64,000 nucleotides of DNA from positions 1 through 64,000 of the forward strand of contig JAPPLM010000032.1 of the NCBI GenBank assembly GCA_028874195.1. The letters run 5' to 3'. Position numbers and translations under genes: made by a program. Positions 1-64,000 of this stretch are shown piece by piece (within the stretch, counting starts at the first letter, position 1; each line of letters starts with the position of its first letter). The notes under the pieces are model-generated. The model had not been told where the DNA came from. It saw only the letters and a program-made list of their open reading frames with translations, and made no database searches. Source of the DNA: Chloroflexota bacterium (GTDB taxonomy: Bacteria; Chloroflexota; UBA11872; VXOZ01).

Positions 1-1
1 G

Positions 2-24
2 GCAACACCTTAGCAAAGTGTTGC
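2..24. terminator. Small hairpin at the window edge
   Basis: Arms GCAACAC (2-8) and GTGTTGC (18-24) form a 7-bp stem around a 9-base loop. No U-run follows, so it is a weak terminator candidate for whatever lies outside the window. The rest of 1-137 shows nothing else I can support. Confidence 0.25.
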
Positions 25-137
25 ACTTCGTTTGTGAGTCTAGGGAATCCATCTTGTCTTATTTAGCTTCAATGCCCTTCTAGCGAGGGTTGGAAGTGCT
101 TCTCTAGTTGTGCGAATACCCTCCGCGACCGACTTCC

Positions 138-1016
138 TTACACGCCCAAAGTTTCACGGATACACTCTCGGCTCAGGGTAGCGTCTTCTTTCACGGAACG
201 GTTGGCCGCCATGCCGTGCCCCGGTTCGATCTCCACCACAACCCAGCCGCTGTAGTCCGAATTCGTGAGCTTTCCTGCCACCGCGTGCCAGTCAATGGCA
301 CCCTCACCAATGGCCTCGACTAAGACCCCGTCAGGCCGGCAGTCCTTATAGTGCACGTAGCCAATGCGGGAGCGGAACGTATCCATGAAGTCCACGGCTC
401 CGACCGGCCCGATGACGCGCGCGGCGTTCGCGATATCGTAGGCTAGACTGATGTGCGCCGGATCCAGTTCCAATATGTGCCGCACCTCACGAAAGTCGTC
501 TTCCAACTCGGGACCGTGCGTATGATGAAAGCAATGCGCGCCATGAGCAGCGAAGAGCGCGCAGGCTTCGGCAAACACTTGGTTTTGCACATGAAGCTCC
601 TGGGGTGTCTTCGGCCCTTCCTGCTTGGCGGCTGGACTGATAAGGACATTCGGACAGCCAATTGACTCAGCGAAAGCTGCAATGACTTCTAGATTGGGCA
701 GCGTTTGCTCGCGGGCGACATCCTCGGCGTGGAAAGTGCCGCCGGTATGCAAGGCAGCGAGGTCGAGACCGTGGTCCGCAATGAGCTCGCCAACTTCCGC
801 CGGATCGGGGATCGTCGTCACGTCGCTATCGCCAGCCGGCGGCGCACCTCCGGGGCGAATTGCATTGAATCGTCCCCCCGCCAGGAAATGGTAGCCGATT
901 TCCACACCGCTGTACCCCGTTTCCGCAATCTCCCGGAGAACAGTATCGAGGTTTTCCGCGATTGGGAACTCGCGGAGCCACGCATTTGCTTGCATGCCGA
1001 TCTGGATTTCAGCCAT
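138..1016 (-). CDS. Sugar phosphate isomerase/epimerase-like TIM barrel protein
   Basis: A 292-aa protein of the AP endonuclease family 2 / xylose isomerase-like TIM barrel fold. Visible family marks are VEIGYH near the N-terminus, HHTHGPELED in the middle, LAYDIANA, YVHYKD and a C-terminal VVVEIE. The Glu, Asp, His and Glu in these blocks sit where the divalent metal ligands of IolE/IolI-type enzymes lie. The substrate is probably a sugar, inositol derivative or hydroxypyruvate-type compound, but it cannot be read from sequence. It has no signal peptide, so it should be cytosolic. The gene diverges from the sulfatase-like gene at 1312, with about 295 bases between them. Confidence 0.8.
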   Translation of the reverse strand: MAEIQIGMQANAWLREFPIAENLDTVLREIAETGYSGVEIGYHFLAGGRFNAIRPGGAPPAGDSDVTTIPDPAEVGELIADHGLDLAALHTGGTFHAEDVAREQTLPNLEVIAAFAESIGCPNVLISPAAKQEGPKTPQELHVQNQVFAEACALFAAHGAHCFHHTHGPELEDDFREVRHILELDPAHISLAYDIANAARVIGPVGAVDFMDTFRSRIGYVHYKDCRPDGVLVEAIGEGAIDWHAVAGKLTNSDYSGWVVVEIEPGHGMAANRSVKEDATLSRECIRETLGV

Positions 1017-1311
1017 CTCGATGCACCAAAGCTTTTTGCTGAAGGAGCCAGTTTACGCTCGTTTGTATTGAGTGTCCGTGTTCGTTCGTGGCAAGAGGCG
1101 GAGGGACAAACTCCCACGCCGCACTTGCACGCAATGCACATCAAAAACGGAAATGAGCTACCCGATTGAGTGTTCGATTGCCTTAGGATACCATGAATTG
1201 CGACCGACATATCCCTGAGATATGGGTGCGGACTAGCGTCCCGAATCTGCTTATGTCAACGCGTAATTGAACTCGAGAGAGTTGCTCCGGGATCAAAGAG
1301 AAAGTAAGACC

Positions 1312-2670
1312 ATGAACGTAATCCTCATCGTCTCCGACACCTTTCGCTACGACCATATTGGGGCCAACAGCAGTCTCGGCATTCGCACCCCACATCTCGA
1401 CGCCTTCGCCGCGCAGAGCGTCAGCTTCGACAACGCCTACGTCGGCTCATTCCCCACGATTCCGCATCGCACGGACTTACTCGCGGGACACTATGTCTAT
1501 CACACCCGCGGCTGGGCGCCGTTGGCGCCCGGTGAAGATACGTTGGCCACGCTGCTGGGACAGCAGGGATACGTCAATCAGATGATCGTCGACCACGTGC
1601 AGTTCTTTCGCCCGGGCATGAACTTTCACGCCGGCTTCGATGGCTGGCAAGCCGTGCGCGGACAGGCCGGCGAGCCGTATATCACCGATCCCGTGCCGGT
1701 TGAGTTGCCGTGCGCGCCGGAGAAGATCCGCATGCCCGAAGCGGCGGTACGCTATCTCAAGAACGTCTACTACCGCACGCAAGAGCGCGAGCACTTCGTG
1801 GCCCAGACCTTTGCGCAGGCTGCGGACTGGTTGGAACGCAACTACACCCACGAGAAGCTCTTCCTCTACATCGACACCTTTACACCCCATGAGCCGTGGG
1901 ACCCGCCGCAGCACTACACGGACATGTACGATCCCGGCTACGTCGGGGAGAAGATCTTCTGGCCGCGTTACGACCGCTGTGACTATCTGACAGAGCCGGA
2001 GCTGCGGCACGCCCGCGCCCTCTATGCCGGGTCGGTGTCTTTAGTGGATACATGGTTCGGCCACTTCATCGAGCGGGTCAAGCACCTGGACTTGTGGGAC
2101 GACACCATGATCGTCTTCAACGCGGACCACGGCTTCTACATTGGCGAGCACGGCTACATTGGCAAGCACACGGTGCTCGAGCCAAAGCAGGGCTGGCCGC
2201 TGTACCGCGAGGTTTCGCGCACGCCGCTCCTCGTGCACGTGCCGGGCATAGCTTCGCGACGGACCGATGCATTGGCGCAAGCGATTGACGTCATGCCAAC
2301 GGTGCTGGAGATAGCTGGCGCGTCTGTGCCAGAAGGCATTCATGGCAGATCGCTGCTGCCCGTGCTGCGCGGTGATACCGATACCCACCGGGATGCGGTC
2401 ATCAGTTCGCCGCTGCTTCCCACGGAGGAAGATCGGTTAGTCTATAGCACGGTAAACGACGGCGGATGGACACTCATGGATCCCGGCAAGCGCGGCCTGG
2501 AAGCTGCCGAACTCTACAACCTGGCTACTGATCCGGGCGAAGAAGAAAATGTGATTGCCGATCACCCGGAAGTCGCCCAGCGGCTGCACGAGCGGTACAT
2601 GAAAGATCTCAAAGGGCTCGGAACCGAGACTTCGCGGGCAGACCTGCGCCGTTGGCCGAGTGATCGCTAA
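1312..2670 (+). CDS. Sulfatase-like hydrolase with threonine at the nucleophile position
   Basis: A 452-aa alkaline phosphatase/sulfatase-fold protein. I prefer the ATG at 1312 over an upstream TTG at 1267, because the family N-terminus NVILIVSDTFRYDHIG begins directly there and a purine-rich GAGAAAG lies upstream. Asp9 is the expected first metal ligand and FNADHG...GEHG...GKH the C-terminal metal/substrate block. The sulfatase signature C/S-x-P-S-R-x-x-L-L-T-G reads T49-I-P-H-R-T-D-L-L-A-G. A Cys or Ser that could become formylglycine is therefore absent. Activity may be phosphodiesterase or phosphohydrolase-like rather than sulfatase. No signal peptide is seen. It converges on serS. Confidence 0.8.
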   Translation: MNVILIVSDTFRYDHIGANSSLGIRTPHLDAFAAQSVSFDNAYVGSFPTIPHRTDLLAGHYVYHTRGWAPLAPGEDTLATLLGQQGYVNQMIVDHVQFFRPGMNFHAGFDGWQAVRGQAGEPYITDPVPVELPCAPEKIRMPEAAVRYLKNVYYRTQEREHFVAQTFAQAADWLERNYTHEKLFLYIDTFTPHEPWDPPQHYTDMYDPGYVGEKIFWPRYDRCDYLTEPELRHARALYAGSVSLVDTWFGHFIERVKHLDLWDDTMIVFNADHGFYIGEHGYIGKHTVLEPKQGWPLYREVSRTPLLVHVPGIASRRTDALAQAIDVMPTVLEIAGASVPEGIHGRSLLPVLRGDTDTHRDAVISSPLLPTEEDRLVYSTVNDGGWTLMDPGKRGLEAAELYNLATDPGEEENVIADHPEVAQRLHERYMKDLKGLGTETSRADLRRWPSDR

Positions 2671-2691
2671 ACAAGGAAAAGAGAAGATGGA

Positions 2692-2709
2692 TTCCCGCTT
2701 TCGCGGGAA
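2692..2709. terminator. Hairpin between convergent genes, part of a dispersed repeat
   Basis: TTCCCGC (2692-2698) and GCGGGAA (2703-2709) make a perfect 7-bp stem with loop TTTC. It lies between the 3' ends of the sulfatase-like gene and serS and could end transcription from both sides. The surrounding words (ATGGATTCCCG, CGGGAACGACGG) resemble the repeat at 18873-18920, so it may be a mobile intergenic repeat that doubles as a terminator. Confidence 0.45.
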
Positions 2710-2749
2710 CGACGGTTGCGGAATTGCGCGGCAATGACGCGGCCCAGGC

Positions 2750-4033
2750 TTAGCTGGGAGGCGAGAGCCGCTCCATGCCGCCGAGGTAGGGCCGCAGGAC
2801 TGCGGGGATGATCACGCTGCCGTCGGCCTGCTGGTTGTTTTCCAGCACGGCGGCGTAGAGGCGGGCCGAAAAGGCCAAGCCGGAGCCGTTGAGGGTGTGG
2901 ACGAATTCCGGCCGTGCTTGGGGGCTTGGGCGGTAGCGCACGTTTATGCGCCGGGCTTGAAAATCCTCAAAGTTCGAGCACGAAGAGACTTCCTGCCACT
3001 TCTCTATGGCGGGGCACCAAACTTCCAGGTCGTAGCATTTCGTGGCGGCAAAACCGAGCTCGCCGCCGCAAAGTTCCACCACGCGGTACGGCAGTTCGAG
3101 CTGCTGCAAGACCTCTTCCGCATCTTCGCGGAGCGACTCTAGTTCATCGTACGAAGTCTCCGGCGCGACAAACTTAACCATCTCCACTTTTTCAAACTGA
3201 TGCAGGCGCAGCAGACCGCGCGTGTCCTTGCCCGCAGCGCCGGCCTCGCGGCGGAAGCAGGGCGTGTAGGCTGTGTACTTGATTGGCAGTTGGTCGGCGT
3301 CCAGTATTTCATCCTTGTGGATGTTCGTTACCGGCACCTCGGCGGTAGGCGCCAAGAAGAGATCGTCGGGGTCCGTGCGGTACATGTCTTCCTCAAACTT
3401 GGGAAGCTGTCCCGTGCCCGTAATCACCTCGCGTCGCACGACGAACGGCGGCCAGACTTCCCGATATCCATGCTGCTGCACGTGCAAGTCGAGCATCCAG
3501 CTTCCCAATGCGCGCAAGAGCCGCGAGCCGTCACCCTTGAAAAGCGGGAACTGCGCGCCCGCGATCTTTGCGCCCCGGGGAAAATCGAGGATGTCCAGAG
3601 CCGCGCCGATGTCCCAGTGGGCCTGTGGTTCAAAACCGAATTGCGGCTGTTCACCCCAGGTTGCATGAATGTGATTCTCCTCTTCCGTGGTACCCCCCGG
3701 AACGCTGGCGTGCGGGACGTTCGGTAGCTCCAGGATTGCTGCCGCAATGCGCTGCTCAATCTCCGCCACTGTGCCATCGAGTTCTTTGATCCGCTGGCCA
3801 ACCGCGCGCATCTGCTCTCGCAAGGCCGTCATCGCCTCTTTGTCCTTGGCCGCGCCAATTGTCTTGGAGGTACGATTGCGCTCCGCCTTTAGCGCTTCGC
3901 TCTCCTGAAGCAGCGCCCGGCGCTCGCTATCCCACGCCACGAGTTGATCGATGACGGTAGAATCTTCGCCGCGCCGCTCAAGACCGGCCTTCACTGCCTC
4001 AGTTTGCTCGCGGATCCGGCGTATGTTGAGCAT
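2750..4033 (-). CDS. serS: Seryl-tRNA synthetase
   Basis: Charges tRNA-Ser with serine in the cytosol. The 427-aa length is usual for bacterial SerRS. Residues about 25-105 form the charged, Glu/Arg/Lys-rich helical arm that contacts the long variable arm of tRNA-Ser. The class II core follows, with motif 2 around FRREAGAAGKDTRGLLRLHQF and motif 3 at LNGSGLAFSARLYAAVLEN. Its ATG (4031-4033) overlaps the lysS stop codon by one base (TAATG), which implies translational coupling as the last gene of greA-lysS-serS. Downstream is the convergent sulfatase-like gene, with a hairpin between them. Confidence 0.96.
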   Translation of the reverse strand: MLNIRRIREQTEAVKAGLERRGEDSTVIDQLVAWDSERRALLQESEALKAERNRTSKTIGAAKDKEAMTALREQMRAVGQRIKELDGTVAEIEQRIAAAILELPNVPHASVPGGTTEEENHIHATWGEQPQFGFEPQAHWDIGAALDILDFPRGAKIAGAQFPLFKGDGSRLLRALGSWMLDLHVQQHGYREVWPPFVVRREVITGTGQLPKFEEDMYRTDPDDLFLAPTAEVPVTNIHKDEILDADQLPIKYTAYTPCFRREAGAAGKDTRGLLRLHQFEKVEMVKFVAPETSYDELESLREDAEEVLQQLELPYRVVELCGGELGFAATKCYDLEVWCPAIEKWQEVSSCSNFEDFQARRINVRYRPSPQARPEFVHTLNGSGLAFSARLYAAVLENNQQADGSVIIPAVLRPYLGGMERLSPPS

Positions 4034-5493
4034 TATTCGGTCTCCCGAGTGCGCACAGGCGGAAAGAGGATCACGTCACGTATCGAGGCGCTGTTGGTAA
4101 AGAGCATGGCCATGCGGTCAATCCCAATGCCTATGCCGCCGGTCGGCGGCATGCCGTATTCCAATGCCAATAAGAAGTCCTCGTCGAGCGGCTGCGCCTC
4201 TTCATCACCGGCGGCGCGCTCTTTCACTTGCTCTTCAAAGCGCTCACGCTGGTCCAGCGGGTCGTTCAACTCGCTAAAGGCGTTGGCGATCTCCAGCCCC
4301 CCCACAAACGCCTCGAACCGCTCGACGAGCCGGGGATCGTCCTCCCGGCGTTTCGCCAGCGGCGATAGCGCCACGGGGTAATCAAGGAGCAGGGTCGGCT
4401 GCACAAGCTTTGGCTCCACGCACTCCGCCAGTAGTTCATCCACCAGTGTAGCCCACGTGACGCGTTCCGGCACGCCAATTCCTTGGGCTTGCACCTGCGT
4501 TAGCAAGGCGTCGGTTTCAGGATGCGCATAGATGTCGATGCCGGTAGCGGATTCGATGGCCTCGTGCAGTCGTATCCGCTGCCACGGCGGCGTGAAATTG
4601 AGCACGTTATCGCCGTAGGGAACCTCCGGCGAGCCGTGGACGGCAAGGGCCACTTCATAGTAAAGCTGCTCAAGCAGGGCCATCATGTCCGCGTAGTCGG
4701 CATACGCTTGGTACGCCTCCAGCATGGTGAATTCGGGATTGTGATCGCGGTCCATGCCCTCGTTGCGAAAGGTGCGGCCAATTTCGTAGACCCGTTCAAA
4801 ACCGCCGATCAGGCAGCGCTTGAGGTAGAGTTCCGTGGCGATCCGCAGGTAGAAGTCCTGGTCGAGCGCGTTATGGTGGGTCACAAAGGGCCGGGCAAAC
4901 GCGCCGCCGTAGAGCGGCTGGAGCACCGGTGTCTCTACTTCCATAAAATCACGGGCATCGAAGTACGTCCGCACTTCGCGCACCACGCGACTGCGCACCG
5001 TAAAGGCCTGGCGTACCTCCGGATTGGCCGCCATGTCCAAGTAGCGGCGGCGCAGGCGGGTCTCCGTGTCGCGTAAGCCGTGGTACTTCTCCGGCGGGTT
5101 TTGCAGCGCTTTGGCCAGCATCTCGATGCGCCGGACTTCCAGGGTCTCTTCGCCGGTGCGGGTACGGAACAAGACACCTTCGGCGCCAATGATGTCACCA
5201 AGATCGTAGAGGTCTACAACAGTCGCATACGTGTCTTCGCCAAGAATGTTGAGGCGCAGATAGAGCTGAATACGACCTGAAGCATCTTCGATGTGGGCGA
5301 ACGCCGCCTTGCCCATTTTGCGGATGGTAAGGATGCGTCCGGCGAGGCGGACGGTCTCTTGGGCAGTGGAAAGTTCCTCGAAGCGGTCGAGGGCCGCTTG
5401 CGCGGTATGGGTGCGTTCAAAACGCAGGGGATAGGGCTCAATGCCCTTTGCGCGCAAGGCTTCAAGCTTGCGGAGGCGGAAATCTTCTGGCAT
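4033..5493 (-). CDS. lysS: Lysyl-tRNA synthetase, class II
   Basis: Charges tRNA-Lys. At 486 aa it has the usual LysS layout: an N-terminal OB-fold anticodon domain (about residues 45-140, with VRLAGRILTIRKMGKAAFAHI), then the class II catalytic core. Motif 2 reads FRNEGMDRDHNPEFTMLE and motif 3 GMPPTGGIGIGIDRMAML. The gene lies 66 bases after greA and shares one base with the serS start, so the three are likely cotranscribed. greA next to lysS is a common bacterial arrangement. Nothing in the sequence looks unusual. Confidence 0.96.
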   Translation of the reverse strand: MPEDFRLRKLEALRAKGIEPYPLRFERTHTAQAALDRFEELSTAQETVRLAGRILTIRKMGKAAFAHIEDASGRIQLYLRLNILGEDTYATVVDLYDLGDIIGAEGVLFRTRTGEETLEVRRIEMLAKALQNPPEKYHGLRDTETRLRRRYLDMAANPEVRQAFTVRSRVVREVRTYFDARDFMEVETPVLQPLYGGAFARPFVTHHNALDQDFYLRIATELYLKRCLIGGFERVYEIGRTFRNEGMDRDHNPEFTMLEAYQAYADYADMMALLEQLYYEVALAVHGSPEVPYGDNVLNFTPPWQRIRLHEAIESATGIDIYAHPETDALLTQVQAQGIGVPERVTWATLVDELLAECVEPKLVQPTLLLDYPVALSPLAKRREDDPRLVERFEAFVGGLEIANAFSELNDPLDQRERFEEQVKERAAGDEEAQPLDEDFLLALEYGMPPTGGIGIGIDRMAMLFTNSASIRDVILFPPVRTRETE

Positions 5494-5559
5494 CTTGCGT
5501 GAGCGATCTGCGTTTTTGACGAAGTCAGACGACCTTGACGTAGTCAGACGATTCCGTAG

Positions 5560-6024
5560 CTAATTCACCTCTTGAATTGTGTACGTCAGCGTGCCGGCGG
5601 GAACTTCAACGGTCACCTGCTCACCGACGCGGTGCCCCATGAGGGCCTGGCCCACGGGGCTTTCGTTGGAAATGCGGTTTTCCAGGGGATCGGCTTCCGG
5701 CGCGCCCACGATAGTAAACGTCTCACTATTGCCGTCATCGTCGGTGACGATAACCGTTGCGCCCAAGTCAACCTCAGTGCTGGCGTGGTGTTCGGACACC
5801 ACCGCATCGCGGAGAATGTGCTCGATCTCGATGATGCGGCCTTCAACGAAGGCTTGCTCTTGTTTGGCCTCGTTGTACTCGCCCATGTCGGAGAGATCCC
5901 CGCCGAATTCCATGGCCTCATGGATCCGCCGCACGATCTCAGGACGCCGCACGGATTTGAGTTCTTCGAGTTCTTGCAGCAGATTGTCTCTGCCCTGAGG
6001 CGTCAGCATATGCTGCTCCGCCAT
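5560..6024 (-). CDS. greA: Transcription elongation factor GreA
   Basis: GreA rescues backtracked RNA polymerase by stimulating transcript cleavage. At 154 aa it has the full two-domain form. The N-terminal coiled coil (residues 1-75) ends its helical hairpin at GDLSDMGEYNEAKQEQAF, where the acidic tip DLSDMGEY sits. The C-terminal FKBP-like domain ends with NRISNESPVGQALMGHRVGEQVTV. The start is supported by a strong ribosome binding site, AGGAGGATG, just upstream of the ATG at 6024. It is the first gene of greA-lysS-serS. Confidence 0.96.
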   Translation of the reverse strand: MAEQHMLTPQGRDNLLQELEELKSVRRPEIVRRIHEAMEFGGDLSDMGEYNEAKQEQAFVEGRIIEIEHILRDAVVSEHHASTEVDLGATVIVTDDDGNSETFTIVGAPEADPLENRISNESPVGQALMGHRVGEQVTVEVPAGTLTYTIQEVN

Positions 6025-6093
6025 GCCCGCATCCTCCTATAAAAGAATATGACGGAAAAGAGACCCCCAACTGGTCACTCTTTTCCAGTCACC

Positions 6094-6131
6094 ATTATAG
6101 TAGCAGGTTTTATTGCCGCCGGTCAACGGTT
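6094..6131 (-). promoter_or_regulatory. Candidate greA operon promoter
   Basis: On the minus strand a perfect TATAAT (6094-6099) lies about 70 bases upstream of greA. A TTGACC word occurs further upstream, but the spacing of about 21 bases is longer than the usual 16-18. The -10 call is therefore better supported than the -35. The remaining sequence between greA and the tRNA shows no gene. Confidence 0.4.
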
Positions 6132-6299
6132 GGATAGCACACGGGATTGTGCTGCGAGCCAGCACCGCAGGACGGGCCTGGCGCATCTCATATCACCGCA
6201 ATGGCCCATCGCAGAAGGGGCAGCTATCCGTAAGGCCTATCCGTGAGTCTCACTGGCAGCGGCCCACTGCAAGAAGAGCTTGGCATGAGAAGAAGGGGG

Positions 6300-6372
6300 C
6301 GCCCCCAGCGGGAATCGAACCCGCGTTACAGGCTTGAAAGGCCTGCGTCCTGGGCCACTAGACGATGGGGGC
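6300..6372 (-). tRNA. tRNA-Glu (anticodon TTC)
   Basis: Read on the minus strand from 6372, this folds as a standard cloverleaf. The acceptor stem is GCCCCCA/TGGGGGC, and the D-arm begins TCGTCTAGTGG as in bacterial tRNA-Glu. The anticodon stem CAGGC/GCCTG encloses loop CTTTCAA, giving anticodon TTC. The T-arm is GCGGGTTCGATTCCCGC. The discriminator is G (6300). The genomic sequence continues CCCCC, so the 3' CCA is not encoded and must be added after transcription. Confidence 0.96.
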
Positions 6373-6396
6373 AAGAGAGGTCTGCTTCACTCTCTC

Positions 6397-6425
6397 AGTA
6401 TACCGTAAAACGGCGCTTCTGCGAA
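6397..6425 (-). promoter_or_regulatory. Candidate tRNA-Glu promoter
   Basis: On the minus strand TATACT (6397-6402) is preceded, after a 17-base spacer, by TTCGCA (6420-6425). This would place the start about 18 bases ahead of the mature tRNA 5' end. The -10 is good and the -35 only partial. Confidence 0.4.
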
Positions 6426-6472
6426 GATGTGAAATCTCTACTCCCAAGGCCAATCGAACTAAGTTAATACGG

Positions 6473-6501
6473 TTGACAAAGGCCAAGATGGAGAATATAC
6501 T
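6473..6501 (+). promoter_or_regulatory. Near-consensus sigma-70-type promoter of the binding protein gene
   Basis: TTGACA (6473-6478), a 17-base spacer and TATACT (6496-6501) match the housekeeping promoter consensus in 11 of 12 positions. The binding-protein gene starts at 6539 with AAGGAG at 6527-6532, so the leader is about 30 bases. This is the strongest promoter I can see in the window and predicts high, weakly regulated expression. Confidence 0.75.
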
Positions 6502-6538
6502 GTTGTCAATATCGTGAACGGCAGCCAAGGAGAGGAAA

Positions 6539-7933
6539 ATGGACTTCCTACGGCAGTTTTCCCGTCGATCCATTTTGGCCGGGATGGCAAGTCTTGGCGT
6601 TGGAGGCGTAACCCTCGCCGCCTGCGGTCAGGTGCCCGCCGCACCAATGGAAGCGCCGCAAGCGGAAGAAAAGCCGCAGGCGGAAGCGAAAGAGGCTCCT
6701 AAGGAAATGGAGTCTAAGGTCATCAAGTACATGCACTACACCACGCAGCAGCAGGTGTGGGATGACACGTACGGCGGGGTCATCAGCCGCTATGAAGAGC
6801 GCAACCCGGACATTAAGGTGGAGCTTGACCTCGTTTCTGGCGGGCTGACGAACTTGTCGGAAAAGGCGGTATCGACGCACGCGGCAGGGATAACATACGA
6901 CATGTACTATGGCTGGTTCGGCTATATCAGCCAGTTCGCCACTGCCGAGATCATCCAGCCGCTCGATGCTCTCGTCGCGAAGGATGCCGCGTTCGATCTC
7001 TCCGAGTACTACGACTTTGCCTTGGAGAAGATCAACGGCAGGCTGTACGGCATCGCCTGGTTCATGGGCGCGCGCACCATCTGGTATAACGCCGACCTCA
7101 TGACGAACGCGGGTGTCGATTCGCCGAGCAAGTTGGATGCCGAAGGGAAGTTCACCTGGGACGCGCTGGCGGAGCTTTCTACAAAACTGACCACCCATGA
7201 GGGCGCTAATGTTTCCCAGTGGGGACTTTACTTTGGTGGCAATCGCCCCGACCGCATTCTCATTGCGCTCAAGTCATGGGGAGCGGACTGGTGGAACGAA
7301 GCGTTTAGCGGCGCGGCAATTAACTCGGCAGCCTCCGTGGACGCAGTGCAAGCTGTGCTTGATCTTGTCGTTAAGCATCAGGTACACCCTCCGCAAAATC
7401 GCAAAGAGTCCGACGTGGCGCCTTCTTTCAATGAGCAGAAACTCGCCATGGTCCTCAACGGCCCCTGGTACACGCGGTCGATCAACCAACAGATCTACGA
7501 GGGAGAAACGCCGTTTAATGTCGAGCTGGCTTCAGTGCCAGTCGGCCCGGGCGGACGCGGGACACCTATGCTCCTCAACGCATTCTGGATCGCGAGCACC
7601 TCGCCTGACCCCGATACAACCTGGGACTTCTACAAGTATCTGATTAGCGAGGAAGTGCAGCCGGATTGGGCAAACTTGGGCGGCGGCCGCTTCCCGGCTA
7701 ACCGTACGTACGCGCCGGTAGTGCAATATCCTTTCGAGAGTATAGAGACGTACCAAGCCATAGCCGAGGTCGGGATCCCCTTACGCCAGGTGGTCAAGCA
7801 GTCTGACGTCAACGGCGCGTGGGGCGAACTTTGGGGCCAGATGGAAGAAGGGCAGAAGACTGTTGCGGAGTCTTTGGCCGAAATTCACCAAGTCGCCGAC
7901 AACGCGCTGCAAGAGGGTGGCTGCATCTGCTAA
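6539..7933 (+). CDS. ABC transporter substrate-binding lipoprotein, family 1 type
   Basis: A 464-aa extracellular solute-binding protein of the sugar-binding (MalE-like) kind. The N-terminus holds a twin-arginine motif (SRRSILAG, Arg9-Arg10), a hydrophobic stretch and a lipobox LAAC with lipidated Cys29. A Pro/Glu/Lys/Ala-rich linker follows to about residue 58. The protein should be exported folded by Tat and anchored outside the membrane. The mature domain shows typical features (WYNADLMTNAG, MVLNGPWYTRS, RGTPMLLNAFWI). No permease or ATPase gene lies beside it, so its partners must be elsewhere. The ligand is probably a sugar or polyol, but this is not determined. Confidence 0.88.
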   Translation: MDFLRQFSRRSILAGMASLGVGGVTLAACGQVPAAPMEAPQAEEKPQAEAKEAPKEMESKVIKYMHYTTQQQVWDDTYGGVISRYEERNPDIKVELDLVSGGLTNLSEKAVSTHAAGITYDMYYGWFGYISQFATAEIIQPLDALVAKDAAFDLSEYYDFALEKINGRLYGIAWFMGARTIWYNADLMTNAGVDSPSKLDAEGKFTWDALAELSTKLTTHEGANVSQWGLYFGGNRPDRILIALKSWGADWWNEAFSGAAINSAASVDAVQAVLDLVVKHQVHPPQNRKESDVAPSFNEQKLAMVLNGPWYTRSINQQIYEGETPFNVELASVPVGPGGRGTPMLLNAFWIASTSPDPDTTWDFYKYLISEEVQPDWANLGGGRFPANRTYAPVVQYPFESIETYQAIAEVGIPLRQVVKQSDVNGAWGELWGQMEEGQKTVAESLAEIHQVADNALQEGGCIC

Positions 7934-7961
7934 GCTGCCGTCAAGTACAACGACTATGAGT

Positions 7962-8000
7962 GTAGTGACGGGCACCGCGAGATTTGGTGCCTGTCACTAC
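7962..8000. terminator. Long 15-bp hairpin after the binding protein gene
   Basis: Arms 7962-7976 and 7986-8000 pair over 15 positions with a single G-U type exception, around a 9-base loop (GCGAGATTT). It begins 29 bases after the stop of the binding-protein gene. No U-run follows, so it may protect the mRNA 3' end or belong to a repeat as well as stop transcription. Confidence 0.6.
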
Positions 8001-8043
8001 TATGCATTGAAGCGATCTCATAGTCGGGCTCGCCATATTGATT

Positions 8044-8169
8044 CGTGCTTCGACAAGCTCAGCACGAACGGTTGAGTAGGACAACTGGCAGTTGAGTAGG
8101 GAATTTGCCGGTTGAGTAAGACATTTGCACGGAATCCAAACCGTTCGCCCTGAGCCTGTCGAAGGGCAG
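8044..8169. repeat. Inverted pair of dispersed repeats enclosing a 20-base tandem repeat
   Basis: Left element 8049-8071 (TTCGACAAGCTCAGCACGAAC) and right element 8141-8165 (CCGTTCGCCCTGAGCCTGTC) are inverted copies of the same word. Between them, 8071-8130 is three head-to-tail 20-base units, all beginning GTTGAGTA, at 8071, 8091 and 8111. The arrangement is non-coding and lies between the binding-protein gene and the aminotransferase gene. Confidence 0.75.
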
Positions 8170-8232
8170 ACTTATCAGCAGCGGTGTATCTAATGCATCT
8201 AAGTGATTACTTCTAGATAAGGAGCATCAGCC

Positions 8233-9504
8233 ATGGCCATCAAGACCCCCGTTGATACACGCCTCGCGATTGAGGGTGGGACGCCGGTGCGGTCGGAGGA
8301 CGACCCACTGCCCGGAATCTTCCCCCGCGACGTGCCGCAGGAATCTTACGACAACATTAGGGAAGTACTTGAGAAGGGCTTGACTTCCGGCTACTTGCCG
8401 CGTTTCGAGCAGGAATTTGCCGAGGTCAACGGCGCGAAATACTGCGTCTCCCTCGCCAACTGCACCGCCACGCTGCACACAATCATCGCGGCGATGGACA
8501 TCGGGCCCGGCAAAGAGGTCATTGTTAATCCCATTACCGACCTCGGCTCGGTGGCCGGCATCATGGCGCAGGGAGCAATTCCCATCTTCCCGGACGTGGA
8601 TATTCGCACCGGCAACGTTACCGCCGAAACTATCGAGAAGGTCATCTCGGAACGCACCGCGGCCATCATCGCGGTCCACTGGTACGGGCTGCTCTGCCCC
8701 ATGGACGATATTGTGGCGCTGGCGAAGAAGCACGACATCCTGCTCGTCGAGGATGTGTGCCAAGCGCCGCTGGCGAAGTACAAGGGCCGCAATGCCGGCA
8801 CCTTGGGCGACGTGGGCGCGTTCTCGTTCGACGCTGAAAAGCATCTCTCCGGCGGCCATGGCGGCGCACTGCTTACGGACAACAAGGACATTGCCGACCG
8901 CGTGTACCTCTTTGGCGTGAGCCGCGGTGGAGTCCGGGAGGAGCGGTATGGCCGCAAGCACGTTCGCTTTGGCCTGAACATGCGTTTTGGCGAACTGGAA
9001 GCGGCGTTCGTGCTCGGCATGCTCCACATTCTCGAAGGGCAGAATCAGCGCCGCCGCGAGACTGCGGCTGCCCTAAGCTTGCGCATTGAAGAAGATATCC
9101 CCGGCTTGACCCCGCCCTACATCCCTGAAGGTGCCGACCATATCTACTGGTATTACTACCTGCACGTGGACCCGGATGCCTTCACCTGCGACCTCTGGGA
9201 TCTGTCCGACGCCCTCATTGCCGAGGGCCTGACAAGAGCCGAGCCCGGCCCCTGGCAACTGGTGCCCGACAGCCACACGTTCCTGCACACCAAGACGACG
9301 GTGGCTGGCGAATCGCAGTGGCCGTGGGACCACCCCATGAACGAGTTTGCCAAGGACATCGAGTACAGCGCCGATATGGTACCCATCGCCAAAGAGCACG
9401 TGGACACGACCATCCGCTGGAATTGGACGGACAAGTACACCGACCAAGACGTCGAGGACATGGCCACGATCCTCGCAAAGGTGACGGATCGGTATCGGGC
9501 ATAG
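8233..9504 (+). CDS. DegT/DnrJ/EryC1/StrS family PLP-dependent aminotransferase
   Basis: A 423-aa sugar-aminotransferase-fold enzyme. The PLP lysine is Lys203 in SFDAEKHLSGGHGGALL, and VHWYGLLCPMDDI and VEDVCQAPLA match the cofactor-binding strands of the family. Members transfer an amino group to keto-sugars or carry out related PLP chemistry. The particular substrate is unknown. The ATG follows an AAGGAG at about 8219-8224. It is the first gene of a plus-strand run to 18.9 kb. No nucleotide-sugar enzymes or glycosyltransferases lie nearby, which leaves a catabolic role as likely as a glycan one. Confidence 0.85.
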   Translation: MAIKTPVDTRLAIEGGTPVRSEDDPLPGIFPRDVPQESYDNIREVLEKGLTSGYLPRFEQEFAEVNGAKYCVSLANCTATLHTIIAAMDIGPGKEVIVNPITDLGSVAGIMAQGAIPIFPDVDIRTGNVTAETIEKVISERTAAIIAVHWYGLLCPMDDIVALAKKHDILLVEDVCQAPLAKYKGRNAGTLGDVGAFSFDAEKHLSGGHGGALLTDNKDIADRVYLFGVSRGGVREERYGRKHVRFGLNMRFGELEAAFVLGMLHILEGQNQRRRETAAALSLRIEEDIPGLTPPYIPEGADHIYWYYYLHVDPDAFTCDLWDLSDALIAEGLTRAEPGPWQLVPDSHTFLHTKTTVAGESQWPWDHPMNEFAKDIEYSADMVPIAKEHVDTTIRWNWTDKYTDQDVEDMATILAKVTDRYRA

Positions 9505-9841
9505 GGCCCGACGCGTTATGGGGAGTCCAGCTAGGCGGGATGGGGCAGCAAAGGGTTGACCTGTTCTTTTTCAGGGACGGCAACTAATGCGGTCTCAATC
9601 TCGCCTACAGCCAGAGCAATTGCATTTGGGGAATTTAGCGGTAGGCCAAATTCAGAGTGAAGGAAAACCGTTCGTGCTGAGCCTGTCGAAGCATGAACGG
9701 CTGGTGCCAATCTAAGCGAATTCAGCGCTGTACTTTCTGTTCAGCCTTCGACAAGCTCAGGCCGAACGGAACAGGCGCGTGGCTTGAATGGACGTAACAG
9801 CAACCCCTTAATTCCAACACTAGGGCGAGGTTTGTAGAAGC
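9505..9841. repeat. Intergenic stretch with two dispersed repeat copies
   Basis: This 337-base gap shows no convincing gene. Two copies of the TTCGACAAGCTCAG family lie in it. The copy at 9668-9700 is itself a near-palindrome, CCGTTCGTGCT pairing with AGCATGAACGG. The copy at 9740-9769 has the opposite orientation. Short apparent reading frames here only translate the repeat. Confidence 0.7.
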
Positions 9842-10747
9842 ATGTACCCGAACGGCGCGCAATTCTGTCTGAGCCTGACGTTCGATATTGAGATGTCCTA
9901 CAACTTCCCGTATTGGACGTCCGATTATCCTGACTACGGCGCAATCGATCCCCACGTGAAGCAGTACGTTCACACCATGCTTGACGTCGCCAAGAAATAC
10001 GATGTCAAATTCCAGTTCTTCATCGTCGGCAGCGCCTTGGAAGACCCTAACGTCGACTATCTCAAGCGCCTGGTCGCGGAAGGACATGCCCTCGACAACC
10101 ACACCTACCGGCACAGCAACGTCAAGGCGCAACGCGTAGAGAGCCTTCACTCCTCGTATAGAGAGGCGCCGTGGCGCGCGGGCGGCCTCACTCCACTCGA
10201 GTGTTTGCGCCATGAGATTAGGCAGACGACCATCGGTCTGCGCCGGCGGCTGGGCGTTGAAACGAGCGGCTTTCGCACACCGGGCGCGTTCCCCAACGGC
10301 TTGGAAGACGTCCCCGCCGTGCAATCACTGCTCCAGGAAGAAGGATTTCGCTTCGCCTCCGCGCACTACAGGTGCCCCACCGAGCGCACGTGGCATCCGC
10401 CGCGCGGGGACATGGAAGCCGCCGTGCGCCACAGCCTCGACGCTCTCCAACCCTACCGCTATCCCAGCGGCCTGCCGGAAATCCCAATGATGGGCTTGAG
10501 CGACGCTATTGCCTTTCGCTCTTTGGATCTGGACCGCTGGGAGTACATCCACCACACGACGGTTGCTGTGGACCATGCACACGAGCACGGCCAGATCTAT
10601 AGTCTCCTCGCGCATCCCTCTTACCTCGCGGCCCGCGACCCGCACTGTGATATGCTTGACACCGTGCTGCGCCGGGCGCTTGATAAACCCGGTGGTTGCT
10701 GGGTGGCGACCAACCGGCAAGTAAACGAGACCGTGCTCGCGGCATAG
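9842..10747 (+). CDS. Polysaccharide deacetylase (NodB-fold) family protein
   Basis: A 301-aa carbohydrate esterase family 4-type protein. Motif 1 is LTFDIEM instead of the usual TFDDG, a variant seen in members acting on non-chitin substrates. Motif 2 is DNHTYRHSN, supplying the metal-binding His pair. TSGFRTPGAFPNG gives motif 3 Arg. It probably removes acyl groups from a sugar or hydrolyses a related C-N bond. No signal peptide is visible, which argues for a cytosolic substrate. The start at ATG 9842 has only a weak ribosome binding site (AGAAG). Confidence 0.82.
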   Translation: MYPNGAQFCLSLTFDIEMSYNFPYWTSDYPDYGAIDPHVKQYVHTMLDVAKKYDVKFQFFIVGSALEDPNVDYLKRLVAEGHALDNHTYRHSNVKAQRVESLHSSYREAPWRAGGLTPLECLRHEIRQTTIGLRRRLGVETSGFRTPGAFPNGLEDVPAVQSLLQEEGFRFASAHYRCPTERTWHPPRGDMEAAVRHSLDALQPYRYPSGLPEIPMMGLSDAIAFRSLDLDRWEYIHHTTVAVDHAHEHGQIYSLLAHPSYLAARDPHCDMLDTVLRRALDKPGGCWVATNRQVNETVLAA

Positions 10748-10908
10748 GGTGGCAAGGACTGACTGTCGCTGAACCAAGTCCGGTACCTGACTGTTTTCCC
10801 AGTCTATGCCCGCATGCAATCGCTCAGGCGCAGTGCCGCTTGAAGCATTCGCAGCTTCTTGGATAGGCCACGACAACTCCCTTCACATCCCCTTGGGGGC
10901 CGAGCACC

Positions 10909-12360
10909 GTGGGAACTCTCGCCGGCACAATTGTCGACGCCCCGAGCGGCAATCCGCTCGCTGCAAAAGTATCCGTGCAGGGCAGTGGCGGTCTTTTTCA
11001 CGCCCCCGAAGGCGCAATCGAGACTGTAGGAACGACCAATCCTTTCTTCTATGCTGACGGGACGTTTGTAGTCGATCTCCCACGCGGGCAAGCGGACGTT
11101 AGAGTGGAACGGGGTACGGAGTACGCGCCCTTGCACCTTACGGTCAAAGTGCCCTTGAAGGGAATCGTCAACCTCTCACTTCCGCTGCAGCGCTGGATCA
11201 GTCTCAACGAACAGGGCTGGTATCCCGGTAATACGCACATTCATTACCGCGAATTTGAGACCCGTCCCGAGGAACGGCTCCGCTTTGATTCAGAAGTTGA
11301 AGACCTGACTGTCACCGTCATCAGCATCCTCCAGCAACAGGAACTCGCCTACGCCACCAATCGCTTCCCTGTCGGTGAAATGGCGCATCCTACCAGACCG
11401 CACTGGGTGCTCGACGTTGGTGAAGAGACTCGGCACAATGCCGTGCTGGGCGATAGCAGTTCCGGCTACGGCCACGTGATGCTCGTGAGGCTTCAAGAGC
11501 AGGTAGATCCTCTCAGTCGCGGCGTGTTGGTAGATGATTCCGATCCCGACTATCCACCGCTCATAGACGCCTGCGATGCAGCGCGGTCGCAGGGCGGGGT
11601 CGTGATCTGGTGCCACAACGGCTGGGGCATGGAAGCGCCGATTGCCGCTTCCCTCAACCGAATTGATGCGCTCAACCTCTTCGACCCATACTGGCTCGAT
11701 ACAGAATACGATCTCTGGTATCACCTTCTGAACTGCGGCTTCAAGCTACCGGCGAGTACGGGCTCCGACTGGTTCATTTGTTCGGCAAATCGCGTTTACA
11801 CGCACCTGGAAGACTCATTCACTTACGACCGCTGGCTTGAGACACTGCGGGCCGGTCGCTCGTACATCACGAACGGACCGGTGCTCGAACTCAAAGTTGA
11901 TGGATGCTCGCCAGGCAAGTCTCTTGATCTCCACACACGCCAGCCGAAGCAAGTGAGTGCTGAGGTCCGCTGGCAGGCGCACCGACCCATAGAGAGTGTG
12001 GAAATCATCATGAACGGCACTGTCGTTGCAGGCGAGCAGACCGCAAGCGGGAGCACAGAGGGCAAACTCAACGCTACGGTAGCCGCGCCCAACGACGGGT
12101 GGATTGCGGCGCGCTGCTCCGGCAAGAGCCGCGATAGCTACGGCCATGCCCAATGGGCCCACACGAGCCCGGTTTACTTGAAGACCGGCAGCAAAGACTC
12201 TGCGACGAGGAAGTCGGCACAATTCTTCGTCAACAGGATCGAGCGCTCGCTACAGTGGATCACAGAAAAGGGGCGCTTCGAGGAAGCGGCCCATCGCCAG
12301 CGTATGCAACAGCTCTTTCGTGAAGGCCGGGGGGCCTTCCTGCGCTTGGCGCAAGGATAG
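10909..12360 (+). CDS. CehA/McbA-like PHP-fold metallohydrolase with N-terminal beta domain
   Basis: A 483-aa protein starting with GTG. Residues 1-90 (GTLAGTIVDAPSGNPLAAKV) resemble a carboxypeptidase-regulatory-like beta sandwich. The remainder resembles the CehA/McbA branch of PHP phosphoesterases, with WYPGNTHIHYREFET as the first metal motif and GGVVIWCHNGWG and LPASTGSDWFI further on. CehA and McbA hydrolyse carbamates or esters, so substrate assignment by name is unsafe. It is the first of three such genes in the window, but it is shorter and only distantly like those at 34737 and 43879. No export signal is evident. Confidence 0.68.
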   Translation: MGTLAGTIVDAPSGNPLAAKVSVQGSGGLFHAPEGAIETVGTTNPFFYADGTFVVDLPRGQADVRVERGTEYAPLHLTVKVPLKGIVNLSLPLQRWISLNEQGWYPGNTHIHYREFETRPEERLRFDSEVEDLTVTVISILQQQELAYATNRFPVGEMAHPTRPHWVLDVGEETRHNAVLGDSSSGYGHVMLVRLQEQVDPLSRGVLVDDSDPDYPPLIDACDAARSQGGVVIWCHNGWGMEAPIAASLNRIDALNLFDPYWLDTEYDLWYHLLNCGFKLPASTGSDWFICSANRVYTHLEDSFTYDRWLETLRAGRSYITNGPVLELKVDGCSPGKSLDLHTRQPKQVSAEVRWQAHRPIESVEIIMNGTVVAGEQTASGSTEGKLNATVAAPNDGWIAARCSGKSRDSYGHAQWAHTSPVYLKTGSKDSATRKSAQFFVNRIERSLQWITEKGRFEEAAHRQRMQQLFREGRGAFLRLAQG

Positions 12361-12414
12361 TATCCTTAGGGCGGGCGTTTTTTCAACCGGAGAGAGCCAT
12401 GAAAGGATGTTTGG

Positions 12415-13665
12415 GTGACGGCGGTTGATACAGAACTCCAGTGGCTGCAGTGCGCGCGGTGCGACGAGCGGTATGCGATTGGAACATACACGTTTGGCTG
12501 TCCGAGTTGCTTTGAGGCGGGCCGGCAAGGTCCGTTGGACTTTCAGGTTAACCTGGCAGATGGCGTGCCTGCCGAATTCCAAAAGGCGTGGGATGCCGGG
12601 CCGCAGCACAATATCTGGCGCTATGGCGACCTGCTCCCCGCGGTAGATAACCCGCTGAGCCTCGACGAAGGCGGTACGCCGCTTACGTTTCTTGATGACC
12701 TGAGTGACGGGCTTGGCCTTAGTGTTTATGTCAAGAATGAGACCATGAATCCCACGTGGTCGTTCAAGGACCGCCACGCCGCCGTAAACATCACCATGGC
12801 GCGCCAACTCGGCCATACAAAAGTCGTGGCGTCGTCCACCGGCAACGCCGGACAGGCCGTGGCGGCGTATGCGGCACTGGCGGGCCTGCGCGCGCTGATT
12901 ATCGGCTACCCAACCTCGTCGGAGTTGCTCCGCCGCGTGATGCAGATTCACGGCGCGTCTGTTGTAACAATGCCAAAGCCTGAAATCGGCAAGATGATGC
13001 GGCAACTCGTTGAAGATCACGGCTGGTTGCCCGTTGGTTCTTCAGACCCCAATCCGCTCGCAAGTCCCTATGGCGTCACAGGCTACAAGACCATAGGCTA
13101 TGAAATCGCGAGTTCCCTCGGTAAAGCGCCGGATGCCATCCTCGTGCCTACGGGCGGTGGCGACAGCCTCTACGGCATTTGGCGGGGATTGAATGACCTG
13201 CGGGACATGGGACTGATAGACCGCCTGCCGCGCATGGTGGGCTGCCAGACCGAGGCGACCCATCCGCTATTGCACGCGTTGTTGAATGAAAGCGATGAAA
13301 TCAAAGTACAGCCGGAACCGGACTCCCTAGCCACGTCAATAATCGAAGGACGCTGCGGTATGCACGCGCTGCGCGCACTCTATGACTCAGGCGGCACCGC
13401 TACGGCGGTTACCGAAGACGAATTACGCCAAGCCATACATCGGATGGCTGGCCGAGGGTTCTTCTTCGAAAGCGCCTCGCTTGCCACGATCGCCAGTCTT
13501 CTGCGCCTCCATGGTGACGGGTACTTCACACCTGGTGAAACCGTCGTCTGTGTCATCACCGGTTCGGGCGTCAAGTGGCCGGACGTGATTAACCAGATTG
13601 TGCCGGCCGCTCCCCACTTGGAGCAGCCGAGTATTAGTGCGTTAGCGGACGTTATGGAACTGTAA
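12415..13665 (+). CDS. Threonine synthase-like PLP enzyme with zinc ribbon
   Basis: A 416-aa fold-type II PLP enzyme. Cys13, Cys16, Cys29 and Cys32 form an N-terminal zinc-ribbon-like element. The PLP lysine is Lys118 in TWSFKDRHAA. SSTGNAGQAVAAYA binds the cofactor phosphate and LVPTGGGDSLYGIW is the glycine-rich loop. This pattern matches ThrC, which makes threonine from O-phosphohomoserine, and its paralogues. The surrounding enzymes are not threonine-pathway genes, so a diverged lyase or synthase is equally possible. The GTG at 12415 lies 54 bases after the preceding stop. Confidence 0.78.
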   Translation: MTAVDTELQWLQCARCDERYAIGTYTFGCPSCFEAGRQGPLDFQVNLADGVPAEFQKAWDAGPQHNIWRYGDLLPAVDNPLSLDEGGTPLTFLDDLSDGLGLSVYVKNETMNPTWSFKDRHAAVNITMARQLGHTKVVASSTGNAGQAVAAYAALAGLRALIIGYPTSSELLRRVMQIHGASVVTMPKPEIGKMMRQLVEDHGWLPVGSSDPNPLASPYGVTGYKTIGYEIASSLGKAPDAILVPTGGGDSLYGIWRGLNDLRDMGLIDRLPRMVGCQTEATHPLLHALLNESDEIKVQPEPDSLATSIIEGRCGMHALRALYDSGGTATAVTEDELRQAIHRMAGRGFFFESASLATIASLLRLHGDGYFTPGETVVCVITGSGVKWPDVINQIVPAAPHLEQPSISALADVMEL

Positions 13666-13749
13666 CGGAGCCTCAGGCTTCGCATGATCATTGATTTAGC
13701 ATTACTCTAAGTTCTGAAACGTCAATTTCGTAGGAGCGGAGACACCACT

Positions 13750-15258
13750 ATGAAGCGATCGCATCGGGTAGCCGTCGGCTCAATCTTGACCGAGTGCAAT
13801 CAATTCGGTGGCAAGCTCATTGGACACGCCGAGTTCGCTCGCAGCCAGCTTGCCCGTTGTGACGAAGTTATGTCAATTGAAGGCGGCGCTGTCGGCGGAA
13901 TGCTGCACACTTTGCGGGAACGCGACACTGATATTGTGCCGCTCGTGGTGGCAAGCGCCTATCCCGGTGGGCCAATTTCGCAAGAGTGCTACGCGCAACT
14001 GAAAGCGGACCTGCTTGCCGATCTCACTAAAGCTTTGCCGGTGGACGGCGTCCTCCTGGCGCTCCACGGCGCGGCGGTAACGACTGAAATCGATGACGTG
14101 GAAGGCGATCTAATCGCAGCGGCGCGCGAAATTGTCGGGCCCGGCGTGCCTGTGATCGGCACGCTCGACCTGCATGCCAACGTCACGACGCAGATGATGC
14201 GCGAATCTGACGGCCTGGTAGCCTGGGAGACCTATCCCCACGTAGACCCCTTCACCACCGGCGTGCGCGGCGCCAGGCTCCTCCTCGGCATCCTCGACGG
14301 CGCCCACAGGCCGGCTATGGCCATGGCAAAGGTGCCGATCCTCACGAGCGCCATCAATGCAAGCACTGTGGGTGAAGGCCCTTTTGCTGACGTGATGCGC
14401 CTGGCCAAGTCTTTTGAAGAACGACCGGAAGTACTGTCCACCAGCGCGTTTCACGCCCACGCGACGCTTGACGTCCCGGAAATGGGCGGCGGCGGCCTGG
14501 TGATTACGGATGGGGACGAGGAGCTCGCCGTTACTCTGGCAAACGACATCGCGCAACTCATGTGGGAGAAGCGTTTTGCCCTCGAGCCGGATACGCTGAC
14601 ACCTGTGGAAGCGGTCAACGAAGGAATGCAAATCCCAGGAGGCCCCATCATTCTGGTGGAATGCGCCGACTGCGTGGGCGGCGGCGCGGCCGGCGACAGC
14701 GTGGTCACGATCCCCGCCCTGCAAGACCTCAGCGAGGGGTTTGCCATCATAACGGTGGTCGATCCGGAAGCGGCTGCGCTCTGCCACCAATCCGGCGAAG
14801 GCAATGCAGTGACGGTTTCACTGGGACACAAAATTGATCTCCAATGGGGTAGTCCCATGACCTTGACCGGCGTTGTCCGCGCGCTCAGCGACGGCGAGTT
14901 CCAATATACCGGCGGTATCTGGGCCCACGAGTGGGCGGAAATGGGGCCTTCGGCGGTGCTCGAGTGCGGCAGCGCTCGCATTCTGATTACGACTCACGGC
15001 ACCTACGAATGGCGCGACGAGCAGTTCCGCGCGCTGAACATGGACATCGAGGGCGCGAAATTCATCGTGGCAAAGAATCCCATGAACTATCGCCAAACGT
15101 ACAATGAGATTGCGAAAGGCGAGTTCGTCTTGGACACGCCAGGCGCTACGCCTCCAACGCTCAAGCACTTCACCTATCACAAAGTCCCTCGCCCTTACTT
15201 CCCGCTGGTAGACGAGATTCCTGATTTTTCTCCCACACTCCTGCGCGGTAGCCAGTAA
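13750..15258 (+). CDS. M81 family metallopeptidase (MlrC-like)
   Basis: A 502-aa protein of the MlrC family, named after microcystinase C, a zinc enzyme that opens linear microcystin products. ILTECNQFGG at the N-terminus, VLLALHGAAV, GTLDLHANVT and ETYPHVDPFTTG are the family's conserved blocks and carry likely zinc ligands. The natural substrate in most bacteria is unknown and may be a small amide or peptide. An AGGAG lies upstream of the ATG. The FAD oxidase gene begins only 17 bases after its stop, so the two are probably cotranscribed. Confidence 0.85.
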   Translation: MKRSHRVAVGSILTECNQFGGKLIGHAEFARSQLARCDEVMSIEGGAVGGMLHTLRERDTDIVPLVVASAYPGGPISQECYAQLKADLLADLTKALPVDGVLLALHGAAVTTEIDDVEGDLIAAAREIVGPGVPVIGTLDLHANVTTQMMRESDGLVAWETYPHVDPFTTGVRGARLLLGILDGAHRPAMAMAKVPILTSAINASTVGEGPFADVMRLAKSFEERPEVLSTSAFHAHATLDVPEMGGGGLVITDGDEELAVTLANDIAQLMWEKRFALEPDTLTPVEAVNEGMQIPGGPIILVECADCVGGGAAGDSVVTIPALQDLSEGFAIITVVDPEAAALCHQSGEGNAVTVSLGHKIDLQWGSPMTLTGVVRALSDGEFQYTGGIWAHEWAEMGPSAVLECGSARILITTHGTYEWRDEQFRALNMDIEGAKFIVAKNPMNYRQTYNEIAKGEFVLDTPGATPPTLKHFTYHKVPRPYFPLVDEIPDFSPTLLRGSQ

Positions 15259-15275
15259 GAAAAGAGTAGACAAAG

Positions 15276-16682
15276 ATGTCTGGCGAACTCGTCAACGACC
15301 TGCACTCGCAACTCAATCCCACCACGGTGGAGCGTATCGCGCCAGTGGATTCGCTGGAGTCCATCCAGGCGGCAATAGCCGCGGCGCAGAGGGAGGGCAA
15401 GTCACTCTCCATCGCCGGTGGACGGCACGCCATGGGAGCGCAGCAGTTCGGCACGGATACGGTCTTGCTGGATACCGTGCCAATGAACCGGGTGTTGGAT
15501 TTTGACGCTGAAGCAGGCTTGATCACGGTCGAGGCGGGGATCTACTGGCCGGAACTCATCGCTGCCTGCCGGCAGGCCGGAGCCGCTCACGCGCAGAAGT
15601 GGGCGATCGCCCAAAAGCAGACCGGCGGAGACCGCATGAGTATTGGCGGGGCACTCGCGGCAAATGTACACGGCCGCGGTCTCAGCATGCGACCGATCAT
15701 CACCGATGTCGAATCATTCGTGCTCGTTGACGCCGACGGTCACGTTAGAAACTGCAGTCGGAATGAAAACGCTGACCTCTTTCGGCTCGTCATCGGCGGC
15801 TACGGTCTCTTTGGCGTCGTCTATAGTATCACGCTCCGCCTTGTGCCGCTGCAGAAACTGCGCCGCGCCGTCAGTGTCATTGACATTGAAGAACTCATGT
15901 CTGCATTCGAGCAACGCATCGAGGAGGGATTCCTCTATGGTGACTTTCAGTATTCGATAGATGATTCTTCCGTCAACTATCTTACAAGAGGAGTGTTTTC
16001 CTGCTACCGACCCATTTCTATGGACACGCCTATTCCCAGCGATCAAGTGGAGCTATCCGTCGACGATTGGCGGCGCTTGATCCTCTATGCTCATGCCAAC
16101 AAACCGCAGGCGTTCGAGGAGTATGTCGCCCACTATCTTGCGACGGACGGTCAGATCTACTGGTCGGACTTGCATCAACTCGGCTACTACGAGGAAAACT
16201 ACCACCGCATGCTCGATCAGCACCTGCGCGCCCCTGCTCCCGCAACGGAGGTTATCACCGAAATCTACGTGCCGCGCAATGTTCTGGCGCAATTCATGTA
16301 CGCTGTCCGCGAGGATTTCCGGCGGCACAAGACCGAGGTGGTCTATGGCACTATCCGCCTCGTTGAGCGTGATGAAGAGAGTTTCCTGGCCTGGGCGCGC
16401 GAGAGCTTCGCCTGCATCATCTTCAACCTGCACGTGTCGCACACGTCCGAAGGCAAAGAGCACGCCGCGGCATCCTTCCGGCGCCTAATCGACCGGGCGA
16501 TCCAATACGGCGGCAGCTACTATCTGACCTATCACAGGCACGCCACACGTGCGCAGGTGGAACAGTGCTACCCGCAATTTCCCGAGTTTATCCGCCAAAA
16601 GCGGCGCTACGACCCGGACGAGCGAATTCAGAGTGACTGGTATCGCCATTACACCACTATGTTTTCGGATGCGACCAGCTAG
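15276..16682 (+). CDS. FAD-binding oxidoreductase (FAD_binding_4 type)
   Basis: A 468-aa FAD-linked oxidase. The FAD domain is clear: LSIAGGRHAMGAQQFG around residues 45-60, then GGDRMSIGGALAANVHGRG and VIGGYGLFGVVYSITLRLVP. No covalent-flavin Cys/His pair or berberine-bridge motif stands out. The C-terminal substrate domain is not distinctive. The family oxidises hydroxyl groups of sugars, lactones or hydroxyacids. It follows the M81 gene by 17 bases and should share its transcript. Confidence 0.82.
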   Translation: MSGELVNDLHSQLNPTTVERIAPVDSLESIQAAIAAAQREGKSLSIAGGRHAMGAQQFGTDTVLLDTVPMNRVLDFDAEAGLITVEAGIYWPELIAACRQAGAAHAQKWAIAQKQTGGDRMSIGGALAANVHGRGLSMRPIITDVESFVLVDADGHVRNCSRNENADLFRLVIGGYGLFGVVYSITLRLVPLQKLRRAVSVIDIEELMSAFEQRIEEGFLYGDFQYSIDDSSVNYLTRGVFSCYRPISMDTPIPSDQVELSVDDWRRLILYAHANKPQAFEEYVAHYLATDGQIYWSDLHQLGYYEENYHRMLDQHLRAPAPATEVITEIYVPRNVLAQFMYAVREDFRRHKTEVVYGTIRLVERDEESFLAWARESFACIIFNLHVSHTSEGKEHAAASFRRLIDRAIQYGGSYYLTYHRHATRAQVEQCYPQFPEFIRQKRRYDPDERIQSDWYRHYTTMFSDATS

Positions 16683-16824
16683 GCTAGGTAACAGCGTGGG
16701 AAGTGAATGGAGGGGACGCTATCTGGAGTGTTTGTTTCTGCCCCCTGCACCTAATGAGAGTGTTGCTTAGTCCTCTGCGAACACCCACTCCAAGGAGAAG
16801 CAACCCATCAAAATCCACGAACCC

Positions 16825-17481
16825 ATGACCGTCTTAACCGACCTTGCGCTCGGTATCTGCAACGCGCGGTGGGGCGCCGCCCTGTTTCGCCAAGGCTGCG
16901 CGCAGCGGCAATACTCCCAGATACTTTGGGGCGTAGGCTTCCTTGCGGCAGCCATGGCGGCAATCCTCGGCGGCATCTCGCATGCCGTAGGCGATCAGTC
17001 ACCGCCGACGCGGCGCAAGCTTTGGAAGGGGACAACCCTGGCAACGGGCCTAACGAGCGCAAGCATGTTCGCGAGCACCGCGCTTGCGTGCACGACGCGA
17101 CCGCTGAAGGGCAAGCTCCTCATGGGCATCCTGGCGAAACTGCTGGCCTACTGCGCATGGATGACATCGCATGATAGATTCCTCTACGTAATCATCGATT
17201 ACGCTTCAGCCATGGCAGGCATCATCGCTTTCCATGGCCCGGAAGCGCGGCGCAGCGGCGCCTCCCACTCACGCTTTATTCTGGGAGGCGTCTTTGTCTC
17301 AATCGCTGCCGCTCTGGTGCAGATCCGCAAAGTCACGCTTCATCGCCACTTCAACCACAATGACTTGTATCATCTCATACAGATTGGCGCCTGTTATCTT
17401 TTCTATAGGGGTGGGCGGCTGTTGCAAGATCAGCGGGAGCAGTCAGAGAAACAGACCTCCGGCTCGGCCGGTGACAGGTGA
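16825..17481 (+). CDS. Multi-pass membrane protein of unknown function
   Basis: A 218-aa protein with about six hydrophobic segments (near residues 32-50, 75-92, 98-112, 118-135, 148-165 and 182-196). A conserved-looking polar motif HFNHNDLYHLIQ lies near residue 174, ahead of the last membrane segment. A motif with several His and an Asp at this position recalls CREST-type membrane hydrolases (alkaline ceramidase, PAQR), but the similarity is by eye and weak. The start is uncertain, since the AAGGAG at about 16793 is 30 bases upstream. No function is assigned. Confidence 0.6.
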   Translation: MTVLTDLALGICNARWGAALFRQGCAQRQYSQILWGVGFLAAAMAAILGGISHAVGDQSPPTRRKLWKGTTLATGLTSASMFASTALACTTRPLKGKLLMGILAKLLAYCAWMTSHDRFLYVIIDYASAMAGIIAFHGPEARRSGASHSRFILGGVFVSIAAALVQIRKVTLHRHFNHNDLYHLIQIGACYLFYRGGRLLQDQREQSEKQTSGSAGDR

Positions 17482-17594
17482 TGAAATGCTGCTTTCCGAG
17501 CGTTGACGAGCGGCGAGCGTAAGCTACCGGGTGACAGCAACCGGCACATTATCAATTCCAGGTCAGGTACCCTAGACCTCGAAGGAGGAGCGCT

Positions 17595-18851
17595 ATGGCG
17601 CAGGAGACGAAGCAGCGCGTTTCAATCCCATTTCTTGCCCGGATCAGCCTGTTTTGGCTTGGGCTCTCTACCGTTTGGGCGGGTCTGAATGTTGTCTACT
17701 TGCCAGACCGGGTGGAAACGCTGGTAGGATCGGCGCACAAGGGCACCTATCTCGGCCTCTTGGTTTCCGTTGGCCTCGTTGTCGCCATCGTGGTCCAGCC
17801 GGTAATGGGAGCGGTAAGCGACCACACAACCGCACGGTGGGGCCGCCGCAGGCCCTTCATGCTCTTGGGCTCGCTTGCGAGCGCCCTCTTTCTGCTGCTC
17901 ATGGCGGGTGTCAGCACCTATGCCCTGCTCTTCGCAGCGGTGATCCTGCTGCAAGTTTCTTCCAATTCCGCGCATGGTCCCTACCAGGGCATCATTCCCG
18001 ATCTGGTGTCACCGAATCAGCGGGGCCGAGCCTCTGGGTTCTTCGGCCTCGCCAATCAAGTTGGAGTCTTACTCGGCGCGCTCGTTGCAGGGCAATTCCT
18101 GGATCGCGGGCAACCCGGCCATTACCTCTTTGCCGCTGCCGGCGTTCTCGTGTTTGTGGCGGTGGTCTCCGCCCTCACAATCCGCGAGGAGCCGCTGGCG
18201 GAAAAGCCGGAATTCGCGGGAGTTTTCAGCGAGTTTCGCACGCGCCTTGCAGAGTTGCGCACAAGGCCCGGCTTTGCCTGGATACTCCTCTCTCGGTTGT
18301 TCTTCTTCATGGGATTGCTTGCGGCAGACCAGATCCTGCTCTACTTCATACGAGAGCGCTTAGGAATGGATGAAAACGAAGGACTCTACGTAACCATGGC
18401 GCTTGCGGTGCTCATCGTAATGGCGGCCTTAGTAACGGTGCCGGCGGGCTGGATGTCGGACAGGACTGACAGACGAAAGCTGGTGTTTGCCGCTTGCAGC
18501 ATCGGGGTGATCGCATCCGGGGTCTTGCTCTTTACGGCGAATCTCCCTATGCTCCTCGTTGCCTTTGCAATCCTGGGAACGGCGGTGGGCCTCTTCGTTG
18601 CCTCGGATTGGGCGTTGGCAATCGATCTTATTCCCGATCCGAGAGCACCCGGGCTCTACATGGGACTGACGAACCTTGCTACAGGCGGCGGTGACGCGCT
18701 TGCCAGCCTGAGTGCGGGCGTTGTGCTGGACACCTTCAACAGGATACAACCGCTGCTGGGCTATTCTGCCGTATTCATCATGATGGCGGGGTTCTTTGCG
18801 CTGAGCGCGGCAATCATCCTAAAGGTGCCGAAAGTCTACACGGGGAACTAG
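17595..18851 (+). CDS. Major facilitator superfamily transporter
   Basis: A 418-aa inner-membrane transporter with about 12 hydrophobic segments. The MFS loop 2-3 motif appears as GAVSDHTTARWGRRRP near residue 75, and an equivalent SDRTDRRK lies in the second half near residue 285. This arrangement resembles the GPH/sugar-cation branch as well as drug exporters, so the cargo is open. A strong ribosome binding site, AAGGAGGAG, precedes the ATG. It closes the plus-strand run that starts at 8233 and is the only transporter in it. Confidence 0.85.
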   Translation: MAQETKQRVSIPFLARISLFWLGLSTVWAGLNVVYLPDRVETLVGSAHKGTYLGLLVSVGLVVAIVVQPVMGAVSDHTTARWGRRRPFMLLGSLASALFLLLMAGVSTYALLFAAVILLQVSSNSAHGPYQGIIPDLVSPNQRGRASGFFGLANQVGVLLGALVAGQFLDRGQPGHYLFAAAGVLVFVAVVSALTIREEPLAEKPEFAGVFSEFRTRLAELRTRPGFAWILLSRLFFFMGLLAADQILLYFIRERLGMDENEGLYVTMALAVLIVMAALVTVPAGWMSDRTDRRKLVFAACSIGVIASGVLLFTANLPMLLVAFAILGTAVGLFVASDWALAIDLIPDPRAPGLYMGLTNLATGGGDALASLSAGVVLDTFNRIQPLLGYSAVFIMMAGFFALSAAIILKVPKVYTGN

Positions 18852-19304
18852 GCTGTGTGGACATTTTGCCGTCATTCCCGCGCAAGCTCGCCCCCGTGCG
18901 GGGGCGCAGAATCCATCTTCATGCGGCCCAAACTGCGTCGCTACACCAGGTAGTAAGAAACCAAATAAGCAAGTAGTATCATTGTCAATCGATCATACTG
19001 TCACCTTGCGGAGCAAAGCGCGAGAGAATCCCGCACAAACGCTTGAGATTCCGCGAACACTGTTCGACGCTTGCGCTCGGAATGACATTGAATGTCCACA
19101 GAACCTAGCGTGCAAGGACTTTCGCAAGATACCGCAAGCGATGAACTGGCGAGCACTGGCCTTGCCGCCGCCGAGAAGTCACGGCAAAGGAAAAGCAAGG
19201 CTGAGAGGGTTCAAACCCAATTGAAGAAAAGTCTGGCAGGAATCGCTTAGAAACGCTCTGATTGTTGGGTCCCTAACCCGGCAGCCTATTCTCGCCTTCC
19301 AGCC
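18852..19304. repeat. 453-base gap with dispersed intergenic repeats
   Basis: No credible gene is seen. A hairpin CGCCCCCG/CGGGGGCG (18889-18896 with 18899-18906) lies within a repeat whose flanks (TCATTCCCGCG, AGAATCCATCTTC) match the hairpin region at 2686-2712 in inverted orientation. At 19045-19095 another common intergenic word (GCTTGCGCTCGGAATGACATT) is present. The convergent MFS and nuoF-like genes end on either side, so the hairpin may serve as a terminator. Confidence 0.6.
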
Positions 19305-20660
19305 TTAGGCCAAAGCCCCGCCCTTTTGCGCCACAAGCATCTCTTGCAAGGTACGGCGGTCGACGTGCTCGTTGGGCTCTACGCCATCCATGGGGCAGAC
19401 GCCGGCCGGGCACACTCTCTCAAGTATGTGGGACTCATACTCTCTGCGGAAGTTGCGCACGGTGCTCACCACCGGCCACGGAGCGAACTGGCCGAGGCCG
19501 CAGAACGAGGCGTCCATCATGTCGCTAGAAGCATGTTCGATGAGATCCATAGTGTCCGGGGTGGCCACGCCGTGGCGTACACGGTCAAGCAACATGCGCA
19601 AAACGCGTGTGCCGTCGCGGCACGGGAAGCAGAAACCGCATGATTCTTCTTCAAAGAACGTCGCGTCCCGAATCGCCGCGTCAACGACACAGGTCCGGTC
19701 GTCCATCACGATGACACCCGCAGTTCCCAAAATCGTGCCCGCGGCCTGCACGGGTTTGAAGTCGAGCACAAGATCAATCATGTCCGCTGGCAAAATTGCG
19801 CTAGAGGCCCCACCGGGTTTCCAAGCCTTGAGTTCCCGGCCTTGCCAGACCCCTCCACCGTGCTCGTAAATCAGCTCACGCGCGGTGGTGCCCATGGGCA
19901 GTTCGTAGGCGCCGGGGCGCTCCACGTGACCGGAGAGGCAGTAGATATTCAAGCCTGCTCCCTCATTGACCCCTAAGTTGCTCCACCACTCACCGCCATT
20001 GCGGACGATATCAGGCAGGTTCGAGAGCGTCTCCACGTTGTTGATGAGAGTCGGTTTGCCGAACAGTCCTTCGTTGGCCGGGAAAGGCGGCCGCGCGCGA
20101 GGGTAGCCGCGCTTGCCTTCCAGAGAATTCATGATGGCGGTCTCTTCTCCGCAGATGTACGCCCCGGCCCCGCGCCGCAGGTGCATTTCCACGGAGAAGT
20201 CGGTGCCGAGTATGTTCTTGCCAATCAACCCGCGCGCGTAGGCCTGCTCGATGGCGCGCTTCACCCGTTCGTAGGCCAAGAAGTACTCACCGCGAATGTA
20301 GATGAAAATGATTGAACATCCGGTGGCGTACGCAGCTAACAAGCAGCCTTCCACGAGGAGATGGGGGTCTTCCTCGCCAATGATGCGATTGGAGAAGGTA
20401 CCGGGTTCACTTTCATCGAAATTGCAGAGCACGTATTTGGGCTGTCCACGGGCCCCCACCAAGAAGTTCCACTTCATGGCGGTGGGAAAGCCCGCACCGC
20501 CGCGACCGCCCATATTTGACGCCCGCACTTCTTCGTGCACTGCTTCGGGAGTCATTTCCGTCAGGGCCTTGCGCAGGGCCGCATAGCCGTCGTGGGCCAG
20601 ATATGACTCGATGTCTTGCGAGTTTTCGTTATGTATGCGCCGCAGACAGATTTGTTCCAT
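19305..20660 (-). CDS. nuoF: NuoF-like NADH-binding flavoprotein (51 kDa subunit family)
   Basis: A 451-aa NADH dehydrogenase 51-kDa family protein. Near residue 50, MGGRGGAGFPTAMKW binds NADH/FMN. GAGAYICGEETAIMNSLEG is the second glycine block. ESCGFCFPCRDGT plus a Cys in SFCGLGQFAP provides the [4Fe-4S] ligands. The tail carries VCPAGVCPMDG. Only NuoE sits beside it; no other complex I genes are present. It may therefore be a diaphorase module serving another oxidoreductase. It is the last gene of the glcD-glcE-glcF-FNR-nuoE-nuoF unit and starts 45 bases after nuoE. Confidence 0.88.
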   Translation of the reverse strand: MEQICLRRIHNENSQDIESYLAHDGYAALRKALTEMTPEAVHEEVRASNMGGRGGAGFPTAMKWNFLVGARGQPKYVLCNFDESEPGTFSNRIIGEEDPHLLVEGCLLAAYATGCSIIFIYIRGEYFLAYERVKRAIEQAYARGLIGKNILGTDFSVEMHLRRGAGAYICGEETAIMNSLEGKRGYPRARPPFPANEGLFGKPTLINNVETLSNLPDIVRNGGEWWSNLGVNEGAGLNIYCLSGHVERPGAYELPMGTTARELIYEHGGGVWQGRELKAWKPGGASSAILPADMIDLVLDFKPVQAAGTILGTAGVIVMDDRTCVVDAAIRDATFFEEESCGFCFPCRDGTRVLRMLLDRVRHGVATPDTMDLIEHASSDMMDASFCGLGQFAPWPVVSTVRNFRREYESHILERVCPAGVCPMDGVEPNEHVDRRTLQEMLVAQKGGALA

Positions 20661-20705
20661 GCCCTACGTTCCTCGCGATCGGCGGGTCATATGTGTGCGG
20701 TAGCC

Positions 20706-21194
20706 TTAGCTGCTACTACCTGCCACGCTGGCTTGTACCTTTTCAAGCGCTTCCTCTGCAGAGACTTGCCCGACGGCCTCTTCATTGACCAGAAGCGCCG
20801 GCGCCTGCTCGCAGAGTCCTAAGCACATCACCTCTTCGACTTCGAATGCATCGTGCTGTTCCTTAGCCGCCTCTTCCAACGTGTGGAGTATTTCCTGCGC
20901 GCCTCGCAGGTGGCATGAGAGGTTTACGCAGACACGAGCGATCACGGGCGGCTTCGGTTCAAAGAAGAACATCGTATAGAACGTCGCGACACCGTAGAGC
21001 TGCGCTTTCGTCAGTCCGAGCGCCTCTGCCACCATTCCCACCGCCTGGGGCTCCAGGTAGCCGAAGTGGCGCTGGACAGCGTGCAGCATGTCGAGAGTCG
21101 TACCCGGTTCGCGCTTACATTCCTCTATGTCGCGAGACAAGGCCGCGTACTTGGGGGCGTCAACGCTCTCTACTTCACTCGTTTGCCTGGCCAA
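20706..21194 (-). CDS. nuoE: NuoE-like [2Fe-2S] subunit (24 kDa family)
   Basis: A 162-aa protein with an N-terminal helical domain (LDMLHAVQRHFGYL) and a thioredoxin-like [2Fe-2S] domain. The cluster ligands are Cys89, Cys94, Cys124 and Cys128, in the family spacing C-x4-C...C-x3-C. GVATFYTMF is the usual signature. It pairs with NuoF for electron transfer between NADH and another carrier. It begins 43 bases after the upstream reductase gene and precedes nuoF in the same unit. Confidence 0.9.
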   Translation of the reverse strand: MARQTSEVESVDAPKYAALSRDIEECKREPGTTLDMLHAVQRHFGYLEPQAVGMVAEALGLTKAQLYGVATFYTMFFFEPKPPVIARVCVNLSCHLRGAQEILHTLEEAAKEQHDAFEVEEVMCLGLCEQAPALLVNEEAVGQVSAEEALEKVQASVAGSSS

Positions 21195-21237
21195 TGCCGT
21201 TCCTCCGCTGTGGTTACGAATTCGGCTGCTATGAACC

Positions 21238-22257
21238 CTATTTATCCCGTTTGGTGAATATGTCCATATCGCTGCTGTGACCCGGAGCCAGCCGCGCTTC
21301 GGGGTTAATATACCGTACCGCCTGATTCACTGCCATTCCCGCTTCGGAGGCCCCACAGGCAATCAGGTTTATCTTCCCTTCATAGGCGGCAATGTCGCCA
21401 GCCGCGTAGACACCGGGCCGGCTGGTTTCCATTGTCGCAGGATTGACCTTAATGCCCTTCTTGCCTTCAAGCTCGACTCCCCACTTACGGATGACCGTTG
21501 TATCCATCAAAAAGCCAATGCAGATCAGTATGACGTCTACCTCGATATCGAAGGTCTCTTTCGACTGGAGATTGATGATGGTAACGCCCGTAAGCGTTCC
21601 GTTGTTGACGTGCAATTGGTTGGCCTCGTGCCGCGGAAAGTGCACGTCAACTTCCGACATGATCAATTGGCGGACCGTCGCCTCGTGTGCTTGCCACACC
21701 GGAAGGCGGTGGATGAGCGTAACCATCTTGGCCTCTTTCTCAAGCGCAAGCGCCCAGTCCAGCGCTGAGTCCCCGCCGCCGATGACCAGCACACGCTTGT
21801 CACGGAAGAGGTCCATATTCTTGACGGTATAGAATATCTGCGAATCTTCAAATGGCTCAACGCCTTCAAGCCTCAGTTTGCGCGGCGCAAAGGCGCCATT
21901 GCCATTGGCGATAAGCACAGTCTTGCTCTTAAACTCTTCACCGCTCTGCGATCGGAGCACGTAGATGCCGTCTTGTTCGTCAAAGTCGAGTATCTTTTGC
22001 GAAAGGTGAATCGGATACTTCCACTGGTCAGCTTGCTCGTGCATTGCCGCCACTAGATCTTTGGCGAGGATCGCGGGAAATCCAGCCATGTCATAGACAT
22101 ATTTTTCTGCATAGAGCGCTTGCAGGGCGCCGCCAATTTCATCCATCGCTTCCACAAGCTGCGTGTCGAGATGCCGCACACCAGCATAGAATAGCCCAAA
22201 TAAGCCCGTGGGCCCTCCACCAATGATCGTGAGATCCTTCACGCCATTATCAGCCAT
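21238..22257 (-). CDS. Thioredoxin reductase-like ferredoxin/NAD(P) reductase
   Basis: A 339-aa two-dinucleotide-domain flavoprotein of the ferredoxin-NADP reductase type 2 (YumC-like) group. FAD binding is at IIGGGPTGLFGLFYAG (residues 11-26) and NAD(P) binding at VIGGGDSALDWA (158-169). No CxxC redox pair is present, which separates it from thioredoxin reductase. The NADPH-selecting HRR motif reads His183-Arg-Leu185, so nucleotide preference may differ from that of known members. AAGGAG sits before the ATG. Its position between glcF and nuoE suggests it moves electrons between an iron-sulfur carrier and NAD(P). Confidence 0.85.
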   Translation of the reverse strand: MADNGVKDLTIIGGGPTGLFGLFYAGVRHLDTQLVEAMDEIGGALQALYAEKYVYDMAGFPAILAKDLVAAMHEQADQWKYPIHLSQKILDFDEQDGIYVLRSQSGEEFKSKTVLIANGNGAFAPRKLRLEGVEPFEDSQIFYTVKNMDLFRDKRVLVIGGGDSALDWALALEKEAKMVTLIHRLPVWQAHEATVRQLIMSEVDVHFPRHEANQLHVNNGTLTGVTIINLQSKETFDIEVDVILICIGFLMDTTVIRKWGVELEGKKGIKVNPATMETSRPGVYAAGDIAAYEGKINLIACGASEAGMAVNQAVRYINPEARLAPGHSSDMDIFTKRDK

Positions 22258-22375
22258 CTCACCGGACTCCTTCCTTCAGTCATGTCATCCTTCACGGATA
22301 GTTGTAGCCTCACTGTCCCTCATCGTCACAACGACAAGAGCATCCCTCAATTGCGCGTGCCCCCCGCACAATGCC

Positions 22376-23743
22376 TTATTCCTTCCCGTCAGCACCGTTT
22401 CCATTCATTTCAGCCGCCTGGTAGGCTTCTTCCAGCAACTCCATCGTATGAATCGACCGGGTGGAAACGCCACCGGCAGCCAGGGCGTTATCCATTTGCA
22501 ACATGCAGCCGGGATTGCCAACAACGACCAGGTCCGCTGAGGTGTTTTCAATGTTCTTAACTTTTGGGGCTACGACGCGCTGCGCCATATCGGCCTGCAC
22601 GATGTTATAGACACCTGCGCTGCCGCAGCAGTGATCGGAATTCTTCATCTCTACAAATTCGAGCCCCGGAATTGCCTGGAGTAAGGCCCGCGGCTGCGCG
22701 CGCACGCGCTGTCCGTGGGCAAGGTGGCAGGCATCCTGATAGGTCACACGCTTTGCGACGGTCCCAAACGACGTATCCACCTCGATTTCAGCCAGGAACT
22801 CGCTGATGTCCTGCACTTTCTCTGAGAAAGCATGCGCGCGAGCCGCGTAGTTTGGATCACTCTCCAGTAAGACATCGTATTCTTTCAATGCGGTACCGCA
22901 CCCGGCGGCGTTGCTGATGATGACGTCCAGGTCGTAGGGTTCAAAAGCGTCGATGTTCTGGCGGGCAAGGTCTTTCGACGTCTCGCGGGCGCCGGCATGC
23001 GTGCTGAGCGCGCCGCAGCACCGCTGACTCTTGGGTATAACGACCTCACACCCGTTGCGCGTGAGCACATTGACCGTCGCCCGGTTCGTCTCACCGAAGA
23101 AGTACGGCATGATGCAGCCGGTTACGAAACCCACGCGGTGTTTCGTTTCACCCCGCGCGGGCACAATTTCCACCTTCGGGGGGGCATAGAACTCGTCAGA
23201 TAGCTTGGGCAGCAGCGTCTCAGCTTCTTCAAGAAGCTTACCGAAAAGCCTCAGGATGCCGCTGCGCCGCACAAGCGACTGTACACCGAAAAACTGGTAG
23301 AAACGGAGAAGGTTGGCTAGCACGTTCAGGCGGCGCGGATACGGAAAGAGTTGCTTGAACACCAGCCAGCGCAGCGAGCGCGGAATCGTACCGCCCGGCT
23401 TTACGAGAGTGGCCTCGCCGCGTGCCGCCTCGATGATCTTGCCATATTGCACTCCCGATGGGCATGCAGTCTCACATGCCCGGCAGTCAAGACAGAGAAA
23501 GATGTGCTTCAGGAAGGTCTCATTGATGGGAATGCGCTCTTCCTTGGCGGCCTTGACGAGGTAGATGCGGCCGCGCGGACTCTCCATCTCCAGGCCGGTT
23601 TCACGGTACGTGGGGCACGCGTTAAGGCATAGGCCGCAATGGACGCATTGGGCCAAGTCTTCATCGGTAAGACCCTCAAAGCGCACCCGTTCGCTATCGT
23701 TATCCGGTATTACAAGACCCGGCTGACCGACATCGGTTTTCAC
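22376..23743 (-). CDS. glcF: Glycolate oxidase iron-sulfur subunit
   Basis: A 455-aa GlcF-type protein that passes electrons from the flavin subunits to the respiratory chain or a carrier. Two [4Fe-4S] motifs are seen: Cys33, Cys36, Cys39, Cys43 and Cys84, Cys87, Cys90, Cys94. Two CCG domains follow, with QRCCGALSTHAG and SDHCCGSAGVYN as their double-Cys signatures. The start is GTG (23741-23743), 36 bases after glcE. Related proteins serve D-lactate or other 2-hydroxyacid oxidases, so glycolate is the family default rather than proven. Confidence 0.9.
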   Translation of the reverse strand: MKTDVGQPGLVIPDNDSERVRFEGLTDEDLAQCVHCGLCLNACPTYRETGLEMESPRGRIYLVKAAKEERIPINETFLKHIFLCLDCRACETACPSGVQYGKIIEAARGEATLVKPGGTIPRSLRWLVFKQLFPYPRRLNVLANLLRFYQFFGVQSLVRRSGILRLFGKLLEEAETLLPKLSDEFYAPPKVEIVPARGETKHRVGFVTGCIMPYFFGETNRATVNVLTRNGCEVVIPKSQRCCGALSTHAGARETSKDLARQNIDAFEPYDLDVIISNAAGCGTALKEYDVLLESDPNYAARAHAFSEKVQDISEFLAEIEVDTSFGTVAKRVTYQDACHLAHGQRVRAQPRALLQAIPGLEFVEMKNSDHCCGSAGVYNIVQADMAQRVVAPKVKNIENTSADLVVVGNPGCMLQMDNALAAGGVSTRSIHTMELLEEAYQAAEMNGNGADGKE

Positions 23744-23779
23744 GCTTACGCTGCTCGCTCGGGTAAGAATAGGCTGCTA

Positions 23780-25120
23780 CTAAATGTCGCCGACAAATCG
23801 ACCTGGATTAAGGATGTAGTGGGGATCGAAGGTTTGTTTCAAATTTTGCATGATGCTCATGCCTTGCGGGCTCGGACCCCAGACATCAAAGGCAGTCTTC
23901 AGAGCCGGCGAGCCCCGCTGCAGCACGAGGCTGCCCCCATGTTCCTGGCTCACGGCGCGGGCGTATTGCAAGAAGCTGAGGAGCTCAGCCGAAGCCGAAT
24001 TTTGATCATGTGTTTCTTGCTCCTGCTCGCTCGCCGGGAGAATTCCGCACTTCAAGGATCCATTGAGAGGATCAGCAATTAAACCCGCCTTGCCCTGCAG
24101 TGGTTCCGCGGCACGCACCAAATCCGCATAGACATGCCGCAATTCCGTTGGCACCGTGTTTGCCTGGAACAAGATGTCGGCAGGAGCACCTTGTGCCCCA
24201 ACGTCCACGCACTGTTGCCACAGCGCCTCACTATCTGCTTCCACGACAACTTCCGCAGCGGTCGCCCCCGCTGCAACTCCCGCCGCTTGAGCATCGCGCA
24301 CTTGTCGGCTGACGGCACCTTGCTCACCCATGAAACGGACAAACAACACGTAGGCGCCGCGCACTGCGCTAAACAAACACTGCTGCGCAAACGCATTGCC
24401 GACTACTGCCGCCGCAGGCTGATGTGTGCGCATAGCGGCGGCTGCCGCAAAGGCCGCCTCGCTGTCAGGAAACGTGAACACGAGGGTCTGGTCCGCCTTG
24501 GGCAGGGGATATACCTTGAACGTTGCCGTGGCAATCACTCCCAACGTGCCAAGAGCGCCGACGTGCAGTTTGTGAAGACCGAACCCGGCCACGTTCTTGA
24601 CGACCTCCCCGCCGCTTTTGACGAGGGTGCCGTCCCCTTGGACGAATTGCATCCCCATCACCAAGTCCTTTGCAGTTCCGAACGTATAGCGTAACGGCCC
24701 GCACGCATTTGCCGCCACTGCTCCCCCAATCGTGGCCCGGTCGGGCAGCGGCACCTCGAGTGGCAGCATCTGATCGTGTTCGCGTAGCGTCTCCTGAAGA
24801 GCAGCCACGGTCACACCCGCCTCCGCGGTTACGATGAGGTCGGCGGGCTGGTATCCGGAAATTGCGCTGAGATTGCCTGTGCAAAGCGCCACCTCCGCAG
24901 CCCGCGGGGGCGCGCCTAGGCCAAGCATCGTGCCGCCGCCGACAAGAATAGTTGCAGCCTCAGTTCGGTTCAGCTCGCCAACGACGGCAGTCAGTTCAGC
25001 AACTGATTTCGGCGCAACACCCAGCGTCGGTTGCTTGCCGTCAATAGTAGGAGTCTCTTTAGTAATCGCCTCATGTGAGGCAATTTGCGCAAGCTGGGTG
25101 TGGAGGGTCTCAGTCAGCAA
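23780..25120 (-). CDS. glcE: Glycolate oxidase FAD-binding subunit
   Basis: A 446-aa FAD_binding_4 protein, longer than the roughly 350 residues usual for GlcE. ILVGGGTMLGLGAPPR and the block RATIGGAVAANACGP bind FAD, and VKNVAGFGLHKLHVGALGTLGVI is the typical GlcE strand. The predicted start is TTG at 25120, 14 bases after the glcD stop, which suggests coupled expression. It is placed between glcD and glcF in the standard gene order. The extra length lies mainly in the C-terminal half. Confidence 0.87.
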   Translation of the reverse strand: MLTETLHTQLAQIASHEAITKETPTIDGKQPTLGVAPKSVAELTAVVGELNRTEAATILVGGGTMLGLGAPPRAAEVALCTGNLSAISGYQPADLIVTAEAGVTVAALQETLREHDQMLPLEVPLPDRATIGGAVAANACGPLRYTFGTAKDLVMGMQFVQGDGTLVKSGGEVVKNVAGFGLHKLHVGALGTLGVIATATFKVYPLPKADQTLVFTFPDSEAAFAAAAAMRTHQPAAAVVGNAFAQQCLFSAVRGAYVLFVRFMGEQGAVSRQVRDAQAAGVAAGATAAEVVVEADSEALWQQCVDVGAQGAPADILFQANTVPTELRHVYADLVRAAEPLQGKAGLIADPLNGSLKCGILPASEQEQETHDQNSASAELLSFLQYARAVSQEHGGSLVLQRGSPALKTAFDVWGPSPQGMSIMQNLKQTFDPHYILNPGRFVGDI

Positions 25121-25134
25121 GGCGTAATTGCATC

Positions 25135-26601
25135 CTACTTCCAGACCGCAGCAGCCGTTGCGTGGACCGGGGCCTTGCCAATGTGGATTTTCGCCGCATG
25201 CGGCCCTTCGCCGGTGGGGAACACCTTCGTGGGATTGAAGAGCCAGTCGGGATCGAAAGCGCGCTTGAGCTTGCGCATGGCTTCCAAATCCTCTTCGCTG
25301 TAAAGCCAGTCCATGTACTCTTGCTTCTCCGTGCCGATGCCATGTTCTCCCGAGAGCGAGCCGCCGGCGTCGATGCAGGCGCTAATGATCTCTTCTCCCG
25401 CGGTGATCACACGCCGCACCTGGTCGCTATCGCGCACATCGAAGAGCAGATTGGGATGCAGATTGCCGTCACCGGCGTGGAAGACGTTGGCGATGATTAT
25501 GTCATGACGCTCGGCAACATCCTCGACAAAGCGCATGATCTCCGGCAGTTTGGTACGGGGCACCACGCAGTCCTGGATGTAGTAGTTCGGCGCCAGCCGG
25601 CCGAGTGCGCCAATAGCACCCTTGCGTCCCTTCCAAACGATCTCCCGCTCGGCAGCCGTCTGCGCCACCCTGATTTCGCGGGCGCGCGCTTCGCGGCAGA
25701 GACTCAGAATCGCCTCCCGCTGCTCATCGAGTTCTTCCTGCATGCCGTCGATTTCAATTATGAGCACACCACCGGCGTCGTAAGGATAGCCGACGTGATG
25801 GGCTTCCTCTATGGCCCGGGTGACGACCTGATCCATGATCTCAAGCGCAGCGGGGATGATGCCGTTGCCGATAATGGAAGACACCGCCTCACAGGCGTCC
25901 GGCACACTCTCGAAGATTGCAAGATAGGTTTCAACTGCCTCCGGAATCGGCAGGAGCTTAACCAGAATCTTCGTAACCACGCCCATGGTGCCTTCAGAGC
26001 CGATAATCGCACTCATCAGGTCGTAGCCCGGTGCATCCGGGGCTTTGCCGCCAATCCACGCCACTTCGCCACCGGGAAAGACCACCTCCAGCCCAAGGAC
26101 ATGATTGATGGTGCAGCCGTAGCGCAGACAGTGAGCGCCACCGGAGTTCTCGGCGACGTTGCCGCCAAGCGTACACGCATACTGGCTCGATGGATCGGGG
26201 GCGTAGTAGAGACCCAGGTGCTTTACTTCGCTGGAAAGCTCAAGATTTACGACGCCGGGCTCAACCAGCGCAGTGCGGTTTTCCTCGTCGATTTCGAGAA
26301 TATCCCGCATCCGGCTGACAGAGAGCAAGATGCCGTTTTCTTCCGGCACCGCGCCGCCGGAGAGGCCCGTGCCGGCTCCTTTCGGCACTACTGGTACCTT
26401 CAGTTCGCCGGCTACCGCCAAGATTTCGCTGACTTCGGCTGTGGTGCGCGGGAAGACGACGGCCGCGGGCAGTTGCGCGTCGATGGAGGCGTCACGCTCA
26501 AAGACGATGAGGTCTTCAGGCAGATAGACAACATGCTCCGCGCCGACAACTGCCTGCAATCGCCCGACGAGTTCGCGTGTCTCCATAGCGCACCCCTGCA
26601 C
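25135..26601 (-). CDS. glcD: Glycolate oxidase catalytic subunit
   Basis: A 488-aa FAD-dependent 2-hydroxyacid dehydrogenase. VPKGAGTGLSGGAVPEENG (about residues 72-90) and TLGGNVAENSGGAHCLRYG form the FAD site. C-terminal NVFHAGDGNLHPNLLFD and GGSLSGEHGIGTEKQEYM carry the metal/substrate-binding His residues. It should oxidise glycolate to glyoxylate, or D-lactate to pyruvate, at the membrane with GlcE and GlcF. It is the first gene of a six-gene unit, and a promoter-like sequence lies 41-70 bases upstream. Confidence 0.92.
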   Translation of the reverse strand: MQGCAMETRELVGRLQAVVGAEHVVYLPEDLIVFERDASIDAQLPAAVVFPRTTAEVSEILAVAGELKVPVVPKGAGTGLSGGAVPEENGILLSVSRMRDILEIDEENRTALVEPGVVNLELSSEVKHLGLYYAPDPSSQYACTLGGNVAENSGGAHCLRYGCTINHVLGLEVVFPGGEVAWIGGKAPDAPGYDLMSAIIGSEGTMGVVTKILVKLLPIPEAVETYLAIFESVPDACEAVSSIIGNGIIPAALEIMDQVVTRAIEEAHHVGYPYDAGGVLIIEIDGMQEELDEQREAILSLCREARAREIRVAQTAAEREIVWKGRKGAIGALGRLAPNYYIQDCVVPRTKLPEIMRFVEDVAERHDIIIANVFHAGDGNLHPNLLFDVRDSDQVRRVITAGEEIISACIDAGGSLSGEHGIGTEKQEYMDWLYSEEDLEAMRKLKRAFDPDWLFNPTKVFPTGEGPHAAKIHIGKAPVHATAAAVWK

Positions 26602-26641
26602 TCGATGCTTGCCTTCTCACTGCCGCCCGCTTATCACTGTG

Positions 26642-26671
26642 ATGATACCATAGGCCAAATACCCCGAACAA
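26642..26671 (-). promoter_or_regulatory. Candidate glcD operon promoter, duplicated at 28.1 kb
   Basis: On the minus strand, TTGTTC (26666-26671), an 18-base spacer and TATCAT (26642-26647) form a plausible sigma-70 promoter ending about 40 bases before the glcD ATG. The spacer word TTTGGCCTATGG and both boxes recur at 28109-28138. The rest of 26602-26807 holds no gene. Confidence 0.55.
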
Positions 26672-26807
26672 AAGGCGAAATCTCCTGCGCATATATGCGA
26701 GGGCTAATGCTCTTCATTAGTTGGGAATCCCCATGGATTTACACCATGAGAATACCCATGAGGAGTACTTGGAAGAACTGTGGTCAAGGCTTCACAAAGC
26801 GATTGGT

Positions 26808-27878
26808 TCAGTGGAGCAAATCAGCACAACCCCATTTATGGAAGGCGGTGATAGCTGTCTGCAGAGCCCCGAGCCGCTGCCAGCCCACTGGAGGGAACAG
26901 ATTTGCAACGACGGAGAGACGATAATCGTACGTGCAATCGTCCCAATCGTAATTGGTGACACCGTTTGCCAGCAGCCCATCGTGGTACCGGCGCAGCAAC
27001 TGGGCTTCCACCTGGTTCCGCATATCGCAATCACCCAAATAATCGGCCGTAATGAGCATGTACGCTAGATCGTAGACACCGAGGCTGCGCTTGTACGTTT
27101 CCCAGTCCAGAAAGCAGAGTCGATGTGTCTCGGGATCGCGCGGCAAGTAGATGTTCCACAGACCGAAGTCGCCGTGGATGAACGTGAGGGACTTGCCAGC
27201 CGAAATCCGGTTGAGGAACAAACTGGGCCAAGCTGCGATTACTCGCTCACAGAGTTGCCGCCACTCACCGGGGAGTTCGTCCCCGAGATCATCGGCAAAG
27301 ACCCTAAAGCGATTTGCGATGTGCTGACAGTAGGTGAGAAACGTCGCCTCTTTGGTAGCATGGACCATGCGCAACGGACCGCCGGCCTGGCCGAGAAAGT
27401 CGCTGCGGCTGATGCGGGGATGTTCCCACCATTGCGTGTGAAATTGCAGTAATCCATCGACAATCTCTTCGAGCTGTGCCTGACTGGGAGTGCCCGACGG
27501 CGGAGCATGAGTCTTCGAGATGTCTTGAAATACAAAGCGGCAGTAGTGACGCTCGGGAACGATAGTAATGTCGTAACAGGACACTACCGGTGCAACCGGC
27601 ATGGCAGCGACGAACTCTTGATAGAACACCGCTTCGGCCAACCCGCCGCCATACCAATCTTTACGATAGATCTTTATCATGAGCCGACGAGGAGCCAAGG
27701 CCGGAGCATCACGCGAATAGGTGACACTGAGGGGGGTGAGGAAGGCAGCGGTCGATTCGAATGACTTTCCGGGCGTAATGCAGCGTACCTCGCCAGCGGG
27801 AAGATATCCCCGTTCGGACAACCGGTTGGTGAGCCACCCGGGGTCAAGGTATTCTGGATCGTTGATAAGACCCGGCAT
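26808..27878 (-). CDS. Aminoglycoside phosphotransferase-fold kinase, substrate unknown
   Basis: A 356-aa protein with the APH/choline-kinase fold. The catalytic loop is intact: FIHGDFGLWNIYL gives the Asp base and the metal-binding Asn, and CFLDWETYKRSLGVYDLAYM provides the second metal Asp. MIKIYRKD near residue 75 holds the likely ATP-binding Lys. I prefer the ATG at 27878 over a TTG six bases earlier. Chromosomal members usually phosphorylate small alcohols or amino-sugars rather than drugs. The gene runs in the same direction as glcD but has its own promoter-like sequence and diverges from the kinase-like gene at 28251. Confidence 0.8.
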   Translation of the reverse strand: MPGLINDPEYLDPGWLTNRLSERGYLPAGEVRCITPGKSFESTAAFLTPLSVTYSRDAPALAPRRLMIKIYRKDWYGGGLAEAVFYQEFVAAMPVAPVVSCYDITIVPERHYCRFVFQDISKTHAPPSGTPSQAQLEEIVDGLLQFHTQWWEHPRISRSDFLGQAGGPLRMVHATKEATFLTYCQHIANRFRVFADDLGDELPGEWRQLCERVIAAWPSLFLNRISAGKSLTFIHGDFGLWNIYLPRDPETHRLCFLDWETYKRSLGVYDLAYMLITADYLGDCDMRNQVEAQLLRRYHDGLLANGVTNYDWDDCTYDYRLSVVANLFPPVGWQRLGALQTAITAFHKWGCADLLH

Positions 27879-28108
27879 GACCAACCTGCTGTTGAGTCAC
27901 CTCACGTTACATCTGAACTTGAGTTTTCCATCGAATTCTTGGCCACCCGTACTGCGCCTATCCGGGAATGTGGTGTTCACCCGGCCCGGCTACATAGTCA
28001 ATGATGTCTGGTTCGCTGCCAAGGATGGCGTGCCCCTTGCCTCTTCTGCATCTCCCCGACGCCGACCGGCAGCGAGACATCGGCTACGCCGTCAGTTTCA
28101 CCAGGGTG

Positions 28109-28138
28109 ATGGTACCATAGGCCAAATATAGCGAACAA
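28109..28138 (-). promoter_or_regulatory. Second copy of the glcD-type promoter sequence
   Basis: TTGTTC (28133-28138), an 18-base spacer and TACCAT (28109-28114) on the minus strand repeat the sequence before glcD, including TTTGGCCTATGG. It lies about 230 bases upstream of the phosphotransferase gene at 27878. The surrounding gap, 27885-28250 (about 366 bases), contains no supported gene. Confidence 0.45.
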
Positions 28139-28250
28139 AAGACAAGAAACTCCCGTTCCCGCACCCACATTTCACGAACCCCTTGCTCCTCAACTTGAAA
28201 ATCCCTCTGCTTGGCGGTCCATACACATGCACAGCCAGTAGCAGTTCACG

Positions 28251-29300
28251 GTGGCTCAGATGCCCGCAAGCGATTTCGCCCAAGCACTACAGCATTACCT
28301 AGAATCGTCGCTGGGCCCGCTCCAATCGTTGTGTCCGGTGCCGGGAGGGGGCGCCCAGGGTGCGGCAGTTTGGCATGCGATCCTTGCTTCCGGCAAGCAG
28401 ATTGCGGTCAAGAAACACATACACGCCGGGGCGGGAGAGGTCGAGTTTGGTGTGCTTAAAATGCTGTACACTCTTGGCGCGCCAGTCGTGCGACCGCACC
28501 ATTGGGACCCCCATCTGGGGATATTGACTTCAGAATGGGTAGGACAACGCACACTTGCAGCGGCGATTTCTGCAGTGAATGTACCTCAGCAGCGCAAGGA
28601 ACACGCACTGTGTGAGTTGGCGCAAAGCTTGCTGCGAGGCTGCGTTGCCCTTGAAACGGCATTCGTAGGCATCGCCGAACGGCTCCCGCTCCGCTCAACC
28701 GGCGAGCCGCAGCGCCGCCAAGCGGAAGTGCGCGAGCGCTGCCGGAGCGCGCCGGAAACATACGCGCGGCTCGCGGATCATTGCAATCTCGCGGTGCCAA
28801 AGGGCTGGAAACCTGCGTTGCAAGCGGCATTGAAAGCAATGGCGGACTCTCTATGCGACGGTCGTCTGACATTCGGCGGCCGCGACTGCACGCCCCGCAA
28901 CGTGCTCACGGACGGCGCTCAGGTATGGTTTCTCGATTTTGCCGTCATTGGCCTCGACTGGCCGGAAGCGCGCCTGGCGCAGTATGCCGCTGCCGTGGCG
29001 GCAAACACTGAATCGCAGCCACTTGCATCGCTCTTGACCCACGGGGAAGAGCGGTGGTACGTTGAAAGTGGATGCATTGATAGCGCACAGTTGGATATGC
29101 ATCACTTATTGCTGTGGAGCGAGGCGGCACGATTGCTGTTCGACGGGAAGCTTGGCACACCTTCCTCCCAAAACACGGTGCTGGGGGAAAGGCTGCGGCA
29201 AGCAATGCATCTGGCGCTCTTTCCGCTCGCGCCCAAGTCTCCCGCAGAGCCGGTACGGTCGTTGTTGGCCACAGTATTTGCGATCGAGTTAACTGAATGA
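28251..29300 (+). CDS. Diverged phosphotransferase-fold (APH-like) protein
   Basis: A 349-aa protein with kinase-fold features. QIAVKKHIHAGAGEVEFGVL holds the ATP-site Lys and Glu. TFGGRDCTPRNVL and VWFLDFAVIGLDW correspond to the catalytic loop and the metal Asp. The loop's usual HGD reads GRD; the Asp and Asn are kept. It is probably an ATP-dependent kinase for a small molecule, of unknown substrate. The start is GTG 28251 or ATG 28260. The last base pairs overlap an ATG (29297), though the next gene more likely starts at 29321. Confidence 0.68.
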   Translation: MAQMPASDFAQALQHYLESSLGPLQSLCPVPGGGAQGAAVWHAILASGKQIAVKKHIHAGAGEVEFGVLKMLYTLGAPVVRPHHWDPHLGILTSEWVGQRTLAAAISAVNVPQQRKEHALCELAQSLLRGCVALETAFVGIAERLPLRSTGEPQRRQAEVRERCRSAPETYARLADHCNLAVPKGWKPALQAALKAMADSLCDGRLTFGGRDCTPRNVLTDGAQVWFLDFAVIGLDWPEARLAQYAAAVAANTESQPLASLLTHGEERWYVESGCIDSAQLDMHHLLLWSEAARLLFDGKLGTPSSQNTVLGERLRQAMHLALFPLAPKSPAEPVRSLLATVFAIELTE

Positions 29301-29320
29301 CATCGAGGAAGGAGAATCCG

Positions 29321-29590
29321 ATGGCAGAGGAATGGCAACCGCGTGGACGCGAAATCGTGATCGACGGTCTTGAATGGGTTGGCCGCATGGCCGACAAAGC
29401 CCGCGCCCAGCATGGCGGTTACATTGGCGAGTATATCTATCCCTGCCCCATGGATCAGCAGGTCCTGCGCGATCTTGGCATGAGTTCGGAAGAGTTCATG
29501 CAGATTGCGGTTGAGGCCGGCACCGACAGTGAGCTTGCCGCCAAGGTAAAAGAGGCCTCCGGCAAAGAGACCGTGGCAACGCCCACCTGA
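29321..29590 (+). CDS. DUF5069 family protein
   Basis: An 89-aa cytosolic protein. The blocks GLEWVGRMADKARAQHGG, GEYIYPCPMDQQVLRDLG and SSEEFMQIA match the DUF5069 family pattern, whose role is unknown. The ATG at 29321 is chosen over 29297 because AAGGAG (29309-29314) stands 6 bases before it and the conserved part starts soon after. It lies 20 bases after the kinase-like gene, so they are probably cotranscribed. Confidence 0.75.
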   Translation: MAEEWQPRGREIVIDGLEWVGRMADKARAQHGGYIGEYIYPCPMDQQVLRDLGMSSEEFMQIAVEAGTDSELAAKVKEASGKETVATPT

Positions 29591-29691
29591 ACCGCAATTA
29601 TGGTTGGGACACTTCGCGAAGCTATGCGTCGCGTGCTGCCGGTTGGCCGCTAGTGAATGCAGCTTGCCCACGCCGGTTGAGAGACAAAGCA

Positions 29692-29716
29692 CATACCCGC
29701 GCTCGCCGCGGGTATG
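29692..29716. terminator. Perfect 10-bp hairpin after the DUF5069 gene
   Basis: CATACCCGCG (29692-29701) pairs perfectly with CGCGGGTATG (29707-29716) around a 5-base loop, followed by TTACATTT. Its position about 100 bases after the stop fits a transcription terminator for 28251-29590. Confidence 0.6.
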
Positions 29717-29811
29717 TTACATTTAGATGCGCCCTGAGCAAGGGAGGCTCAATTGATACCCAAAATTAACTCTGATGAGCGGCTAAGACTCGCGCCGCGC
29801 ATGGTGGTACC

Positions 29812-31026
29812 GTGACGCGCGGCCAGCAAAAAGCAGCGCTGTACGGCGTCGTGCTTGGTGCGCTTCTCAGTGGGGGCTACATCATTGCCCGCAAACTTGC
29901 TGCGCGCGTCCAGCCCGACATCATCGATTGGCGGCGTGCCGAGCGGATTGCGTTCCGAATTGCCGCGCGGAATCCCGATAGTGTGCTACCGGCGCAGGCG
30001 AGAGACGCTCTGCTTGCAGACTATCAGGCGCTCGTGCGCCTCAGCCACGAGCAAATCACCCCGTTCATTCAACTTTCCACGTTCTCCAATGACCATGAAG
30101 TAGAAGTGCTGGACCGTCCCCTCTGGGTCCAGCGCAATCTCGGTACCGTGCAACGCTTGTTGCAACCGCTGGAAGACGTGTACCTCGACAGCGTCGGCGC
30201 GAATAGCAGCACGCTGTTCCGGCTTGCTCACGGCAGCATGCAACTCACACTCTCAGCACAAATGGGCATTGTGCTGGGATTTCTTTCCCGGAATGTCTTG
30301 GGGCAATTCGACATGCCGTTCTTAGCGCCACCCACTACCGAGGAGAGCACAGATTCTGAGCCGACAAGCCGCATCTACTTTGTCGAGCCCAACATTCGCC
30401 GCCTACAGCAACGGCTGGAGATCCCGCCGGATGCGTTCCGGCTCTGGATTGCGCTCCACGAGACTACCCACGCAATTCAGTTTCAAGTGGCGCCGTGGCT
30501 GGCGGGCTATCTTGGGAGCCTGATCGAGTCGTACGTCGAAAGCTTCCGCGAACTGCTCCGTGAATCCCAACACCCGCTGCGAGCCATGTTGTTGCCTGGA
30601 GCTGAGGCAAGTGACGATCGCGAGCAACTCGGTGGGTTGATGGGACTCCTCGCAACGCCGGAGCAACGGGAAATGCTCGTCCGCGTGCAGGGCGTGATGA
30701 GCCTCGTGGAGGGGTACAGCAACTACATCATGGACGAGCTCGGCGAACAACTCATATCCGGTTTTCCCGCCATGCGGAAACGACTGGATGAGCGCAAACG
30801 CGGTTCATTGGAACGTGCCCTTATGCGATTACTTGGATTTGACCTCAAGCTGGCGCAATATCGTCTCGGCGAGCGCTTTGTGCGGCACGTTGTCAGTGAA
30901 GAAAGCATGCCGTTTCTCAACCGCGTGTGGGAATCTGAACACGCCATGCCTACGTTGGATGAGATCAATGCGCCAGAGCAATGGGTGGCGCGCATGCAGC
31001 AAACCTCCAGCGCTCCTGCTCCGTAA
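29812..31026 (+). CDS. Zinc-dependent metalloprotease of the DUF2342 / F420-associated family
   Basis: A 404-aa protein. An N-terminal hydrophobic stretch (about residues 9-26) may anchor it. The zinc motif HETTH is His216-His220 in WIALHETTHAIQF, followed by SYVESFRELL and VMSLVEGYSNYIMDELG, the conserved C-terminal block. The family is common in actinobacteria and Chloroflexota and was named for proximity to coenzyme F420 genes; its substrate is unknown. No F420 genes lie nearby here. The start is GTG at 29812. Confidence 0.8.
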   Translation: MTRGQQKAALYGVVLGALLSGGYIIARKLAARVQPDIIDWRRAERIAFRIAARNPDSVLPAQARDALLADYQALVRLSHEQITPFIQLSTFSNDHEVEVLDRPLWVQRNLGTVQRLLQPLEDVYLDSVGANSSTLFRLAHGSMQLTLSAQMGIVLGFLSRNVLGQFDMPFLAPPTTEESTDSEPTSRIYFVEPNIRRLQQRLEIPPDAFRLWIALHETTHAIQFQVAPWLAGYLGSLIESYVESFRELLRESQHPLRAMLLPGAEASDDREQLGGLMGLLATPEQREMLVRVQGVMSLVEGYSNYIMDELGEQLISGFPAMRKRLDERKRGSLERALMRLLGFDLKLAQYRLGERFVRHVVSEESMPFLNRVWESEHAMPTLDEINAPEQWVARMQQTSSAPAP

Positions 31027-31104
31027 AGCAGGCGACCCCTTAAGCTAGAAAGCTGGCTCGGCGAACCCGCTTCGGGCGCAGCGCAGGACACCCTCCCAGT
31101 CTGG

Positions 31105-32736
31105 TCACTGCGCGGGCGAGAATTCCAGGATCTGGCCGTCCTGGGTCAGTCGGGCGCGCAGTTCCGCGTAGTCGACGTCCTGCACAGGAATTCCGTGCTG
31201 GAGGGCGAGCGCCGCCGCCGTCGCGGCGGACTGCCCCAGGATCATGAACACCGGTTCCATGCGGATCGATCCATAGGCGATATGCGACGAGGAGACACAG
31301 ACCGGGACGAGCAGGTTAGTCACTTCCTCCCGCTGCGGTGTCAGCGATCCATATGCGATTTGGTACGGGCGCAACGGCTTCACGCCAATGTCCCCTTCGT
31401 TCTGAACGTATCCCTGGTCCGTGACGTAGCGCTGCACGTTGTGCGAGTCCATGACGTACGAGCCCATCCCGACCGGGTCCGGCACTTCCCGTTTGGCGAG
31501 GCACTCGTGCTCGGTCATGACAAACTCGCCGTTCAGCCGGCGCGCTTCCCGCACGTAAATCTGGTGGGGCCAGTTGCCGTTGTCGGTGAATTCGTCGCGG
31601 GCAAGTCCCCACTGGGCGAATTCAGCCCGAACATCCCTGGGCACGCGGAGTTCGTTGGCCAGAAAATAAAATAGTCCCTTCTGGTAGCTCGCGTGCTCCC
31701 GGACGATCTTCTCCCGGACCTCGTAGGAACCTTCCGGGTACGGGTAGTTCATCCCGATGTTGTCTGTGCTGAAGGGCCCGTGGTTGTTTGCATCCACCTT
31801 GGCGTTCGGGATCGGGTCGAACTTCCGGAACGTCTCCCGCCAACCCGTATCGAGAACACGGAGCAGCAGTTCGTACTGTCGCGGATCGTAGGCGTCCGGC
31901 TTGGCAAACGGTACGCGGTTATCGGGCACCTTGGTGAGGCACATGCGGAAGCCGTAGGCCTGGATGCGGCAATCCCCGTGCCCGTCCGCGCCCGGTGGTT
32001 CCGGACTGATGCGCGGCAACAAGCCGCTCGACGGATCGCCAGGGACGCGATAAGGGTCCACTCCATCGGGAAAATGGTGGCGATGGTGGCGGGCGTCCTT
32101 TTGCACGCCCGCCCATTCCTCGCCGAATGCTTTGGTTCCTTCGCGTCCAACCCGGTACGAGACGCCGGCTGCCGCCATGAGGTCTCCCTCATAGGTCGCG
32201 TCGATGAAGGCTGAACCCGCGAAGGTGGACCCGCTGACGGTCGCGATGCTCCGGATGCGGCCGCCCTGCAGGACCACTCCGTTCTCGCGGTCCAGCCACT
32301 CGTCACGCCGCACGTCGATGCGGTGCTCTGCGACGAGATTCTCAAAGACCTTGTCCGCAACATGCGGCTCGAAGATCCACATCGTCCGCTGCGCGCCGTC
32401 GACTGCGGGCGTGCCTTGGCCTTGGTTGCCGTAATCCTCGCGGAGTTGCCACTTCCAGGCATCGGAAGACTCGTAGTGCTCCCAGATGCGGTGGTAAAAC
32501 TCGCGGGCGAGGCCACCGATTACGGCCGTGTTGCCGGAATCGGTATAACCGAGGCCGCTGGCAGAGAGGCCGCCGAGATGGCGCTCCGGCGCCACAAGCA
32601 CCACCGACCGGCCCAGCCGGCTGGCTTGGACGGCAGCCGCTACGCCGGCCGACGTGCCGCCGTACACGACCAAATCGAATGTCTCCGCGGCCAGCGTGCC
32701 GGGTTCTGTCGCGCAGCGGCCTACATTCAGTGACAT
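31105..32736 (-). CDS. FAD-dependent oxidoreductase (FAD_oxidored family)
   Basis: A 543-aa flavoprotein. LVVYGGTSAGVAAAVQASRLG (about residues 22-42) is the FAD Rossmann motif, and AFIDATYEGDLMAAAGVSYRVG is typical of the FAD_oxidored (PF12831-like) group. The C-terminus (RMEPVFMILGQSAATAAALAL) closes the FAD site. Such proteins often act with sulfatases or PHP hydrolases in polysaccharide or xenobiotic utilisation, but the substrate is unknown. No signal peptide is evident. It ends 21 bases after the cimA stop on the same strand, so it probably shares the cimA transcript. Confidence 0.8.
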   Translation of the reverse strand: MSLNVGRCATEPGTLAAETFDLVVYGGTSAGVAAAVQASRLGRSVVLVAPERHLGGLSASGLGYTDSGNTAVIGGLAREFYHRIWEHYESSDAWKWQLREDYGNQGQGTPAVDGAQRTMWIFEPHVADKVFENLVAEHRIDVRRDEWLDRENGVVLQGGRIRSIATVSGSTFAGSAFIDATYEGDLMAAAGVSYRVGREGTKAFGEEWAGVQKDARHHRHHFPDGVDPYRVPGDPSSGLLPRISPEPPGADGHGDCRIQAYGFRMCLTKVPDNRVPFAKPDAYDPRQYELLLRVLDTGWRETFRKFDPIPNAKVDANNHGPFSTDNIGMNYPYPEGSYEVREKIVREHASYQKGLFYFLANELRVPRDVRAEFAQWGLARDEFTDNGNWPHQIYVREARRLNGEFVMTEHECLAKREVPDPVGMGSYVMDSHNVQRYVTDQGYVQNEGDIGVKPLRPYQIAYGSLTPQREEVTNLLVPVCVSSSHIAYGSIRMEPVFMILGQSAATAAALALQHGIPVQDVDYAELRARLTQDGQILEFSPAQ

Positions 32737-32757
32737 CCGCCTGCCTTTGTATCGAGG

Positions 32758-34371
32758 CTATTGGTCTGTCACGAGGATTGCGTATTCCAGGGAATCGGCC
32801 AGCGCGGAGTAGCTCGCCTCGATGATGTTCGTGGAACTCCCCACGGTGCTCCACTCGGTGTGACCGTTGGTGCTCTCAATCATCACGCGCACGCCTGCTG
32901 CTGTCGCGCTGCTTTCATCGAGCACGCGCACTTTATAGTCCAGAAGCCGCACCTGCCTCAACTGCGGATAGGCAAAGATCAAAGCCTTGCGCATCGCCGT
33001 ATCCAAAGCGTTAACCGGCCCGTTTCCTTCGGCGGCAGTGTGCTGGACCTCATCACCAACCTGAATCTTGACCGTCGCCTCGGAGAGAATGCTCTGCCCG
33101 CCGCGCGTTTCTACCAAAACGAGAAAGTCCAACAGTGAGAACGGTGGCGTGTAATCCGGCTGGCGGCGCTTGATCAGCAGTTCGAACGACGCCTCTGCGC
33201 CTTCAAACTGAAATCCGCGTTGTTCCAGCTCTTTAATCTCCTCCACCAGGCCGTGGAGGTCTTCGCTTTGGCGCGATAGACGCAATCCCAAGCGTTCGGC
33301 ACGCGAAAGCACGCTGCTGCGTCCGCTCAATTCAGAAATGAGCACGCGCATTTCATTGCCAACGAGTGCGGGATCAACATGCTGGTAGGCTATCTGGCTC
33401 TTGGCCATGCCATCGGCGTGATATCCGGCCTTATGGGCGAAGGCGGAGTGTCCGACATATGGCATAAAGGGATTGAGCGCCATGTTGGCGATTTCGCTGA
33501 CAAAGCGCGCCACGTCGGAAAGATGCTGCAACTGGTCGGGTTGAATTGCCGTATAACCAAGCTTGAGCTGAAGATTGGGAATCACCGCGCACAGATTAGC
33601 ATTGCCGCAACGTTCACCGACGCCATTCACCGTGCCCTGAACGTGCGAAGCACCACACTCCACTGCCGCCAGGGTATTGGCGGTAGCCAAGTCGGCGTCG
33701 TTGTGCACGTGGATGCCAACGGGCACGTCAAACTCAGCCACGACATGGCGCGTTACGTCTCTAACATCGTTCGGGACGCTGCCGCCGTTTGTGTCGCACA
33801 ACACCAGGCAGTCCGCACCGGCCTCACTGGCAGCACGCAAGGCGGCCATAGCATAGTCAGGATTGGCCCGATACCCATCAAAGAAGTGCTCAGCGTCAAA
33901 GAAAACTTCCAGTCCGTGGCGCTTGAGGTAGGCAATGGTCTCACCGATCATTGCCAAATTGTTCTCCAGAGTCGTGTCAAGAACGGCGGTTACGTGATGG
34001 TCCCACGCCTTGCCCACGATGCAAACGGCGCGGGTACCAGTGCCTATGAGCGCCTTCACACCCGGGTCGTTCTCAACACTCGTAGACTTATGCCGCGTGC
34101 TGCCAAACGCCGTAATCGTGATGTTCTGCCACTCGATGTCTTGCGCCAACCGGAAGAATTCCTGGTCCTTGGGATTGGAACCTGGATAGCCACCCTCCAC
34201 GTAATGGACGCCAAGCTCATCCAAGCGCCGGGCAATCTTGAGCTTGTCCGCGGCAGCGAACGATAGACCTTCGGCCTGCGCGCCGTCACGCAGCGTCGTA
34301 TCGTACAACACGATTTGACGCTCGGATTGCGCCTGCTTTGGCGACGACTGCTCCGTCAGTGTTCTTGACAA
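32758..34371 (-). CDS. cimA: Citramalate synthase
   Basis: Condenses pyruvate with acetyl-CoA to (R)-citramalate, the threonine-independent entry to isoleucine. The 537-aa length fits CimA. LYDTTLRDGAQAEGLSF (from Tyr23) opens the HMGL-like barrel, GIHVHNDADLATANTLAAVE carries the metal-binding His pair, and HVQGTVNGVGERCGNANL is diagnostic. The C-terminal 140 residues form the LeuA-type regulatory domain, probably sensing isoleucine. The only possible start is TTG (34371), preceded by a weak AGGT. The FAD oxidoreductase gene follows after 21 bases. Confidence 0.92.
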   Translation of the reverse strand: MSRTLTEQSSPKQAQSERQIVLYDTTLRDGAQAEGLSFAAADKLKIARRLDELGVHYVEGGYPGSNPKDQEFFRLAQDIEWQNITITAFGSTRHKSTSVENDPGVKALIGTGTRAVCIVGKAWDHHVTAVLDTTLENNLAMIGETIAYLKRHGLEVFFDAEHFFDGYRANPDYAMAALRAASEAGADCLVLCDTNGGSVPNDVRDVTRHVVAEFDVPVGIHVHNDADLATANTLAAVECGASHVQGTVNGVGERCGNANLCAVIPNLQLKLGYTAIQPDQLQHLSDVARFVSEIANMALNPFMPYVGHSAFAHKAGYHADGMAKSQIAYQHVDPALVGNEMRVLISELSGRSSVLSRAERLGLRLSRQSEDLHGLVEEIKELEQRGFQFEGAEASFELLIKRRQPDYTPPFSLLDFLVLVETRGGQSILSEATVKIQVGDEVQHTAAEGNGPVNALDTAMRKALIFAYPQLRQVRLLDYKVRVLDESSATAAGVRVMIESTNGHTEWSTVGSSTNIIEASYSALADSLEYAILVTDQ

Positions 34372-34736
34372 TATATAAACCTATTCAAACCCGCTTGTGC
34401 AGCGCTTCACAATGTCGTCCGATTGGATTCTATCATAGTGGCCGCTGTTGACTTGGTATCTTGGTACCGCCTATCACCGACGTTAGGCATTGAACGTACG
34501 TATGCCACTTGTTATTGTGCTATGTACACTGCGAATGTCAAATTACCTGAAGAAAGAGTTGAAAGCACGACATGATCCTGTGAAGGACGCGCGGAGGCCG
34601 CAGTCTCCATAGAACAGTGTTGCCTTGCCAATCGCAGACAATCTTGAGCTGGCCTGGCGCGTCGACCCGTAGCGGCCATCCTTAGGCATCCATCGCAATA
34701 GTTGAGATTCAGTTTGTTTACGGAAAGTTGGCGCCC
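34372..34736. other. 365-base divergent intergenic region
   Basis: The gap separates cimA (minus) from the PHP hydrolase gene (plus). I find no gene, no strong hairpin and no consensus promoter. A TATGAT on the minus strand at 34432-34437 could be a -10 for cimA but lacks a matching -35. Confidence 0.5.
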
Positions 34737-36734
34737 ATGCGTTCCTTGGAAGACCCTCTAGAATCCGGTACGCTCACAATCACCCCCAACAGCGGCCGTG
34801 CGGGAACCTGGGGCACCTGGGTGGTGACGTATACGGTGGGTACAGCGGGCATTGCTACCGGCGGTGGCATACAGGTGGCGCTCCCCGAACGCTGGCACCA
34901 ATGGTGGCGCAACGCTGCCCGCAATGTGCAGAGTGTGGACCCCACCGCACCCTTCTACGTTACGGCGTCTGCGACGAAGTCAGCGCACACCGACCGTCCT
35001 GGCGTTCACGTGCACTGCGAGGTTCTCGACGCCACCGAGGGCGAGTATGCGAAAGGGTTCCGCCGCAACGTGGGTTATCCGCCTGAAAGCCGGTATGCCT
35101 GGACGGTGCAGGTAAATGTAATTGAAGGCGAATTGCAGCCGGGTGACTCTATAAACATAGTCTATGGCGACATGAGCCACGGCGGTCGGGGCTTCACGCC
35201 TCCTTTGTGGACCGGCTCGCCGGAGCGCGTGCGTGCTGCGGTTGATCTTGAAGGTAGCGGCGATTACGCGCTCTTGCCCGAAGCAGCGCTACCCTGGCTA
35301 AGCAGCGAGCCCGGCCCGCCGGTCGAACTCCTCATTGTCCTCGAATCCAGAAGCGCGGTCGGCGAGGACATGCGCGTGCGCATGGTCGCGCTGGACAAAT
35401 TTCATAATCCGGTGCCCGCGCCGGAGACTGCCGTTCATCTGATTGTCGAATCGGGTGCGGCGACATTGCCCCAAGGTCCCCTCAAACTTGGAGACGCTGC
35501 CACTTGGGGTTGCCGGGGGTTTAGGATCACACCGACAGAGGTCGGCGCGCTGCGCTTGCGGGGCACATCCAATGACGGACAACTGTACGGACTCTCTAAT
35601 CCAAGTAAAGTCGCTGCTGTGACCGCAGCGGATGGATCATCCGAGGGCGGACTGTATTGGGGCGACATTCACTCACACAGCAATTACTCTTGGGACGGCA
35701 CCGGCACCCGGGACGATCATTTCCGCTATGCCCGCTACGCCTCCCTGCTCGATATCTACAGTGCCACTGATCATAACGACCGGCGCAGCATGAGCCAGGA
35801 GGACTGGCAGCAGAACGTTGCCTATACAGCAAAGTGGTACGCGCCTGGAGAATTCGCGACAATTCTGGGCTATGAGGCGAGCTTTGGCGCGCCGTACGGG
35901 CACCACAATGTCTTCTACCGCAGCGGCCAGGGCCCGCTTCACTACATTGACGAGGAGAATCCGGAAGAGATCTGGCAGCGGGGAGAGCGCGAGCATCTAG
36001 AAGGAGAGATTTTCACCATACCGCACCATACCGGCGGCTTTGCCCGACCGGGCGGCGGCGTGAAACATGATTGGAGCATTCACGATCCGCGGTTTCGCCC
36101 CAGCATCGAGATTTACTCTTCACACGGTTTGAGCGAAGAGTACGCCCCCGACCATCCGCTATCCATGGATGTTTCCGACTTCACGTTTAACGGCCCTGGC
36201 GATCCCGGTAACTACACGGTGGATGCCTGGCTGGCGGGTCTCAAGCTCGGGACAATCGGCTCATCGGACAACCACGGCTCACAGCCGGGCAAAGAGGGCT
36301 TCGGCATCATGGCGGTCTGGGCATCTGAGCTAACTCGTGAAGCGGTTTTCGACGCCATCCGCAACCGCCGCACCTATGGGAGCACAGGATCCCGCATTTA
36401 TCTGGAGTTTTCTGTTAACGGCGAGCCAATGGGCGGCGAGATTTCTATAGCTTCCGGCGAGCTGGTGGAGGTGCATGTAGAGGCCCTGGGCACCGGACCG
36501 CTGCGCTGGATCCACATTCTGCGCGCTGACCTCGACCGACCGCATGACGGCTTCAGCGTCGTCCATCAGGAGTGGTTCCCCGGTAGCAGCGGGCCCCTGG
36601 ACTTCAACCTAAGCTGGACCGACAAGACTCCACCCGACCGCGCCGTCTACTACGTCCGTGTCCGCCAGCGCGACCTCGTCCACGGCCGCGTGGCCCAAGC
36701 CTGGAGCAGCCCCGTATGGGTGATGAGGGTTTGA
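34737..36734 (+). CDS. Large CehA/McbA-like PHP hydrolase with N-terminal beta domain
   Basis: A 665-aa protein. The ATG at 34737 is preferred over the TTG at 34728. About 300 N-terminal residues are beta-rich (NSGRAGTWGTWVVTYTVG). The PHP-like core starts near YWGDIHSHSNYSWDGTG, with metal ligands HSH and, further on, SATDHND, TIPHHTGG and GSSDNHGS. These match the DUF3604/CehA-type metallohydrolases. The substrate is unknown. It is a clear paralogue of the protein at 43879, sharing the N-terminal TWGTW/YGTWD block and the same domain order. It lacks a signal peptide. Confidence 0.75.
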   Translation: MRSLEDPLESGTLTITPNSGRAGTWGTWVVTYTVGTAGIATGGGIQVALPERWHQWWRNAARNVQSVDPTAPFYVTASATKSAHTDRPGVHVHCEVLDATEGEYAKGFRRNVGYPPESRYAWTVQVNVIEGELQPGDSINIVYGDMSHGGRGFTPPLWTGSPERVRAAVDLEGSGDYALLPEAALPWLSSEPGPPVELLIVLESRSAVGEDMRVRMVALDKFHNPVPAPETAVHLIVESGAATLPQGPLKLGDAATWGCRGFRITPTEVGALRLRGTSNDGQLYGLSNPSKVAAVTAADGSSEGGLYWGDIHSHSNYSWDGTGTRDDHFRYARYASLLDIYSATDHNDRRSMSQEDWQQNVAYTAKWYAPGEFATILGYEASFGAPYGHHNVFYRSGQGPLHYIDEENPEEIWQRGEREHLEGEIFTIPHHTGGFARPGGGVKHDWSIHDPRFRPSIEIYSSHGLSEEYAPDHPLSMDVSDFTFNGPGDPGNYTVDAWLAGLKLGTIGSSDNHGSQPGKEGFGIMAVWASELTREAVFDAIRNRRTYGSTGSRIYLEFSVNGEPMGGEISIASGELVEVHVEALGTGPLRWIHILRADLDRPHDGFSVVHQEWFPGSSGPLDFNLSWTDKTPPDRAVYYVRVRQRDLVHGRVAQAWSSPVWVMRV

Positions 36735-36739
36735 ACATG

Positions 36740-36769
36740 TGGACATGGTTGCAATAGTCTCGTTATGAT
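36740..36769 (+). promoter_or_regulatory. Candidate promoter of the nucleotidyltransferase gene
   Basis: TGGACA (36740-36745), an 18-base spacer and TATGAT (36764-36769) lie about 87 bases before the ATG at 36856. Both boxes match the housekeeping consensus in 5 of 6 positions. Confidence 0.4.
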
Positions 36770-36855
36770 CGCATTGAGAACAGGAACTACTGCCACAAGA
36801 GAGTTCCGCTGTGTTCCTCAGAATAGGTGGCAGGTTGCGAACTAGGGCAAGGCAC

Positions 36856-37167
36856 ATGAGTCTTGATGCAAAGCAAGAATCCCCACTTTCCATTGCGTCA
36901 GTTGAGGATGTCGTGGTGCCGATACTAAAACAATACCGTGTACAGCGAGCCGGGCTATTTGGCTCGGTGGTCAACGGGATGCTTGGGCCAGAGAGCGATA
37001 TTGATCTACTCGTAGATATGCCTGCGGGAGCGAGTCTGCTCGATCTTGCCGGGCTCAGCTTAGACCTGGAGCAAGCATTAGGCCGCAAAGTTGACATACT
37101 GACCTACAACTCAATCTACCCGCGCCTTCGCGAGCGCATTCTCGCAGAGCAAGTGGTCCTTTTCTGA
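36856..37167 (+). CDS. Minimal nucleotidyltransferase (MNT/MntA-like)
   Basis: A 103-aa polymerase-beta-type nucleotidyltransferase. The active-site pattern is GLFGSVVNGMLGPESDIDLLVD: a Gly-Ser pair, then Asp-x-Asp spaced as in MntA. GRKVDILTYNS supplies the third Asp region. MntA antitoxins AMPylate and silence HEPN ribonuclease toxins, but no HEPN gene is seen on either side. The ATG at 36856 is chosen over the GTG at 36811 because AGGGCAAGG precedes it and the conserved part starts soon after. It converges on the nuclease gene. Confidence 0.82.
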   Translation: MSLDAKQESPLSIASVEDVVVPILKQYRVQRAGLFGSVVNGMLGPESDIDLLVDMPAGASLLDLAGLSLDLEQALGRKVDILTYNSIYPRLRERILAEQVVLF

Positions 37168-37192
37168 ACTCCTGGACATTCTTGTAACCAAG

Positions 37193-38272
37193 TCATGCCC
37201 TGGGAAATGCTGCTTGTGCTTCCCTTAGAAATTCGCGGAACGCTGGCGAATTCGGATCGAAATCCTCCTTAATGCTTAACCAGATCCATGGGTTTTGTTC
37301 GTCGATTGAGACCGAGCTAGGCAAGCGCAACTTTTCCGCCAGCGTGCTGTCAAGTGGGAATTCACATATTCCCAGTTTTTGAGCCAGACCTGCTTGGGAG
37401 AAAGTTCCCGCTTCCGTCAACACTTGCAGTGTTAATCTGGTCTTTTGTGTCGTGATTCTCAACCAAATGCGATTACCGACCCGATACGAAACATAGAATT
37501 TTTGATTCCAATGTGGGCCGTCAGCTTCGACACACGTTTCATCAATTAGGTCTGTAAGTTTAACGAGCATTTCACTTGCCTTAGGGCCGCACCGCTCTTC
37601 CAGATGCCACCGCCTACCGTTAGTTATCCAAGAGCGCACATCGCTGGCTTCCCCTGTGCCAACGCTTTGAAAACGGTCAACCGGCAAAGGGATTATGACA
37701 CGTGGCTGCAAGAATGTTGCACATCCTTCTTCGTATGCCTGAACCTCAATTGCCTTAATGTCAATACCATGTTCTCGCAGCCAGAGCGCCACGCTACCCA
37801 GTTTGTCGCGTATGGCGGATCCAACCAGGATGATACGCTGGTCGGCATTCAGAGTAGGAACGTCCTCAATATCACCCTCAGCGCAAAACTGCTCGAACAC
37901 ATCCTGGAGACTGAAGTCAGCATCATTTGTTGCACCATAGTATTCCTTGGCCTGTTGTTCAAAGTTTGCAAAGCTCCAGCGTGACACGTAGCTCGCATAG
38001 CGTAATGCTTGCATGTCTACGGGATCTGCAAGTTGACCGCGCTTCAATTCGATGATCACGGAATTACCGTCACGGTCAAGCGCCAATACGTCAATTCTGT
38101 CTCCAATGTCCGGTATCAGAACTTGATGACCAATGATGAGAAGCGGTTCCTCCAAGAAGTCCGGATTAGCAATTATCCAATCCTCCAAGTGCTCTTCCAA
38201 GAAGTCCTGCTGGGACAACGTCGTATTTGAGATTTGCTGCAGACCAGTTTCCGTAGTTTTCCAAATGGGCAT
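37193..38272 (-). CDS. PD-(D/E)XK nuclease-like protein with EndoMS/NucS-type core
   Basis: A 359-aa protein. The catalytic core reads GDRIDVLALDRDGNSVIIELKRG, with Asp61, Glu75 and Lys77 in the D-x13-E-x-K spacing of EndoMS/NucS (DUF91) nucleases. QALRYASYVSRW follows as the family helix. The C-terminal half (residues about 190-359) is not one I recognise; the ending WIWLSIKEDFDPNSPAFREFL resembles a DUF5655-like tail. The ATG at 38272 has GGGAGGG upstream, better than a start at 38323. It lies next to the MNT gene. A role in mismatch repair or in defence against foreign DNA is possible. Confidence 0.72.
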   Translation of the reverse strand: MPIWKTTETGLQQISNTTLSQQDFLEEHLEDWIIANPDFLEEPLLIIGHQVLIPDIGDRIDVLALDRDGNSVIIELKRGQLADPVDMQALRYASYVSRWSFANFEQQAKEYYGATNDADFSLQDVFEQFCAEGDIEDVPTLNADQRIILVGSAIRDKLGSVALWLREHGIDIKAIEVQAYEEGCATFLQPRVIIPLPVDRFQSVGTGEASDVRSWITNGRRWHLEERCGPKASEMLVKLTDLIDETCVEADGPHWNQKFYVSYRVGNRIWLRITTQKTRLTLQVLTEAGTFSQAGLAQKLGICEFPLDSTLAEKLRLPSSVSIDEQNPWIWLSIKEDFDPNSPAFREFLREAQAAFPRA

Positions 38273-38387
38273 GGAATCCCTCCCACACACAAAGTCCGTG
38301 GTTTCTGGCAAACTGTAGACCAACTATAGCAGTGTAGCAGTGCCTTGGGTTCTAGAATTATGCTAGTCATCGAAAAGAGGAAGTGCA

Positions 38388-40265
38388 GTGACTGAAGAGA
38401 ATGGATCTTCACAAGAATACGGCGTGGTGGTCGATAGAAATGTGATGATGACCGCCCGGGATGGCGTCAAACTGGGTACAGACGTCTATCGTCCGGCGTT
38501 GCCGGCTGAAGGCAGTCAGGGAGGTGTTGGCCTGACGCAGGAAGGGCTGGAAGCGGTTGCAGGGGAATTCCCCGTCATTCTCGAGCGCACCCCGTATGAC
38601 AAGACGAACCTCGGTCTGCGGCGAAAGGGGTATTATTACGCGCGGCGGGGGTACGTGGTGGTGATCCAGGACGTGCGGGGACGTTTTACCTCAGAAGGCG
38701 AGTGGTATGCCTTTGGCGATGAAGGGCCAGACGGCTACGACACCTGCGCCTGGATCGTGGAGCAGCCATGGTCAAACGGCAAGATCGCCACCACCGGATG
38801 CAGCTATGCGGGCTGCACGCAGAGCGCCCTCGCCTCACTGAACCCGCCCGGTCTGGCGGGCATGTTCGTGGAAGAAGGACCGTGGAACTACCACACCGCC
38901 TCCATGCGGCACAACGGCGCGTGCGAGATGCGCTTCATGATCTATGCCTTTCGCATGGCGACCACGAGCAAGGAAGCCCTCAGCGACCCGCGCTTGCGCC
39001 AGAGCCTGGATAACGCCTTTGCCAACGTGGCGCAGTGGGTGGAAAACGCGCCACTTAAGAAGGGCGTGTCGCCGTTGGCCGAACTGCCCACGTACGAAGG
39101 GTGGCACCTGGACGTGCTCACCCATGGCGACCTGGACGAGTATTGGGAACGCCCCGGGTATGGGCCGGAGCTCTTCTACGACGAGCACGCCGACGTGCCT
39201 ACGGTCTACTTCGGCGGTTGGTACGACTCCTACGCGCGCTCGACATGCACGAATTATGTCGAATTAAGCGCGCGCAAGGACTCGCCGCAGTCGCTCATCA
39301 TGGGCCCCTTCACCCACGGCACCGGCAGCGCCGAGGTCTCCCATGCCGGCGACGTCGACTTTGGCCGCGATGCCGCAATCTACGACATGAACGAGTTGCG
39401 GCTCCACTGGTACGACTACTGGCTCAAAGGAAAAGACACAGGGGTTGCTCAAACCAAGCCCGTGCAAATCTTCGTCATGGGCGGCGGCAGCGGGCAGCGC
39501 AACAGCGACGGTCGGCTGGACCACGGCGGGCACTGGCGGGCTGAAGATGAGTGGCCGCTCGCGCGTACCGCGTGGACACCCTACTTCCTCCACGCCGACG
39601 GCGGCCTGAGCCCAGATACACCATCACCCACTAAACAAGAAAGACAGAGTTCATTTACCTTCGATCCGGCCCATCCCGTTCCGACCATTGGCGGCAATCT
39701 CTCGGCGGGCGACCCCGTCCTCGTGGCGGGGGCTTACGACCAGCGCGGCGACGAACGCTTCTTTGGGTATAGCGGCAATCTGCCGCTCGCTGCTCGCCCC
39801 GACGTCCTGGTATTTCAAACGCCGCCGCTCGAAGAAGACATCGAAGTCACAGGCCCGCTCACCGTAAGACTGTGGATTAGCTCAACTGCCGTCGATACCG
39901 ACTTTACGGTGAAGCTGCTCGACGTGCACCCGCCCAACGGCGACTACCCCGAAGGCTTCGCCATGAATGTTACCGATAGCATCCAGCGGGCGCGTTACCG
40001 TAACAGCCGCGAAAAGGCGGAATTGATCGAGCCGGGCGTCCCGACGCCCCTCACCATCGAGATGTATCCAACGAGCAACGTCTTTGCGCAGGGCCATCGG
40101 ATCCGGCTGGACGTCTCCAGCAGCAACTTCCCACGCTTCGACGTCAATCCCAACACCGGCGAACCGCTGGGCCGCCACACGCGGCTCGAGGAAGCGCACA
40201 ACACGGTCTTTCACGAACCGGGGCGTCCATCGCATATCGTGTTGCCGGTGATTCAAAGCCCCTAG
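38388..40265 (+). CDS. CocE/NonD family serine hydrolase
   Basis: A 625-aa alpha/beta hydrolase of the X-Pro dipeptidyl-peptidase S15 type. The nucleophile Ser139 sits in TTGCSYAGCTQSAL, the Asp in YFGGWYDSYARST and the His in IMGPFTHGTGSAEVSH. The C-terminal jelly-roll domain includes LTVRLWISSTAVDTDFTVKL and ends HNTVFHEPGRPSHIVLPV. Family members cleave esters such as cocaine and acyl amides; the native substrate is unknown. It starts at GTG 38388 after AAGAGGAAG. No secretion signal is seen. Confidence 0.88.
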   Translation: MTEENGSSQEYGVVVDRNVMMTARDGVKLGTDVYRPALPAEGSQGGVGLTQEGLEAVAGEFPVILERTPYDKTNLGLRRKGYYYARRGYVVVIQDVRGRFTSEGEWYAFGDEGPDGYDTCAWIVEQPWSNGKIATTGCSYAGCTQSALASLNPPGLAGMFVEEGPWNYHTASMRHNGACEMRFMIYAFRMATTSKEALSDPRLRQSLDNAFANVAQWVENAPLKKGVSPLAELPTYEGWHLDVLTHGDLDEYWERPGYGPELFYDEHADVPTVYFGGWYDSYARSTCTNYVELSARKDSPQSLIMGPFTHGTGSAEVSHAGDVDFGRDAAIYDMNELRLHWYDYWLKGKDTGVAQTKPVQIFVMGGGSGQRNSDGRLDHGGHWRAEDEWPLARTAWTPYFLHADGGLSPDTPSPTKQERQSSFTFDPAHPVPTIGGNLSAGDPVLVAGAYDQRGDERFFGYSGNLPLAARPDVLVFQTPPLEEDIEVTGPLTVRLWISSTAVDTDFTVKLLDVHPPNGDYPEGFAMNVTDSIQRARYRNSREKAELIEPGVPTPLTIEMYPTSNVFAQGHRIRLDVSSSNFPRFDVNPNTGEPLGRHTRLEEAHNTVFHEPGRPSHIVLPVIQSP

Positions 40266-40372
40266 ACAACGTCGTTGTCTGCTTTTGTCCAACGACGGAT
40301 GCAAGATTACTATAGCATAGAGGTGATGAGACAAGGGTCGCCTATGCGGCTGAGTTAGAAGGTACATGCCCA

Positions 40373-41464
40373 ATGCAGAACTACATCACAGAAGAGGAGG
40401 AAATCGAAGGGCTGGGTGATCCTGACTCTTCAACTTGGGGTGACTACCCCATAGACACTCTGCTGATTCGCAATGACCAGCGTACGATACATGATGTCCT
40501 GCGTCGCATCAAGCAGAACCAGTTCGTCATGGATCCGGATTTTCAACGTGACTTCATCTGGGATGACGCTAAACAGAGCAAGCTAATCGAGTCTGTCCTG
40601 ATGCGGATACCCCTCCCTGTATTCTACCTCGCCGAGGATAGCCAAGGACGAATGGTTGTTGTAGATGGATTACAGCGCCTTTCTACTTTCCGACGGTTTG
40701 TCAATAATGAGCTCCGGCTACGACTTCCTGATAGAGAGGCGTTAGATCGCAAGAAGTTCGACGATTTGACACCCAAACTGCAAAACCGCATCGAAGATTG
40801 CAATCTCATCCTCTATGTAATTGATGCGAAGGTGCCAGAACAAGCAAGACTAGATATTTTTGAGCGTGTAAACGGGGGTGTGCCTCTTACCCGACAGCAG
40901 ATGCGTAACTGTTTGTACATGGGAGAAGCAACTCGTTTCCTAAAGACAGAGTCTGGTACACCACTATTCTTGGAAGCTACTGGCAAGAGCCTTAGAAGTT
41001 CAACAATGCGAGATCGAGAGTTTCTCAACCGGTTCTGTGCTTTCCAAACGCTTGAAATCAATTCATATCGTGATATGGATGAGTTTCTCGCGGAATGCTT
41101 AAAGAGGATGAACGCTGAAACGGAGATTTTGTCTGGCTTGTCAAAGCAGCTGGAGACCACACTCCACAATAACTACCAGTTATTTGGAAAGCACGCGTTT
41201 CGAAAGCACGTTCCAGAGCAAGAGCATCGGAACGTGCTTAATGCATCCCTTTGGGATGTCATGACGACAGGACTGTCGCGGTTTTCACGAGAAATCGTTA
41301 GAGCCAATGCGGGAGAACTTAAAGAAGGGTTTTATCGACTCTTGCGGGACGAAGGATTTGAGTACTCCATTACTTACAGTCCCAATAGCGTGAAACAGGT
41401 AAAGCATCGTTTTGAGATGGTTAATAAGATGTTAGAGGAAGTATTCGGTGCTCACTCAGCTTGA
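40373..41464 (+). CDS. DUF262 (GmrSD N-terminal-like) protein
   Basis: A 363-aa protein. The DUF262 core is clear: DPDFQRDFIWDDAKQSKLIE and IPLPVFYLAE, then VDGLQRLSTF at residues 97-106, the ParB/GmrS-like motif thought to bind nucleotides. The second half is helical. It lacks the HNH (DUF1524) domain that completes GmrSD-type restriction enzymes. The ATG follows GAAGG. The next gene, an ATPase, starts inside its last 17 bases, so the two are almost certainly coupled. I infer a sensor or effector role in a defence module; neighbours at 41448 and 42739 are the likely partners. Confidence 0.82.
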   Translation: MQNYITEEEEIEGLGDPDSSTWGDYPIDTLLIRNDQRTIHDVLRRIKQNQFVMDPDFQRDFIWDDAKQSKLIESVLMRIPLPVFYLAEDSQGRMVVVDGLQRLSTFRRFVNNELRLRLPDREALDRKKFDDLTPKLQNRIEDCNLILYVIDAKVPEQARLDIFERVNGGVPLTRQQMRNCLYMGEATRFLKTESGTPLFLEATGKSLRSSTMRDREFLNRFCAFQTLEINSYRDMDEFLAECLKRMNAETEILSGLSKQLETTLHNNYQLFGKHAFRKHVPEQEHRNVLNASLWDVMTTGLSRFSREIVRANAGELKEGFYRLLRDEGFEYSITYSPNSVKQVKHRFEMVNKMLEEVFGAHSA

Positions 41465-42701
41465 ACTGCGCTTCTTCAAGTGTTTCAAGATCTTGCGACT
41501 TCCCCTTGCGCCGCTAACCCTGCTCACGGGACTGAACGCCTCCGGCAAGTCTTCGGTTCTTCAGGCACTCGTGCTTTTGCATCAGACTATGCGCGAGCAT
41601 GAGTGGTCGACCAGACTCGCGCTTAACGGCGCCGGCGTGCGCTTGGGAACAAGGTCGGACGTGGTCGACGAGGTATTCGGTAGGGACAAATTCGGCATTA
41701 ATTTGGGCTACGACGAGAGCTACTGTGCATGGGAGTTTGAGGGCGATCGGCGCGATATGTCTATGGAAATCCGGAGTGTTTCCGTCAATGGCCACCTACT
41801 TAAGCGGCCCCAGGTGTTGCACTACTTGCTGCCACCAACAATTTCCCAGGGAATGTTCGGCCCCACGCCAAACGATCCTCAGTATTTGCCAAAAGTGCTG
41901 CCACCGGACGAGGTTAAGTCACTGTACTCGCTGATTAATCACTTGCGGGGCCTGACGTACATTACCGCGGAACGGATCGCGCCCCAAGAGACTTATCCGC
42001 TCGAAGACCCTCATGTCGTGAACGTCGTCGGCCCGCGGGGTGAACATGCAGTGAGTGTTCTGCATTGGGGCCGGGATGAACCAGTTACGGATGAACTTGC
42101 GTTGTCGGGTGTGTTCGCTACTCGCCTGTGGCAGGTGCAAGAGCGCATGCGCACATTCTTCCCGGGTTGCACCCTGGATTTGCAGCAAGCACCGCGTGCA
42201 AACGCCGTCACGTTGGGACTGCTCACGTCGGATACTACTGGATTCCATAGTCCTATTCACACGGGTTTTGGCCTCACCCAAACCCTACCAATTGTAGTGG
42301 CTGCCCTTTCCGCTGCTCCGGGCGACATCATCTTGATTGAGAATCCCGAGGTGCATCTCCATCCTGCAGGCCAAGCACAGATGGGACAATTCATAGCCGA
42401 TATTGCGTGCGCAGGCATACAGGTGCTCGTAGAAACACACAGCGATCACGTGCTGAACGGCGTGCGCCGCGCCGTCAAGAGAGAGCGGCTTACTGCCGAT
42501 CAAGTCGCCATCCACTTTTTTAGACTTCGGTCCGAAGAGCACGCCCAAGTGCTGAGCCCCGTAATGGATCACTCCGGCAACATTGACGACTGGCCGGATG
42601 GCTTCTTCGACCAATTCGATAAGGACGCAAGCTACTTCGCAGGATGGATTGAAGAAGACGAATCAGAGGGGTTCATGGAGCAGGACGACTCCCCGTTCTA
42701 G
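41448..42701 (+). CDS. DUF3696-type AAA/ABC-like ATPase
   Basis: A 417-aa ATPase of the RecF/SMC/OLD-like group. Walker A is GLNASGKSS (Lys34). The Walker B region reads DIILIENPEVHLHP with Glu298, and ETHSDHVLNGVRRAVK is the following His-Ser-Asp switch. The C-terminus SGNIDDWPDGFFDQFDKD is the DUF3696 mark. No nuclease (TOPRIM) domain is fused. It starts with GTG at 41448, overlapping the DUF262 gene by 17 bases. Such ATPases often work with a separate effector in antiphage systems; here the effectors would be the DUF262 protein or the gene at 42739. Confidence 0.85.
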   Translation: MLTQLELRFFKCFKILRLPLAPLTLLTGLNASGKSSVLQALVLLHQTMREHEWSTRLALNGAGVRLGTRSDVVDEVFGRDKFGINLGYDESYCAWEFEGDRRDMSMEIRSVSVNGHLLKRPQVLHYLLPPTISQGMFGPTPNDPQYLPKVLPPDEVKSLYSLINHLRGLTYITAERIAPQETYPLEDPHVVNVVGPRGEHAVSVLHWGRDEPVTDELALSGVFATRLWQVQERMRTFFPGCTLDLQQAPRANAVTLGLLTSDTTGFHSPIHTGFGLTQTLPIVVAALSAAPGDIILIENPEVHLHPAGQAQMGQFIADIACAGIQVLVETHSDHVLNGVRRAVKRERLTADQVAIHFFRLRSEEHAQVLSPVMDHSGNIDDWPDGFFDQFDKDASYFAGWIEEDESEGFMEQDDSPF

Positions 42702-42738
42702 TAGTTGGGCTATTTCAGACGGAAGGACAATCAATCTG

Positions 42739-43695
42739 TTGGATCTTCTCTTCAATGACCTCTCACTCCATGGGCAATTTCACGACCGAGTGGTCTTTCA
42801 AGAGGCCATCGGGCGTTTGATGACGATGCGGACTATAGCATGGGGCTTTGGGCGGGACATCCAGTGTACCCGAAATGCCGCCAACGCGCTCGTGACGCCA
42901 GTAGGGACAATACAACAGACCGCGCAGCACTTGCGCAGAGACCAACGCAGTTCCTTACTGCAGTGGCTTACGCGCCAGGGCCCCTTTTGGGTAGACCTTC
43001 GTTGGCATGGAGAGGACGACTACCTAGAGTGCAACGGAGAAGCAGTAACTGATACCGGCCTTGGTGAGGCCGCCTATCGCACATTCCACGATGTGGAGTG
43101 TAGCGCTGTAAGCGTGGAACCTTCTTCTTGGCTAACTTCGCCACTGGTGGTTCAATGGTGGGAAGCCGAACAACCAAGATGCGTTGACGTACTTAATTTC
43201 TGGGATCCTAAGACGCTCAAGTCTGCACTTGCCGCCCAGCCCATGCAACTTGCATCCTGGGCAGATCTAGAAGCGGCTGCTCGAACTCGCTACGAAGGAC
43301 TGTCGTTTACACCAAGTAGCTTTGCTCCTTTACAGGGTCAGCCGTTCAACAGAAGCGCAGCACGCAGCTTGTTCTTGCGACTGGCCGTCCTCAACAAGCT
43401 CAAGAACTGCTTCAACGCACGAGGTGAACGCACACCAGAAGGTCGCGACATTTACCAGCAGCACTTCACAGGAGACAGGTCTTGGTTTTCCGATTCATCC
43501 GATACTGAGAAATCGAAATTCAAAGAAGCCTTGACGTTTCCGCATCCTGACAAAGAAGGTGAATTCCTTTTCTGCACGTGGCACGGCAAGGCGGGAATGC
43601 CGCAACAGCCACTTCGAATTCACTTTTCATGGCCCGTAAGTGCAAACGAATCCCTGTATATAGCCTACGTAGGACCAAAGCTCACTCGACGGTGA
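42739..43695 (+). CDS. Unrecognised protein, third gene of the DUF262-ATPase set
   Basis: About 318 aa if translation begins at TTG 42739, 12 bases after GGAAGG; CTG 42736 is an alternative. The open frame extends back to 42583 inside the ATPase gene but those residues look like out-of-frame translation. I recognise no family. Features visible are a basic N-terminal third, a middle region with ASWADLEAAARTRYEGLSF, and a C-terminus with FCTWHGKAG (Trp281) and IHFSWP-type strands, ending YIAYVGPKLTRR. It is cytosolic. Its position right after the ATPase suggests a third subunit, possibly substrate binding or effector. Confidence 0.65.
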   Translation: MDLLFNDLSLHGQFHDRVVFQEAIGRLMTMRTIAWGFGRDIQCTRNAANALVTPVGTIQQTAQHLRRDQRSSLLQWLTRQGPFWVDLRWHGEDDYLECNGEAVTDTGLGEAAYRTFHDVECSAVSVEPSSWLTSPLVVQWWEAEQPRCVDVLNFWDPKTLKSALAAQPMQLASWADLEAAARTRYEGLSFTPSSFAPLQGQPFNRSAARSLFLRLAVLNKLKNCFNARGERTPEGRDIYQQHFTGDRSWFSDSSDTEKSKFKEALTFPHPDKEGEFLFCTWHGKAGMPQQPLRIHFSWPVSANESLYIAYVGPKLTRR

Positions 43696-43699
43696 ATAG

Positions 43700-43882
43700 T
43701 TGGCGGGATTTTATAGCGTTGACTCAGTGAATACGCCCGACATGGATATTGAGCCTGAGTTTGAGCTTCGCGCTTACGCCCTTCAAACGACCGACAACAA
43801 GCCGTTTGTTACAAAGTTTGGGGGGAATTCAGCGAGCATCTTCGGTAGAGTTGCAGGCGGCAGAGGTCACCATACCAAGTGA
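43700..43882 (+). CDS. Doubtful 60-aa open frame
   Basis: A TTG-started frame of 60 codons that ends in GTGA, overlapping the GTG of the next gene by four bases. The product (FYSVDSVNTPDMDIEPEFE) shows no recognisable domain. The overlap may mean coupling or chance. It may equally be non-coding spacer between the module and the hydrolase gene. Confidence 0.2.
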   Translation: MAGFYSVDSVNTPDMDIEPEFELRAYALQTTDNKPFVTKFGGNSASIFGRVAGGRGHHTK

Positions 43883-45768
43883 AGTCAGATTCCATCCATG
43901 AACAGACCGCCGGACTAGCGCCGGCCGACTACATTGCCCGCATTACGCCGGCTGATCCGGTCACGGTTGGCCAATACGGCACGTGGGACATCGTGGTAAC
44001 CGTTGGCGCGCAGGGCATTGCGCTGGGGGGTGGGGTGCGTATAGCGCCGCCGCACCGCGAGAAGCAGCGCTGGGACGTGGGCAACGTAGTTGCCGCCACC
44101 AGCGTGGCGGGATCAAGCGTCCGCGTAGAGGTCGTAAACGGCCACCCGCTCTCCTACCACCATGCGCAGTTTCCCGTCATCTATGCCGTGCTCGAAGGCC
44201 AGCCGCTGCGTGGCGGGGACACGCTGACGGTCACGCTCGGTCATCCCGGCAGTTACGTCTCCGGTTTCCGTCAGCCGGCACAGGTTCAGGACATCATCAG
44301 TGTCGATACGTTCTTTGCGGTGGGGGTCGACATTGAAGGCAATACCGCTTACAGCAACCCGGACTATCCCGTCCCCGGCGGGGGACGCCACTTTCCGTTG
44401 CGGCAGCAACCGGCATTAGAGGTCTTGCCCGCTGCGCCGGCCACGCTCGGTATTGCCGTGCCGCAGTTTGCAGCAGAGTCTAATCCGGCACAAGTTTTCA
44501 TACACGCCAGAGATGCTTTCGGCAACGTGTGCGAGGGATTTCATGGTTCGCTCAAGCTTGAGACCGTCAAAAGCAGCGACGGTACGCCAATAGCCGAAGA
44601 TTCCGCCATTACGGGAGAGCGGGGTCTGGCACTGGCGCAAATCGGCGTCCCGGCACGATCAGGTCCGTATTTGGTGCGGGCACGGGATGAAGCCAGCGGT
44701 ATCATCGGCAAGAGTTGGCCGGTCGCGCCGGACTTTCGACCGGGCGGATTCAACATCTACTGGGGTGACCTCCACAATCACACCAATCTATCCGGCGACG
44801 GGGTCCGTGACATCGATGACGCCTACTGGTATGCGCGGCACATCAGCGGCCTGGACTTTGTGGCGATTACCGACCATGAGGGCAGCAAGGACTGGGAGCG
44901 CACCCAGGAGTGTGCCAAAGCATATAACGCGCCTGGAGAGTTCACCGCGTTCCTTGCTTACGAATACAGTTGGGCCGGCGCTTACGGGCACCGCAACGTC
45001 TTCTATCTCGATGACGACATGCCCTGTCCCACGCCAGACGACGCGAATGACCTCTGGGACCAACTGCCACCGGGACGAGCCCTTGTCATTCCACACCACC
45101 CGAATACGCACTCAGAGGGAGGCACGACATTTGGCCGCTGGCAGCCGACGGATTGGAGCGCGCATCATCCCGAGTTTCAGCGCCACATTGAAATATGTCA
45201 GTTGCGCGGCTCTTTCGAAGTGGAAGAAATCGGCGGGCCCGTCGTCCTCGGCGGTAAGGGCTCCTCGGCGCGCAGCGCGCTGGCGAAAGGGCTGCGCTTG
45301 GGCTTTGTCGGGGGCACCGACAACCACCGCGGTCATCCCGGATCACGCATGGATACCATGGGCGGTATTAGCTTCCGATTGCGTCCCGTGGGCGGCATAA
45401 CTGCCGTCCTTGCCAGCGAGTGCACGAGGGAGTCTTTGTGGGAAGCTTTGCTGGCACGCAGGACGTACGCCACCACGTGCGAGCACATTCTGCTTGACTT
45501 CAGCGTCAATGGCGCGATCATGGGCAGTGCCATCGCAGCGGAAGCAGAATTCACGATACGCGTGGCCGCGATTGGCGCGAACGAAATCGATCGCATTGAC
45601 GTGATTCGCGATGGAGAGGAAGTTCACTCCCTATCGGTCAACGGTGCCGCATGCGAGCTTGAATGGAACGATCGCCCCGCAGAAGAGCCGGCCTACTACT
45701 ATGCTCGCGTGTTTCAGAAAGACGGCAACGCTGCCTGGGCAAGTCCTATCTGGATTGAAAGCAAATAG
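43879..45768 (+). CDS. CehA/McbA-like PHP hydrolase, paralogue of 34737
   Basis: A 629-aa protein starting with GTG. The N-terminal beta region shares YGTWDIVVTVGAQGIALGGG with its paralogue at 34737. The PHP-like core begins YWGDLHNHTNLSGDGVRDI (metal motif HNH), followed by FVAITDHEGSKDW, VIPHHPNTHSEGG and GGTDNHRGHPG. The ending, KDGNAAWASPIWIESK, resembles the paralogue's last strand. The reaction is probably a metal-dependent hydrolysis, of unknown substrate. With 34737 it flanks the accessory region. Confidence 0.75.
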   Translation: MKSDSIHEQTAGLAPADYIARITPADPVTVGQYGTWDIVVTVGAQGIALGGGVRIAPPHREKQRWDVGNVVAATSVAGSSVRVEVVNGHPLSYHHAQFPVIYAVLEGQPLRGGDTLTVTLGHPGSYVSGFRQPAQVQDIISVDTFFAVGVDIEGNTAYSNPDYPVPGGGRHFPLRQQPALEVLPAAPATLGIAVPQFAAESNPAQVFIHARDAFGNVCEGFHGSLKLETVKSSDGTPIAEDSAITGERGLALAQIGVPARSGPYLVRARDEASGIIGKSWPVAPDFRPGGFNIYWGDLHNHTNLSGDGVRDIDDAYWYARHISGLDFVAITDHEGSKDWERTQECAKAYNAPGEFTAFLAYEYSWAGAYGHRNVFYLDDDMPCPTPDDANDLWDQLPPGRALVIPHHPNTHSEGGTTFGRWQPTDWSAHHPEFQRHIEICQLRGSFEVEEIGGPVVLGGKGSSARSALAKGLRLGFVGGTDNHRGHPGSRMDTMGGISFRLRPVGGITAVLASECTRESLWEALLARRTYATTCEHILLDFSVNGAIMGSAIAAEAEFTIRVAAIGANEIDRIDVIRDGEEVHSLSVNGAACELEWNDRPAEEPAYYYARVFQKDGNAAWASPIWIESK

Positions 45769-45879
45769 AGTTAAATTCAGACGGGAAGGTAGCGCGCAAC
45801 ACCAGAATACTCTATACTAGTGTCTTAGGGCTGGATTAGCCCCATGGGAAAGAGCTATCAGCGATCAAAAGGACCTTTG

Positions 45880-46260
45880 ATGGCGCAAGCAGAGACGAGG
45901 CCTGAACAAAGCAAGACTGAAAACCCAACCATCGTTGCCTGGATGAAGCCGTTTTGCGGTTGGAGCAATGGTGTGCGAGCCGTCTTTCAGAAATACGGGC
46001 TTGCCTACGACGATCGCGACATAATCAATAATGCGGCGAATTACGCTGAGATGGTGAAACGCACCGGACAGACGATGCAGCCTTGTATAGCAATTGACGA
46101 ACATGTGCTCATCGATGTTTCCGGTGAAGAAGTCGAAGCCTGGCTCATCGAGCACAAGTACATTGAGCAGAGCGACGCCGAGCCGGAAGTTCCAATTGAC
46201 CGCGCGTGTGAAAATGAAGCGGTACCGAAACCGGTTTCTCTGCAAATGAGGCCGCGTTGA
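45880..46260 (+). CDS. Glutaredoxin-like protein with CGWS active site
   Basis: A 126-aa thioredoxin-fold protein. The active site PFCGWSNGVRAVF has a single Cys followed by x-x-Ser, so it is a monothiol-type site; MQPCIAIDEHVLID holds the cis-Pro region (Met-Gln-Pro). The C-terminal 35 residues are acidic and of unknown role. I prefer the ATG at 45880, preceded by AAAGGA, over 45844. A possible -10 box TATACT lies at 45813-45818. It probably acts in thiol exchange or iron-sulfur handling. Confidence 0.75.
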   Translation: MAQAETRPEQSKTENPTIVAWMKPFCGWSNGVRAVFQKYGLAYDDRDIINNAANYAEMVKRTGQTMQPCIAIDEHVLIDVSGEEVEAWLIEHKYIEQSDAEPEVPIDRACENEAVPKPVSLQMRPR

Positions 46261-46726
46261 ACAGTTTGCTTGGTTGAATAATTGTTAGCCATTGCACCCT
46301 GCAGCAAATTGCACTAATCTATACTCAATCCATTCCGCAAACCTACTCCTACGTCCCCGCAGAATCGCAGTCCGCAGACGCTAGTAACGAGCGCCATTCG
46401 CGCTTGATTATGCGCAGATGGCGTTCCTGGCAGAACGTTGGTTGTCTTGCCGGCATGTTTGGCTTCCGTTGGTTCTCGTCTATGTTCGATGAGAAACGAA
46501 ATGAAACCACGCTGTACACGCCCACAGTCTGTATTGAAAATTGACGAACCTGCTCCTGGCAGTACCATCCATCGCCGCATTCCTCAACTCTCGGTAACCG
46601 CACTTCTCCAACATTCGCGCTTGACTTGCCGCTGCTCACCATCGCAGCGACGGGCCGACATCATACTCACAGGCTTGGGATCAGCGATGCTCTCATGCCC
46701 CAGTTCTAGCAAAGGCCGGTAGCAAG
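46261..46726. other. 466-base gap without a supported gene
   Basis: Several overlapping short frames run on both strands, none with a recognisable product, good ribosome binding site or codon pattern like the neighbours. The frame 46438-46722 ends just before yvcK but its product is arginine/serine-rich and looks like noise. No clear promoter or hairpin is seen. Confidence 0.5.
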
Positions 46727-48052
46727 ATGTTTCCTTCCCGTAAGTGGTTTTACCCTGGCATGCACGTAAAGCGGTGGATTGCGCTGCTGATCATCGGATT
46801 CATGGCGTTAGCCCTTGCCTGCGCCATGGCCCTTGCCTGGGTCTACCGAAACGTAGATTTCGTCCAGCCCTTCAGCGAACCCGTCCAAACCATAACGCTC
46901 CAGTTCATCCCGCACCCCTACCGAGAAATCCTCGTAGGCAGTGTTGGGCTTTTTCTCACCATCCTTGCAATCTGGAAGCTCAGTGCCTCGCTTATGGAAG
47001 TCGTGGTGGCGCCAAGCCAGGGTGAGCGGCTGGTGGACCGCGTGTACGCGCGCCGGATTCTCAATACCGGGCCGAAGCTTGTCACGATTGGGGGCGGCAC
47101 CGGACAAGCGGTGCTCTTGCGCGGCCTCAAGGAGTATACGAATAACCTGACGGCAATCGTGACGGTCGTCGATGACGGCGGATCGTCCGGGCGCCTGCGA
47201 CAGGAGTTCGGCGCCCTGCCGCCCGGTGACGTGCGTCAATGCATCGGTGCGCTGGCTATTGCCGAGCCACTGATGACACGGATGCTCAACTATCGGTTCG
47301 ACAAGGGTGACGGACTGGAAGGGCACAGCCTCGGCAACCTCATGATGCTTGCCATGGCCGACCTGACCGGCAACTTCGAATCGGGCATCCGGGAGCTTTC
47401 GCGAGTGCTTGCCGTGCGCGGACAGATACTGCCTTCGACCCTTGAAAGCGTCAAGCTTTGCGCCGAGCTCGAGGACGGTCGCACCGTCTCCGGCGAATCC
47501 GCAGTCGGGGACGCAGGATCGTCTATCAAGCGCGTATATCTCGATCGGCAGCATCCCATGGCTTTCAGCGAAGCGAGCCAGGCAATCCTGGAAGCAGACT
47601 ACATCATTCTCGCTCCCGGCAGCCTCTATACAAGCCTTCTCCCCAACCTGCTGGTACCGGAGATTTCCCAAGCTGTTGCAGAGTCTAAAGCGCTCAAGCT
47701 CTACGTCTGCAACGTGGCCACCGAGCCCGGGGAAACAACCCACTACGGCGTGGAAGAGCACCTCGCCGCACTCAAGCAGCACGCGCCATCTGACGTGTGC
47801 AACCTTGTGTTGGCGAATGATCAAACGTCCGTGCAGTCGGCGAATGGTTCCTACGAGCTCGTGGAAATGCAATCGGAAAAGCGGAAAATTGACGGGCTCC
47901 CCGTCATAACCGCCGACGTGATCGACGTAGAGGTTCCCTATCAGCACAGTGCGGCCAAGCTCGCCCAAGCCGTGATGCAAGTGTATAGTAACTACGGAGC
48001 ATCCAAGCGAGACCGCAGACGCGCTGAATCAGAAGCGTTGAAGGTGTCGTGA
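46727..48052 (+). CDS. yvcK: YvcK/CofD-like protein with N-terminal membrane segments
   Basis: A 441-aa gluconeogenesis factor family protein. Two hydrophobic segments (about residues 14-38 and 62-82) precede the usual core, an added membrane anchor not found in B. subtilis YvcK. The core has [38 protein letters not shown] and [11 protein letters not shown], the nucleotide-sugar site. YvcK binds UDP-GlcNAc and is needed for growth on gluconeogenic carbon. The gap gene follows after 67 bases, which links it to central carbon flow. The usual neighbours rapZ and whiA are absent. Confidence 0.88.
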
Positions 48053-48119
48053 TGGATTGGCGTGTTTTCACGCCCGCACGATACGTATTCCAAGGCGCGG
48101 AGAGAGGTACAAGAGACGT

Positions 48120-49139
48120 ATGGGACGAGTGGCAGTCAACGGCTTTGGCCGCATTGGCAGATTGGCTTTGCGAGCAATTCTGGAGCGGTCTCCGGACCTT
48201 GACCCGGTTGCGGTGAACGACCTCGCAAGCGCGGAGACCAACGCGCATCTTTTCAAATACGACAGCAATTATGGCCGCTTCAACGGTGAGGTTGCGGTAA
48301 GCGACGGCGCTCTCACAATTGACGGGCGACACCTCCAGACGCTCTCCCAGCGTGACTGGACTGCGCTGCCGTGGCAAGACCTGGACATCGACGTTGTAAT
48401 CGAGGCAACCGGTGTCGGTACCGACCGCGCTTCCGCAGGGAAACACCTTGAGGCGGGTGCGAAGAAGGTAATCATCTCGGCGCCGGCCAAGGAAGAGGAC
48501 GTAACCTTGGTGTTGGGGGTGAATGACGCAGCCTACGATCCGGCTGAGCATCACATCGTATCGAATGCCTCATGCACGACGAACTGCCTCGCGCCCGTGG
48601 TAAAGGTCTTACATGATGCCTTTACCGTCAAACAAGGTCTCATGAATACGATTCACTCGTATACCAACGACCAGCGCATTCTCGATCTTGACCAAAGTGA
48701 CATGCGCCGCGCGCGCGCTGCGGCGCTGAACATTATCCCAACAACCACCGGGGCAGCAAAGGCCGTGGTGCAGGTAATTCCCGACTTGGAAGGCAGGCTC
48801 GATGGGTTCGCCCTGCGCGTGCCGACACCCACCGTTTCCGTGGTTGACTTTACGTGCGAGGTTGCCGAGGACGTAACGGTCGAAGCCGTGAACGACGCCT
48901 TCGAGGCGGCTGCACAGGGGGGATTAAATGGCATCCTTGGTTGCTCCAGCGAAGAACTCGTGAGCATGGACTTCAAGAGCGATACGCGGAGTTCGATTGT
49001 AGACCTACCGTCAACGCAAGTCTCCGGCAAGCTCGTAAAGGTGCTCTCGTGGTACGACAACGAGTGGGGCTACGCGTGCCGCATTGCCGACTTGACGGCC
49101 CGCGTCGCACAGACAATCCCTCAAGCGGCGGCTGTCTAG
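48120..49139 (+). CDS. gap: Glyceraldehyde-3-phosphate dehydrogenase, type I
   Basis: A 339-aa glycolytic and gluconeogenic enzyme. [15 protein letters not shown] is the NAD-binding N-terminus, and [18 protein letters not shown] contains the Asp that favours NAD. The active site Cys152 is in [29 protein letters not shown] is the conserved C-terminus. I choose the ATG at 48120 because the protein family starts there; the frame is open to 48057. It lies between yvcK and pgk on the same strand. Confidence 0.95.
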
Positions 49140-49171
49140 CGCCCTTTCAACGTAGCCTTGCGCTGATGTTT

Positions 49172-49206
49172 TTCCCTCACCCTAACCCTCTCACTTTGGG
49201 AGAGGG
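49172..49206. repeat. Hairpin inside a dispersed CCCTAACCCTCTC repeat
   Basis: CCCTCTC (49186-49192) pairs with GAGAGGG (49200-49206) across a 7-base loop. The flanking words CCCTCACCCTAACCCTCTC belong to a repeat often seen between bacterial genes. It sits 46 bases after the gap stop and may act as a partial terminator. The remaining 49140-49352 shows no gene. Confidence 0.45.
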
Positions 49207-49352
49207 AACTTCATTGCTTTGTGAGAGTTATGCAAGGTTATCCTCTGGGAAAGGGAACCGGAGTCGCTCCGCGTTCACTTGACTCCGCATTCTGCGCACT
49301 CTACGAAGTTATGTCTTGATACCGCAGTCACCTTCTTGCCCTCCAGCGTCTC

Positions 49353-49631
49353 ATGAAAGAATACTTAACTGCGCGTGTTCCGGAACGCCTTGCCCTCCTC
49401 GTCGCGAGGGTAGTGACCGCACTTCGTTGCACGTACCCTGAAGAAAAAGAGACGGCGTACTCACTGGAATTGAGGATGAGTGGTAGGGTTGAATACGCGG
49501 TTCGGCGGGAAGTGATCCTGGACGATTTGTCGAAAACGGTATTGTATCAACTGGAGAGCATAGGAAGCTCGCTCGAACCACATCGCACTATTGGGAAGAG
49601 TCGCTCCGCTTCCAAACGAAAGCCGCGATGA
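49353..49631 (+). CDS. Small 92-aa open frame overlapping pgk
   Basis: The frame ends in ATGA, sharing four bases with the pgk ATG (49628), a spacing typical of translational coupling. The product is mixed charged and basic at its end (KSRSASKRKPR) with no recognised domain. In favour of a real gene are its position between gap and pgk and the overlap. Against it are the lack of a clear ribosome binding site and of a recognisable homologue. Confidence 0.4.
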   Translation: MKEYLTARVPERLALLVARVVTALRCTYPEEKETAYSLELRMSGRVEYAVRREVILDDLSKTVLYQLESIGSSLEPHRTIGKSRSASKRKPR

Positions 49632-50806
49632 AGCAGACCGTTAGAGACATTGACGTAGCGGGCAAATACGTACTGGTACGTGTCGATTTCAACGTGCCCT
49701 TGGCCCACGGCAAGGTTGCCGATGATGCGCGGCTCCGCGCTACGCTACCGACCATAGAGTTCTTGCGGAAGCGAAAAGCCAAGGTTATCCTCATCTCCCA
49801 TCTCGGTCGGCCCAAAGGAACGGTCAAGGAGTCACTGCGGCTGACACCTGTTGCGGCGCACCTGTCAGAGCTGCTTGAACTGCCGGTGCGTACGGCTCCC
49901 GACTGCATTGGGTCAGCAGCGGCTTCCGCTGCACACGCCTTGCAGCCCGGTGACGTACTCCTCCTGGAGAATGTGCGCTTCCACCCAGAGGAGGAACAGA
50001 ACGATCCGGACTTCGCGCGTCGCCTGGCGTCACTCGCCGATATCTTCGTGAACGACGCGTTCGGCGCGGCCCACCGCGCGCATGCGTCAACGCAGGGCAT
50101 AACTGCTTACGTGCCAGGCGTCGCCGGTTTGCTTATGGAAAAGGAGATTGCCACGCTTTCTCAATTGCTGCAATCTCCAAGAAAGCCATTCGTCGCGGTA
50201 ATCGGCGGCGCCAAGATTTCGACGAAGATTGGCGTTCTCACCAATCTCTTGCAGCAGGTCGATGTCTTTGTGCTCGGAGGCGGCATCGCCAATACGCTGC
50301 TGAAAGCCCAAGGAATCGCCGTAGGCGAGAGCCTCGTGGAGGACGGCTTAATCCCGGTAGCCGCGGAATTCATTGCACAAGCGGAAGAAGCCAATGTAAC
50401 TGTATTGCTGCCGCGAGACGCAGTGGTTGGTTTAGTCGGCGCTGCCGCTACCGCGGGAAGGGTAGTTGAGATAGACGCCATTCCTGTAGACACGATGATC
50501 GGCGATATTGGGCCAGCGACCGTTAAAGACGTAAAAGCGGTCCTGGCGTCAGCAGGTACCGTGCTGTGGAACGGCCCGCTCGGACTCTTCGAAGAAGAGC
50601 GATTCGCTGGCAGCACGCGTGCCATTGCGCAGACCCTCGCGGATTGCTCGGCAACGACAATCGTCGGCGGGGGTGAGACTGTGGCCGCGGTCGAGCGTTA
50701 CGGTGCTGCGGACGGCATTAGCCATCTTTCCACAGGAGGAGGCGCCACCCTTGAATTCCTGGAAGGCAAGTCGCTGCCGGGCGTTGCCGCTCTGCAAGAC
50801 GCCTAG
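49628..50806 (+). CDS. pgk: Phosphoglycerate kinase
   Basis: A 392-aa two-domain kinase that makes ATP from 1,3-bisphosphoglycerate. VLVRVDFNVPLAHGKVADDARLRA is the N-terminal signature, LISHLGRPKG the triose-phosphate site, IGGAKISTKIGVL and LWNGPLGLFEEERF the hinge and nucleotide regions, and VGGGETVAAVERYG with STGGGATLEFLEG the C-terminal ends. It lies after gap. No tpiA or gpm gene follows; the next gene is on the other strand. Confidence 0.96.
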   Translation: MKQTVRDIDVAGKYVLVRVDFNVPLAHGKVADDARLRATLPTIEFLRKRKAKVILISHLGRPKGTVKESLRLTPVAAHLSELLELPVRTAPDCIGSAAASAAHALQPGDVLLLENVRFHPEEEQNDPDFARRLASLADIFVNDAFGAAHRAHASTQGITAYVPGVAGLLMEKEIATLSQLLQSPRKPFVAVIGGAKISTKIGVLTNLLQQVDVFVLGGGIANTLLKAQGIAVGESLVEDGLIPVAAEFIAQAEEANVTVLLPRDAVVGLVGAAATAGRVVEIDAIPVDTMIGDIGPATVKDVKAVLASAGTVLWNGPLGLFEEERFAGSTRAIAQTLADCSATTIVGGGETVAAVERYGAADGISHLSTGGGATLEFLEGKSLPGVAALQDA

Positions 50807-50822
50807 GCAAGAGTGTCGATTC

Positions 50823-50887
50823 GCCCAGCCCTCAGCACGAACGGATTTTTCGCTTTTCCATTCGCCCAGAGCTTGTCGAAGGGCAGG
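50823..50887. repeat. Degraded inverted pair of dispersed repeats after pgk
   Basis: CCCTCAGCACGAACGG (50829-50844) and, inverted, TTCGCCCAGAGCTTGTCGAAG (from 50861) are incomplete copies of the family at 8044-8169. They lie between the convergent pgk and 3-hydroxyacyl-CoA dehydrogenase genes. The rest of 50888-51005 shows no gene. Confidence 0.55.
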
Positions 50888-51005
50888 TCTGCACGAGAAC
50901 GCATTTATGCGATGCGTTCTCGTCTAGAGCGTACACGGCTTTGCAACCGAGACCTGTCCGGTTGGCGTATGGCGGGAGGGATAGCGGGCGCGTGGCGCCG
51001 CCGAG

Positions 51006-51971
51006 CTAGCTGCGCGGATCGCTTTGCGTGCGTTGGCGATGCAGGATATCCGATAGCAGTGTGCGCTCCACGTGGCGCCGAATTTCTCGCGGGTCGGTAT
51101 CGCTCCAGTCGTAGAAGCCGCGTCCCGCTTCCAATCCCAACGCTCCTTGCTCCACGAGGTCTTTCATCGCCTGCGGCGCGTCGGTAAGCGTGCTGAGTGA
51201 AGGGTAGAGCGAAGCCGCGATAGCCACGTTCATCACCATACCGCCCAGGTCGCGCTGCGCCAGCGGCCCGACACGGCCGAGGCGCAGACCGAAGCCGTTC
51301 ACCACCACCGTGTCAATCTCCTTCGCGGAAGCCACGCCGCTCGCCCAGAGCGAAATAGCCTCCCTGCTCAAGGCGTGTTGCAGCCGGTTATGAATGAACC
51401 CGGGTATGTCCTTCTGCACCATCACCGGTTGTTTGCCAACTCGCTGCCACAGGTCGAACGTGATCTGCATTGTCTCGTCGCTCGTTTGGTCGCCGCGCAC
51501 GACTTCTACAAGCGGCAGCACCGTACCGGGGAGGATGAAGTGACTACCGACCACACGTTCGGGTCTCCGCGTGGCGGCCGCCATGGCAGTTATCGACAGT
51601 GATGAGGTGTTGCTCGTGAGTATTGCCTCCGGCGGCGCTTCGGCATCCAAGGCGGCAAATATCTCTTGCTTGAGCGCGAGGTCTTCCGGTACGGATTCGA
51701 CGACGAATTCCGTAGTAGCGACCGCAGCGGCCCGGTCGGTCGTCCCGCTCACCATTTGGAGCGCCTGCCCGACCTGTGCCTCTGTTGCCAGATTAGTCTT
51801 TCGCAGAGACTCCATGCTGGCGCGCATGCGCGCATGCGCGAGTTGCAAATGATCGTCAGATAGGTCAACGAGCGTTGCCGCAATACCGGACAGTGTGAGG
51901 ACCACGGCGATGTCGGCGCCCATAAGGCCGGCGCCTACAATGGTGGCATGGTGTATCGTGTCGGCTTGCAT
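51006..51971 (-). CDS. 3-hydroxyacyl-CoA dehydrogenase family protein
   Basis: A 321-aa protein of the L-3-hydroxyacyl-CoA dehydrogenase fold. TIVGAGLMGADIAVVLTLSG (residues 10-29) is the NAD-binding Gly-x-Gly-x-x-Gly motif, with EFVVESVPEDLALKQEIF, SNTSSLSITAMA and GSHFILPGTVLPLVEVVRG as further family marks. The single C-terminal helical domain (KDIPGFIHNRLQHALSRE) fits stand-alone members that oxidise 3-hydroxybutyryl-CoA or other 3-hydroxyacids. It follows the acyl-CoA synthetase gene by 14 bases and should share its transcript. Confidence 0.86.
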   Translation of the reverse strand: MQADTIHHATIVGAGLMGADIAVVLTLSGIAATLVDLSDDHLQLAHARMRASMESLRKTNLATEAQVGQALQMVSGTTDRAAAVATTEFVVESVPEDLALKQEIFAALDAEAPPEAILTSNTSSLSITAMAAATRRPERVVGSHFILPGTVLPLVEVVRGDQTSDETMQITFDLWQRVGKQPVMVQKDIPGFIHNRLQHALSREAISLWASGVASAKEIDTVVVNGFGLRLGRVGPLAQRDLGGMVMNVAIAASLYPSLSTLTDAPQAMKDLVEQGALGLEAGRGFYDWSDTDPREIRRHVERTLLSDILHRQRTQSDPRS

Positions 51972-51985
51972 TACCGAAACCTTCC

Positions 51986-53941
51986 CTAGCTATGAAGTGA
52001 CTGAATTGCCGCAAGCGCCTGAGGATTATCGAGCTTGGATACGTCCCCGAGCGGCCGGCCTTCATAGGCTCGTCTGATTTGCCCCCTTGGGACCTTGGCC
52101 GCCAGATTCTTCGGCAGCGCGTCCACGATATGAATCTCATCCGGCCTGCCCGTTCTGTCGTACGTTGCCCCTACGTGCGCGCGCAGTTTCCGCATAAAGG
52201 CATCCGCGCTTGGCGCGCTGAGTTGATGCTCCAATACCACGAAGCACACAATCCGCTGTCCCAATGCCGTGTCATGCGGGCCGATCGCCGCTGCTTCGAT
52301 CACTTTCGGGGCTCCCGGATAGGCAAGCAGCGCTTGCTCAATCTTGCCGGGATCGTGATTGATGCCGCCGCGAATGATGAGGTCGTCGCTGCGGCCGAGG
52401 ATATACCACATACCGTCTGCATCAACTTCGACACGGTCCGCATGAATCCAGAGATTCTGGCCGTGGGGGAAGTATGTGTCGAGATAGCGCTGCCGTTCTC
52501 CCAGGAATCCGCGCGTCATGGAAGGAAAGGGTTGTCTGCAAGCAAGATGACCCGGCCCGCCCGAAACCAGTCTTCCATCGTCGTCTACTATTGCCACATC
52601 CATACCTAAACCGCCGCCGCCCAGGGTTCCGGGCTTGAGCGGCATCACCGGCAGCGGCGAGAGCAAGCAGCCAATGACCTCGGTGCCACCGGAGATGTTC
52701 ATGATCGGGCAGCGACCTTCGCCAAACGTTGAAGAATACCAGAGCCATGCCTGCCTATCGAGTATTTCACCCGTGGAACCGAGAATGCGCAATGACGAAC
52801 GATCATGGATGCTGAAGTCTTCCTCGAGGGCGGCGAGTTGCCGGATAGCCGTAGGCACAAAGCCGAAAATCGAGATGCGATGTTTTTCAATCAGCTCGAA
52901 GATCCGGTGAGGCGTAGGGTAGGCGTGTGTGCCTTCATACAAGACAACCGTGCCGCCAAAGAAGAGTACACCCATAAGTTCCCACGGCGCCATCATCCAA
53001 CCGAAATTCGTAAACCAGCAAAAGCGATCATGGCTTTGACAGTCAAAGGCATATCCTACTTCTTTGATCACCTGCGCAAGCGAACCGCCGTGTGTATGCA
53101 CAATAGCTTTTGATCTGCCGGTGGTTCCTGATGTAAACAGAATGAGATTGGGGTGTTCTGAATCCACCGCCTCTGTTGGAGAGGACGTACAACTACTGCC
53201 CAGGGCGATGAAGTCCGACCAGCAGAGGCACGCATCCGTTAGCTCACCGGGCACGCCGCGCCGTTGAATGATCACGACGCGCTCTAACGTGCACACGCCC
53301 TGCGCTACCGCGCGCAGCGTGGGTGAGCAATCGGTCCACTTTCCTCCTCGGGGATAGGCATCGACCGTAAAGAGCAGGCGTGCATTTCCCCTATTGAGCG
53401 AGTCGACGGTGTCTTGCGGTACAGCGCGGGCGGCGATTTGCATGCACACCGCGCCGATCTTCATCGCCCCGAACATCACCGCCACCGCTTCCGGCGACAC
53501 CGGCGCGCACAGTCCCACGACGTCGCCAGAAGTGATGCCAAGACGTTGCATGGCCGCCGCCACTACGCAGACGCGTTCATAGAGCTCCTGGTAGGTAAGC
53601 GAGCGGGATTCTCCGCCGTCGCTCTCCCAGATTAAGGCGAGCTCTGCTCCGCGTTGATCCCGGATGTGGCGATCTATGCAATTGTGCGTGACGTTGAGGG
53701 CGCCGCCTGGGAACCACCTGGTCCAAGGCATGCCGTCGGCATCGTCGTAGACAGCTTCGTAGGCGGTTGCCCACTCGACTCCGAGGTGGTCAAGGGCAGC
53801 ATTCCAAAACCAGCCTATGTCCCGCTGGGACCGCGAAATCAATTCCTGCCAGGAAGCGATGTCATGGCGACCCATGAATGCTCCGATGCGCGAGCGCGCA
53901 AGATACTCACCGTATGGTTCCCAGGAGAATTGACGTTCCAT
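51986..53941 (-). CDS. Acyl-CoA synthetase (acetyl/acetoacetyl-CoA synthetase-like)
   Basis: A 651-aa adenylate-forming enzyme. The ATG at 53941 is preferred to a GTG three codons upstream. LFTSGTTGRSKAIVHTHGG is the ATP-binding P-loop, GRSDDLIIRGG the hinge, and LPKNLAAKVPRG the C-terminal loop with the catalytic Lys. Length and N-terminal W-FPGGALNVTHNCIDRH match the acetyl/propionyl/acetoacetyl-CoA synthetase branch. The next gene in the pair is a 3-hydroxyacyl-CoA dehydrogenase, which suggests activation and oxidation of a short organic acid. Confidence 0.86.
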   Translation of the reverse strand: MERQFSWEPYGEYLARSRIGAFMGRHDIASWQELISRSQRDIGWFWNAALDHLGVEWATAYEAVYDDADGMPWTRWFPGGALNVTHNCIDRHIRDQRGAELALIWESDGGESRSLTYQELYERVCVVAAAMQRLGITSGDVVGLCAPVSPEAVAVMFGAMKIGAVCMQIAARAVPQDTVDSLNRGNARLLFTVDAYPRGGKWTDCSPTLRAVAQGVCTLERVVIIQRRGVPGELTDACLCWSDFIALGSSCTSSPTEAVDSEHPNLILFTSGTTGRSKAIVHTHGGSLAQVIKEVGYAFDCQSHDRFCWFTNFGWMMAPWELMGVLFFGGTVVLYEGTHAYPTPHRIFELIEKHRISIFGFVPTAIRQLAALEEDFSIHDRSSLRILGSTGEILDRQAWLWYSSTFGEGRCPIMNISGGTEVIGCLLSPLPVMPLKPGTLGGGGLGMDVAIVDDDGRLVSGGPGHLACRQPFPSMTRGFLGERQRYLDTYFPHGQNLWIHADRVEVDADGMWYILGRSDDLIIRGGINHDPGKIEQALLAYPGAPKVIEAAAIGPHDTALGQRIVCFVVLEHQLSAPSADAFMRKLRAHVGATYDRTGRPDEIHIVDALPKNLAAKVPRGQIRRAYEGRPLGDVSKLDNPQALAAIQSLHS

Positions 53942-54172
53942 TGCTCGCACTCAAGTTGCCTATTGGGCCATTGCGCATTAAGTAAGCCGCGGGTGCGACC
54001 TGCGCTCCGTACACTGTGGCATGATAGTATCAGATTCAATCCGATACAGTGTCACTTGACGCTCGTTCGTTCCATGCCGCGCGCCAGTCAATAGGGCACG
54101 GGAAACTGCATAAAAGACGCTGTTCTTTCTGTCGCGGCCAAGTATCTTAGCCGCGACCGGGGATAATGCAAG

Positions 54173-56206
54173 ATGCGATTGGATTACCAAACAAGCGCGA
54201 ACCTGTGCTGGCTCCTTGACAACAAGGTTGCGCCTTCCTCCGCTGAATTGAGTGAGCTCGCAGGGGTAATTTGCGATGATTCGGACCCGAACGTGATCCT
54301 CCCCTTGTTGCTCCAGGTTAAGCAGCTTCCGGATGCCGACCAGGTGACTTCCGCCTGGCGCACCTTTGAGGAACGAGTCGCCCTCCTTGTGCCACTTCTC
54401 AGCCACCAATCTGAGCGGAACACGTCCAAGTTGCTCAATTTTTCGCAGACAGTCACTAACGCATTACGCGAACGCCTGCAGGAGTGTACGGGAGCAAGAG
54501 AGACTACAACCGTCGAGAGTTTGATGGCGCGCGTGGGGCATCTTACAACGATTCAACAGGTCAATAACGTCGCCAACTCCACGCTGGATCTTGAGCAGGT
54601 TCTAGACCTGACTGCGCGAGCGGTAACCGAGGTGCTGAACATCGATGACTGCAGTATCTATTTGTTCGACGAAGAGTTGAACCGCCTTACGTTGCGTGCG
54701 ACGACGGGCCTCAACCCCGTGGCAGTCGGGCAGGTACATGTCAACCTTGGAGAAGGAGTCACCGGGCGGGCAGCGCAGCACGGCGAGCCGGTGGCCTTGG
54801 AAAACGCCATGGAAGACCCACGCTACGTCCATGACCCAGGGCTGATAGATGAACCTATGCACGGTTTGCTAGCAGTCCCCATCATCCTCTTTGCGGTGAA
54901 TAGGCTCATCGGCGTTCTCGACATACAGACACACTTGCCCCGAGAGTTTTCTAAAGATGAGATTGGATTTGCTGAAACGGTATGCGGGCAAGTCGCTATT
55001 GCAATCGAGAACGCGCGCCTCTATGAACAAACGGACGAGAAGCTCCGGGAAAAAGTCAGCCAGCTCACAACCTTGCAGCATGTTGGGGCCTCGATCGCCT
55101 CAATTCTGGATCTTAGCCAGGTGCTTGAGATGATTGCGCGCCATGCCGCAGAGTTATCGAGCGCCGACCAAGCGGCGATTTTCCAGATCGATGAAAACGA
55201 TCGTGAAATCTTTATCGTCGCGGGATACAACCTCAGCGACCAATACAAGACGTGGCGCATCAGAGTAGGTGAAGGCGCGATTGGGCGTTCGATTGCCGAA
55301 CAGACACTGGTGCGAGTTGAAGACACCCTCAATGACCCTATTCTGACAACAGAGTATCCCCAAATTATGGAAGAAGGCATCCGCTCCATGTTTTGCGTTC
55401 CGCTCATCGCGCATGATCGGGTCCTGGGCGGAATCAGTGTCTTTACGCGAGAACGGCAAGAGTTCACGGAAGAGCAGGTTGAACTCGTTTCCACGTTCGC
55501 GTATGATGCGGCGCTCGCCATCGAGAATGCGCGCTTGTACCGGGAAGCGCAGAGAGCGCTGGAGACACAAGCCGTGCTCATGCGCGAGATGCAGCACCGG
55601 GTAAAGAACAACCTCCAGACCGTAGCTTCATTGCTCTCCCTGCAAATGAGGCGCGCCGAGTCTTCAGAAGCAGCCGGACTCTTGGCCTTAAGCGCAGCCC
55701 GGGTGCGGAGCATTGCAGCCGTTCATGAACTCTTCTCTGAAGAGGATATTGGTTTGGCCACAGCAGGGGAGATCGCCAACCGCATTATGGAGATCGTCCA
55801 AAACGAGTTGGCGCCGCCAAGCCTGAAGATCGATTTTACCGTTCATTCTGAACCAATCAAACTCGGCTCCAAGCAAGCGACGCTTCTTGCGCTTGTGCTC
55901 AATGAGCTTATTTCAAATGCCATTATGCACGGCATGGTCGGCCGTACCGTAGGCAGCATTCGGATCATCGCCGCAGAGCAGGCCGGGACAATCTCTATAG
56001 AAGTGTGGGACAGCGGGAAGGGTATGCAAGATGACTTTAGCTTGCATACGCACGCTGGGCTTGGCTTGAGCATCGTCGAGCAATTGGTAACCCACGAGTT
56101 GTCCGGCACTTTTAAGATTGAGAATGCGCCCGATGGGGGCGTAACGGCGCGGGTGACTTTTCCTGCTGAAAGCATTGACTTTTGGACCGTATGGTGGAAA
56201 GGCTAA
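54173..56206 (+). CDS. Sensor histidine kinase with two GAF domains (HisKA_2 type)
   Basis: A 677-aa cytosolic sensor. Residues 1-120 are an unfamiliar helical region. Two GAF domains (about 140-285 and 300-445; INIDDCSIYLF, DQAAIFQID) may bind a small ligand or chromophore. The phosphoacceptor is His475 in MQHRVKNNLQTVASLLSLQMRR, the HisKA_2 pattern. LALVLNELISNAIMHG is the N-box and GLGLSIVEQLVTHEL the G-region. There is no transmembrane segment. No response regulator is adjacent, so its partner lies elsewhere. The ATG is at 54173. Confidence 0.9.
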   Translation: MRLDYQTSANLCWLLDNKVAPSSAELSELAGVICDDSDPNVILPLLLQVKQLPDADQVTSAWRTFEERVALLVPLLSHQSERNTSKLLNFSQTVTNALRERLQECTGARETTTVESLMARVGHLTTIQQVNNVANSTLDLEQVLDLTARAVTEVLNIDDCSIYLFDEELNRLTLRATTGLNPVAVGQVHVNLGEGVTGRAAQHGEPVALENAMEDPRYVHDPGLIDEPMHGLLAVPIILFAVNRLIGVLDIQTHLPREFSKDEIGFAETVCGQVAIAIENARLYEQTDEKLREKVSQLTTLQHVGASIASILDLSQVLEMIARHAAELSSADQAAIFQIDENDREIFIVAGYNLSDQYKTWRIRVGEGAIGRSIAEQTLVRVEDTLNDPILTTEYPQIMEEGIRSMFCVPLIAHDRVLGGISVFTRERQEFTEEQVELVSTFAYDAALAIENARLYREAQRALETQAVLMREMQHRVKNNLQTVASLLSLQMRRAESSEAAGLLALSAARVRSIAAVHELFSEEDIGLATAGEIANRIMEIVQNELAPPSLKIDFTVHSEPIKLGSKQATLLALVLNELISNAIMHGMVGRTVGSIRIIAAEQAGTISIEVWDSGKGMQDDFSLHTHAGLGLSIVEQLVTHELSGTFKIENAPDGGVTARVTFPAESIDFWTVWWKG

Positions 56207-56324
56207 AGGAAACCACTTGCCACTTTGCCGTACCCCGCGCGCACCATCTTGCAGATGCGGTTCATAGCCGGCGCGTGGTTAGCCGGTTTGGCAGCAAGGC
56301 ACAAGAACCCAGCAGTAGGCAGGA

Positions 56325-57221
56325 ATGATCCGAGAGATGGGAATGCGATTGCTGATTCTGGGAGCGGGCACCCCCGGCTTGAGCGCCACACAATACGGTT
56401 CTTCTTATGTCGTCAGCCTCGGTTCAGAGCAGTTTATGTTCGACTGCGGGCCGGCAACAACCTACAAGCTCTTGAGGATGGGAATAGCTCCGTCGGAGAT
56501 AGGGTATCTCTTCTTTACCCATCACCACTACGATCATAACGCGGACTATCCCGGCTTCCTTCTTTCGCGTTGGGATACGGGCTACGGCGAGGTAGCCCGG
56601 CTGCAGGTATTTGGGCCGCAGTACACGGAGCAGCTTACCGCCCGGCTCATAGACCCAGATACCGGCGCTTTCGCGCCGGACATCCGAGCCAGAATGAACC
56701 ACCCGGTGAGTGTACGCGGTTTTCAGGCGCGGGGCGGCATCCTGCCGCGGAACCCACCGGATGTGGCCGTGAAGGACGTGGGGCCGGGCGTCGTGTGCCG
56801 CGGCGCGGATTGGGAGGTGGTGTGCGCCGCCACCCAGCACGTGCAGCCCTGGCTTGAGTCGCTGGCCTACCGACTCAACAGCGACGGCGGTTCAATCGTC
56901 TTCACCGGCGACGCCGGCCCAGGGCGGAGCTTGCTAGAACTCGCCCAAGGCGCCGGCACCTTGGTCGCAATGTGCCACATGTCCCAATCACACGTGCGCG
57001 CAGAGGAGCGTGACGCGAACCTGGGGACAATCTCCACAGGTCGTCTCGCGCAAGAGGCAGAAGTCAAGCGCCTGGTCTTGGTGCACCATACGCGCGCCAT
57101 CGGCGCCGAAACGCTCGGTGAGCCGGCGCCGGGGCAGGCAGAACGCGCCATCGCGGAAGTGGCGTCTCAATTCAACGGCGAGATTGTGCTCGGTAAAGAG
57201 TTCCTTCACGTGCCGCTTTGA
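56325..57221 (+). CDS. Metallo-beta-lactamase-fold hydrolase
   Basis: A 298-aa protein. The zinc motif is FFTHHHYDHNADYPGF (HxHxDH), with VFTGDAGP as the bridging Asp block and a C-terminal His in LVHHTRA. The arylsulfatase/RNase Z-like branch is suggested by MRLLILGAGTPG at the N-terminus. Three ATGs lie close together at 56325, 56337 and 56343; the last gives the usual family start. The substrate is unknown. It lies downstream of the histidine kinase gene, with a gap of 118 bases, and may be a separate unit. Confidence 0.83.
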   Translation: MIREMGMRLLILGAGTPGLSATQYGSSYVVSLGSEQFMFDCGPATTYKLLRMGIAPSEIGYLFFTHHHYDHNADYPGFLLSRWDTGYGEVARLQVFGPQYTEQLTARLIDPDTGAFAPDIRARMNHPVSVRGFQARGGILPRNPPDVAVKDVGPGVVCRGADWEVVCAATQHVQPWLESLAYRLNSDGGSIVFTGDAGPGRSLLELAQGAGTLVAMCHMSQSHVRAEERDANLGTISTGRLAQEAEVKRLVLVHHTRAIGAETLGEPAPGQAERAIAEVASQFNGEIVLGKEFLHVPL

Positions 57222-57247
57222 GGAGTACCCTTAGCAATTCGGCAAGA

Positions 57248-57337
57248 GCCGTTCAGGGTGCGACCCTTCGACAAGCCCGTGCTGAGCCTGTCGAAGTGCT
57301 CAGGACAGGCGAACTCATCACGAACGGCTCTCAGAGA
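57248..57337. repeat. Complex copy of the TTCGACAAGC repeat family
   Basis: This short gap holds several overlapping repeats in opposite orientations: CCGTTCAGGGTGCGACCCTTC, TTCGACAAGCCCGTGCTGAG, CCTGTCGAAGTGCTCAGGAC and TCATCACGAACGG. It is an inverted, partly nested copy of the elements at 8044 and 9668. It separates the convergent hydrolase and aldolase genes. Confidence 0.6.
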
Positions 57338-57401
57338 ATCCTGCGTGACCAGACGGCGTGCCCGCCGCTCGCTTGTCAAGAAACCGCCCCAGCGCCGGTG
57401 C

Positions 57402-58184
57402 CTACGTTCCCGCAGCTTCCGCTATAGCCTGCCGCAGGTCGGTGCACGCGCGATAGAAGATATTCGTATCGCACGAGACGGAGACCATCTTGACCCCCCG
57501 CTTAGCCCACGCGGCCGCGTCCTCCGGCGTGTTTACAAACGTGCCGACCACTTTGCCATGCTGCCCGCACAGCGCTACCGTCCGCTCGATGACTTCCACT
57601 ACCCGCGGGTGGCCGGTCTGGCCGGAGACACCAAGGGATTGCGAGAGGTCGTACGGCCCGATGAAGATCGAGTCATAGCCGGGCACGGCGGCAATGGCTT
57701 CGAGGTTTTCCACACCCTGCGCGCCCTCTACCTGAAGCACGACGGCCTGGTTCTCATTGCAGGCTGCAAAATAGCCCTCGGCGCCCAATGCGCCATACTG
57801 CCCGCCGCGTAGGAAGATGTGCACACCACGCTCTCCATCCGGCGCAAACCGCGCGGCGGCAACGGCAGCCTTGGCTTCCTCCGCGCTTGACACAAAGGGT
57901 ACCTGCACACCGGACGAACCGCAGTCGAGCGCCGGGCCAATCAGCCAGGACGCCAGGGTAGGTATACGTACCAGGGAGGCAATGCCAAAGTGATCGCAGG
58001 CGCTCACGAGATGCACGAGACTCTCGGCGTTGATGTGGCCATGCTCCTGGTCGATGATGACGAAGTCGAAGCCCGCAATGGCGAGAGTTTCTACGTGTGA
58101 AATAGTCGGCGCATCCACGAAGACACCGTACATTGTTTCATTCTGCGCGATTCTGCGCCGAAGCCCGATCTGTTCAACGGTCAC
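57402..58184 (-). CDS. HpcH/HpaI-type aldolase
   Basis: A 260-aa class II (metal-dependent) aldolase-fold protein of the HpaI family. FDFVIIDQEHGHINAESL (about residues 39-56) holds the active-site His, and VRIPTLASWLIGPALDCGSSGVQVPFV, then IFIGPYDLSQSLGVSGQ, carry the metal and substrate sites. It should cleave or form 2-keto-3-deoxy acids, or pyruvate plus an aldehyde. The start is GTG (58184) after GAAGGAG. It stands alone on the minus strand and no catabolic operon surrounds it. Confidence 0.87.
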   Translation of the reverse strand: MTVEQIGLRRRIAQNETMYGVFVDAPTISHVETLAIAGFDFVIIDQEHGHINAESLVHLVSACDHFGIASLVRIPTLASWLIGPALDCGSSGVQVPFVSSAEEAKAAVAAARFAPDGERGVHIFLRGGQYGALGAEGYFAACNENQAVVLQVEGAQGVENLEAIAAVPGYDSIFIGPYDLSQSLGVSGQTGHPRVVEVIERTVALCGQHGKVVGTFVNTPEDAAAWAKRGVKMVSVSCDTNIFYRACTDLRQAIAEAAGT

Positions 58185-58399
58185 AACTATGCTCCTTCAT
58201 GTAATCTCAGGTTTAATTCAGCATAGTGGCTACAATAGAGCTAGGCAAGCTGAACGTGCCTTGGCACGAATCGATGTCTTCCCGTGGAGCAGCGGCAGTC
58301 GTCGTTAAGCCTGGCCGGTTCTGTCTCAAGCGCGGCGGGAACACGTGTATACTTTAGGTGAAATCTCTTGTAGCGGTTCGAGAAGGGTGAGGACACCAC

Positions 58400-59344
58400 A
58401 TGGAAGGAATCCAAGACTTTGCGGAACGCGTTATTGACAATGTTGAGAGAGTCATAATTGGCAAGCATGCGGAGGTAGAGCTCACCCTGATCGCCCTGCT
58501 GTGCGGGGGGCATGTCTTAGTTGAAGACGTGCCTGGCGTCGGCAAGACCTCGCTGGCGAAAGCCGTGGCGCGCTCGATTGGGTGCAGCTTCAAGCGCCTC
58601 CAATTCACCCCGGACATGCTGCCGAGCGACATTACCGGTGTCTTCATCTACAACCAGAAGACGAATGAATTCGAGTTTCGACCGGGTCCAATCATGGCGC
58701 AGATCGTCCTTGCCGACGAAATCAACCGCGCTACTCCCAAGACACAATCGGCCTTGCTCGAAGCCATGGAGGAACGGCACATCACAGTCGAAGGACAGAC
58801 GTTCCCTCTCCCCAACCCCTTTCTCGTGCTGGCTACCCAAAACCCTATCGAATACGAAGGCACGTTCCCGCTGCCTGAAGCGCAACTCGACCGCTTTCTC
58901 ATGCGCATCGAACTCGGATATCCCCGCCGGGCCGATGAAATGACCGTTCTCGAAACACAGCAACGTTCGCAACCCCTCGACGAGATAAGCCAGGTTGTGG
59001 AAGTCCGGGAACTGGTCGAAATGCAGCAACGCACGCGGGAAGTGTATGTTGACCGCTTGGTGCGCGAATACATCGTGGAACTTGTGAATGCGACGCGGCA
59101 GCATCCGGACGTGTACCTGGGCGCAAGCCCGCGCGGCAGCCTGGCCCTCGACCACACCGCCCAGGCGCGGGCGACCCTGATGGGTCGCGACTACGCCACG
59201 CCGGATGACGTGAAGTATATGGCCGTACCCACGCTGGCGCACCGCTTGATCGTCAGTCCCGGCGCGGGCGTGCGGAACACCAGCACCAACGACGTGGTCC
59301 TGGAGCTCATGGAATCCGTTCCGGTGCCGGGGGCCAGAGTATAG
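58400..59344 (+). CDS. MoxR family AAA+ ATPase
   Basis: A 314-aa chaperone-type ATPase. Walker A is [18 protein letters not shown], and Walker B is [20 protein letters not shown]; sensor 1 lies in [25 protein letters not shown]-terminal [18 protein letters not shown] is the lid signature. MoxR proteins usually sit with DUF58 and vWA/transglutaminase genes and help mature secreted or metal enzymes, but none of these is next to it here. A TATACT box (58348-58353) could be its -10. Confidence 0.9.
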
Positions 59345-59404
59345 ACTCCGGACCCTAACTTAAGAGAGTTTCAGCGCACCAAGGCACAATGTGAAAGGTC
59401 CAGC

Positions 59405-59992
59405 ATGGCGAGTATCCGCGCACAACCACAGACCCGGCCACGTTCTCGTCAGCTCTCTAATAACGGGCATTCAGTGCGCATAGCCGAAGCCGGAAACGAC
59501 TGGGGGTGGTTTGCGGTAGCGGCAACTTCGGAAGGCGTCTCTAGTGCCACGTTTGGACACGATAACGAATTGGAAGCGGGCAGGACTTTAGAAGAAGAAC
59601 TGGATTCCTCTCTCAGTGGGAACGGCAAATCGGAGCAAATAGCAGAGCTTGCTGTCAGTGAACTGCTTGCCTTCTTTGCCGGCGAAGGCGTGGCTTTCCG
59701 TGTGCCCGTCGCCTTGACCGGAACAGCGTTTCAACGAGCGGTTTGGGAAGAGACGAACTTCGTCGAATACGGCACACTCGCAACCTATCAGGAGATTGCC
59801 AAGCGCATCGGCAAGCCGCAGGCGTATCGGGCCGTCGGCAACGCCTTGGGGCAGAATCCCCTGCCTGTTATTGTGCCTTGCCATCGTGTCATTGCCAGCG
59901 ACGGCAGCTTTGGCGGCTACACACGGGGTCTGCCGTGGAAAGAACGGCTGCTCGCGCTCGAGGGATCGCTTGGGCGTGTGCACGCCACGTAA
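59405..59992 (+). CDS. ogt: Methylated-DNA-protein-cysteine methyltransferase
   Basis: A 195-aa DNA repair protein that removes O6-alkyl groups from guanine to its own Cys. The active site is NPLPVIVPCHRVIASDG, and AFQRAVWEETNFVEYGTLATYQEIA is the DNA-binding helix-turn-helix with its Arg finger. The N-terminal 85 residues look like the poorly conserved Ada/Ogt domain. The start is ATG 59405 after a weak AAGGTC. It follows the MoxR gene by 60 bases, without an obvious functional tie. Confidence 0.92.
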   Translation: MASIRAQPQTRPRSRQLSNNGHSVRIAEAGNDWGWFAVAATSEGVSSATFGHDNELEAGRTLEEELDSSLSGNGKSEQIAELAVSELLAFFAGEGVAFRVPVALTGTAFQRAVWEETNFVEYGTLATYQEIAKRIGKPQAYRAVGNALGQNPLPVIVPCHRVIASDGSFGGYTRGLPWKERLLALEGSLGRVHAT

Positions 59993-60032
59993 GCGTGCTT
60001 CACTTCAGCACAGCCGCAAAGTATAGGGCGGC

Positions 60033-60392
60033 CTAGTCTCCGTAAGGCCCTGAGTCTTCCGGCTGGAGCGGCGTGTTCTTTCTCTCCTCTTCAGCGAGCG
60101 CGTGACCGAACATGTCGTCGTTGTAGAACCCGACTTCCTCGCCTCGGTAAACAGTGACCATCATATCCTCACGCGGCACCTCCGCTGATAAGACGAGGTG
60201 ATTGTCGATCTCTTCGATTACGGCAAACTGCTCGTGTTCGGAGAGGTCTTGGAAAAGTACCAGCGTGCAGTAGACAACCGTGTGAGCGTAATGCAATTCC
60301 ACTTGCGCAAGCTGTGTTCCATCCCTGTGCACGCGATAGCCCTCGGACATGGGGGTTCGGTACTGCCTTTCAAAAACCAACGCCGGGGCCAT
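60033..60392 (-). CDS. Small protein of unknown function coupled to nadC
   Basis: A 119-aa protein that I cannot assign. It is beta-rich at first (LVFERQYRTPMSEGYRVHRDG), then a segment VVYCTLVLFQDLSEHEQFAVIEEIDNHLVL, with a Glu/Lys-rich tail. The ATG at 60392 is chosen because the ribosome binding site GAAGGGTGA overlaps the last codons and stop of nadC, which ties its translation to nadC. An in-frame Met at 60413 would need a 17-base overlap. Confidence 0.65.
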   Translation of the reverse strand: MAPALVFERQYRTPMSEGYRVHRDGTQLAQVELHYAHTVVYCTLVLFQDLSEHEQFAVIEEIDNHLVLSAEVPREDMMVTVYRGEEVGFYNDDMFGHALAEEERKNTPLQPEDSGPYGD

Positions 60393-60396
60393 TAGA

Positions 60397-61251
60397 TCAC
60401 CCTTCAATGTCAAGACTAATGTCTAAGACGGCTGCTGAATGCGTCAGCATGCCCACCGAGATCAAGTCTACACCAGAGCGTGCCGCATCTCTAACCGACT
60501 CGAGCGTAATGTTTCCCGAAGCCTCGGTAAACGCCCTGCCTCTCACTAACGCTACCGCCTGTGCCATCGTGTCCGGCGGCATGTTGTCCAGCAAGATACC
60601 ATCCGCGCCTGCCTCCAGCGCCTCGGCTACCTGCTCCATAGTCTTCGCCTCGATCTCGATCTTGAGCAGGTGATGCACGGAAGCCCTCGCCTTCTTCACG
60701 GCACTTGAAACTGAGCCGCAGGCGGCAATGTGGTTGTCCTTGATGAGTACGCCGTCAAAGAGGCCTATGCGATGATTCCGGCCGCCCCCAACACGCACGG
60801 CGTATTTCTCAAAGAGCCGCAGGCCGGGCGTCGTCTTGCGGGTATCGATAATCTGAGCGCCCGTACCTTCCACGGCTTTCACAAACGCACGCGTCAACGT
60901 GGCAATACCGGAAAGGTGCCTCAGAACATTAAGCGCCAGACGTTCCCCGGTAAGGATGGCCTGTAGCGGTCCCTCGACGCGCAGAAAGCGAGCGCCCGGT
61001 GTGAGCGCGTCACCATCGGCACAAAGCGGAGTTGCATGCACAGAGCTATCCAAGAGCGTGAAGACTCTTGCGGCGATGGCATTCCCCGCCAATACACCCG
61101 CTTCTTTGGCATACGCCACCGCTATACCTGTTTGATCGGCAGGGACAAGAGCAAGCGTTGTGACATCCCCTGCGCCTACGTCTTCCGCCAAGGCGCGGCG
61201 CAGGGCATCGTCAATCAAGTCGGGTGAGAAGGGCAAAGCAGGTGCGGTCAT
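60397..61251 (-). CDS. nadC: Nicotinate-nucleotide pyrophosphorylase
   Basis: A 284-aa enzyme that converts quinolinate and PRPP to nicotinate mononucleotide in NAD synthesis. LRHLSGIATLTRAFV, DTRKTTPGLRLFEKYAVRVGG and NHRIGLFDGVLIKDNHI are the conserved core, and EIEAKTMEQVAEALEAGADGILLDNM the C-terminal barrel strands. It follows nadB by 46 bases in the same direction and precedes the coupled unknown gene. No nadA gene is in the window. Confidence 0.94.
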   Translation of the reverse strand: MTAPALPFSPDLIDDALRRALAEDVGAGDVTTLALVPADQTGIAVAYAKEAGVLAGNAIAARVFTLLDSSVHATPLCADGDALTPGARFLRVEGPLQAILTGERLALNVLRHLSGIATLTRAFVKAVEGTGAQIIDTRKTTPGLRLFEKYAVRVGGGRNHRIGLFDGVLIKDNHIAACGSVSSAVKKARASVHHLLKIEIEAKTMEQVAEALEAGADGILLDNMPPDTMAQAVALVRGRAFTEASGNITLESVRDAARSGVDLISVGMLTHSAAVLDISLDIEG

Positions 61252-61297
61252 GATCGGATTCGCCTTACAGAAGACTCACGGTCTCGTACCCATGAGT

Positions 61298-62893
61298 TCA
61301 GGAGTTATCGCAACTCTCCGGATAGATAACGATGCGGTGGCGCCACGAATCATGCGGATCGGGAAAGTCTTGACGATAGTGCGCCCCACGGCTCTCTCTG
61401 CGCATGCGAGCGGCAGTTGTCAGCAGCACTCCCAACACCAACGATGAGCGGTATTCATATTGACGCTGCTTCTTCCCGGCCGGCGTGCGCGCGAGCCACT
61501 CCTGCAATTGCGCTTCAGCCTCGGCGAGGCCCGCTTCCTCCCGCACGATGCCCGTATTGTGCCACATCAGACGTTTGAGCGCAGGCAGTGTTCCCCCAGC
61601 GCGCTTGCGGGTAGTCGCCACGGGAGGTATTTCAACGCGAACGTGCTTGCTCCGCGCAAGCGCCGGTTCCGTTTTCTGCAGCAAAGCATACTCCGGCACA
61701 GAAATCCCCTGGGAATCCAGCACAATACGCCGCGCGAATACTAAGGCCTCGAGCAAAGAGTTGCTCGCGAGACGGTTAGCGCCATGCACACCGGTGCACG
61801 CCACCTCCCCGCACGCGTAGAGGCCCGGCACAGACGTGCGTCCACGAAGATCGGTGCGCACTCCCCCCGTCATGTAGTGCGCCGCAGGCGCCACAGGGAC
61901 GGGATCGGTTGTTATGTCCAGCCCGTATCGTCGGCAGCGTGAATAGATCGTAGGAAAGTGGGTCCGTGTTTCCGCGGCGTCCATGTGCCGCAGATCCAGA
62001 TAGATACACTCGCCTTTCGTGTGGGACATCTCCGTAACTGCGGCGCGCGCTACGACGTCGCGGGGTGCAAGTTCAGCGAGTTCGTGGTAGCGAGCCATAA
62101 ACCGCTCACTGCGGCTATTGAGCAAGTGCGCTCCCGCGCCGCGTACGGCCTCGGAGATCAAGAACGACGGCGCGCCCCGCATGCGCAGCGCGGTGGGATG
62201 AAATTGGAAAAACTCCATGTCCGCTATACCCGCACCGGCTTGGAATGCCAGAGCAACGCCATCCCCGGTGGCAATGCCCGGATTCGTGGTGTAGGCGAAC
62301 AACTGGCCGGCGCCGCCGGAGCACAAGATGACATTGCGACAGCCATACGTTTGCACTGATCCTTGGCGCTTGTCCAGCGCTTCTACTCCGACGCAGCGTC
62401 CGCCCCGCAGAAGCAGTTTCGTAGCAAGATGATTTTCGCGGATCGTAACCGCCGTGCGCCGCGTATGGCGAGTGAGCGCGCCTTCGATCTCAGCGCCGGT
62501 AGCGTCCCCGCGAGCGTGCAGCACGCGCGGCACAGAGTGCGCCCCCTCCATTGCCAGGTTGATCTCGCCGTGCAGGGTGTCGAAGTTTACGCCAAGCGAC
62601 ATCAGTTCACGCACACAGGCGGGGCCCTCGGAGACCATGGCCATCACGGCATGCGGATCGCACAGACCCGCGCCGGCGATCATGGTGTCTTCCCAGTGCA
62701 AGACCGGGCTGTCGTCCGCGGCAACGGCGGCCGCCACGCCACCTTGGGCATAGCGCGTATTCGATTGCGAGAGCCGTCCCTTGGTCAAGATCAGAACGGT
62801 ACCGAATTGCCGCGCGTAATGAGCGGCATAAAGTCCCGCGATGCCGCTGCCGATGACAATGTAGTCGTAGGTATCGATGCTTACCCTCGCCAA
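61298..62893 (-). CDS. nadB: L-aspartate oxidase
   Basis: A 531-aa FAD enzyme that oxidises L-aspartate to iminoaspartate, the first step of quinolinate formation. YIVIGSGIAGLYAAHYARQFG (about residues 11-31) is the FAD motif; SNTRYAQGGVAAAV, EFFQFHPTALRM and ACTGVHGANRLASNSLLEALVFARR are typical NadB blocks. The only likely start is TTG (62893), and no good ribosome binding site is visible. It leads nadB-nadC-unknown on the minus strand. Confidence 0.93.
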   Translation of the reverse strand: MARVSIDTYDYIVIGSGIAGLYAAHYARQFGTVLILTKGRLSQSNTRYAQGGVAAAVAADDSPVLHWEDTMIAGAGLCDPHAVMAMVSEGPACVRELMSLGVNFDTLHGEINLAMEGAHSVPRVLHARGDATGAEIEGALTRHTRRTAVTIRENHLATKLLLRGGRCVGVEALDKRQGSVQTYGCRNVILCSGGAGQLFAYTTNPGIATGDGVALAFQAGAGIADMEFFQFHPTALRMRGAPSFLISEAVRGAGAHLLNSRSERFMARYHELAELAPRDVVARAAVTEMSHTKGECIYLDLRHMDAAETRTHFPTIYSRCRRYGLDITTDPVPVAPAAHYMTGGVRTDLRGRTSVPGLYACGEVACTGVHGANRLASNSLLEALVFARRIVLDSQGISVPEYALLQKTEPALARSKHVRVEIPPVATTRKRAGGTLPALKRLMWHNTGIVREEAGLAEAEAQLQEWLARTPAGKKQRQYEYRSSLVLGVLLTTAARMRRESRGAHYRQDFPDPHDSWRHRIVIYPESCDNS

Positions 62894-63338
62894 AGCCGGC
62901 TACAGGTGGTTGCTGCCTACCAAGATACTTGACCGCGAAGCCGCCCTCAACCGGCCGCAGTACAAGTCGCATGGACTTTGCTACAAGATGGAACCGCATT
63001 CGGTTCGCTCTCCGCAAGGCTGGCCGCAATGGACGTGAGCACCGATTGGCTCTTGGGTCTTTGTTCAGGAAAGGGGAGAATGCCGCAAATTGCGGCCGTT
63101 CACGAGAGAGAAAGGATATTGCACAATACCGACAGATGGGGAAATCACATGCCTCAGACGTGAATCTCAACGCGGTTACATTTGCTCGTGGGACAATGGA
63201 TTAAAGGTCGCAGAGGCGCAACCGGTCTAACCCAAATCGCATGTTTACAGAGCATCGGGTGCGCCGTATACTAAACGCAAGCCGTGCCCATTGCAGGGCA
63301 CATCGCTATTGAGTCCTTCGCTGAGGATCCGCGTCGCC
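62894..63338. other. 445-base gap with no supported gene
   Basis: The region between the nadB start and the ferredoxin gene holds short frames on the plus strand that are arginine-rich and lack a family match. A divergent promoter region is expected here, but no consensus boxes stand out. Confidence 0.45.
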
Positions 63339-63806
63339 ATGGGTAGGGAAGCGCAAGCGTCGAAGAAACGAGATTCGCGCAGACGCAAGAAGCGTCAAGG
63401 CTCTTCACGGGGTAGAGACAGCGCGGGCGAAGCGCGCAGTGAGTTAGTGGAATCAGAGCCTACGGCCAGCGCTTGGGATGAAGAAAACCGGCCGCGGCGG
63501 GTATTCGTTTGCATTGGGCCGTCTTGCTCCGATCAAAAGAGCCGGGGCATTCTGACTGAACTCAAGAAGCAGATCGAGCGACAGGAACTCGAAGACCGCG
63601 TGCACGTGTACACGGCGACATGCCTTAGCCACTGTCTGCGCGCGCCGGTGATGCAGGTCTATCCCGAAGGCACGTTCTACTGCAACATCCTGCCGCGCGA
63701 CGTGCGCACGATTGTGAGCGAACACCTGGAAGGAGGGCAAGCGGTCGAGCACTTCACCTATGACCCCTTTGCCGCAGTTCGCTGGAATGACGAGATCGAC
63801 TCTTGA
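63339..63806 (+). CDS. Thioredoxin-fold [2Fe-2S] ferredoxin-like protein
   Basis: A 155-aa protein. A basic, low-complexity N-terminus (about residues 5-30, KKRDSRRRKKRQG) precedes a domain with the cluster ligands in VCIGPSCSDQ (C-x4-C) and TCLSHCLRAP (C-x3-C). This is the pattern of the NuoE/aquifex-type thioredoxin-like [2Fe-2S] ferredoxins. The ATG at 63339 is preferred over the TTG at 63291. The remaining bases after 63806 show no gene. Confidence 0.78.
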   Translation: MGREAQASKKRDSRRRKKRQGSSRGRDSAGEARSELVESEPTASAWDEENRPRRVFVCIGPSCSDQKSRGILTELKKQIERQELEDRVHVYTATCLSHCLRAPVMQVYPEGTFYCNILPRDVRTIVSEHLEGGQAVEHFTYDPFAAVRWNDEIDS

Positions 63807-64000
63807 TCTTGCAGAGTTAGTCGAAGCATCTCTTGCGGTCAGGATACGCTAGAGCAGTTAGAGACTCGACACCCTCACTCAGCCGAGGTCGAAAGTAAGG
63901 AATCGTCGCGCTCAGTCTGCTGGAGATTGTGAGCGGATTCCGGGCTTCCCGAACTCCGAAGGGCAGCTTCAACTTCGGCCCGAACCTCCGGCGGAGATTC

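Follow-up and report, generated by a model that had tools for sequence, protein, structure and literature searches.

The window, a 64,000-nucleotide stretch of a Chloroflexota contig (JAPPLM010000032.1), contains three plus-strand open reading frames (ORFs), i.e., ORF1 (nsnA, 40373..41464, ATG start, 363 aa), ORF2 (nsnB, 41448..42701, GTG start, 417 aa) and ORF3 (nsnC, 42739..43695, TTG start, 318 aa). The genes are adjacent and co-directional in the order nsnA-nsnB-nsnC, with a 17-bp overlap between ORF1 and ORF2 and a 37-bp gap from the ORF2 stop to the ORF3 start, confirming the coordinates and tight packing given in an earlier note on this DNA. Mechanically defined, ORF3 begins at a TTG at 42583; alignment with homologues places the start at the TTG at 42739, and the aligned position is occupied by TTG in L029, GTG in L003 and ATG in L030 and L031. 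The motif GGAAGGA at 42721-42727 may serve as the nsnC ribosome-binding site.

Pfam searches agreed with the domain content that the earlier note had read from the sequence. The ORF1 product carries a GmrSD_N/DUF262 domain (2.5e-23), of the ParB/Srx NTPase type, and a DUF1524/HNH domain was not found by Pfam in any of the three proteins. Two of its motifs, P55-D-F-Q-R59 and D98-G-x-Q-R102, are invariant in the alignment. The ORF2 product is an ATPase (AAA_15, AAA_21) with a DUF3696 tail (1.8e-14), and its alignment conserves a Walker A motif (GLNASGKS), the catalytic-glutamate stretch (IENPEVHLHP) and the H-loop (ETHSDH). The third protein, which the note had been unable to recognize, likewise gave no Pfam match above cut-off, BECR toxin families included.

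All three proteins were nevertheless matched by PADLOC models. ORF1 matched NsnA PDLC03877 (2.6e-112; residues 25-358 on profile positions 39-383 of 385), ORF2 matched NsnB PDLC03878 (1.3e-101; residues 1-397 on positions 1-342 of 345) and ORF3 matched NsnC PDLC03896 (5.5e-115; residues 1-318 on positions 1-319 of 319), the last being one of many divergent NsnC models. We take NsnABC to be the Menshen system, a naming that follows the PADLOC models; Menshen (NsnA-NsnB-NsnC) was reportedly described by Millman et al. in 2022. These matches uphold the earlier suggestion of a defense system. The accompanying proposal, that the trio is undescribed and matches no named system, did not survive the defense-profile search, an outcome that the note itself had counted against it: the same three protein families occur in the same order in Menshen. 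Chance can be excluded, because near end-to-end profile matches with E < 1e-100 were obtained for all three proteins and the trio is conserved in distant bacteria. Judged from sequence, the trio is almost certainly a horizontally acquired Menshen anti-phage operon, and the locus itself is a further copy of an already described system. Considered as a whole, acquisition of a Menshen operon together with the mechanism proposed below is, in our judgment, a very likely best explanation.

Other systems share individual components with the trio. NsnA has the DUF262 domain of GmrSD, BrxU and SspE (E 0.006 against BrxU 7p9k), whereas the DUF1524 nuclease that partners this domain in those systems, and in GmrSD type IV restriction as GmrD/HNH, was not detected by Pfam in the three proteins. 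The same domain links ORF1 to PD-T4-2_A (2.1e-34); PD-T4-2, however, has a second gene of its own, of the PD-T4-2_B type, which is absent here. PD-T4-2_B was not among the matches listed, and the best matches of ORF2 and ORF3 were NsnB and NsnC. The NsnB ATPase resembles AriA of PARIS (AriA/AriB) and PtuA of Septu and retrons, both of which regulate a partner effector. The AriB or PtuB partner is absent here, in contrast, and the DUF262 gene of the trio is absent from those systems. In particular, no PtuB (HNH) partner was found, the third gene matching NsnC models only.

The operon lies within an insertion spanning 40259..43877, recognized from flank comparison and GC content, between an S15 peptidase gene on the left (38388-40265) and a DUF3604 gene on the right (43879-45768). 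Five same-genus genomes lack the trio, and the flanking genes are 14, 14, 17, 64 and 233 bp apart in these genomes, as opposed to 3.6 kb in the window. Homology to the same-genus genomes ends at 40254-40258 and restarts at 43875-43880, and the GC content of the insert is 46-57%, compared with about 61% in the flanks. On the basis of this comparison, the insertion is evidently recent, with the operon as its only cargo.

Several further observations were made around this site and in related genomes. Beyond the S15 peptidase gene, the segment 36811-38323 encodes a nucleotidyltransferase (PADLOC candidate PDC-S09, 2.6e-24) and, on the minus strand, a NucS-like nuclease (PADLOC candidate PDC-S11, 1.1e-39); the equivalent interval in G002 and G004 measures no more than about 0.2 kb, which suggests that this gene pair is a further insertion into this hot spot. 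The genus is also unusually rich in DUF3604 genes, at about 17-25 matches per genome (G000-G005). A different, PD-T4-2-like DUF262 pair is present in two same-genus loci (L037:2867-4410 and L038:5715-7291), flanked by genes for an oligopeptidase-like and a GlmU-like protein; the second gene of the L037 pair matches PD-T4-2_B (2.9e-6).

The earlier note had expected the three genes to act as a unit, and their joint occurrence elsewhere bears this out. Among close NsnC homologues, ten full-length ones were examined (L003, L024-L027, L029-L033), and in every case adjacent nsnA and nsnB preceded nsnC, in this order. These loci include an Acidimicrobiia genome (L003), in which NsnC is 54% identical to that of the window, plasmids of Crinalium, Cupriavidus and Gluconobacter, a viral contig (L024) and five further genomes of the phylum (L029-L033). 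When viral contigs were scanned with NsnB alone, 26 loci were recovered, 23 of which had a DUF262 gene immediately upstream; of the other three, L071 and L080 are truncated on that side, and no such gene was detected in L081. A third gene lies directly downstream in nearly all complete viral loci found in this way, and an NsnC model was the best PADLOC match for each of the nine nsnB-associated third genes scanned. When NsnC itself was used to scan viral contigs, a single-sequence query found no relative and an alignment query found one. Within the phylum, Menshen with a window-type NsnC is sporadic, as the corresponding model matched only 9 of 400 genomes, with full-length matches in six, this genome included. 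Identity to the window proteins among homologues was 20-55% for NsnC, 32-72% for NsnA and 34-75% for NsnB. The same genome carries a second, divergent Menshen locus on the minus strand (G000:C67:96543-99767, i.e., L028:4544-7768), with nsnA at 6620-7768, nsnB at 5493-6620 and an nsnC that ends at 4544 and belongs to another NsnC model (PDLC03879/PDLC03912; PDLC03879 1.1e-57).

Published information on Menshen is consistent with this gene content. According to a review, the DUF262 gene of the system lacks DUF1524, and protection is lost when this gene is mutated or deleted (PMC10952713). No published mechanism for Menshen was found in the searchable literature. The same review ascribes a predicted OLD nuclease to a Menshen component (PMC10952713), whereas a TOPRIM/OLD nuclease domain was found in none of the three proteins here, Pfam giving no TOPRIM match in NsnA, NsnB or NsnC. 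The closest PDB relatives of NsnB are OLD (6p74), PtuA (8ee4) and AriA (8ux9). Since NsnB is closest to these ATPases and has no TOPRIM match, it was rejected as an OLD nuclease, and the effector should be another subunit.

NsnC, which the note had put forward as a possible effector, is supported as the likely one. Two domains can be distinguished. The N-terminal domain (42739..43242, plus strand; residues 1-168), with the motif NDLSLHGQF, is shared with third genes bearing unrelated C-termini. The C-terminal domain (43243..43692, plus strand) is probably a RelE/BECR-type toxin domain, as suggested by its conserved basic residues, its AlphaFold2 (AF2) model and the tail replacement described below. 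Conserved basic residues lie mostly in the C-terminal half of the protein, in the columns of H282 (43582-43584), K284 (43588-43590), R293 (43615-43617), H295 (43621-43623) and a K/H at 314 (43678-43680), all on the plus strand. H282, R293 and H295 are invariant in the NsnC alignment and K284 nearly so; H282 and R293 are still invariant in a more divergent NsnC set. AF2 modeled the C-terminal half with a pLDDT of 94.9 and a pTM of 0.89, as a helix followed by a strand-helix-helix unit and a series of strands, and this predicted order of elements fits that of RelE. A full-length model built on three sequences was not confident (pLDDT 47.6) and was set aside. When the C-terminal model was searched with Foldseek, nothing significant was returned (E 0.22 at best in the PDB and 0.37 in a viral library; most TM-scores < 0.3), and the fold was thus not confirmed by this route. 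The top PDB row was 6cp8, a CdiA toxin of the BECR kind, and HigBA2 (5jaa) was in row 11, both non-significant and suggestive only, with TM-scores <= 0.25. Profile-profile comparison gave weak similarity to local RelE and HigB2 sets (P 0.016-0.044), compared with P 0.17-0.61 for two controls and P 0.56 for a YoeB set, and a PDB sequence search with NsnC retrieved nothing relevant.

A natural replacement of the NsnC tail was found at L104, a locus without an adjacent nsnA in a draft genome assembly (6% contamination) from the same class. Over about 245 residues, the L104 NsnC shares 51% identity with the second NsnC of the genome studied here; beyond that point, its sequence becomes a RelE/ParE toxin tail. 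Residues 250-294 match Pfam ParE_toxin at 8.6e-4 and 20.3 bits, just below the cut-off of 23 bits, and many free-standing, toxin-sized ORFs of the phylum resemble the tail, with identities of up to 52%. Residues 195-253 match the NsnC C-terminal profile (5.4e-5) and residues 217-295 match free RelE-type ORFs, with matches to toxin ORFs of the genus starting at 217; because these two regions overlap, the switch lies inside the C-terminal domain. An nsnB-nsnC pair whose NsnC has a RelE/ParE toxin tail was seen at L154:1651-3706 (G288:C252); nsnA is not adjacent, and a nucleotidyltransferase-like gene lies upstream on the opposite strand.

The two halves of NsnC were also recovered separately. 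Five third genes (L068, L072, L073, L080, L081) matched only the N-terminal profile (E 0.011 to 6e-9); four others, together with one HEC-07 candidate defense protein, clearly matched only the C-terminal profile, as did L079 weakly, and neither half-profile matched in 9 of 36 sequences at the threshold used. The HEC-07 candidate (L111:1489-3054, minus strand, 522 aa) carries the NsnC C-terminal domain as a fusion, showing that this domain travels outside Menshen. The third genes of L068, L072, L073, L080, L081 and L115 share a further C-terminal type with a YEF...HGY motif, for which Pfam matches were absent in those scanned (L073 and L115). NsnC may thus be a modular, polymorphic-toxin-like effector, in which a conserved domain would dock on NsnA/NsnB and the C-terminal toxin domains (among them WHxK/RIH here, RelE/ParE in L104 and an unassigned YEF/HGY type) would be interchangeable; we give this model an even chance.

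The mechanism that we propose is in our view about as probable as all alternatives combined. NsnA, the DUF262 NTPase, would sense invading or modified nucleic acid, while NsnB, as an OLD/PtuA/AriA-like ATPase, would act as scaffold and as a regulator keeping NsnC inactive. Upon infection, NsnC would be freed or activated, and its RelE/HigB-like (BECR) C-terminal domain would cut RNA, probably mRNA or tRNA, thereby stopping translation and phage growth. The N-terminal domain would be the docking part. ATPase-held toxins such as that of PARIS provide an analogy for NsnC being held by NsnA/NsnB.

A different division of labor, which we consider a good deal less probable, would have DNA cut by NsnA, acting as a ParB/Srx nuclease, or by an OLD-type nuclease activity of NsnB, with NsnC merely recognizing the target or phage and owing its diversity to an arms race. 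NsnC does vary more than its two partners, as a sensor would be expected to, DUF262 proteins are found in DNA-cutting type IV systems, and the reviewed OLD prediction points the same way. Neither DUF1524 nor TOPRIM was found in NsnA or NsnB, however, and the conserved basic residues of NsnC cluster in one domain, the one exchanged with a toxin domain. An improbable variant keeps NsnC as the toxin and makes its C-terminal domain a ParE-kind BECR protein that acts by binding a target, gyrase for example, rather than as an RNase. The Pfam family matched by L104 (PF05016) covers both gyrase-poisoning ParE and mRNA-cutting RelE, which leaves room for this idea; yet the window-type domain has conserved H, K, R and H residues at what would be the positions expected in RNase members. 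Finally, the idea that the trio is a separate, new system of three genes, sharing merely DUF262 and an ATPase with Menshen but otherwise unrelated to it, is effectively ruled out, for while Pfam and NCBIfam neither name the trio nor recognize its third gene, the PADLOC Nsn models cover the three proteins almost end to end in the Menshen gene order.

An RNase-type effector also agrees with a description published under another name. The ptuXYZ system comprises a DUF262 protein without DUF1524, a PtuA-like ATPase and a third protein with two domains, modeled as PIN-like with a YoeB/HigB-like BECR C-terminus, and the paper does not mention Menshen (Gerdes, 2025; PMC11980606). The three-protein architecture, described under a separate name, corresponds to that of the window trio; from this architecture, we infer that ptuXYZ is probably Menshen under a second name. 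What is new here is this likely synonymy, the natural replacement of an NsnC tail by a RelE/ParE toxin and the evidence for modular NsnC ends. The comparison yields the hypothesis that the Menshen effector is NsnC, acting as an RNase toxin, and the prediction that NsnC tails are exchangeable between systems. If NsnC is modular in this way, one sensor-ATPase chassis would serve many warheads, which would explain the many NsnC models in PADLOC.
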